Source: Rhodospirillales bacterium
GTDB lineage: Bacteria > Pseudomonadota > Alphaproteobacteria > Reyranellales > Reyranellaceae
Assembly (NCBI GenBank): GCA_013205335.1
Contig: JABMNB010000397.1
Coordinates: 1 to 32,928 of the forward strand
Direction of reading: 5' to 3'
Length of the DNA: 32,928 nucleotides
Of the stretch, positions 1-32,928 are shown piece by piece; position 1 is the stretch's first letter; each line of letters opens with the position of its first letter. Made by a program: the position numbers and the translations under genes. The notes under the pieces were generated by a model. That model was given only the letters and a program-made list of their open reading frames with translations. It had not been told where the DNA came from and did not search any database.

Positions 1-1452
1 ATCATGGTCAACTGCAATCCCGAGACGGTGTCGACCGACTACGACACGGCGGACCGGCTCTACTTCGAGCCGCTGACTGCCGAGGACGTGATCGAGCTGG
101 TCGAGGTCGAGCGCCGCAACGGCGAGCTGCTGGGCCTGATCGTGCAGTTCGGTGGCCAGACGCCGCTCAAGCTCGCCAAGCCTCTGGAAGCCGCGGGGAT
201 TCCGATCCTGGGCACCTCGCCCGACGCCATCGACCTCGCCGAGGACCGCGAGCGCTTCCAGAAGCTGATCCACGAGCTCAAACTGCGCCAGCCCGACAAC
301 GGCACGGCGACAACGCAGGAGAAGGCGATCGAGATCGCCGAGAAGATCGGCTATCCGGTCGTCATCCGCCCGTCCTACGTGCTGGGCGGGCGCGCGATGC
401 AGATCGTCTACGATCGCGCCGCCATTGAGCGCTACATGCGCGATGCCGTGAAGGTCTCGGGCAGCAATCCGGTGCTGATCGACTCCTATCTGCGCGACGC
501 CATCGAGGTAGATGTCGACGCCCTGGCCGACAAGGACCAGAACGTCTTCGTCGCCGGCATCATGGAACATATCGAGGAGGCGGGAATCCATTCCGGCGAC
601 TCGGCCTGCTCGCTGCCGCCGTATTCGCTGTCGGCCAAGATCCTGGCCGAGATCGAGCGCCAGACCGAGGCGATGGCCAAGGCTCTCCATGTCGTTGGCC
701 TGATGAATGTGCAGTTCGCCGTCAAGGACGGCGAAGTCTACGTGCTGGAGGTCAATCCACGCGCCAGCCGCACGGTGCCGTTCGTCGCCAAGGCGACCGG
801 GCAACCGATCGCCAAGTTCGCGGCCCGCTTGATGGCCGGCGAAGCGCTGAAGTCGCTCGGAATCAAGAAGGCGAGGGGCAAGCATATCGCCGTCAAGGAG
901 GCGGTATTCCCCTTCGCCCGCTTCCCCGGTGTCGACATCATCCTGGGCCCGGAGATGCGCTCGACCGGCGAGGTCATGGGCCTCGACATGGATTTCGGGC
1001 GCGCCTTCGCCAAGTCGCAGCTCGGCGCCGGCAGTAAGGTGCCAGTCGAGGGCGCAGTGTTCGTCTCGGTCAAGGACCAGGACAAGCCGGCGATGGTGAA
1101 ACCTCTGAAGCGGCTGATCGAACTGGGCTTCAAGGTCGTCGCGACTCGCGGCACGGCGGAGTTCCTGCGCAAGCATTCGATCGAGGCGCAGCAGGTCAAC
1201 AAGGTGCTGGAAGGCCGGCCGCACATCGTCGACCTGATGAAGGACGGCAAGGTGCAACTCGTCTTCAATACGGTCGATGGCGCGAGCGCCCTGACCGACA
1301 GCTTCACGCTCCGGCGCACCGCCCTGATGCACAAGATCGCCTATTACACGACGGTCGCCGGTGCCAAGGCGGCGGTCGAGGGCATTGCCGCGGTCAAGCA
1401 AGGCGGGCTCGACGTGGCGCCCCTGCAATCCTACTTCACGACCGCTTTCTAG
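1..1452 (+). CDS. carB: Carbamoyl-phosphate synthase large subunit, C-terminal part (partial)
   Basis: This is the 3' portion of the large subunit that makes carbamoyl phosphate from bicarbonate, ammonia (delivered by CarA) and two ATP, feeding pyrimidine and arginine synthesis in the cytoplasm. The frame is open at base 1, so the start lies outside the window. The roughly 480 residues seen cover the second ATP-grasp half ([27 protein letters not shown]) and the C-terminal MGS-like allosteric domain ([17 protein letters not shown]). The C-terminus ends normally at TTAF. greA follows 89 bp downstream on the same strand, a neighbour order often seen in alphaproteobacteria. Identification is secure; only the N-terminal half is missing because of the window edge. 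Confidence 0.97.
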
Positions 1453-1541
1453 GCGGTCTTTCCTGCAACGTGCCGGATTGCAACCCGTTTTGGGGTGCGT
1501 TCGGCGTTGACGCCGCACGATTGATCAAGGACGATTTGGCG

Positions 1542-2015
1542 ATGGAACGTATTCCGATGACGGCCGAGGGGCTTCAGCGCCTCGAAGGCGAACTGAAAGT
1601 GCTGAAGAGCGTCGAGCGCCCGGCGATCATCAAGGCGATCGCGACGGCGCGTGAGCACGGTGATCTCTCCGAGAACGCCGAATACACGTCCGCGCGCGAA
1701 AAACAGAGCTTCATCGAGGGACGCATCGCCGAGCTCGAGGACATAATCTCCCGGACCGAGGTGATCGACTTCTCCAAGCTGACCGGCAAGGTCGTCAAGT
1801 TCGGCGCCATCGTGCGCCTGGCCGACGAGGACACCGAAGAGAAGGTGAAGTACCAGATCGTCGGTCCCTACGAGGCCGACCTCGCCAAGGGTCGTATCTC
1901 CGTCACGTCGCCGATCGGGCGGGCGTTGATCGGCAAGACGGTGGGCGACCGGGTCGAGGTCCAGACGCCGCGCGGCGGCAAGTCCTACGAAGTGGTGGGC
2001 GTGCAGTTCAACTAG
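1542..2015 (+). CDS. greA: Transcription elongation factor GreA
   Basis: GreA enters the secondary channel of stalled RNA polymerase and stimulates cleavage of backtracked transcripts. The 158-residue product has the family's usual length: an N-terminal coiled coil carrying the acidic tip ([15 protein letters not shown], residues about 43-57) and a C-terminal FKBP-like domain ([14 protein letters not shown]). The ORF track starts at 1470. I prefer the ATG at 1542 because the protein then begins [14 protein letters not shown] as usual for the family, and an AAGGA lies about ten bases upstream. The gene ends eight bases inside the convergent yciB-like gene, so the two stop codons overlap. Confidence 0.96.
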
Positions 2016-2574
2016 CCGCCATCATGGCGCGCGCCCGGCGGATGCCGGTCGACTTCATGATCGCGTACTGGAACCCGAACAGGCCGACCTTGCTGCCGAT
2101 CGCCCAGACCGACTTCACGGCCGCCCAACTCGTGACATCGAGCGTCAGGGCGAGCGCTATGTTCAGCAGGGCCGAGAAGAACATCAGCCCGGCCCACACA
2201 TAGCCGAAGGTGATGGCGAGGTCGGGCACGGTCGCCTGCGCAATCGGCGGCAGGTAGCGGGTCATCCAGCCGCGTCTCAGCATCACCAGGCCGACGATGA
2301 CGTAGACGATGCTGGCCTTCAGCATGATGAAGAGCGGATCGTCGGTCAGGAAGGTCGCCGTGCCCGACGCGAAGATGATGACGAGGCTGAGCCATTGCAG
2401 CGCTTCGACGGGCTGCTTGCGGCCGAGTTGCCATGCGATCTGGCCGATGCCCAGCGCAATGCCGAGCGCCACTGCGAGGAAAAGATTGTCGGAGAGCACG
2501 TAGACGGCGAGGAAGAGCAGCGTCGACGCCAGGTCGAGCAGCAGGACCTTGAACGCCTGGAAGAGATTCCTCAT
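2008..2574 (-). CDS. YciB/IspZ-family inner membrane protein (septation protein A-like)
   Basis: A 188-residue polytopic inner-membrane protein with about five hydrophobic helices (for example [23 protein letters not shown] and [20 protein letters not shown]). The conserved segments KPLEALQW-like ([11 protein letters not shown]), [18 protein letters not shown] and a C-terminal helix match the YciB/IspZ family. Family members are linked to cell-envelope synthesis and septation in enterobacteria, but the biochemical role is not established. The gene converges on greA with an eight-base overlap. No terminator is obvious between them. The function here is inferred from family only. Confidence 0.85.
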
Positions 2575-2688
2575 GGCCCGCGACCTTCAGTCTTTATGAC
2601 AACGCCGTGTATTTAAACAACGCTATCAATACACTGCGTTCCCCGCAAGGGGCGTTCGACCTTCAGACGGCGGCTTTTGTGCCCGGCG

Positions 2689-3075
2689 TCAGGCGACGAC
2701 CTTGATATAGGTGTCCTTCATGACGATAAGGCCGCGGCGAAAGGTGTAGAGATCGCAGCCCAGCCATTCCTGGCGCTCGCCGGTGTGCAGAGTTGCGGTC
2801 CGGTGCCATTCGGTCACCGCCCGGTCGCCGCAGATGAATTCCTTCGTGTGGTTCCACTTCACATCGCCGGTGTTTGCGAACAGCGGCTCGAAGTACCTGC
2901 GGATCGCCGCCTTGCCCTTGAAGCTCTGGCCCCAATAGTCGGGACCCTTGGCGTTGCGGAATTCACCGTCCTCGGCAAAGGAATTGACGATCCCGTCGAC
3001 GTCGCGGCGGGCAAAGGCGTCGGCGATCTCATGCAGGCGCTCCAGCGTGACGTCGGGTGAGGTGCTGCCGTCCAT
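2689..3075 (-). CDS. SnoaL-like / NTF2-fold protein
   Basis: A 128-residue protein with the cone-shaped NTF2/SnoaL fold pattern: an N-terminal helix (LHEIADAFARRDVDGIVNSFAEDGEF), GKAAIRRYFEPLF, then strands ending in GCDLYTFRRGLIVMKDTYIKVV. The ORF track extends further, to 3294. The start at 3075 is preferred because a strong AAAAGGAGGAC lies just upstream and the preceding residues are out-of-frame-like. The gene follows the Lrp regulator on the same strand with a 20-base gap and is probably co-transcribed with it. Members of this superfamily are isomerases, cyclases, dehydratases or ligand binders, and the substrate cannot be read from the sequence. Confidence 0.8.
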   Translation of the reverse strand: MDGSTSPDVTLERLHEIADAFARRDVDGIVNSFAEDGEFRNAKGPDYWGQSFKGKAAIRRYFEPLFANTGDVKWNHTKEFICGDRAVTEWHRTATLHTGERQEWLGCDLYTFRRGLIVMKDTYIKVVA

Positions 3076-3095
3076 GGTCCGTCCTCCTTTTCGAT

Positions 3096-3572
3096 CTACT
3101 CGGTGGTGATGGGCACGCCGGGGACCTCTTTGGCGGTGCGGAACACCATCATGGATTTCACATGACTGACATTGGGCGCCGAGGTGAGGCGGGTGGTCAG
3201 GAATTTCTGATAGTCGTCCCAAGTCTCTGCCACAATCTTGAGCAGGAAGTCGGCTTCGCCGGCCAGCATGTGGCACTCGCGGACCTCGTCCCACTTGGCA
3301 ATCAGATCCTCGAACGACTTGAGGTCGGCCTCGGCCTGGCTGTTCAGTCCCACCAGGGCGAACACCGACACGCTGTAGCCCAGCGCCTCGGGGCTCAGTT
3401 CGGCGTGATAGCCCTTGATGATGCCGGCCCGCTCCAGGGCGCGCACCCGGCGCAGACAGGGGGGCGCTGAAATACCGGCACGTTCGGCCAGTTCCACATT
3501 TGTCATGCGTCCATTGGACTGCAGGTCGCTTAGAATTCGCCGGTCAATTCGATCGAGCTTTGCCCGAGCCAT
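3096..3572 (-). CDS. Lrp/AsnC-family transcriptional regulator
   Basis: A 158-residue regulator with an N-terminal winged helix-turn-helix (LDRIDRRILSDLQSNGRMTNVELAERAGIS, residues about 6-35; recognition segment PPCLRRVRALERAG) and a C-terminal RAM ligand-binding domain (CHMLAGEADFLLKIVAETWDDYQKF). Proteins of this family respond to amino acids and often bind their own promoter. The gene is divergent from trxB. The 177-bp gap between the start codons contains a 20-bp inverted repeat that could be its operator. This Lrp / trxB arrangement recurs in alphaproteobacteria as far as I recall, but the regulatory link is inference. Confidence 0.93.
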   Translation of the reverse strand: MARAKLDRIDRRILSDLQSNGRMTNVELAERAGISAPPCLRRVRALERAGIIKGYHAELSPEALGYSVSVFALVGLNSQAEADLKSFEDLIAKWDEVRECHMLAGEADFLLKIVAETWDDYQKFLTTRLTSAPNVSHVKSMMVFRTAKEVPGVPITTE

Positions 3573-3643
3573 CAGTCTTCCTCCGTTGGCCGCGGTCTAT
3601 GCCAGAACCGTGCCGGGCGCGCAATAAAGTTGCGAGAATGCGC

Positions 3644-3663
3644 CAATTGTCTGTGAACAATTG
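3644..3663. promoter_or_regulatory. Inverted repeat CAATTGT-N6-ACAATTG, candidate operator
   Basis: A perfect 7-bp inverted repeat separated by six bases lies in the divergent lrp-trxB promoter region, 72 bases upstream of the lrp start and 87 bases upstream of trxB. It is locally AT-rich in a GC-rich genome. The symmetry and position fit a dimeric regulator such as the adjacent Lrp protein. The assignment is inferred from position and symmetry only. Confidence 0.45.
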
Positions 3664-3696
3664 CGTGTGAAATCGACATCTGCCCGTGCAACTCCG

Positions 3697-3725
3697 TTGA
3701 GGTTTGCATATATGTCGAAGATATG
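3697..3725 (+). promoter_or_regulatory. Candidate trxB promoter
   Basis: TTGAGG and GATATG are separated by 17 bases, placing a start site about 20 bases before the chosen trxB ATG. An overlapping CATATA offers an alternative -10. It is a moderate match to the housekeeping consensus, judged by eye only. Confidence 0.35.
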
Positions 3726-3749
3726 CGGTTGGCGGGATGCGGAGCGGAC

Positions 3750-4721
3750 ATGGCAGAAACTCACCGAAGCAAAGTAATGATTCTCGGCTCCGGACCGGCT
3801 GGTTACACGGCGGCTATCTATGCCGCCCGCGCCAGCCTGAAGCCCATGCTGGTGCAGGGCATCCAGCCCGGCGGACAGCTCACGATCACGACCGATGTGG
3901 AGAACTATCCGGGCTTCGCGGACGTGATCCAGGGGCCGTGGCTGATGGAGCAGATGCAGAAGCAGGCCGAACATGTCGGCACGCAGCTGTTCTTCGACAC
4001 CATCGTGGACGTCGACATGACCCGGCGGCCGTTCGTATGTGTGGGCGATTCCGGCGATCACTATGAGGCCGACTCTCTCATCATCGCGACCGGCGCCACG
4101 GCGAAGTGGCTGGGCCTGCCGAGCGAGGAGACGTTCCGCGGCGGCGGCGTCTCGGCCTGTGCGACCTGCGACGGCTTCTTCTTCCGCAACAAGGAAGTGG
4201 TCGTGGTCGGTGGCGGCAATACGGCCGTGGAAGAGGCGCTATACCTGACGCACCATGCCTCGAAGGTGACGGTGGTCCATCGCCGCGACAGTTTCAGGGC
4301 CGAGAAGATCCTCCAGGATCGCCTGTTCAAGAATCCGAAGGTCTCCGTGTTGTGGGACCACACGGTGGAAGAGGTGCTGGGCGAGAAGACGCCGGCGCCG
4401 CTGGTCAAGGGCGTGCTCCTTCGCAATTTGAAGACCGGCGCGCAGCTCGAGATCGAAACCGACGGCTTCTTCGTGGCGATCGGCCACTCACCCAACACCG
4501 AGCTGTTCAAGGGCAAGCTCGAGATGGACGGCGAGGGCTACCTGATCACCAAGCCGGATTCGACCGCGACAAACATCGAGGGCGTCTATGCGGCCGGAGA
4601 CGTGCAGGACAAGGTCTTCCGGCAGGCCGTGACGGCCGCCGGTACGGGCTGCATGGCCGCGCTCGAGGCCGAGAAGTGGTTGGCAGGGCAGGAGGCGCGC
4701 CACGCCGAGGCAGCCGATTAA
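3750..4721 (+). CDS. trxB: Thioredoxin-disulfide reductase
   Basis: The flavoprotein passes electrons from NADPH to oxidised thioredoxin in the cytoplasm. The 323-residue protein shows the FAD-binding GSGPAGYTAA (residues about 13-22), the redox disulfide CATC (137-140), the NADPH-binding VVGGGNTAVEEA and the C-terminal FAD motif YAAGDVQDKVFRQAVTAAG. The start at 3750 is chosen over the track's 3723 because GGAG lies five bases upstream and MAETHRSKVMILG fits the family's N-terminus. A LysR regulator follows after 29 bases on the same strand. The thioredoxin-like genes near 13 kb are exported, so they are not its obvious direct partners. Confidence 0.96.
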   Translation: MAETHRSKVMILGSGPAGYTAAIYAARASLKPMLVQGIQPGGQLTITTDVENYPGFADVIQGPWLMEQMQKQAEHVGTQLFFDTIVDVDMTRRPFVCVGDSGDHYEADSLIIATGATAKWLGLPSEETFRGGGVSACATCDGFFFRNKEVVVVGGGNTAVEEALYLTHHASKVTVVHRRDSFRAEKILQDRLFKNPKVSVLWDHTVEEVLGEKTPAPLVKGVLLRNLKTGAQLEIETDGFFVAIGHSPNTELFKGKLEMDGEGYLITKPDSTATNIEGVYAAGDVQDKVFRQAVTAAGTGCMAALEAEKWLAGQEARHAEAAD

Positions 4722-4750
4722 GCAGCAGACGCGGACAGGGAGTCATTTAA

Positions 4751-5641
4751 ATGGACTGGGACAAGCTGCGGATTTTCCAGGCCGTGGCAGATGCGGGCAG
4801 CTTCACGCATGCGGGCGAATCACTGAAGCTCAGCCAGTCGGCGATCTCGCGCCAGATCGGCGCGCTCGAAGAACAACTCGGCGTCATGCTGTTCCATCGC
4901 CATGCACGTGGCCTCATCCTCACGGAGCAGGGTGAGCTGCTCTATCGCACTGCGCGCGACATGGCCGCCAAGGTCAACACCGCCGAGGCGCTGTTGCGCG
5001 CCAACCAGGACAAGCCGGCCGGGCGGCTCAAGATCCACGCCACGGTCGGGTTCGGGTCGACCTGGCTCACCGCCCAGATGCACGAGTTCATCGCGCTCTA
5101 TCCCGAGATCGACGTCAGCCTTGTCCTGTCCGACAATGAACTCGACCTCGGCATGCGCGAGGCCGACGTGGCCATCCGCATGGTCATGCCGCGCCAGCCG
5201 GGACTGGTTCAGCGACATCTGCTGACGGTTCGCAGTCACGTCTATGCGTCGCACGGCTACGTGCAGAAGTACGGCAAGCCCAACACGGTCGACGAACTCG
5301 ACCAGCATCGTCTCATCATTTTCGGTGAGGATGCGCGTGCACCCGTGCAGGACGTGAACTGGCTGCTTCGCGAGGGTAACGCCGATCAGAACCCGCGGCT
5401 CGTGGTGCTGAGGGTCAACAACACCTATGGCATCTTCCGCGCCGTCGAATCGGGTCTGGGCATCGCCTCGCTGCCGGATTATCTCGCGCGCGAATCGACC
5501 AAGCTCGAGATGCTGCTGCCCGACCTCAATGTCCGGACGACGGATGTGTACTTCACATACCCTGAAGAGCTGCGTCACTCCAAGCGCATCGCCGTTTTCC
5601 GGGATTTCTTGCTGCGGAAGGTTGCGGAGACACGGTTTTGA
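4751..5641 (+). CDS. LysR-family transcriptional regulator
   Basis: A 296-residue regulator with an N-terminal helix-turn-helix (FTHAGESLKLSQSAISRQIGALEEQLGVMLF) and a periplasmic-binding-type effector domain (RLKIHATVGFGSTWLT onward). The YTAESGLG-like stretch, AVESGLGIASLPDYLARE, is typical of the C-terminal subdomain. It starts 29 bases after trxB and may be co-transcribed with it. The ligand and targets cannot be told. The downstream 248 bases before the 6S RNA hold no ORF and appear to encode a small RNA. Confidence 0.92.
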   Translation: MDWDKLRIFQAVADAGSFTHAGESLKLSQSAISRQIGALEEQLGVMLFHRHARGLILTEQGELLYRTARDMAAKVNTAEALLRANQDKPAGRLKIHATVGFGSTWLTAQMHEFIALYPEIDVSLVLSDNELDLGMREADVAIRMVMPRQPGLVQRHLLTVRSHVYASHGYVQKYGKPNTVDELDQHRLIIFGEDARAPVQDVNWLLREGNADQNPRLVVLRVNNTYGIFRAVESGLGIASLPDYLARESTKLEMLLPDLNVRTTDVYFTYPEELRHSKRIAVFRDFLLRKVAETRF

Positions 5642-5763
5642 TCACTGAGACCTGCAGGATTGCATAGTTGGTGAAAGGCATGCACATGCCGCATGCCAGT
5701 GTCCAAAACTTCACCACTACCAATCCCGTCCATGAGGCATAGGTTAGGTACAGGTTTTCGACA

Positions 5764-5874
5764 CGAGCGGTTTCGGCTGGTCGGTTCGAAGCTCGGGATC
5801 CTCTTGATCCCACGTCTCCCAGACGTGAAGCCTCCCTGTTTGACTCGCCGGGCCCTTGGGCCCGGCGTTTTTTT
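5764..5874 (+). ncRNA. Candidate small RNA with three hairpins and CCUCC-type unpaired segments
   Basis: No coding frame is convincing here, but a compact run of hairpins is visible: a weak CGAGC/GCTCG stem (5764-5795), GGGATC-CTCTT-GATCCC (5795-5811), ACGTCT-CCC-AGACGT (5812-5826), then an unpaired GAAGCCTCCCTGTTTGACT and a strong intrinsic terminator. Pyrimidine-rich CCTCC or CTCCC segments exposed in loops and linkers resemble anti-Shine-Dalgarno small RNAs of alphaproteobacteria. The suhB/mmgR group is one to test, though I cannot confirm membership. The 5' end is not determined. It could instead be the structured 3' UTR of the upstream LysR gene. Confidence 0.5.
5846..5874 (+). terminator. 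Intrinsic terminator
   Basis: CGCCGGGCCC and GGGCCCGGCG form a perfect 10-bp GC stem with a minimal TT loop (a 4-base loop if the top pair opens), followed directly by seven T residues. It ends the candidate small RNA or the LysR transcript, only about 15 bases before the 6S RNA begins. Confidence 0.9.
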
Positions 5875-5889
5875 GTTCACCGGCAGGGC

Positions 5890-6100
5890 GGCCTGGTGTC
5901 CTTGTATATGCCGCTCGACCCGGAAAGCCGCGACAAGACCTGCCTCTCGACCAGCGTGGGATTGGTGCCGGCGCTCCGCGTCTTTGCCGAGCGTGCCAGT
6001 GGGCTTCCTGGCCTGCTGCTCTCGATTCCCGCGCCAGGGTCGGGATGGTCGTTCTGCCGGGGCAGGTCGGAGCGGCATCGGGGCTCCCGGACCGCCGGCC
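5890..6100 (+). ncRNA. ssrS: 6S RNA
   Basis: 6S RNA mimics an open promoter and binds the housekeeping RNA polymerase holoenzyme. The whole stretch folds as one long rod. Outer stem: GGCC-TGGTG-TCC (5890 on) with GGA-C-CGCC-GGCC (to 6100). Then ATGCCGCTC (5908-5916) with GAGCGGCAT (6070-6078), GACCTGCC (5937-5944) with GGCAGGTC (6061-6068), and GCGTGGGA (5954-5961) with TCCCGCGC (6027-6034). The apical part contains GGCGCTCCGCG followed by GAGC-GT-GCC, matching the corresponding segment of E. coli 6S RNA as I recall it (GUGGCGCUCCGCGG...GAGCAUGC). GCGGCATC near the 3' end also matches. Exact ends are uncertain, and 211 nt is slightly long. Confidence 0.75.
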
Positions 6101-6104
6101 CGTG

Positions 6105-6152
6105 CCAGAAAATCACCCCCGAATGTGGGTCGATGTGCCGCTGATTTTCTGG
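6105..6152. other. Perfect 11-bp hairpin between 6S RNA and the DUF6492 gene
   Basis: CCAGAAAATCA (6105-6115) and TGATTTTCTGG (6142-6152) are perfectly complementary around a 26-base loop that itself contains CACCC/GGGT. It begins five bases after the 6S outer stem. It has no T-run for intrinsic termination. It may be a 3' processing signal of 6S, a weak terminator or a protein-binding site, and the sequence does not decide. Confidence 0.5.
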
Positions 6153-6168
6153 GGGCATTGCCTATCGA

Positions 6169-6197
6169 TTGATATGGAGTCGCTCGACCCCCATATA
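6169..6197 (+). promoter_or_regulatory. Candidate promoter for the DUF6492 gene
   Basis: TTGATA and CATATA are separated by 17 bases in an otherwise GC-rich stretch, predicting a start near 6204 and a leader of about 14 bases that contains the ribosome binding site CAGGG. The match to the housekeeping consensus is good by eye, so the downstream gene probably has its own promoter rather than reading through from 6S RNA. Confidence 0.45.
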
Positions 6198-6217
6198 TAG
6201 TCTCAGGGTTGCCCGGC

Positions 6218-7096
6218 ATGTTCTCTGAAATCAGACAAGGAATACTTCCTCTCGCTCTGCGCAAGGTCAAGCGCGTGGGCGACCTCGAGCGTGCGGGTCT
6301 TCTGATCGAGTCCCTGGCGAAGCACTGGCGGGACACGAAGCCTTTCGAGCTCCTGATCATCGCCCCCAACCGCGATGCGGACTTGTTGCGCTCCAACCTT
6401 CCGCGCTTTCCCAACATCGAGGTGTCCGTTCGCCGAGAGCGCGATTTCTTCCCGGCCTTCAGTCCTTTCTATTTGATGACCGGTTGGTACCGGCAACAGA
6501 TCGTGAAGCTGCATGTGCCGGCGGTATTGGGTTTCGGTGGCTTTTTTACCCTGGATTCCGATGTCTGCTGCGTCGGCGACTTCGATTCGAGGACCTTCGT
6601 GCAATATGACCGGGCCCTGTCGCGTTGGGAGCCCAAGAAGCATCACGACTGGTGGCAGAGCGCGTCGGAGGTGATCGGTATTCCCTACGATTCGAGATCG
6701 CACGGCCTCTCGGTCACGCCGAATATCCTGCATGGCGACCTGGCACGGCAGGCCTTGGACCAGCTGCGCGGACCCCGATTGAGTTCGATCACCTCGTTGC
6801 TTCTATGGAAGGCACGCAAACCGCTGCAGGTGCCGTGGACGGAGTATTCGCTCTACACCAGTGCGGCGGAGATCACCGGCAGGCTCTACGACTATCACGC
6901 CGAGTGGGACACCTGTTACACAGCCGAGGTCCAGCTGTTCTCCGAACAGTCCTGCGTCTGGGGCGCCGACGATTTCGAGCGCCTCGTCAGGTTGCCCAAC
7001 GGGACCGACCCCGGGGGCAAGTTCATCATCGTGCAGAGCCACGCGCGCATCCCGCTCCAGCAGGTGCGCGACTACTGCCTGAGCTTCGCCGGCTAG
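6218..7096 (+). CDS. DUF6492-family protein, putative glycosyltransferase
   Basis: A 292-residue protein. The N-terminal strand-turn pattern (FELLIIAPNRDADLL), the conserved GWYRQQIVKL segment and a DxD-type LDSDVC motif (residues about 112-117) followed by DFDSRTFV are what one sees in DUF6492 proteins, which resemble nucleotide-sugar glycosyltransferases. A central WWQSASEVIG and a later PWTEYSLY fit the same family. The track starts at a TTG (6209); the ATG at 6218 with CAGGG upstream is more likely. It lies alone, between 6S RNA and a convergent CoA-transferase gene nine bases away. Donor and acceptor are unknown. The activity is inferred from fold resemblance. Confidence 0.7.
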   Translation: MFSEIRQGILPLALRKVKRVGDLERAGLLIESLAKHWRDTKPFELLIIAPNRDADLLRSNLPRFPNIEVSVRRERDFFPAFSPFYLMTGWYRQQIVKLHVPAVLGFGGFFTLDSDVCCVGDFDSRTFVQYDRALSRWEPKKHHDWWQSASEVIGIPYDSRSHGLSVTPNILHGDLARQALDQLRGPRLSSITSLLLWKARKPLQVPWTEYSLYTSAAEITGRLYDYHAEWDTCYTAEVQLFSEQSCVWGADDFERLVRLPNGTDPGGKFIIVQSHARIPLQQVRDYCLSFAG

Positions 7097-7105
7097 CCTT
7101 TTCCG

Positions 7106-8245
7106 TCAGGCCTTTCCGTTGTGCTCGCCAATTTTCGGCGCCGTTTCCTGGCCTCCGGCCCGCGTGCCGTCGATGCTGAGCGGCAGGCCGTGGAAGAGGG
7201 CGGTCGAGCCGGCATAGGGCTGGACGAACATGGCGAGCGCCGCCACCTGAGCCAGTTCCATCACCTGCGGCACCGAGTTCAGGGGGCCATTGGGGACGCC
7301 CAGTGCGTCCAGCTTCGCCGACCAGTACGACCGCGTTTCCCGCTTCATGATGTCGGCGATCATGCCGAGCAACAGCTCGCGCCGCTCCGCGCGCTGGACG
7401 TTGGTCTTGAAGCGGTCCTCGTTCGGCCATTCGGGATGGCCCAGCGCCTCGGCGAACTTGCGCCATAGCCGGTCGTTGCCCGGACAGATCATCAGGGGGC
7501 CGTCGCTGCATTCGAACGCTTGATAGGGCGTCAGAGACGGATGGCCTGTTCCCTGGCGCGGCGGCATCTTGCCGGTCACCGACCAGCCCGCGACATGGTT
7601 GGAGGCCCACATCAATCCGCTCTCGAACAGCGACGTGTTGACCAGGCTGCCTTCGCCTGTGGCCGTGCGTTTGGCCAGCGCCGCCAGCACACCGATCGCC
7701 GTCCACATGCCGGTCGACAGATCGATGATCGAGACGCCAATGCGTGCCTCGGGGCCCGTCGGATCGCCATTGAGCGAGATGAGGCCGGCGACGGCCTGGA
7801 TGATCGGCTCGTAACCGGGTCGGTCCTTCCACGGCCCGGCATGGCCGAAGGCGCCGAGGTCGGCGTAGATCAGGCGCGGGAAGCGCCTGGTGAGCGTGGC
7901 CCCGTCGAAGCCGAACTTGGCCGGCACGTCGGCACGTAGATTGTGCACGAAGACATCGGCGGCCCCGATGCGCTCGATCAGCGCTTCGCGCTGCGTGGCG
8001 TCGGCGAGATCGCACGTGATCGACTTTTTGCCGCGGTTCAGTGCGATGAATCCCGTGGCGTCACCGTCGACGAAGGGAGGTCCCCATTTGCGTGCGTCGT
8101 CACCCTCCGGCCGCTCGACCTTGATCACCTCGGCGCCGAGGAAGGCCAGGATCTGCCCGCAATAGGGGCCGGCCAGGTTCTGGCCGAACTCGACGACCTT
8201 GAGGCCGGCGAGAGGTCCCGGCGCCTGTCCCGAGGCGGTGCTCAT
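7106..8245 (-). CDS. CaiB/BaiF (family III) CoA-transferase
   Basis: A 379-residue enzyme of the family III CoA-transferases, which move CoA between acids through an aspartyl thioester. The N-terminus LAGLKVVEFGQNLAGPYCGQILAFLGAEVIKVERPEGD is diagnostic. The Asp of the later IIDLSTGMWTAIGVLAAL region is a plausible conserved acid. The C-terminal GVPNGPLNSVPQVME also fits. The start at 8245 overlaps the stop of the acyl-CoA dehydrogenase gene by four bases (ATGA), so the two are translationally coupled. The much longer track ORF to 8746 is antisense-like extension. Together with the dehydrogenase and crotonase it suggests catabolism of an acyl-CoA whose identity cannot be read. Confidence 0.93.
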   Translation of the reverse strand: MSTASGQAPGPLAGLKVVEFGQNLAGPYCGQILAFLGAEVIKVERPEGDDARKWGPPFVDGDATGFIALNRGKKSITCDLADATQREALIERIGAADVFVHNLRADVPAKFGFDGATLTRRFPRLIYADLGAFGHAGPWKDRPGYEPIIQAVAGLISLNGDPTGPEARIGVSIIDLSTGMWTAIGVLAALAKRTATGEGSLVNTSLFESGLMWASNHVAGWSVTGKMPPRQGTGHPSLTPYQAFECSDGPLMICPGNDRLWRKFAEALGHPEWPNEDRFKTNVQRAERRELLLGMIADIMKRETRSYWSAKLDALGVPNGPLNSVPQVMELAQVAALAMFVQPYAGSTALFHGLPLSIDGTRAGGQETAPKIGEHNGKA

Positions 8246-9408
8246 CGCAGATTGCTCCCCAGGATCTCGCGCGCAATCACCATGCGTTGCACCTCGCTCG
8301 GGCCTTCGCCAACCCGGCGGATGCGCATCTCGCGATACCAGCGTTCCAGCGGCAGGTCCTTGGTCATGCCCATGCCGCCATGGATCTGCATCGACCGGTC
8401 GACCACGCGGCCGCCGCCTTCCGACGCGGTGAGCTTGGCAATCGAGGCCTCGATCTTGAAGGGCAGGCCACGCCGTGCCTTCTCCGCCGCCTCGAGTGTG
8501 AAGTGCCGAGCGGTGCGGATGTCGATCTCGTTGTCGACCAGCATCCATTGCACGGCCTGGCGGTTGGCGAGCTTCTCGCCGAAGGTCGAGCGCATCTTGG
8601 CCCACTCGATCGCCATTTCGTGCGCGGCGATGGCGACGCCGATGCATCCGGCAGCGTAGGGGATGCGCTGGCGGGTGAGCCGGTCGTTGGCGACGGCAAA
8701 GCCCTTGTTGACCTCGCCCAGCACCTGATGATCGGATACCCAGCAATCCTTGAATTCGAGTTCCGTCGCATAGTGCGAGGAGCGGAGCGTGTGCACGACG
8801 CGTCGTACGTGAAAGCCCGGCGTATCGGAATCGATCAGGAAGCAGGTGATGCCGGCGCGCCCCTTGGAAGCATCGGTGCGGGCGAAGACGATGCCGTACT
8901 GTGCGCGGTCGGCATTGGAGATGAAGATCTTGGCGCCGTTCAGTACCCAGCCGTTGTCTTTGCGCTCGGCCTTGGTCTGGATGGCGCGCGCCGGATCGCT
9001 GCCGCCCGATGGTTCGGTGAGGCCGAAGAACGCCTTCTTTTCGCCGCGCAGCGTCGGATAGAGGTAGCGCTCCTTCTGGTCTTCGTTGGCCTCGAAGATC
9101 TGCGCCAGGCCCGCGCCACCGAAAGTGCCGTAGCAGGGCACGTAGAGACCGGCACGGTGCTGGGCCATCTCGATGGCCAGCAGGACGCGCGTCACGATGT
9201 CGATGTCGGGTCCGCCGTATTCCTTCGGTATGTCGATCCCGAATAGGCCCATCGCCTTGGTCTTCTCGACCAGCCGCGCATGATCGGCGGGATCGAGTTC
9301 GGAAGCGTCGGGATCGAGCCCGGCTTCGAGCGGGATGATCTCCTCGCGCACGAAACGACGGACCTGGTCGATCAGCATCTGCTGTTCTTCGTTAGGCTCG
9401 AAATCCAT
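8242..9408 (-). CDS. Acyl-CoA dehydrogenase family protein
   Basis: A 388-residue flavoenzyme oxidising an acyl-CoA to the 2-enoyl-CoA and handing electrons to ETF. It shows the family order: N-terminal helices (MDFEPNEEQQMLIDQVRRFV), the FAD motif FGLTEPSGGSDP, the middle beta domain and the C-terminal helices with QIHGGMGMTKDLPLERWYRE. The catalytic-base region reads RVGEGPSEVQRMVIAREIL, where the Glu aligns with that of the usual YEGT motif. It is coupled to the downstream CoA-transferase by a four-base overlap. A small palindromic repeat separates it from the GIY-YIG-like gene upstream. Chain length and substrate are not determinable. Confidence 0.95.
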   Translation of the reverse strand: MDFEPNEEQQMLIDQVRRFVREEIIPLEAGLDPDASELDPADHARLVEKTKAMGLFGIDIPKEYGGPDIDIVTRVLLAIEMAQHRAGLYVPCYGTFGGAGLAQIFEANEDQKERYLYPTLRGEKKAFFGLTEPSGGSDPARAIQTKAERKDNGWVLNGAKIFISNADRAQYGIVFARTDASKGRAGITCFLIDSDTPGFHVRRVVHTLRSSHYATELEFKDCWVSDHQVLGEVNKGFAVANDRLTRQRIPYAAGCIGVAIAAHEMAIEWAKMRSTFGEKLANRQAVQWMLVDNEIDIRTARHFTLEAAEKARRGLPFKIEASIAKLTASEGGGRVVDRSMQIHGGMGMTKDLPLERWYREMRIRRVGEGPSEVQRMVIAREILGSNLR

Positions 9409-9427
9409 CTGGCTCTATCCTCTTATT

Positions 9428-9465
9428 CCTCACCCCCCGATCGGGGGAGAGGCCAGGTGAGGGGG
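9428..9465. repeat. Short intergenic palindromic repeat (REP-like)
   Basis: A nested palindrome: CCTCACC and GGTGAGG arms surround a perfect CCCCCGATCGGGGG core, ending in a run of G. Sequences of the form CCTCACCCCCCGATCGGGGGAGAGG are familiar as dispersed intergenic repeats in alphaproteobacterial genomes. Only one copy is visible in this window, so the repeat status rests on resemblance. It lies 20 bases upstream of the acyl-CoA dehydrogenase start. Confidence 0.5.
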
Positions 9466-9485
9466 AAGCGATGAGTGTAGCCCCC

Positions 9486-9824
9486 TCACGACGGGCTCAA
9501 CCGTCCCAGCGGGGGCGGGTTCTTGGCGTTGTCGGGCGGCAACTCGCCGTGGTCTGCCCTGTACACCATCAGCAGCTCGAACCAGCGCGTGCGGTACTGC
9601 ATGTTCACCTCGACGCGGAACTGATGGCCCGCGCCACGCTGGGCAAGCTCGCTCTGCAACTCGCTGCGCAGGCCGAAGGGCGCGCGCGCACCGGCCTGGC
9701 CGATGAAGAGGACGGCGCCCGCGCCATCGCCGACCTGGTAGACGCCGAGCTGACCGGGCAGGCGGGCGATCTCCTCGCCCGTCAAGGGCCGCCATGGCTT
9801 GTCGAGGCGGAGCCTGATCGACAT
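9486..9824 (-). CDS. Small GIY-YIG-like domain protein
   Basis: A 112-residue protein. LPGQLGVYQVGDGAGAVLFIGQAG (residues about 22-45) resembles the GIY...YIG core of the GIY-YIG nuclease fold (GVYQV, LFIGQA), and the later FRVEVNMQYRTRWFELLMVYRADHG fits the following helix and strand. The usual downstream catalytic Arg and Glu are not clear, so nuclease activity should not be assumed. It is located between an acyl-CoA dehydrogenase and a crotonase gene, 16 bases after the latter, all on the minus strand, so it probably shares their transcript. I do not know its function. Confidence 0.6.
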   Translation of the reverse strand: MSIRLRLDKPWRPLTGEEIARLPGQLGVYQVGDGAGAVLFIGQAGARAPFGLRSELQSELAQRGAGHQFRVEVNMQYRTRWFELLMVYRADHGELPPDNAKNPPPLGRLSPS

Positions 9825-9840
9825 GGCTATCTGCCCTCGT

Positions 9841-10602
9841 TCATTTGCCGGCGAATCTCGCGGTACGCTTCTCCAGCCGCGCCTTCATGCCTTCCTGTGC
9901 GTCCCGGCTCTTCATCGCCGCCTGGACGAGTGCGTCGACATCGGCGTGCTCGATACCGTCGCGGAACTCCAGCTGCTTCACCGTGAGCGCCTTCATGGCC
10001 TTCAAGGACAGTGGCGCATTGGCCGCCAGCCGGTCGACGACCTTCGATGCCTCGGCTTCGAGCTGGTCTGCCGGCACGCAGCGGGCGATCAGGCCCAGCG
10101 CGTGCAGCTTGGTCGCAGGCAGCGGATCGCCCAGCAGCAGCATCTCGCGAGTCGTCACCGGCCCCAGCACTTCCATGAGTTTCTTGGCCAGGAACCAGTT
10201 GGGGGCGAGGCCAACCTGGGCCAGCGACATGCCGAAGCGTGCCTTCTGGCTCGCCACCACGATATCGCAATGAAGCGCCAGCTCGTTGCCGCCGGCGATG
10301 GCATCGCCGTGGACGATGGCAACGACGGGCAGGGGGCAGAGTTCGACCGCGCGCAGCATCACCTCGATGCCGCTCGCGCTGCCGCTGCCGATGGTCTCGC
10401 GACGCTCGGCCATGTCGAGGCCGGCGCAGAACACGTCGCCCTTGCCACGGATCACCACGACACGATCGTCGGCCGCGACGGGCGCCCGCAGCGCGTCGAT
10501 CATCTCGTGGATCAGTTCGCTGTCGAGTGCGTTGCGCTTCTCCGGCCGGTTCATCCAGATGGTTTTGACCGGGCCGCTCTGCTCGATGATGACTTTGGTC
10601 AT
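9841..10602 (-). CDS. Enoyl-CoA hydratase/isomerase (crotonase) family protein
   Basis: A 253-residue crotonase-fold protein. The first oxyanion-hole segment FCAGLDMAERRE and the second HGDAIAGGNELALHCDIVVAS are clear. The track start (10653) is replaced by the ATG at 10602, giving MTKVIIEQSGPVKTIWMNRPEKRNAL. In the FGMSLAQVGLAP stretch the position of the first catalytic Glu of classical enoyl-CoA hydratase (PE in FGxPE) appears to be Leu, so it may be another crotonase activity such as an isomerase or thioesterase. This is an alignment by eye. It starts five bases after the Bug-type binding protein gene and reads into the GIY-YIG-like gene. Confidence 0.9.
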   Translation of the reverse strand: MTKVIIEQSGPVKTIWMNRPEKRNALDSELIHEMIDALRAPVAADDRVVVIRGKGDVFCAGLDMAERRETIGSGSASGIEVMLRAVELCPLPVVAIVHGDAIAGGNELALHCDIVVASQKARFGMSLAQVGLAPNWFLAKKLMEVLGPVTTREMLLLGDPLPATKLHALGLIARCVPADQLEAEASKVVDRLAANAPLSLKAMKALTVKQLEFRDGIEHADVDALVQAAMKSRDAQEGMKARLEKRTARFAGK

Positions 10603-10607
10603 GTCGG

Positions 10608-11579
10608 TTACTCCGGCTCGATGCCGGCGGCCTTGATCTCCTTGGTCCACCAATCTGTTTCAGCCTTCACGTAGGCCGCGAACTCGTCGAGCGCGAGCGG
10701 CGCGATCTCCATTCGGCCCTGGGTCATCGCCTTGGCGGTGGCCGGGTCCTTCAGCGCCTCGGCGATCGCCTCGGCGAGGACCTTCTGGACGTCCTTGGGC
10801 GTCGCGGCCGGCGCGAACACGGCCAGCCAGTAGACCAGTGAATAGCCAGGCACGGCTTCGGCGATCGCGGGCAGGTTGGGGGTCACCGTCGTGCGCTTGG
10901 GGCCGGTGGTCGCGAGCCCGCGCACGCGGCCGGCCTCGATCTGGGTCAGCGCCTGCGGCAGGTCGGGGAACATCACCTGGACTTGGCCGGATGCGACTTC
11001 ACCCAGCGCCTGGGGGCTCGCCTTGTAGGGCACCCGCTCCATCTTCACGCCGGCGAGCTTGTTGAACATTTCGCCCGAGAGGCGCTGCGAGGCGCTGGCC
11101 TCGGCATAGTTGAGTTTGCCCGGGTTCTTCTTGGCGTACTCCACCAGCTCGGCGGTCGTCTTGACCGGCAGGTCGTTGTTCACGACCAGTGCGTTGACGC
11201 CCATCACGCAACGCATGATCGGCGCGAAATCCTTGTCGATGTCGTAGCTCAACTTCTTGAACAGGGCACCGTTGGCGGCGTTGGTCGTATTGGTGCCCAT
11301 CATCAGCGTGTAGCCGTCGGCCGGCGCGGTTGCGACGGCGGAGGCGCCGAGCTGTCCGCTGGCGCCCGGCTTGTTCTCGATGACGATCGGCTGCTTCAGG
11401 ATGTCCTGCAGCTTGGCGCCCAGGCCGCGCGCCGTCAGGTCGGTGGCGCTGCCGGCAGCGAAGGGCACGACGATCTTGATCGGCTTGGTGGGATACGCCT
11501 GGGCCAGAGCAGCCTTGGACAGCGAACCTGCGGCCAGCACGGCGGCGCCGGCCAGGGTCGTACGACGGTTGAGTTTCAC
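10608..11579 (-). CDS. Tripartite tricarboxylate transporter substrate-binding protein (Bug/TctC family)
   Basis: A 323-residue exported binding protein. The N-terminus MKLNRRTTLAGAAVLAAGSLSKAALAQAYPTKPIK is a signal peptide with a twin-arginine flavour, followed by the family's IKIVVPFAAGSATDLTARGL and IVIENKPGASGQLGASAVA. Bug proteins capture carboxylates in the periplasm. The membrane TctA/TctB partners are not in this window, which is common because Bug genes are often orphan. It lies between msrP and the crotonase gene, five bases from the latter, and so probably belongs to the acyl-CoA gene set. The ligand is unknown. Confidence 0.93.
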   Translation of the reverse strand: MKLNRRTTLAGAAVLAAGSLSKAALAQAYPTKPIKIVVPFAAGSATDLTARGLGAKLQDILKQPIVIENKPGASGQLGASAVATAPADGYTLMMGTNTTNAANGALFKKLSYDIDKDFAPIMRCVMGVNALVVNNDLPVKTTAELVEYAKKNPGKLNYAEASASQRLSGEMFNKLAGVKMERVPYKASPQALGEVASGQVQVMFPDLPQALTQIEAGRVRGLATTGPKRTTVTPNLPAIAEAVPGYSLVYWLAVFAPAATPKDVQKVLAEAIAEALKDPATAKAMTQGRMEIAPLALDEFAAYVKAETDWWTKEIKAAGIEPE

Positions 11580-11651
11580 GTTTCCTCCTGAGGCCGTGTC
11601 CGGCCGGGTCCTGTTTTAGCGGCCCGGCGCGGCAAGGCAAAGGAGGGCAGG

Positions 11652-12626
11652 CTACATGAACAGCTTTTCCGCCTTGCGGTCAGCGTACAGCCCGGCCACG
11701 AACTCGGCGTAACCGTTGTAGAGCAGGGTCGGGATGCGCTCCTCGCTGCCCAGCGGCTTTTCCGTCGCCTGGCTCCAGCGGGGATGGGCGACCTGCGGGT
11801 TTACGTTGGCCCAGAAGCCGTATTCACTGGACTGCAGCCCTTCCCAGAACGTCTTGGGCTTCTTGTCGGTGAAGTCGACGCTGACGATCGACTTCACGTT
11901 CTTGAACCCGTACTTCCACGGCGCCACGAGGCGCAGCGGCGCGCCGTTCTGCTTGTGGATCGGCTTGCCGTAGAGGCCGGTTGCGATGAAGGCGAGATCG
12001 TTCATCGCCTCGTCCATCGCGAGGCCCTCGGTATAGGGCCACGGGTAGAGGAGATCGCGCTGCTCGCGCATCACCGAGGGCCTCGACAAGGTCTTCATGA
12101 CTATGAACTTGGCGCTGCCCAGCGGCTTGCAGAGCTCGACCAGCGAGCGCACCGGGAAGCCGCTCCACGGCACGATCATCGACCAGGTCTCGACGCAGCG
12201 GTGGCGGTAGACGCGCTCCTCGAGCTGAACCTTGGCCAGCAGGTCGTCGATGCCAATCTCGAAGGGCTTCTCGACCATGCCGCCGACCTTGATCGTCCAC
12301 GGCCTGACCTCGAGCTTCTGGGCATCGCGCCAGATGCTCTTGTCGGTGCCGAACTCGTAGAAGTTGTTGTATGTCGTCGCCAGCCGCTCGGTCGTCATCG
12401 GCGTTGGCACGCCGTATTTGTCGTTGCGCTTGGCAGGGTAGAGGCCGGCCGAAGGATCGGCCGTCTTGTCCTGCGCCATGACACTGCCGGGCAGGGTGAG
12501 GGACGCGGCACCCAATCCCGCCGCGAGCCCCATGGCCCGCACCATCTCACGCCGGTTGAGATAGTGGCTCTCCGATGTCGCCCTGGACTCCGGCAGTTCC
12601 CAGCCTCTCGTGCGCTTGATCAGCAT
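11652..12626 (-). CDS. msrP: Protein-methionine-sulfoxide reductase catalytic subunit MsrP
   Basis: Periplasmic molybdopterin enzyme that reduces methionine sulfoxide in envelope proteins. The 324-residue protein has a Tat-type leader (NRREMVRAMGLAAGLGAASLTLPG), the conserved TTYNNFYEFGTDK, and the molybdenum-ligand Cys in RHRCVETWSM (Cys144 here). APWKYGFKNVKSI and the C-terminal SERRIP-like GSEERIPTLLYNGY also fit. The usual membrane haem partner gene msrQ is not adjacent; instead the upstream neighbours are two thioredoxin-like exported proteins. A ribosome binding site CAGGAG lies about seven bases before the ATG. The identity is firm, and whether MsrQ is encoded elsewhere cannot be seen. 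Confidence 0.93.
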   Translation of the reverse strand: MLIKRTRGWELPESRATSESHYLNRREMVRAMGLAAGLGAASLTLPGSVMAQDKTADPSAGLYPAKRNDKYGVPTPMTTERLATTYNNFYEFGTDKSIWRDAQKLEVRPWTIKVGGMVEKPFEIGIDDLLAKVQLEERVYRHRCVETWSMIVPWSGFPVRSLVELCKPLGSAKFIVMKTLSRPSVMREQRDLLYPWPYTEGLAMDEAMNDLAFIATGLYGKPIHKQNGAPLRLVAPWKYGFKNVKSIVSVDFTDKKPKTFWEGLQSSEYGFWANVNPQVAHPRWSQATEKPLGSEERIPTLLYNGYAEFVAGLYADRKAEKLFM

Positions 12627-12734
12627 GATCCAACTCCTGTTACGCTCTGGCTTTACATGACCCCGGAGCCAGGAGCCGGCAAATCAACCCTGCTCACTGC
12701 GCCGTGACGTGGTTGGCAGGATGGGTCACCGGCC

Positions 12735-13172
12735 CTAGGGCTTCGAATTGGTCACATCGAGCAGCGTCGGCCACATGACGTCGCGCCATGCGTTGTTGCC
12801 GACGGCGGTGAAGGTAATCTGGCCGTTCTGGACGAGAAAGAAACGCGGCGTCTCGGCACCCTGTTCGACCCCGACCTGGCTCATCAGGAACGCATCAAGA
12901 ACCCAGCGCAGATCGGAAGGCCAACTCTCGGGCTTCAACAGAAGTGCCGGCGTCTTGGGAAACACGACGCGGTAGTCGACTTTCTGGAAAACCGGAGCCT
13001 GCTTGAAAAGGGGCTCCCACTGCGTACGCCAGACCTTCGAGGCCTCTGACGTCTCGTCACCGGCAAAAACCAGGATGGGCTTCTTGACCCCTTGCGCGGC
13101 GGCGGTCCTGGCAACCATCGGCGCGGCGACAAGCGACAGTCCGCCCGCGATCACACTGCGTCTCTTGAACAT
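12735..13172 (-). CDS. Exported thioredoxin-fold protein with Ser-Glu-Ala-Ser in place of the redox motif
   Basis: A 145-residue protein with a twin-arginine-like leader (FKRRSVIAGGLSLVAAPMVARTAAAQ) and a mature part that aligns without gaps to the adjacent UGA-containing protein. LVFAGDE is the first core strand and TPRFFLVQNGQ contains the cis-Pro (Pro109) of the thioredoxin fold. At the redox positions it has Ser42 and Ser45 (S-E-A-S), so it should not do thiol chemistry. The start at 13172 is chosen over the track's 13214 because MFKRRS matches the paralogue and GAGGAGGG lies upstream. By eye about 40 percent of mature residues are identical to the neighbour. A chaperone, regulatory or ligand-binding role is possible, but the function is unknown. 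Confidence 0.8.
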   Translation of the reverse strand: MFKRRSVIAGGLSLVAAPMVARTAAAQGVKKPILVFAGDETSEASKVWRTQWEPLFKQAPVFQKVDYRVVFPKTPALLLKPESWPSDLRWVLDAFLMSQVGVEQGAETPRFFLVQNGQITFTAVGNNAWRDVMWPTLLDVTNSKP

Positions 13173-13186
13173 CGAAAAACTTCCCT

Positions 13187-13210
13187 CCTCGTGGATCAAG
13201 TTCCACGAGG
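13187..13210 (-). promoter_or_regulatory. 5' leader hairpin of the Ser-type thioredoxin-like gene
   Basis: On the minus strand CCTCGTGGA-ACTTGA-TCCACGAGG forms a 9-bp stem, and its 3' arm runs straight into the ribosome binding site (ACGAGG|AGGG). The start codon is 14 bases beyond the stem. The core CGTGGAA...ATCCACG is shared with the hairpin in front of the neighbouring UGA gene. This suggests common translational control or a common binding protein, an inference from shared sequence and position. Confidence 0.6.
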
Positions 13211-13241
13211 GCAATATGGAGGAACGACGGCCGGCCGGAAA

Positions 13242-13679
13242 CTAGGCCTTGGTGGCGGTCACTTCCTGGATCATCGGCCACATCTTGTCTTTCCAGCCAC
13301 CGTTGCCGGTGACGGTGAGGGCGATCTTGCCGTCTTGAAACAGGATGAAGCGCGGCGTGGCGTTGGGGCTCTTCTTGCCCTCTTCGCTTGCAAGGAAAGC
13401 GGCCCGGACGGGCCTTGCTGGCGCGGGCCAGCTCTCTTCCACCATCACGAGGTCTCCACTGGCCGGATGGACGACCTGGTAGTCGAGTTTCTTGAAAGCG
13501 GCGGACTTGAGGAAATCAGGCTCGGACTGGGCACGCCAGATCTTGCAGCCGCCTCAAAGCTCGTGGCCGACAAACACCAGCGTCGGGCGCCCAGCCTGGG
13601 CATTCGCGACGCGGGTCAGTGACGAAGCGGCGGCCACCACCAGGCCACCCCCCATCATAGACCGTCTCTTCATCATCAT
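13242..13679 (-). CDS. Putative selenoprotein: exported thioredoxin-like protein with a U-G-G-C redox motif (in-frame UGA)
   Basis: The ORF track splits this gene at an in-frame TGA (13554-13556) into 13554..13760 and 13242..13448. Both pieces are in the same frame, and the interval between them is also open. Read through, the product is 145 codons, exactly the length of the downstream paralogue. Its order is: twin-arginine-like leader (KRRSMMGGGLVVAAASS, cleavage near VANA), core strand TLVFVGHEL, then U42-G-G-C45-KIW, and TPRFILFQDGK with the cis-Pro (Pro109). The UGA sits exactly on the first Cys of a thioredoxin CxxC motif, and a possible SECIS hairpin follows. Selenocysteine is therefore the best reading. 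A nonsense mutation or sequencing error (TGC to TGA) is the alternative. The first ATG of three (13679) follows GGGAGAACTC directly. It lies 98 bases downstream of the EF-G-like gene. Natural substrate unknown; msrP is two genes on. Confidence 0.75.
13519..13556 (-). promoter_or_regulatory. Possible bacterial SECIS element after the UGA
   Basis: Eighteen bases after the UGA (13554-13556), the minus strand presents the loop CGTGC on a CTGG/CCAG stem (13539-13536 with 13530-13527), with an outer GGCT/AGCC stem (13550-13547 with 13522-13519) around an internal loop. Bacterial SECIS elements read by SelB have a small apical loop with a G in the first two positions at about this distance, and the second loop base here is G. 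The stem is short and GC-rich sequence folds easily, so this is supportive only. Confidence 0.45.
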
Positions 13680-13680
13680 G

Positions 13681-13713
13681 AGTTCTCCCGTGGATACATT
13701 CCACGGGAGAACT
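13681..13713 (-). promoter_or_regulatory. Perfect 14-bp leader hairpin sequestering the ribosome binding site of the UGA gene
   Basis: On the minus strand AGTTCTCCCGTGGA-ATGTA-TCCACGGGAGAACT is a perfect 14-bp stem with a five-base loop, ending one base before the first ATG. The Shine-Dalgarno GGGAG lies wholly in the 3' arm and is paired with the anti-SD-like TTCTCCC of the 5' arm. Translation would need the stem to open, by protein, temperature, ligand or coupled ribosomes. It could also be a DNA operator. Confidence 0.75.
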
Positions 13714-13777
13714 ATGAGATGCCGCATTGCGGCTGAGAAGGGCTCGCGGCTCCGCTTCACTCCCTTGTGACCGGGGA

Positions 13778-15853
13778 TCAGGCCGCCTGACGCCTCCTGG
13801 TCTCCTCGACGATTCGTTCGGCCGTCCGTCCGGCGAGTTCCTGCAAGTGGTCGAACTCGGTCCTGAAGCTGCCGATGCCTTGGGTGACTGACCGGATTTC
13901 CACGATCAGGTCGGCGATCTCAGCCTCCGGCATCAGGGCCGAGACCTCGTCCCATCCCGGCCAGTCCGGACGGGCATCGTAGCCAAGGAGCTGGCCGCGG
14001 CGGCCCGAGATCAGCCGCTGCAATCGCGGCGTCGACTCAGCTGGCCCGGCCACCGTCACTCTCAGGATGGGTTCCAGCAGCACCGGTTTGCACTTGGACA
14101 TGGCCTCGCTCATGGCGATGCGCGCGGCCATCTTGAACGACATCTCTGAACTGTCGACGGCATGGTACTGGCCGTCGAACAGGGTCACTTCGAGATCGAC
14201 GACGGGTTGGCCGAGCGGCCCTTCCTTCAGGTATTCGAACACACCTTCTTCCACGGCGGGAATGAAGTTGCGCGGTACGACCCCGCCCACGACCTTATCG
14301 ACGAACCGAAAGCCCGACCCGCGCGGCAATGGCTTGATCTCGATCTTGACGTCCGCGAACTGGCCGTGGCCGCCGGTCTGCCGCTTGTAGCGCGCATGCT
14401 GGTGTGTGCAGGCCTGGATTGTCTCGCGATAGGCGACGCGCGGTGTCGTCATGTCGACGGCGACGTTGTACCGGCCGGCCAGCTTGTCGACGGCGACCTT
14501 CAGGTGCATTTCGCCCTGGCCCTTGAGCAGCAGCTCGTGGGTCTCGCCGCGGGCCTCGAAGGAAAGCGAGGGATCCTCCTCGACGAGCTTGTGCAGGGCG
14601 CCGGAGAGTTTCACCTCGTCGTTCCTGTTGCGAGCCGACAGGGCCAGGCCGAACACGGGGGCATCGGCTGCCGGAAAATCGGCCGATGCGGCGATGCCGG
14701 AAGGGCTGAGCGTCTGTCCCGACGACAGCGCTTCGACCTTGGCCAGCGCCACGATCTCGCCGGCGCGCGCCTCCGCGATCTTGTCGAGCCTCTGCCCGAA
14801 GGGGCGCAGGATCGTGCCGACCCGGTGGCCGCCGACAGATTGGCCCTCGCCCAGCGCGCCGGACCAGATGCGGCAGATCGAGAGCTTGCCGGCATGGCTC
14901 TGATGCAGAACCTTGAAGCACTCGGCCATGGGCGCGCCGTTCGAGGCCAGGGCGCGGCGCTTCGCCGTCACCTCGACGAATGGCGTATCGTGACGCAGCG
15001 CCTTGAGGAGGCGTCGCACGCCGTTCTCGCGGTCACCGGCGCCCAGCAGGACCTGCGCGATCTGATCCGAACCGAACTCTTCGTGAAGGTCGCGATAGAT
15101 CAGCGATTTCTCCGGCGCGATATCCTCGACCAGCTGTTCGAGCAGCGTGTCGTCGAACTCCGAGAGCGTTTCCAGCATGTCGCGTCGTGCCTCGGCCTCG
15201 CGCGGCAGCACCTCCGCCGGCATCTCGATCAGGTCGGACGCGCCACTGTTCTTGTAGCGATAGGCGAGCTCGCTCACGAGATCGACATAGCCCACGGTCT
15301 CCTCTCTGCCGTCGGCCGCGGGTCGGCGGACCGGCACCTGTCGCAGCAGCAGCTTCCGCCGCGACACCGACTGCAGCGCCGACAGCATGTCGCGCACGCG
15401 GACCTCGGCGGAGTCGATCTTGTTGACGAAGATGATGTGCGGGATGTGCCGGTCCTCAATGTATTTGAGGAGCGGCGTCAGCGCCATCACGCGCTCTGTC
15501 GAGGGCTCGCAGACCAGGACCGCCGCGTCGCACACCGCGAGGGCGGCGAAGGCATCATGTTGGAATTCGATCGAACCCGGCGCGTCGAGAAAGGTCCACT
15601 GGTCGCCGAGATAGTCGGCCGAGGCCACGTTGATCTCGGTGCCCATGCTGCGCTTGCGCGACTCAGCGGCTCCATCGCCAATCGAGGTGCCCGCGCGAGT
15701 AGACCCGCGCCGGCCGATGGCTCCCGTGGCGTAGAGAATGCTCTCGAGCAGGCTGGTCTTGCCTGACAGATACGGTCCGCACAGCGCCACCACGCGATGC
15801 GCACCGCTGCCTGGTCTGCCGCCGGTGATCGTCTCCGTTTTGAATTCGGCCAT
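13778..15853 (-). CDS. Elongation factor G-like GTPase (FusA paralogue)
   Basis: A 691-residue translational GTPase with all EF-G domains. G motifs are GPYLSGKT (26-33), DAPG (90-93) and NKID (144-147). Domain IV has YHAVDSSEMSFKMAARIAMSEAM followed by LLEPILRVTV. It is not the housekeeping EF-G: the switch II motif reads DAPGSIEF, where canonical EF-G has DTPGHVDF, so the catalytic His is replaced by Ser, and switch I is diverged. Such paralogues occur widely in alphaproteobacteria and their role is unclear. An AAGGAGGAC lies nine bases before the ATG. The region upstream carries a LacI-type palindrome. Downstream, 98 bases away, is the putative selenoprotein gene. Confidence 0.9.
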   Translation of the reverse strand: MAEFKTETITGGRPGSGAHRVVALCGPYLSGKTSLLESILYATGAIGRRGSTRAGTSIGDGAAESRKRSMGTEINVASADYLGDQWTFLDAPGSIEFQHDAFAALAVCDAAVLVCEPSTERVMALTPLLKYIEDRHIPHIIFVNKIDSAEVRVRDMLSALQSVSRRKLLLRQVPVRRPAADGREETVGYVDLVSELAYRYKNSGASDLIEMPAEVLPREAEARRDMLETLSEFDDTLLEQLVEDIAPEKSLIYRDLHEEFGSDQIAQVLLGAGDRENGVRRLLKALRHDTPFVEVTAKRRALASNGAPMAECFKVLHQSHAGKLSICRIWSGALGEGQSVGGHRVGTILRPFGQRLDKIAEARAGEIVALAKVEALSSGQTLSPSGIAASADFPAADAPVFGLALSARNRNDEVKLSGALHKLVEEDPSLSFEARGETHELLLKGQGEMHLKVAVDKLAGRYNVAVDMTTPRVAYRETIQACTHQHARYKRQTGGHGQFADVKIEIKPLPRGSGFRFVDKVVGGVVPRNFIPAVEEGVFEYLKEGPLGQPVVDLEVTLFDGQYHAVDSSEMSFKMAARIAMSEAMSKCKPVLLEPILRVTVAGPAESTPRLQRLISGRRGQLLGYDARPDWPGWDEVSALMPEAEIADLIVEIRSVTQGIGSFRTEFDHLQELAGRTAERIVEETRRRQAA

Positions 15854-15912
15854 GACAACGTCCTCCTTCTTCGCAAAAAGCGCAGAAGCTCCGGACGAAA
15901 GTCGCGGATAGA

Positions 15913-15924
15913 GGTAGCGCTACC
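15913..15924. promoter_or_regulatory. Palindrome GGTAGCGCTACC, candidate LacI-family operator
   Basis: A perfect 12-bp palindrome with the central AGCGCT typical of LacI/GalR-family operators, about 60 bases upstream of the EF-G-like start codon. Flanking TCCGGAC copies (near 15894 and 15931) sit on both sides. No LacI-family gene is in the window, so the assignment is by pattern only. Confidence 0.35.
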
Positions 15925-15966
15925 GAACGTTCCGGACGGAGCGAAGCCTGTTTGTCATGAAAATGG

Positions 15967-16010
15967 TTTCATCCCCGCCCATGCGAGTCAAACACTGGGC
16001 GGGGACGAAA
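15967..16010 (-). terminator. Long GC-rich hairpin after aspC, possible terminator
   Basis: TTTCATCCCCGCCCA (15967-15981) and TGGGCGGGGACGAAA (15996-16010) form a 15-bp stem with one mismatch and a 14-base loop, starting 15 bases after the aminotransferase stop codon on the minus strand. The stem's own flanks give only a weak T-stretch (CCATTTTC), so it is either a poor intrinsic terminator or an RNA-stabilising 3' hairpin. Confidence 0.5.
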
Positions 16011-16024
16011 TAGGTCAGCAACGC

Positions 16025-17269
<1,245 letters not shown>

Positions 17270-17356
17270 CTAGTCGCGACGCAGGCTTTCCGCAAGGCAA
17301 CGGCCTCCTATTTCTCGTCAGGCGAGCCGTAGCGCTGCTAAGGCTGAGCGGGCGGC

Positions 17357-17560
17357 ATGCCGTTTCCGCCGGTTCCCTTCCGGCAGCTGATCTCGCCGGC
17401 CTTCATTGCCCTGGTGAACGTGCTCATCCTCTTTCCGATGGTGCTGACGATCATCGACCTGGCCGGCAGCGTGAACCGGCATGTCTTCGTCCTGACCCCC
17501 ACGCCGGCGGCGCGAGAACTTCGAGGAAAAGGCGGTCGCTTGAGCGGGACGGCTCGCTAG
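17357..17560 (+). CDS. Possible small single-span membrane protein
   Basis: A 67-codon ORF in the 329-base gap between aspC and the transglutaminase-like gene. It starts with ATG and has one convincing hydrophobic segment (ISPAFIALVNVLILFPMVLTIIDLAG, residues about 12-37) followed by a basic tail. No strong ribosome binding site is seen, and its stop overlaps the stop of the convergent transglutaminase-like gene (CTAG). I do not recognise it. It could be a genuine small membrane protein, a remnant of a larger one, or chance. The rest of the gap shows nothing I can name. Confidence 0.35.
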   Translation: MPFPPVPFRQLISPAFIALVNVLILFPMVLTIIDLAGSVNRHVFVLTPTPAARELRGKGGRLSGTAR

Positions 17561-18375
17561 TCGACGAGGCGTACCGCCGCCTCGACAGTCATCTTTGCGT
17601 CGCCGAAGCCGACGCGGCGTCCGCTGACCGGAGCAGCATCGCGGTAGTCGAGGCCAACGGCGACGCGAAGACTGTCGCCGCGCGGGCTGATGCCGTTGGC
17701 GGGATCGAAGCCGACCCATTCGAGGCCCGGCACCCAGGCTTCCGCCCAGGAGTGGCTGGTCTGGCCCACATGCAGTTCCGGATCGTCGTTGCGCAGATAG
17801 CCGCTGACGTAGCGGGCCGGCACGCCGAGCCGGCGGCAGCAGGCAATGAAGATGTGGGCCTCGTCCTGGGCTACGCCGGCGCCGCGGGTCAGCGCCTCGG
17901 CCGCCGACGTGTCCACCGTAGAAGCGCCGGTCCTGTAGGCCACGCGATCCGAAATGCGCGCCATCAACTCGTGCAGGACGGCGACACGGCGTTCCGGATC
18001 TGCGGCGCGCTCGGCAAGACCCGCGATCAAGGTGTCGAAGCTCGCATCGTGCCGCGCCAGGCCCGTATTGCGCAGCCAGAACGGTGCCGGGAGCGTTGGT
18101 TGCTCGACATAGCGCAGCCATTGATCGGCGCCGCTGTATTCGTAGATGCCGTTCACCACGATCTCGACGCTGTCGTGCTGTTGGGCGACCGAGAAGGTCG
18201 TCACCTGGTTGCCATGACCGTCCGTCCATTCGGAACGTTTGCCGGGACCGTCGATCCGCCAGGACACCAGGCGCTGCGCTGCCGCGGGCTTGGGCGTGAG
18301 CCGGACGTCGTGGATCGAATGGCCGGAGGGCTGGTCGAACTGGAAGCGCGTGGCATGGTGGACGGAGAAGCGCAT
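17557..18375 (-). CDS. Transglutaminase-like family protein lacking the expected catalytic Cys
   Basis: A 272-residue protein with the N-terminal beta domain of bacterial transglutaminase-like proteins (MRFSVHHATRFQFDQPSGHSIHDVRLTP) and the papain-like core. The core normally reads GVCxDxAH, but here it is GAGVAQDEAHIFIACCRRLGVPARYVSGYL, with Ala169 at the Cys position. The His (TSHSWAEAW, His209) and Asp (VGFDPANG, Asp224) are kept. The codon is GCC, so this is not a one-letter reading error. It is the last gene of the ATP-grasp / alpha-E / transglutaminase operon, eight bases after alpha-E. Amidase-type activity is therefore doubtful unless the following CysCys takes over. The start at 18375 is preferred to a track start at an ATT. 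Confidence 0.85.
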   Translation of the reverse strand: MRFSVHHATRFQFDQPSGHSIHDVRLTPKPAAAQRLVSWRIDGPGKRSEWTDGHGNQVTTFSVAQQHDSVEIVVNGIYEYSGADQWLRYVEQPTLPAPFWLRNTGLARHDASFDTLIAGLAERAADPERRVAVLHELMARISDRVAYRTGASTVDTSAAEALTRGAGVAQDEAHIFIACCRRLGVPARYVSGYLRNDDPELHVGQTSHSWAEAWVPGLEWVGFDPANGISPRGDSLRVAVGLDYRDAAPVSGRRVGFGDAKMTVEAAVRLVD

Positions 18376-18383
18376 GATCCTGA

Positions 18384-19316
18384 TCAATCCAGAAGGAACT
18401 GTCGGCCGATTTCTTCCGACAGCGTGCTGATGTCGCCACGCAGCTGGCCCAGGAACGTCGCCAGGCCGATCTCAAAGACCCGATCGATGCGCGCATAGCG
18501 CAGCCGAGCATGCAACTCGCCCGCCAGCCGGTCTGCCTCGCCGCGCGTGCCGTAGGCATCGGCCAGTTCGCGCATGTTGAGGTCTACCATCCACAGACAG
18601 TGATGGACCGAGCGCGGCACGTCGCGCCGCAGCATCATCAGCTCCGCGACTTTCATGGGATTCAGCGAGCTGCGGTAGATGCGCCGATAGGTGCGCACGG
18701 CGCCAATGCAGGCCAGGAGTTCGGACCAGGCGAAGTAGTCGAGGCCCTCGGCGCTGGGATTGCCGTCCGGCCGCAGCAGATGGAACTTCACGTCGAGGAT
18801 GCGGCCGGTATTGTCGGCGCGCTCGAGGAAAGCCCCGAGCTGCAAGAAATTGTTGGCCTCGTCGCGCAGCAGCGTCACCTGCGCGGCGCCGAAGATCATC
18901 ACCGCCTGCTTCTTCACCGACTCGATCAGCGCACCGCGATCCAGGTTCGCCCGCTTGCCGCGCAGGCGGGCGCTCAGCTCCAGCCAGAGTGCGTTCAGGC
19001 TCTCCCACACGTCGACCGTGATGTTGTTGCGTTCTTCGCGGGCGTTGCGCCGCGCCGCGGCGATCGAATTGACGATCGAGGAAGGGTTGTTCTCGTCGAG
19101 CACCAGGAAGTCGATCAGGCTTGCGAGTCGCTGGCCCTGAGCCTGGCTCTGGCGGAACTCGTCCTCCATGCCGAAGATCGCCGCGACGCCCGCCGCCTCC
19201 TCGCCGCGCGACTGCAGGGCCATGCGCTGGGTCGCCTCGATCAGCCGCGCCGTCGACTTGGCGCGCTGCAGGTAGCGACCCATCCAGTAGAGATTCTTGG
19301 CAGTGCTGCTTAGCAT
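18384..19316 (-). CDS. Alpha-E domain-containing protein
   Basis: A 310-residue, almost entirely helical protein of the alpha-E family. It opens with the diagnostic MLSSTAKNLYWMGRYLQRAKSTARLIE and continues with FLQLGAFLERADNTGRILDVKFHLL, where the ER-x-x-NT motif appears a second time. Alpha-E proteins are encoded with circularly permuted ATP-grasp and transglutaminase-like proteins in predicted peptide or amide modification systems; their own activity is unknown. The track ORF runs to 19724, but the ATG at 19316, eight bases after the ATP-grasp stop, is the family start. The following transglutaminase-like gene begins eight bases downstream. Confidence 0.92.
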   Translation of the reverse strand: MLSSTAKNLYWMGRYLQRAKSTARLIEATQRMALQSRGEEAAGVAAIFGMEDEFRQSQAQGQRLASLIDFLVLDENNPSSIVNSIAAARRNAREERNNITVDVWESLNALWLELSARLRGKRANLDRGALIESVKKQAVMIFGAAQVTLLRDEANNFLQLGAFLERADNTGRILDVKFHLLRPDGNPSAEGLDYFAWSELLACIGAVRTYRRIYRSSLNPMKVAELMMLRRDVPRSVHHCLWMVDLNMRELADAYGTRGEADRLAGELHARLRYARIDRVFEIGLATFLGQLRGDISTLSEEIGRQFLLD

Positions 19317-19324
19317 CGGCGGGC

Positions 19325-20761
19325 CTACCTGCCGTCCGCTTCGTCGGGGGCCAGTACCCAGGTGTCCTTGGTTCCGCCGCCCTGGCTCGAATTGACGACG
19401 AGAGACCCTTCCTTTAGGGCGACGCGGGTGAGGCCGCCCGGAACGATGGTGATCTTCTTGCCCGAGAGCACGAACGGGCGCAGATCGACATGCCGGGGCG
19501 CCACGCCCTGGTTCACGAAGGTCGGGCAGGTCGACAGGGCCAGCGTCGGCTGGGCGATATAGTTGTCCGGCCGCGCCTTCAGGAGCGCCGTGAATTCCTC
19601 GATCTCGGCCTTGCTCGAAGTCGGGCCGACCAGCATGCCCTTGCCACCCGATCCATGAATTTCCTTCACGACGATCTCGGACAGGTGTTCGAGCACGTAC
19701 TTGTAGTCGTCGGCCCGGTCGCATCGCCAGGTCGGCACGTTCTGCAGGATCGGCTCCTCGCCGAGATAGAAGCGGACCATCTCGGGGACATACGTATAAG
19801 TCGACTTGTCGTCGGCCACGCCGTTGCCCAGCGCATTCACGATGTTCACGCGGCCGGCGCGCAGCGCGCCCAGCAGGCCGGCGACGCCGAGGAACGAATC
19901 AGGTCGCATCGCCAGCGGATCGAGGAAGGCGTCGTCGACGCGACGGTAGATCACGTCGACGCGCTGGGGCCCGCGTGGCGTGCGCATGTAGACTCGGCTC
20001 TCGTCGACGAACAGGTCCGAGCCCTTCACCAGCTCGATGCCCATTTCATCGGCGAGGAAGGCATGCTCGAAATAGGCGCTGTTGTGATGGCCGGGCGTCA
20101 GCAGAACCACATTGGGTTCGTGGCCGTCGCTGAAGGACACCGACCTGAGCGTCGCCAGCAGTTCCTCGGAATAGTCGGCGACGGGCAGGACGCTCATCGC
20201 GGCGAAGAGCTCCGGCGCCAGCCGCATCATGACTTCGCGGTTTTCCAGGACGTAGGACACGCCGGACGGCGTGCGCACGTTGTCTTCGAGGACAAAGAAA
20301 TCCTTCTCGCCGACGCGGACGAGATCGATACCGGCGATATGCGCGTGCACGCCGCCCGGCAGTTGCAGGCCCTGCGCCATGGCGACGAACTCGCCATTCA
20401 TCAGGATTTGCTCTTCGGGGATCACGCCGGCGCGGCAGATATCGCGTTGGCCGTAGGCGTCGCTCAGGAAGGCGTTCAGGGCTCGGGCGCGCTGCGACAG
20501 GCCCTTGTGCAGGTACTGCCATTCGTCCCAGGCGATGACGCGCGGGATGATGTCGAAGGGGATCGTCGTTTCGGCACCCTCGGCCGCGCCGTAGGCACCG
20601 AAGGTGATGCCGTGCCGGCGGTAGAAGAGATCGACTTCGTTTCGCGTCGCCGCCACGCGTTCGGGCGAGGTGCGAGCCAGCCAGTCGGCGACACCGCGAT
20701 AGGGCTCTCGGATCGAACCGTCCGAGCCGGAATTCATCTCATCGAAGACCTTGGCTGCCAT
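19325..20761 (-). CDS. Circularly permuted type 2 ATP-grasp protein
   Basis: A 478-residue protein of the circularly permuted ATP-grasp family predicted to form amide bonds. Landmarks are FYRRHGITFGAYG, PFDIIPRVIAWDEW, FFVLEDNVRTPSGVSYVLENR, and the C-terminal VVKEIHGSGGKGMLVGP with HVDLRPFVL and VVNSSQGGGTKDTW. It is the first gene of a tight three-gene operon with alpha-E and a transglutaminase-like protein. The ATG at 20761 with GGGGG about 11 bases upstream is chosen; an in-frame ATG at 20788 is possible. Comparative work on amidoligases links this gene set to novel peptide synthesis or protein tagging, but no substrate is known. Confidence 0.92.
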   Translation of the reverse strand: MAAKVFDEMNSGSDGSIREPYRGVADWLARTSPERVAATRNEVDLFYRRHGITFGAYGAAEGAETTIPFDIIPRVIAWDEWQYLHKGLSQRARALNAFLSDAYGQRDICRAGVIPEEQILMNGEFVAMAQGLQLPGGVHAHIAGIDLVRVGEKDFFVLEDNVRTPSGVSYVLENREVMMRLAPELFAAMSVLPVADYSEELLATLRSVSFSDGHEPNVVLLTPGHHNSAYFEHAFLADEMGIELVKGSDLFVDESRVYMRTPRGPQRVDVIYRRVDDAFLDPLAMRPDSFLGVAGLLGALRAGRVNIVNALGNGVADDKSTYTYVPEMVRFYLGEEPILQNVPTWRCDRADDYKYVLEHLSEIVVKEIHGSGGKGMLVGPTSSKAEIEEFTALLKARPDNYIAQPTLALSTCPTFVNQGVAPRHVDLRPFVLSGKKITIVPGGLTRVALKEGSLVVNSSQGGGTKDTWVLAPDEADGR

Positions 20762-20859
20762 CCGGCATTTCACCCCCTGTCGAATCATCTTATAAGCAAT
20801 CGACGGGCCAACAAAGTGCCCTTGTGAACATCCCTTGAGACATCGGGCGGAGGTGCGGC

Positions 20860-21849
20860 ATGAAGCAGGTGCTGATCGATCGGTACGGGACGCCGTGGGA
20901 CGTGGCGCGTTGCGCCGACGTGCCAGACGTGGGCGAACCGGCGGCCGACGAAGTCGTCTTCGACGTGCTGGCCTTCCCCATCAATCCCGCGGACATGTGG
21001 TTCTGCAAGGGGAGCTACCGGCTGAAGCCGCCCTTGCCGGCAACGCCCGGCGCGGAATGCGTCGGTCGGGTCGCGGCGGTCGGTTCGGCCGTGAAGCACG
21101 TTAAGACGGGCGATCTGGTGATCAACCTGCAGCGCGAAAACTGGACGCAGAGGCGCCGCGTGAAGGGCGACGACGCCATTCCGTTACCGTCGGGCATCGA
21201 TCTGCGACAGGCCGCGATGGTGCGCATCAACCCGCCGACGGCGCAGCTCATGCTGTCGGATTTCGTCGATCTCGGTGCCGGTGAATGGGTCATCCAGAAT
21301 GTGGCCAACTCCGCGGTCGGACGGTTGCTTATCGTGCAGGCCCACCAGCGCGGCCTGCGTACGGTGAATGTCGTGCGCCGCGCGGACCTCACGGACGAGC
21401 TGAAGACGTTGGGCGCGGATGTCGTCCTGGTCGATGGTGACGGTCTCGCCGAGCGCGTCGCTCAGGCGACGGGAAATGCGGCCATTCGGCTTGGCGTGGA
21501 GGCGGTCGGCGGCGCCGCAACGGGCCGCATCGTCGACTGCGTCGCGACCGAGGGCACCGTCGTTCATTACGGGTCGATGAGCGGCGAGGATCCCAAGGTA
21601 ACGCGCAGCAATTTCATCTATCGCGGGGTCAAGCTGACGGGGTTCATGCTGGGCCGGGGGCTCGCCAAGCGCAGCGCGGCCAAGATCCGAGAGATCTATG
21701 CCGGGTTGGCCACGCAAGTGATGGCGGGCACGCTTTACGCGCCTGTCGACACGGTCTATCCGATCGAGAAGATCAAGGATGCCCTGGCCCACGCCGACAG
21801 GGGCGGGCGCAACGGCAAGATCCTGGTGGCGCCCAACGGCGCGATTTGA
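20860..21849 (+). CDS. Medium-chain dehydrogenase/reductase (quinone or enoyl reductase type)
   Basis: A 329-residue NADPH-dependent MDR enzyme without catalytic-zinc ligands. The GroES-like N-terminal half contains FPINPADMWFCKGSY and PGAECVGRVAAVG. The Rossmann half contains WVIQNVANSAVGRLLIVQAHQRGLRTVNVVRR, similar to the mitochondrial-type 2-enoyl thioester reductases (MECR/ETR). GGAGG lies about six bases before the ATG. It is divergent from the ATP-grasp operon, with a 98-base gap, and is followed after 16 bases by an NTF2-like gene. The exact substrate (enoyl-CoA, quinone or other) is not determinable. Confidence 0.88.
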   Translation: MKQVLIDRYGTPWDVARCADVPDVGEPAADEVVFDVLAFPINPADMWFCKGSYRLKPPLPATPGAECVGRVAAVGSAVKHVKTGDLVINLQRENWTQRRRVKGDDAIPLPSGIDLRQAAMVRINPPTAQLMLSDFVDLGAGEWVIQNVANSAVGRLLIVQAHQRGLRTVNVVRRADLTDELKTLGADVVLVDGDGLAERVAQATGNAAIRLGVEAVGGAATGRIVDCVATEGTVVHYGSMSGEDPKVTRSNFIYRGVKLTGFMLGRGLAKRSAAKIREIYAGLATQVMAGTLYAPVDTVYPIEKIKDALAHADRGGRNGKILVAPNGAI

Positions 21850-21865
21850 ACGAGGGAGCAGGCAG

Positions 21866-22246
21866 ATGAATTCCGACGTCGCAGCGATCGAGAAGGTACT
21901 TCAGGTCTATTTCGACGGCCTGCACGAGGGCGACACGAAGAAGCTCGGCGAGGCGTTCCATCCTGCCTCGCACCTGTACAGCGCCGGCCCCGACGGAAAG
22001 GCCGCGGACATGCCGCTAGCCGATTGGTTCAAGATGGTGGAAGGCCGTCCGTCGGCCAAATCGAAGGGCAGCGCCCGGGCCGATCGCATCGTGTCGATCG
22101 ACTTTTCAGGCCCGGCGACCGCCTTTGCCAAGGTCGAGTGCCAGATCCCGCCGCGCTACTTCACGGACTATCTAACCCTGCTCAAGGTGGATGGCCGTTG
22201 GCAGGTCATTGCCAAGGCCTTCCACACGGTCACGCGCGACGCCTGA
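21866..22246 (+). CDS. NTF2-like (lumazine-binding-like) protein
   Basis: A 126-residue NTF2-fold protein: VLQVYFDGLHEGDTKKLGEAFHPASHLYS, a central ADWFKMVEGRPSAK and the closing strands YFTDYLTLLKVDGRWQVIAKAFHTV, as in the putative lumazine-binding group. The ATG at 21866 is preceded by GGGAGCAGGC. It follows the MDR gene by 16 bases and is probably co-transcribed. Activity is unknown. The 173 bases between it and the convergent PHP gene show no gene or clear terminator. Confidence 0.82.
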   Translation: MNSDVAAIEKVLQVYFDGLHEGDTKKLGEAFHPASHLYSAGPDGKAADMPLADWFKMVEGRPSAKSKGSARADRIVSIDFSGPATAFAKVECQIPPRYFTDYLTLLKVDGRWQVIAKAFHTVTRDA

Positions 22247-22419
22247 ACCTCGCGGACAACGGCGCCATGAAGCGTCCACCGGTGTGCGCAATCGGGATGC
22301 CGCCGGGGTCCAAGTCGAGCCGGAGCAGGGTGCTGCGACAGTGATGCTTGTCTTCGAGAATGCGACTCGGATGAGTGATGCGCCTGATGACGGACAAGCC
22401 GCCGACGATCGGGCAAGAA

Positions 22420-23325
22420 CTATTTGTCGAACCAGATCGGGTTGCTCCAGGCGCGGCGCCCTCGGTCGTCGACCACAACGATCCGCGCATGGCCACCGCG
22501 GCGCACGCGGTCGAGCGGCAGACGCGACTTCGTGAGGTCGATACCGATTTCATGGGCGGCCTTCGAGCCGCGACCAAGAACCATGATTGCGGCCGCCGGG
22601 CTGCATTCGATCTCGATCGCGTCACCGTCGTGGGCGATCGAGTGGAGGAGCGGCCCCTGGCTCGAGTAGTAGTGGCCGTGCTTGAGCGCATCGACGAGAG
22701 CATCGGGATCGCGCGAGGGCGCTCTGACCATGACCCAGCCGCCAAAAGCATCGTCGAAATGGAAATGCGCATCGTCGCTGGCGCAGCCGGTCAGGCGGCG
22801 GCCTTGGCTGAGGAGCTGATCGAGCAGGTTCCAACCGTCGCCGCGATCGTTCTTGATGGCGCTGGTGTGATTGTAGATCTCGACGGCGTGGGCGGCTTCG
22901 ATCGCGTCGGCATCGCCGACCGTCAGGCCATACCAGGCCGGGTGCACCAGGGTGACGAAGGCGCCGGAGGCAGCGCAGCGCGCGGCGATCTCGGACGCGC
23001 TCTCGCCGGGGAGGGTGGCGGTAAAGTCGAGCGGCAGGCCAGTTGCCAGGATGTGCCAGGTTTCGCCCAAGGCGGTGGCGGGGACATGCATCTCCGCGCC
23101 CAGGATCGTGGTGAATGCATCGGTCCGGAAGGGCCGCGTGTCGGTGACCGGAAAGTCGTAGATCGGGAGGAAGTGATCGGTCAGGGTGATGAAATCGTAG
23201 CCGGCCTCGCGGTAGGCAGCGCAAACGGCCTCGACGCCAAGTCGACCGTCAGACCGGGTGGAGTGGCAGTGGAGATTGCCACGGTAGAATTGCCCCGGCT
23301 GAGCGAATGTCTCGATTTCTCGCAC
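22420..23325 (-). CDS. PHP-domain metallohydrolase (CehA/McbA-like)
   Basis: A 301-residue enzyme with the PHP metal-binding pattern: YRGNLHCHSTRSDG (His19, His21), FITLTDHF, ILGAEMHV, TLVHPAWYG and the C-terminal ASDDAHFHFDD. This fold binds two or three metals and hydrolyses phosphoesters and, in CehA-type members, other esters or carbamates. The GTG at 23325 is chosen because AAAGGAG lies seven bases upstream. The track start at 23385 adds residues unlike the family. It is divergent from the HD-domain gene across an AT-rich gap. Proximity to the phosphonate-type genes suggests a phosphoester substrate, which is inference. Confidence 0.85.
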   Translation of the reverse strand: MREIETFAQPGQFYRGNLHCHSTRSDGRLGVEAVCAAYREAGYDFITLTDHFLPIYDFPVTDTRPFRTDAFTTILGAEMHVPATALGETWHILATGLPLDFTATLPGESASEIAARCAASGAFVTLVHPAWYGLTVGDADAIEAAHAVEIYNHTSAIKNDRGDGWNLLDQLLSQGRRLTGCASDDAHFHFDDAFGGWVMVRAPSRDPDALVDALKHGHYYSSQGPLLHSIAHDGDAIEIECSPAAAIMVLGRGSKAAHEIGIDLTKSRLPLDRVRRGGHARIVVVDDRGRRAWSNPIWFDK

Positions 23326-23385
23326 GCTTCGACTCCTTTGATCGACTTGCCGCAGGCATCGCCAGAATCGACACTTGCTGATCAC

Positions 23386-23444
23386 ATATATAGAGTATAG
23401 TTATAGTAACTTATTTTAGTATTAATAATTATTATGAAATAATC
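23386..23444. promoter_or_regulatory. Strongly AT-rich divergent promoter region
   Basis: Almost entirely A and T in a GC-rich window, between the divergent PHP and HD genes. It contains the palindrome AATAATTATT (23424-23433) inside a wider TTATTT/AAATAA inverted repeat (23411-23442) and several TATA-like elements on both strands. It probably carries both promoters and binding sites for the nearby LysR regulator or a nucleoid protein. Confidence 0.5.
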
Positions 23445-23513
23445 ATGACGAACTCAGCGCTTCGCTAGGAACTCCTTCAGATTTTTGAAGCGCGTGCCAC
23501 GCGCCGTTATGGC

Positions 23514-23996
23514 TTGAACGACGTCAATCAGTTGCAGCACGCTTTGCAGGCCGCAGACTTGGCCATGAGGGCGGGTGAGCCGGCCAGCCTCGTGACGGCG
23601 GCTCTGCTGCATGACGTCGGTCATATGCTGCATGGCTTGGGTGAGAATCCGGCGGCAAACGGCATCGACGATCGTCACGAGGACGAGGGCGCGCGCTGGC
23701 TTGCGGAACGGTTCGGGCCCGAGGTCAGCGAACCGGTGCGCCTCCATGTGGCTGCCAAGCGCTACCTGGTGGCCACTGAACCCGGGTATGCCGGCCTGCT
23801 CTCCGAGGATTCCGTCCGTAGCCTCGCGCTGCAGGGTGGGCCGATGAGTGCAGAAGAAAGGGCAGCCTTCGAACGCGAGCCGTTCGCGGAAGCCGCCAGG
23901 AAGCTCCGTCGTTTCGACGAAGGAGCCAAGGATCCGCACGCGGTGGTACGGAGCTTCGAGCACTACCTGGAATACGCAGAGGCCTGCTGCCGCTAG
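23514..23996 (+). CDS. Phosphonate-degradation-associated HD-domain protein (PhnZ-like), 5' end unclear
   Basis: An HD-domain oxygenase-like protein of the group found with phosphonate catabolism. PhnZ cleaves 1-hydroxy-2-aminoethylphosphonate using a di-iron centre. It contains QLQHALQAADLAMRAG, LLHDVGHMLHG, HEDEGARWL and LHVAAKRYLVA. The track start is a TTG, but homologous sequence continues upstream in frame (ELLQIFEARATRRYG). That extension runs back to a TAG at 23466, seven codons after an ATG at 23445 (MTNSALR-stop-ELLQIF). Either an amber mutation has hit codon 8, or translation starts late or at a rare codon such as ATT 23481. The stop overlaps that of the convergent LysR gene. Confidence 0.7.
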   Translation: MNDVNQLQHALQAADLAMRAGEPASLVTAALLHDVGHMLHGLGENPAANGIDDRHEDEGARWLAERFGPEVSEPVRLHVAAKRYLVATEPGYAGLLSEDSVRSLALQGGPMSAEERAAFEREPFAEAARKLRRFDEGAKDPHAVVRSFEHYLEYAEACCR

Positions 23997-24919
23997 GGAC
24001 CTGCCGGGATGTGGTCGACGAAGGCACGGACGGCCGGTATCTCCAGCGACTCCTTTAGCGACACGGCGTAGACGCCGGTGCTGCAGGGCAGCGAAACGAA
24101 AGGCACGATCGCCAGGCGCGTGTCGTGTCCGGCCTCGCCTTCGAACAGGGCGCCCAGGCCAAGGCGCGCCGCCACTGCTTCTTTCATAGCCTCGCGACTG
24201 CCAAGTACCAGCCTGACATTGAGCGTTAGGCCTTCCGCGATGAAGGCGGCCTCAAGCACCTGACGGGTAAGCGAGCCTTCTTCGCGGAGGATGAACGCGC
24301 GCCCCGCCAGCTCTGATGCCCGCACGGCTGGTCGGGCCGCCATGGGATCGTCGCTGGGCAGACACACCGCGAGCCGCGGCGCTGCTATCAGTGTGCAGGC
24401 GAAAGGTGCCACCGGTCCGGTCAATGTCATCATGCCGATGTCGATGCGGCAGCGTGCAATGTCGTCCAGCAGCGTGGTCGTATTGCCGATTTTGGTCGTG
24501 ATGCTGACAGCCGGATATCTGGCCGTGAAGCCGGCGATCAGGGGCATGGCGACGTGCGGGGTCGACAGGCCGATTGACAGCCGGCCGCGCGAGACATCTC
24601 GCAACTCCAGCGCCGAGGCCTCGAACTCCGAGACTCGGCTGAGGATAAGTCGCGCCCGTACAAAGAGTTCCTGGCCGACCTCGGTGAGAACGAACTGAGG
24701 CTTGCGGCGAAAAAGCAGCACGCCGCAGGCCTGCTCCAGAGCCGCCAGTTGAATGGACACGCTCGGTTGGCTCACGCCTAGCAGGCGCGCCGCGCCCGAA
24801 ACGCTTTTCGCTTCGGCCACCGCTGCGAAGGCACGCAGCGACGACAGGGTGATTCCGCCTTCGCGACGAAGGGCTGTGGGCTGATCGCTGGAGTTCACAA
24901 TTGAGTCACTGTCTCTCAT
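23993..24919 (-). CDS. LysR-family regulator, probably phosphonate-associated
   Basis: A 308-residue LysR regulator with the helix-turn-helix SVSGAARLLGVSQPSVSIQLAALEQACGVLLFRR and an effector domain. The segment LVLGSREAMKEAVAARLGLGALFEGEAGHDTRL resembles the regulators associated with aminoethylphosphonate catabolism. Its divergent neighbour is the binding-protein and transporter operon, and a T-N11-A palindrome lies between them. The start could be slightly downstream of the track ATG, because the first 20 residues are not family-like. Phosphonate responsiveness is inferred from this resemblance and the HD neighbour. Confidence 0.85.
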   Translation of the reverse strand: MRDSDSIVNSSDQPTALRREGGITLSSLRAFAAVAEAKSVSGAARLLGVSQPSVSIQLAALEQACGVLLFRRKPQFVLTEVGQELFVRARLILSRVSEFEASALELRDVSRGRLSIGLSTPHVAMPLIAGFTARYPAVSITTKIGNTTTLLDDIARCRIDIGMMTLTGPVAPFACTLIAAPRLAVCLPSDDPMAARPAVRASELAGRAFILREEGSLTRQVLEAAFIAEGLTLNVRLVLGSREAMKEAVAARLGLGALFEGEAGHDTRLAIVPFVSLPCSTGVYAVSLKESLEIPAVRAFVDHIPAGP

Positions 24920-24935
24920 TAAAATAGCGAAATAC

Positions 24936-24948
24936 TAACAGTGTGTTA
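24936..24948. promoter_or_regulatory. TAACA-N3-TGTTA, candidate LysR operator
   Basis: A 13-base inverted repeat of the classical LysR form T-N11-A in the 54-base gap between the divergent LysR gene and the transporter operon, 26 bases upstream of the chosen TTG start. It fits control of the operon by the adjacent regulator. Confidence 0.5.
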
Positions 24949-24973
24949 ATAGATTTTGTCTATGGAGGGTAAT

Positions 24974-26542
24974 TTGACCCAGCCCACCCGCCGCGACACC
25001 CTCCGCCATGCGCTTGGCGGCGCCGCGGTCCTCGGCCTGATGGATCGTGCACTAATCGGTCCGGCCTCGGCGCAGGCCGCACCGAGGCGAGGCGGTACCT
25101 TGGTCTACGCCCAATGCTCGGGCAACCGTCGGGGCGGGGACGCCAGCAATACCCGCCACCCCTACTTCATGATCGATCTGATCACGCGCTCCGCCTACAA
25201 CACGCTCACCTGGGTCGACGAGGGCCTGAAAGTCGTCCCCGAACTGGCGACCAAGCTGGAGCCCGCTAGCGACAAGCTCGATGTCTGGGACGTGACGGTG
25301 CGCGAGGGCGTGCTGTTCCACGACGGCCGGGAGGTCACGGCCAAGGACTGGGCCGCATCGTTCGAGCTTCACCGCCGCCGCAACTTTGCTTCGCAGCAGA
25401 TCAAGTCCACCGAGGTCACGGGCAAGTATGGGCTGAGGTTTTTCCTCGACGCCGGCAACTCCGAGTTCCCTTACGTGCTGGCGGAGTACGACAACGTCGT
25501 CATGCCGGCCGACGACTGGGAGAAGATCGGCATGACGGGAGTGGGCACCGGCCCGTTCAAGATCGTGTCGGCCGACCCGCAGCGGCGCATGGTTTTCGAG
25601 CGCAATGAAAACTACTGGCGCAAGGACCAGCCCTACCTCGACAGGCTTGAGGTTGTGAATCGCGAAGGACAAATGGAATCGGCGATCAACGGCTTTCGCG
25701 CCCGCCAGTTCGACGCAGTGCTCAACATCGATCCGCGGCTCGTTCGCCAGCTACAAGGTGAGGCCGATACGGACGTCGTGCCGGCAACCTCCGGCGACCA
25801 GGCGGTCATCATCCTGCCCAAGCATCCGGGCTCGCCGTTCCTCGATGTGAGAATTCGTCGCGCGCTGGCCTACGCCATCGACCGCGAGGCGCTGCAGCGC
25901 ATCGTTTACGGCGGGTCGCGGTGGGGCTGGATCGGCAACGACAGCCATATGGCGGGTACCGATCCGATGTTCGTCGCCCGACCCGTCGGCCGCGACCTCG
26001 CCAAGGCCAAGGCATTGTTGGCCGAGGCCGGCTTCCCCAACGGCATTACACTGCCGACCCTTTATTATGCGCCGCAATGGCCCGAGATGGGGCGCTATTT
26101 CCAAGTCATCCAGGAGACCGTGAAGGAAGCTGGCATCACCCTGTCCATCGAGGAGCGGCCGAACGATGGATACCTCAAGTTCCGCCAAGGAGACGCCGAC
26201 GTCGCCAAGGGCAACTACCACAAGTTCGCCTACACCGCCGTCGGCCCGCGCAATCCCGGCATCAGCCTGTTCCGCATGCGCGGAGCCAACAACGAGTCCG
26301 GCTACTGGTCCGGTCCCGGCCATGACCGATACATGGAACTCTACCGCAAGGCCATGGTCACGCCCGACGCCGGCCAACGCAAGACGATCTACGCCGAGAT
26401 GCAGGGCATCTGCTACGACGAAGCCCCTGCAATCCTTCCGGCCGGCCGCAACAATATCCTCATAAAGAGGCCGACCGTTATGGGCCTGAAGAACCACCCA
26501 CAGCATTGGTCGGTCACCTGGGATGGCGTCTGGAAAGCCTGA
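24974..26542 (+). CDS. Family 5 ABC-transporter substrate-binding protein (first copy)
   Basis: A 522-residue periplasmic binding protein of the peptide/nickel/opine family (SBP_bac_5). It has an exported N-terminus (TQPTRRDTLRHALGGAAVLG, twin-arginine-like), then RGGTLVYAQCSGNRRGGDASN, WDVTVREGVLFHDGREVTAKD and LAYAIDREALQRIVYGG. The TTG at 24974 with GGAGG five bases upstream is preferred over the track's 24956 or an ATG at 24962. It makes this protein exactly as long as the second copy. It opens a plus-strand operon with its paralogue, two permeases and a fused ATPase. The ligand is unknown; a phosphonate- or ester-bearing compound is a guess from context. Confidence 0.93.
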   Translation: MTQPTRRDTLRHALGGAAVLGLMDRALIGPASAQAAPRRGGTLVYAQCSGNRRGGDASNTRHPYFMIDLITRSAYNTLTWVDEGLKVVPELATKLEPASDKLDVWDVTVREGVLFHDGREVTAKDWAASFELHRRRNFASQQIKSTEVTGKYGLRFFLDAGNSEFPYVLAEYDNVVMPADDWEKIGMTGVGTGPFKIVSADPQRRMVFERNENYWRKDQPYLDRLEVVNREGQMESAINGFRARQFDAVLNIDPRLVRQLQGEADTDVVPATSGDQAVIILPKHPGSPFLDVRIRRALAYAIDREALQRIVYGGSRWGWIGNDSHMAGTDPMFVARPVGRDLAKAKALLAEAGFPNGITLPTLYYAPQWPEMGRYFQVIQETVKEAGITLSIEERPNDGYLKFRQGDADVAKGNYHKFAYTAVGPRNPGISLFRMRGANNESGYWSGPGHDRYMELYRKAMVTPDAGQRKTIYAEMQGICYDEAPAILPAGRNNILIKRPTVMGLKNHPQHWSVTWDGVWKA

Positions 26543-26597
26543 CGCCGGGCTTTCTTCCGTCGGTCGATCTTCGAAGTCTTAGGATAGGGGGCAGCAC

Positions 26598-28166
26598 ATG
26601 CCTGCATTCAATCGCCGCACATTCATGAAAACGGGACTTGCCGGATCGGCCTTCCTTGCATCCCTCGATGTCGCCCTGCTCGGGTCGGCGGGGGCGCAGG
26701 ACGGAGCGCCGAAGAAGGGAGGTACGCTGTCCTACGCGCAGCTCTCGGCCAACCGTCGCTCGGCCGATGCCACGAACGCCCGGCATCCCTATTTCATCGT
26801 CGACGCCAATACGCGTCTTCAGTGGAATTGCCTGACCTGGGTCGATGAAAAGCTGGGCTGGCAGCTTGAGGCCGCCAGCAAGGTCGAACCCACTGACGAC
26901 AAGTTGAACGTGTGGGACGTGACGCTGCGCGAGGGCGTGCTGTTCCACAACGGCCGCGAGATGACGTCCGAGGACGTCGCATCCTCCTTCGCTTATCACC
27001 GGCTGAATGCGCCGTTTGCACGCCAGATCGTCAAGATCGAGCCGGTTTCGAAGTACGTTACCCGGTTTACGCTTGAGGGCGGCAATGCGGAATTCCCCTA
27101 TATCCTCGCCGAGTACAACAGCGTCATCATGCCGGCCGCCGACGCCAAGACCATCGGCATGGACGGCATCGGCAGCGGGCCCTTCCGGATCGTTGCCACT
27201 GACCCCAATCGCTCTGTGATCATGGAGCGGTTCGACGGCTATTGGCGCAAGGGACTGCCGCTGCTCGATCGTGTCGAAGTCCACAATCGTGAAGGCCAGC
27301 AGGAGTCGGCGTTGAACGGGCTGCGCTCGGGCCAGTTCGATGCAGTGCTCAACATCGACGCCCGTGCCGCAGCACAGTTCGCGTCCGATGCCGCCTACGA
27401 CATCGAGACCGCCAAGGGCGGCTACAGCTTCGTCATCCAGCTCCCCAAGCACCCGGGCTCGCCATTTCTCGACAAGCGCGTACGACAGGCATTCGCCTAC
27501 GCGATCGACCGCGACGCCATCGTGCGTATTGCCTATGGCGGCAAGTACGGCTGGGTTGGCAACGACAGCCACCTCATGGTTACCGACCCCGCCTATGTGG
27601 TCCGCCAGGGCGGTCGCGACATCGCGCGCGCCAGGAAGCTGCTGGCCGAAGCCGGCTATCCGAATGGCATCACCCTGCCGACGCTCTACTGGAGCCCGCA
27701 ACTGCCCGAGGCCGGCCGCTACTTTCAGGTGGTGCAGCAGTCTGCCAAGGAAGCCGGCATCGTATTTGCCATCGAGGAGCGGCCCAACGACGGCTACATT
27801 CAGTTCCGTACCGGCGACAACGACCTGTCGAAGGGCAACTTCCACAAGTTCGCGATGACCGCCGTCGGGTCGCGGAACCCTGGCATCTCGCTGTTCCGCA
27901 TGCGCGACGCCTTCGTCGAGAGTGGCCACTGGCGCGGCCCCGAGCACGACCAGTACATCGCGCTCTATCGGCAGGCGATGGTGACACCCGACGCCGGCAA
28001 GCGGAAGGCGATCTACGCCGAGATGCAGAAGATCCTGCACGAGGAGGTGCCGGCCATCCTGCCGGCCGGCGGCGACACCTTCCTGGTGAAGCGCAAGAAC
28101 ATCCGCAACATGCCCTACCATCCGCAGATCTGGTCGATCCGCTTCGACGAAGTCTGGAAGGCGTGA
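26598..28166 (+). CDS. Family 5 ABC-transporter substrate-binding protein (second copy)
   Basis: A 522-residue paralogue of the preceding gene, alignable end to end (KKGGTLSYAQLSANRRSADATNARHPYF, WDVTLREGVLFHNGREMTSED, AFAYAIDRDAIVRIAYGG, RPNDGYIQFRTGDND). The leader FNRRTFMKTGLAGSAF is a good Tat signal. GGGGG lies upstream of the ATG. The two copies probably arose by tandem duplication and may bind related ligands for the one set of permeases. A very long opposite-strand ORF (26514..28496) over this gene is a shadow. Confidence 0.93.
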   Translation: MPAFNRRTFMKTGLAGSAFLASLDVALLGSAGAQDGAPKKGGTLSYAQLSANRRSADATNARHPYFIVDANTRLQWNCLTWVDEKLGWQLEAASKVEPTDDKLNVWDVTLREGVLFHNGREMTSEDVASSFAYHRLNAPFARQIVKIEPVSKYVTRFTLEGGNAEFPYILAEYNSVIMPAADAKTIGMDGIGSGPFRIVATDPNRSVIMERFDGYWRKGLPLLDRVEVHNREGQQESALNGLRSGQFDAVLNIDARAAAQFASDAAYDIETAKGGYSFVIQLPKHPGSPFLDKRVRQAFAYAIDRDAIVRIAYGGKYGWVGNDSHLMVTDPAYVVRQGGRDIARARKLLAEAGYPNGITLPTLYWSPQLPEAGRYFQVVQQSAKEAGIVFAIEERPNDGYIQFRTGDNDLSKGNFHKFAMTAVGSRNPGISLFRMRDAFVESGHWRGPEHDQYIALYRQAMVTPDAGKRKAIYAEMQKILHEEVPAILPAGGDTFLVKRKNIRNMPYHPQIWSIRFDEVWKA

Positions 28167-28215
28167 CCGGGGCAATGGCCGCAGCACAGCACCTGGCAGT
28201 ACATGGGGCGGCGCC

Positions 28216-29169
28216 GTGCTGAGCGCAGTGTTACGTCGCGTTTTCCTGTCTCTGCTGACTCTCTTCTTTCTCGCGGCCTTCATCTTTGCCGCCACCGAAA
28301 TCCTGCCTGGCGACGCCCTCGACGTGACGCTGTCGGCAGACGAAATGGCCATGATGCCACCGGAGCGACTCGCCGAGATGAAGCGCGACCTCGGGCTCGA
28401 CCGGCCCGCGGTGGAGCGGCTCGGCGCTTTTCTTCTGGGCGTGGCGCAGCTCGATTTCGGCCGGACCATCATTTCGAGGGCGCCGGTCGTCGACATCGTC
28501 GCCTACCCGCTGCGCAACTCGCTGCTGCTCGCGGGGGCGGTGATCGTCACGGCGCTGCCGCTGGCGCTGATCCTCGGCGTGAGTGCGGCTAGGTGGTATC
28601 GCAGGCCGCTCGACAACGTGGTTTCGACGGGCGTCATCGTCGGCTACTCGGTGCCGGAGTTCGTCATCGGCACCTTCCTCGTGATGCTGTTCGCCGTGAC
28701 CTGGCCGCTGTTCCCGGCAACCATCACGGCCAGCACGCGCGACCCCGCGCTTACCCTGCTGGCTGCGGCGCCGTTGCCGGTCGCCACGATCCTGATCGGC
28801 TCGATCGCCTATCTCGCGCGCATCCTCCGCGTCGGCATGGTCGACGCCTTGGCCAGCGACTTCGTCGAGCGCTTGCGCCTGATGGGCGTGCCGGAGTGGC
28901 GCGTTCTGCTGCTGCATGCGTTGCCCGCGGCGGTGGTGCCCAGTCTCATGGCGACCGCGCTTTATGCCGCCGCCCTCGTCTCGGGCATCGTCGTCGTCGA
29001 ACTCGTCTTCGCCTATCCTGGGCTCGGCCAGGAACTGGTACGTGCCGTGACGCGGCGCGAGGTCCACGTCATCCAGGCGATCGCGCTGGCCTCGGCGGCG
29101 ATCGTTGTCGTCTTCAATCTGCTGGCCGACCTCGCGATCCTGGCCCTCGATCCCCGCACGAGGATGTAA
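28216..29169 (+). CDS. ABC-transporter permease (DppB-like)
   Basis: A 317-residue inner-membrane permease with about six spans. It starts LSAVLRRVFLSLLTLFFLAAFIFAATEILPGD, as DppB-type proteins do, and carries the coupling-helix EAA-like stretch DFVERLRLMGVPEWRVLLLHALPAAVVPS. It ends in an aspartate-rich helix and basic tail (ILALDPRTRM). Its TAA overlaps the ATG of the next permease by one base, so the pair is translationally coupled. It forms the translocation channel with the following permease. Confidence 0.93.
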   Translation: MLSAVLRRVFLSLLTLFFLAAFIFAATEILPGDALDVTLSADEMAMMPPERLAEMKRDLGLDRPAVERLGAFLLGVAQLDFGRTIISRAPVVDIVAYPLRNSLLLAGAVIVTALPLALILGVSAARWYRRPLDNVVSTGVIVGYSVPEFVIGTFLVMLFAVTWPLFPATITASTRDPALTLLAAAPLPVATILIGSIAYLARILRVGMVDALASDFVERLRLMGVPEWRVLLLHALPAAVVPSLMATALYAAALVSGIVVVELVFAYPGLGQELVRAVTRREVHVIQAIALASAAIVVVFNLLADLAILALDPRTRM

Positions 29170-30011
29170 TGGGGATCACGATCCGCAGACTGCTGCGCCG
29201 GCCGCTCACCGCCCTCGGCATCGTCCTGGTCTTGGTCCATCTTACCGTCGCGTTGATCGCCCCGTCGATCGTGCCCTTCGACCCGTTCAAGCTGCTCGAT
29301 GCGCCGCTTGAGCCGCCGGGCACCACCTACTGGCTGGGGACAGACGAACTCGGCCGCGATTTCCTGTCACGCCTGCTGATGGGCGGCAGAATCGCGATCG
29401 TGGCCTCCCTGGCCGCCGGCTTCATCGCCACGCTGGGCGGCGGCCTGCTGGGCCTTGCCATGGCCTACTATCGCGGCCCGTTCGACGACGTCGTCTCGCG
29501 CATCGTCGAGATGAAGCTCGCCATCCCGTCGATCCTCTTCGTCTCGCTGTTCGTCACCGGCTTCGGCCAGTCGCTCGCCGTGCTCGTCTTCGTCATGGCC
29601 GTCATCAAGATGATGGGGGTGATCCGCACCGTTCGCGCCCAGGGCATCGTGCTGATGGAGCAAGGCTACGTGAAGGTGGCCCAGATGCGCGGCGAGCACG
29701 GTCCCGCCATCATCCTGCGCGAGATGCTGCCCAACGTCGCCGATCTGCTGACCGTCGAGTTCGCGTTGCGCACTTCGAGCGCGTTGCTGCTCGTTTCCGC
29801 CCTGTCTTTCCTCGGTCTCGGCCTGTCGCCGCCGACCCCGGACTGGGGCCTGATGATCCACGACGGCCTGCAGTCGATCCGTTCCGAGCCGTGGCTCATC
29901 CTGGCGCCGGCGCTCTGCATCTCGACGCTCGTCATCGGTCTCAATTTCGCCACCGAGGGCATCGCCGACGCGGTCGGACTGGAGGCCGCCCGTGGCGTTG
30001 CCGGGCACTGA
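29169..30011 (+). CDS. ABC-transporter permease (DppC-like)
   Basis: A 280-residue permease, the second channel subunit. The DppC signature TYWLGTDELGRDFLSRLLMGGRIAIVAS is clear, as are the coupling helix VKVAQMRGEHGPAIILREMLPN and the family C-terminal LSFLGLGLSPPTPDWGLMI. The track ORF begins far upstream at 28593 in the wrong part of the frame; the ATG at 29169 in the TAATG junction is the right start. The last 20 bases overlap the GTG start region of the ATPase gene. Confidence 0.93.
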   Translation: MGITIRRLLRRPLTALGIVLVLVHLTVALIAPSIVPFDPFKLLDAPLEPPGTTYWLGTDELGRDFLSRLLMGGRIAIVASLAAGFIATLGGGLLGLAMAYYRGPFDDVVSRIVEMKLAIPSILFVSLFVTGFGQSLAVLVFVMAVIKMMGVIRTVRAQGIVLMEQGYVKVAQMRGEHGPAIILREMLPNVADLLTVEFALRTSSALLLVSALSFLGLGLSPPTPDWGLMIHDGLQSIRSEPWLILAPALCISTLVIGLNFATEGIADAVGLEAARGVAGH

Positions 30012-31632
30012 GCCGCTGGTCCGCTGCGAGAGCCTGTCGATCGGCTATGCCGACGCGGACGGCGGTCTGGTGCCGGTGGTTTCCGACGTGTCCTTCACCA
30101 TCGCGCCCGGCGAAGCGGTCGGCATCGTTGGCGAGTCGGGCTCCGGCAAGTCGACGCTGGCGCGTGCCTTGCTGGGCTACCGGCGTGCCGGCAGCGCCTT
30201 CCTGGGAGGACGCCTTTTCTATCGAGACACCGACATGGCGGCGGCCACGGTCACGCCGGCGGTGGTGGCGCTGCGTGGCACGGCGGTCGCCATGGTGCCG
30301 CAAAATCCACTCGCTTCGCTTACTTTCCACATGCCGGTCGGCCGCCAGGTCGTCGAGGTTCTGCGAACCCGCGCCGGCCTCGGTCGCGCTGCCGCCGGCG
30401 ACCGCATGCTCGAGCTGCTGCGTCGCACCGGCCTGCCCGAGCCGACCGAACTGGCCCGGCGCTATCCCCACCAGCTGTCCGGCGGCCAGCGCCAGCGCGT
30501 CGTCATCGCCGCGGCACTCGCCTGCAACCCCGACCTGCTGGTGCTCGACGAACCGACAACCGCTCTCGACAAGACGACGGAGGCCCAGGTTCTGGAACTC
30601 GTCGCCGACCTGCGCCGCGACAGCGGCGCGGCGCTGGTCCTGGTCACGCACGACCTCAATGTCGTGGCCCGCGTTTGCGAACGGGTCCTGGTGATGAAGG
30701 ACGGCCGGATCGTCGAGGACGGCCCGGTCGGCCGGGTTTTCAGCCGGCCGCGCACCGCCTACGCCCGCCAGCTCCTGGGGGCGGCGCTGCTGATCGATCC
30801 GCAACGTGCGCCGCAAGCGCGGCCAAGAACCGCCGAGCTGCTGTCGTTGCGCGACGTTGCCTTTTCGCATGCCCGCGCCGGCTGGTTCGGACGCGCGCCA
30901 GCGGTTCGCCGCACGCTCGACCAGATCAGTGTCGATGTCGGACGCGGCGAGGTTCTAGGCGTGATCGGCGAGTCGGGGTCGGGCAAGACCACGCTCGGGC
31001 TGCTGCTGGCTGGCATGCTGACCCCACAGGCCGGCGCCATCTGCTTCGAAGGCCACCCGCTGGCTCCGCACGTCGCCGACCGGACGCGCGACCAGCGCCG
31101 GCGCATCCAGATGGTTTTCCAGGACCCGCTCTCCTCGCTCAACCCCCGCCAGACCGTCGGCAGTGCGCTGATCCGGCCGCTTCGTCACTTCTTCGGCCTC
31201 GACTGCACGGCGGCGCACGAGCGCACCGCCGCCCTGCTCGCCAGGCTAGGCATGGGTCCCGAGTATCTCGACCGCTTCCCGCGCCAGCTGTCGGGGGGAC
31301 AGCAGCAGCGCGTGGCCATTGCGCGCGCCTTCGCCGCGGAGCCCGACCTGCTGATCTGCGACGAGATCACCTCTGCGCTCGACGCCTCCGTCCAGGCCCA
31401 GGTACTCGATCATCTGCTCGAGCTGCAGCGCGGTAGCGCTGCGGCCATGCTGGTGATCACCCACGACCTGTCGGTGATCTGGAAAGTTGCGCCGCGCGTC
31501 ATCGTGTTGAAGGACGGCCACATCGTCGAGCAGGGCGCGACCGAGGCGGTGTTCGGCCATCCCAAGGACCGTTACACCGCCGATCTGCTCGAGTCGGCGA
31601 CGCTTGCAGCACGCCTGGTTGCCACCGCCTGA
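29992..31632 (+). CDS. Fused double ATPase of the peptide-type ABC transporter (DppD-DppF fusion)
   Basis: A 546-residue protein with two complete nucleotide-binding domains. The first has GESGSGKST (residues about 47-55), LSGGQRQR and LLVLDEPTTALD. The second has GESGSGKTT, LSGGQQQR and LLICDEITSALD. In most Dpp/Opp systems these are two separate proteins; here one chain would form the heterodimeric motor alone. In the second domain the Walker B is followed by DEIT, where Thr replaces the usual Pro. The GTG start has GGAGG six bases upstream and lies inside the end of the permease gene. Nothing gene-like is seen in the 111 bases after it. Confidence 0.94.
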   Translation: MALPGTEPLVRCESLSIGYADADGGLVPVVSDVSFTIAPGEAVGIVGESGSGKSTLARALLGYRRAGSAFLGGRLFYRDTDMAAATVTPAVVALRGTAVAMVPQNPLASLTFHMPVGRQVVEVLRTRAGLGRAAAGDRMLELLRRTGLPEPTELARRYPHQLSGGQRQRVVIAAALACNPDLLVLDEPTTALDKTTEAQVLELVADLRRDSGAALVLVTHDLNVVARVCERVLVMKDGRIVEDGPVGRVFSRPRTAYARQLLGAALLIDPQRAPQARPRTAELLSLRDVAFSHARAGWFGRAPAVRRTLDQISVDVGRGEVLGVIGESGSGKTTLGLLLAGMLTPQAGAICFEGHPLAPHVADRTRDQRRRIQMVFQDPLSSLNPRQTVGSALIRPLRHFFGLDCTAAHERTAALLARLGMGPEYLDRFPRQLSGGQQQRVAIARAFAAEPDLLICDEITSALDASVQAQVLDHLLELQRGSAAAMLVITHDLSVIWKVAPRVIVLKDGHIVEQGATEAVFGHPKDRYTADLLESATLAARLVATA

Positions 31633-31743
31633 CCTGTACGGGAGCGCTGGCAAGGTGGTCGTGTCAGAAAAGAAGGTCGGCGTGGTCTGCTCGACTACGA
31701 GGTGACCCGAGGCCAAGCCCCCGCAGCGATGACTTTGCCGCCG

Positions 31744-32286
31744 CTACTTGGCGTCGGCCGCGACCTGGACCTTGATCATCTTGTCCGGCGGGGCGGACAC
31801 GGCGCCCGAGCCCGGGGCGCCCTTCTTGATCTTGTCGACGAATTCCATGCCGGACGTGACCTTGCCCCACACGGTGTACTGGCCGTCGAGGAAGTTCGAG
31901 TCCTTGAGGACGATGAAGAACTGGCTGCGGGCGCTGTTCGGATCGTTGGTGCGGGCCATCGAGACCACGCCGCGCGCGTGCGGCTCCTTGGAGAATTCGG
32001 CCTTGAGCAACTCGCCCATGCCGCCGCTGCCGGTGCCCTGCGGGTCGCCGGTCTGCGCCATGAAGCCGTCGATCACGCGGTGGAAGACCACGCCGTCATA
32101 CTTGCCCTCGCGCGCCAGCTTCTTGATCTGGGCGACATGCTTGGGGGCGAGGTCGGGGCGCATCTCGATGACGACGCGACCGTCCTTCAGGTCGATGTAG
32201 AGGGTATTTTCCTTATCCATGGCGGAGGCTGCTCCTGCGAACATAAGAATGACGGCGAGGACGGGCGTCAGAATGGCGAGCCGCAT
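31744..32286 (-). CDS. Periplasmic peptidyl-prolyl cis-trans isomerase (cyclophilin)
   Basis: A 180-residue cyclophilin that speeds prolyl isomerisation during folding. A Sec signal peptide (MRLAILTPVLAVILMFAGAASA) is followed by VVFHRVIDGFMAQTGDPQGTGSGG, containing the catalytic Arg, then RGVVSMARTNDPNSARSQFFIVL and LDGQYTVWGKVTSGMEFVD. The track ORF begins at 32400; the ATG at 32286 with AAGGAA upstream and an intact signal peptide is preferred. It is divergent from coxB across 320 bases, so a role in folding of exported proteins is likely. Confidence 0.94.
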   Translation of the reverse strand: MRLAILTPVLAVILMFAGAASAMDKENTLYIDLKDGRVVIEMRPDLAPKHVAQIKKLAREGKYDGVVFHRVIDGFMAQTGDPQGTGSGGMGELLKAEFSKEPHARGVVSMARTNDPNSARSQFFIVLKDSNFLDGQYTVWGKVTSGMEFVDKIKKGAPGSGAVSAPPDKMIKVQVAADAK

Positions 32287-32497
32287 GACGGTTTCCTTCG
32301 GCGAGGTCCGCGGTCCTGCCGCGGCCGGCGGGACCTTAAAGACCGACAATCGAAAGACAAGCGGCAACTTCGGGGCGTTCTCGTCGCTGCCCGACGCCAT
32401 CGTCCAGGCGCCGAACGCCCGGCCTTCTCAAATCGTACCTGCGTCATATACTCCCGAAAGTGCGGCTGCGACTGGCCGCCACATACCGAGAGGGGGC

Positions 32498-32577
32498 GAA
32501 AACCCGTTACCACCCACGGCTATATCTGGTACTAACCCGCTTGAAATGCGGGGGATTTTGCGGGTCGGAAAACCCGT
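32498..32577 (+). promoter_or_regulatory. coxB leader with a direct repeat and mutually exclusive hairpins
   Basis: The 320-base gap between the cyclophilin and coxB genes holds no ORF. Its coxB-proximal part has GAAAACCCGT twice (32498-32507 and 32568-32577). CCCGC (32536-32540) can pair with GCGGG at 32548-32552 or at 32560-32564, and the second site also competes for ACCCG (32572-32576). This allows alternative foldings just before the ribosome binding site GAGGGG. Function is not established. Confidence 0.35.
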
Positions 32578-32606
32578 CGAGATCTAACCGGCGAGGGGAC
32601 GGATGC

Positions 32607-32928
32607 ATGGTCGGTAAGCGCGTATTGAGCGTTCTTGGACTAGTGGCGGCGGTAGCCGGTTTCGGCGTCGCCGCACCTGCTCAGGCGCAGAAGGTCATCG
32701 GTGTGCCGCACGATTGGCAGCTGAACTTCCCGCCGCCCTACACGCCGATCATGGAGCGGGTGGAATCGCTGCACGACCTGCTGCTGGTCATCATCACCGC
32801 GATTTGTATCTTCGTGTTGCTGCTGCTGGTTTACGCCGTCTGGCGCTTCCACGCTGATCGCAACCCGACGCCGACGACCGTGACCCATCATACGGGACTC
32901 GAGATCGCCTGGACGATCATTCCGATCC
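32607..32928 (+). CDS. coxB: Cytochrome c oxidase subunit II, N-terminal part (partial)
   Basis: Open to the right edge of the window, so missing from the ORF track. About 107 codons are seen: a signal peptide (VGKRVLSVLGLVAAVAGFGVAAPAQAQ), then PHDWQLNFPPPYTPIMERVESLHDLLLVIITAICIFVLLLLVYAVWRF with the first transmembrane helix, and NPTPTTVTHHTGLEIAWTIIPI, the subunit II signature before the second helix. The CuA-binding domain lies beyond the edge. GAGGGG precedes the chosen ATG; an ATG four bases earlier is out of frame. It encodes the electron-entry subunit of the aa3-type terminal oxidase. Confidence 0.95.
   Translation, partial: MVGKRVLSVLGLVAAVAGFGVAAPAQAQKVIGVPHDWQLNFPPPYTPIMERVESLHDLLLVIITAICIFVLLLLVYAVWRFHADRNPTPTTVTHHTGLEIAWTIIPI

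Follow-up and report, generated by a model that had tools for sequence, protein, structure and literature searches.

A transglutaminase homologue with alanine in place of its catalytic cysteine throughout Reyranella, encoded in an Anbu-type operon without Anbu

The window, a 32,928-nucleotide stretch of a Reyranella genome, encodes a transglutaminase homologue that carries Ala169 where the family has its catalytic Cys. The substitution is common to the genus, and the protein is well supported by sequence data as a genus-fixed pseudoenzyme. It probably binds or presents a substrate for the intact ATP-grasp/Alpha-E amidoligase encoded by the same operon, which appears to be without hydrolases of its own. 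The relevant features are the following.

17557..18375, minus strand: pseudo-transglutaminase of 272 amino acids, Bact_transglu_N plus Transglut_core (translation and Pfam profiles)
17869..17871, minus strand: Ala169 codon, at the catalytic Cys position in the motif GVAQDEAH (translation and alignment)
17752..17754, minus strand: His208 codon, triad His kept (His in 280/280 homologues)
17704..17706, minus strand: Asp224 codon, triad Asp kept (Asp in 280/280 homologues)
17836..17841, minus strand: Cys179-Cys180 codons, encoding the only two cysteines present, where the helix starting at Ala169 reaches its C-terminal end (conservation counts and AlphaFold)
17836-17838, minus strand: Cys180 codon
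18384..19316, minus strand: Alpha-E protein (PF04168), its stop 8 nt before the transglutaminase ATG (Pfam)
19325..20788, minus strand: circularly permuted ATP-grasp ligase (PF14403/PF04174; Pfam and conserved columns)
17252..17556, minus strand: intergenic stretch where close relatives carry the Anbu gene, with no Anbu here (profiles and neighbourhood comparison)
16025-17251: aminotransferase, the next gene after the intergenic stretch

The transglutaminase gene runs on the minus strand from an ATG at 18375 to a stop at 17557-17559; the initial annotation had placed it correctly while stating no strand. Both domains score well above the curated Pfam cut-offs (Transglut_core, PF01841, 74 bits against 23; Bact_transglu_N, PF08379, 62 bits against 27). 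The annotation had also read an Ala in place of the catalytic Cys with His and Asp retained, which is borne out by translation and a gap-free alignment, the window protein having GVAQDEAH vs GVCQDxAH in the family. Of the catalytic residues of an active transglutaminase or cysteine protease, His208 and Asp224 are in place, and the Cys is replaced by Ala169. The AlphaFold model (mean pLDDT 95.5, pTM 0.93) has a papain-like transglutaminase fold. A fold search returned 3isr as the best solved match (TM 0.71-0.74), with band 4.2 and Rad4 also matched.

To place the substitution, orthologues were collected from >50 genomes of the genus Reyranella, which here includes R. aquatilis and Enhydrobacter aerosaccus. 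All 54 distinct orthologues (79-100% identity) have Ala169, and the Ala clade has a support of 100 on the tree, with sister rows that carry Cys. The closest relatives outside the genus (G338, G251 and G280; 52-54% identity) likewise have a GVCQD motif with Cys. Ala at this position is therefore a clade trait among orthologues of the same operon type, which is what the initial annotation had proposed to check. The Ala is encoded by GCG at 35, GCC at 21 and GCA at 2 of 58 loci. Given 54 distinct sequences, varied Ala codons and Cys in 217/280 relatives, Ala169 goes far beyond chance or sequencing error. Median dN/dS within the genus is 0.176 for the transglutaminase, close to the values for Alpha-E (0.156) and the ATP-grasp protein (0.126), and 47% of transglutaminase sites are invariant; the gene is under purifying selection. 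A sequencing error or pseudogene was rejected as the source of Ala169 on the basis of the 54 distinct sequences and dN/dS. Three genomes placed in the genus stand apart from the Ala-type set: in G002, G003 and G009 (loci L041, L042 and L043), a different, Cys-bearing operon, ~40% identical, is found instead of the Ala type. Anbu was confirmed in at least G002 and G009. Either the operon has been replaced in these genomes, or they are wrongly placed in the genus.

Loss of the nucleophile has recurred outside Reyranella. Among 280 distinct homologues the catalytic position is occupied by Cys in 217, Ala in 54, Pro in 3, and Tyr, Gly and Ser in 2 each, with both His and Asp kept in 280/280. A tree of 125 rows, built with the Cys column masked, places 7 losses on its best topology, and at least 6 are forced by well-supported branches. 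A second genus-wide loss is seen in genus g14 (L311-L340), with Pro, Ser or Ala in 30/30 loci read and His and Asp kept in all 30. This genus is probably Sphingomonas, judging by its position on the tree beside Sphingomonadaceae/Sphingomonadales rows. Its motif is x-[PSA]-R-D, and the Arg and Asp do not vary in any of the 30 loci, a pattern that resembles a pocket put to a new use more than drift. Further losses, each represented by single assemblies, are to Tyr (G100 and G352), Pro (G150), Ser (G105) and Gly (G581). The nucleophile loop is altered in most losses outside Reyranella, and the ATP-grasp and Alpha-E genes adjoin the transglutaminase gene in every Cys-less lineage. Retention of His and Asp is only suggestive of function. 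It was rejected as proof, as several other conserved sites are equally kept; the two residues could serve structure, given that several further positions with high conservation among the Cys-bearing relatives have been retained too.

The window operon is tight, with ATP-grasp, Alpha-E and transglutaminase genes in that order and consecutive genes separated by 8 nt from stop to start. The ATP-grasp protein is intact: of 121 columns that are at least 98.5% conserved among proteins of Cys-bearing operons, only 2 are changed genus-wide in Reyranella (Met to Val and Phe to Met). Most Cys-bearing relatives have a gene for the proteasome-like protease Anbu directly after the transglutaminase, which identifies the operon as the published Anbu operon (PMC6376114, PMC5666114). 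Anbu lies immediately downstream in G338, G251 and G280. No Anbu gene follows the transglutaminase in the window, none was found beside it at any of the 46 Reyranella loci with enough sequence, and none was detected in the whole Ala-bearing Reyranella genomes G000, G015, G043, G059 and G022, the window's own among them. Both the recurrence of Cys loss and the Anbu-type operon minus Anbu had escaped the initial annotation. The double loss of Cys and Anbu is also seen in G105 and in genus g14, where no Anbu was found in four whole genomes or in the flanks of 30 loci. There is no tight link between the two losses: G100, G352, G150 and G581 have lost the Cys and kept an Anbu with Thr1, Asp17 and Lys intact, and 11 Cys-bearing tree rows have no Anbu nearby. 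A general rule connecting the two losses was rejected: independent losses are few, and a test of independent pairs drawn from the tree gave no significance (median p 1).

Several other genes in the window and its genome were observed. Just past the aminotransferase, positions 13778-15853 (minus strand) encode an EF-G-like protein of 691 amino acids that looks like a divergent EF-G paralogue, and a small protein at 23514-23996 (plus strand) resembles an HD-domain (PhnZ-like) protein by eye. An Rfam scan of the window gave no matches. Elsewhere in the genome, a second Alpha-E operon (L309, contig C88, 5656-12553) encodes a 1146-aa multidomain transglutaminase with GSCRD, a fused ATP-grasp/Alpha-E protein of 832 aa and a transglutaminase with an intact GVCQDFAH. 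A tandem transglutaminase pair with GSCRD and GVCRD is present on contig C17 (L004/L005). Reyranella genomes contain 2-12 Transglut_core genes each, and the Cys-bearing transglutaminases of the host, including that of the second Alpha-E operon, could provide activity in trans, a point against the reading of the window protein as a substrate-binding subunit.

Transglutaminases and papain-like enzymes require the thiol for their chemistry, and the usual catalysis is therefore excluded to a good degree. The Ala169 protein retains the transglutaminase fold, the His208-Asp224 pair and the surrounding pocket, and would form no thioester, hence support neither transamidation nor amide hydrolysis, because Ala occupies the nucleophile position. 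The data show that the Cys is absent, that this state is fixed and conserved, that the fold is predicted with confidence, that the partners are intact and that Anbu is missing; we infer from this that the protein does not catalyse and that it binds either the ligase or the ligase's substrate, and we likewise infer the direction of the operon's chemistry. In the proposed model the protein acts as a substrate-binding or presenting subunit of the ATP-grasp/Alpha-E amidoligase encoded just upstream; conservation of both pocket and partners makes this the most likely function. The Reyranella operon would then make amide bonds while encoding neither of the usual amide-cleaving activities, Anbu also being gone. 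With nucleophile and Anbu both lost, the system appears left with the bond-making half only. The initial annotation had suggested that a dead hydrolase might serve as a binder or scaffold; clade-wide Ala, purifying selection, the intact fold, the kept His/Asp and partners, and the recurrent loss favour this as far as sequence can. A bolder version is possible and is put forward tentatively: a hydrolase-free Anbu system may have arisen in Reyranella and independently in g14, the cleaving parts lost and the ligase kept, with the dead transglutaminase as a dedicated substrate-recognition subunit using the pocket of the active forms.

The annotation had alternatively proposed that the nucleophile moved to the nearby CysCys, and had named realignment of a neighbouring Cys to the catalytic position as the result that would overturn its reading. 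Misalignment of this kind was ruled out: the alignment has no gaps around the motif, the CysCys column (179,180) corresponds to ordinary helix positions in Cys-bearing relatives, and the helix register agrees. Ala169 is at the start of a predicted helix (169-182) and both Cys at its opposite end, 10-11 residues and about 15-17 Å away as estimated from helix geometry alone. Cys179 is conserved in 41/52 genus members, with Ala or Ser in the other 11/52. In favour of Cys180 as a relocated thiol is its presence in 52/52 Reyranella sequences vs 17/91 relatives that keep the catalytic Cys. It nevertheless lies eleven residues down the helix, about 16 Å from the active-site position, and is missing from most other Cys-less lineages. 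The variability of Cys179, the occurrence of Cys180 beside a true catalytic Cys and the helix distance make relocation very unlikely, with Cys180 as the working thiol highly improbable.

Activity might instead reside in a partner, the Cys-less protein forming heteromers with, or regulating, another transglutaminase in the cell that has its Cys, and lending it allosteric support in a prozyme-like manner. The number of Transglut_core genes per genome and the second Alpha-E operon with its GVCQDFAH protein would permit this, but nothing indicates that the gene is encoded together with a copy that has the Cys, and we consider such pairing fairly unlikely. That His and Asp are never lost in the Cys-less sequences read could also point to catalysis lacking a covalent intermediate, His208-Asp224 acting as a general base, for example on water or on an amine that attacks the acyl phosphate produced by the ATP-grasp protein. 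Structural reasons might equally hold the two residues, however, the nucleophile loop is altered in most non-Reyranella losses, and we know of no chemistry for a lone His-Asp pair in a transglutaminase fold; this explanation is unlikely. Finally, the gene could be losing its function slowly after the loss of Anbu, which has already taken place, and be retained through operon polarity only. Such decay is doubtful and is disfavoured by the selection data, as the gene is full-length in >50 species with a dN/dS of 0.18, nearly half of its sites are invariant, and the Ala is retained despite codon drift.

Lineages that have lost nucleophile and protease and kept the ligase suggest that the ligase half is of use by itself, and also that the transglutaminase has a non-catalytic function. 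In a Reyranella-type strain the amide product should not be removed by the operon's own enzymes, making this a place to seek that product. Inactive transglutaminases beside ATP-grasp enzymes are already known, as is the Anbu operon itself. In the literature searched, with the founding paper (Iyer 2009) outside its scope, we found no description of Cys-less Anbu-operon transglutaminases, of how they arose repeatedly or of their occurrence together with a loss of Anbu, and no paper naming Alpha-E, transglutaminase and ATP-grasp together.

The window operon shares with the Anbu operon (PMC6376114, PMC5666114) the order and families of its first three genes, and its close relatives have Anbu directly downstream; it differs in the Cys-less transglutaminase and in the absence of Anbu from the genomes searched. 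For the Yersinia operon, pull-downs with Anbu as bait gave no stable complex (PMC6376114), which counts against the proposed binding role; published hypotheses on the Anbu operon are described as not experimentally confirmed (PMC6376114). The Cytophaga hutchinsonii putative cysteine protease 3isr has the two-domain architecture in common with the window protein, but retains its catalytic Cys (GVCRDFAH). Erythrocyte band 4.2 (EPB42) and XPC/Rad4 are transglutaminase folds that have lost catalysis and now serve as scaffolds (PMC10318531), although both are eukaryotic, have other partners and share 12-15% identity in the aligned parts. RloB is an inactive transglutaminase that shares a genetic pathway with the ATP-grasp protein RloC, and its mutation, like that of RloC, rescues the loss of the cognate proteases (PMC12239564). 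It differs in being fused to seven transmembrane helices and encoded in another operon with a retropepsin-like protease (PMC12239564); the window protein is not of this type, its two soluble domains covering the 272 residues with no room for seven helices. As an inactive transglutaminase encoded with an ATP-grasp protein, the two acting together genetically (PMC12239564), RloB offers a close precedent for how the Reyranella protein would work, in the manner of these pseudo-transglutaminases.
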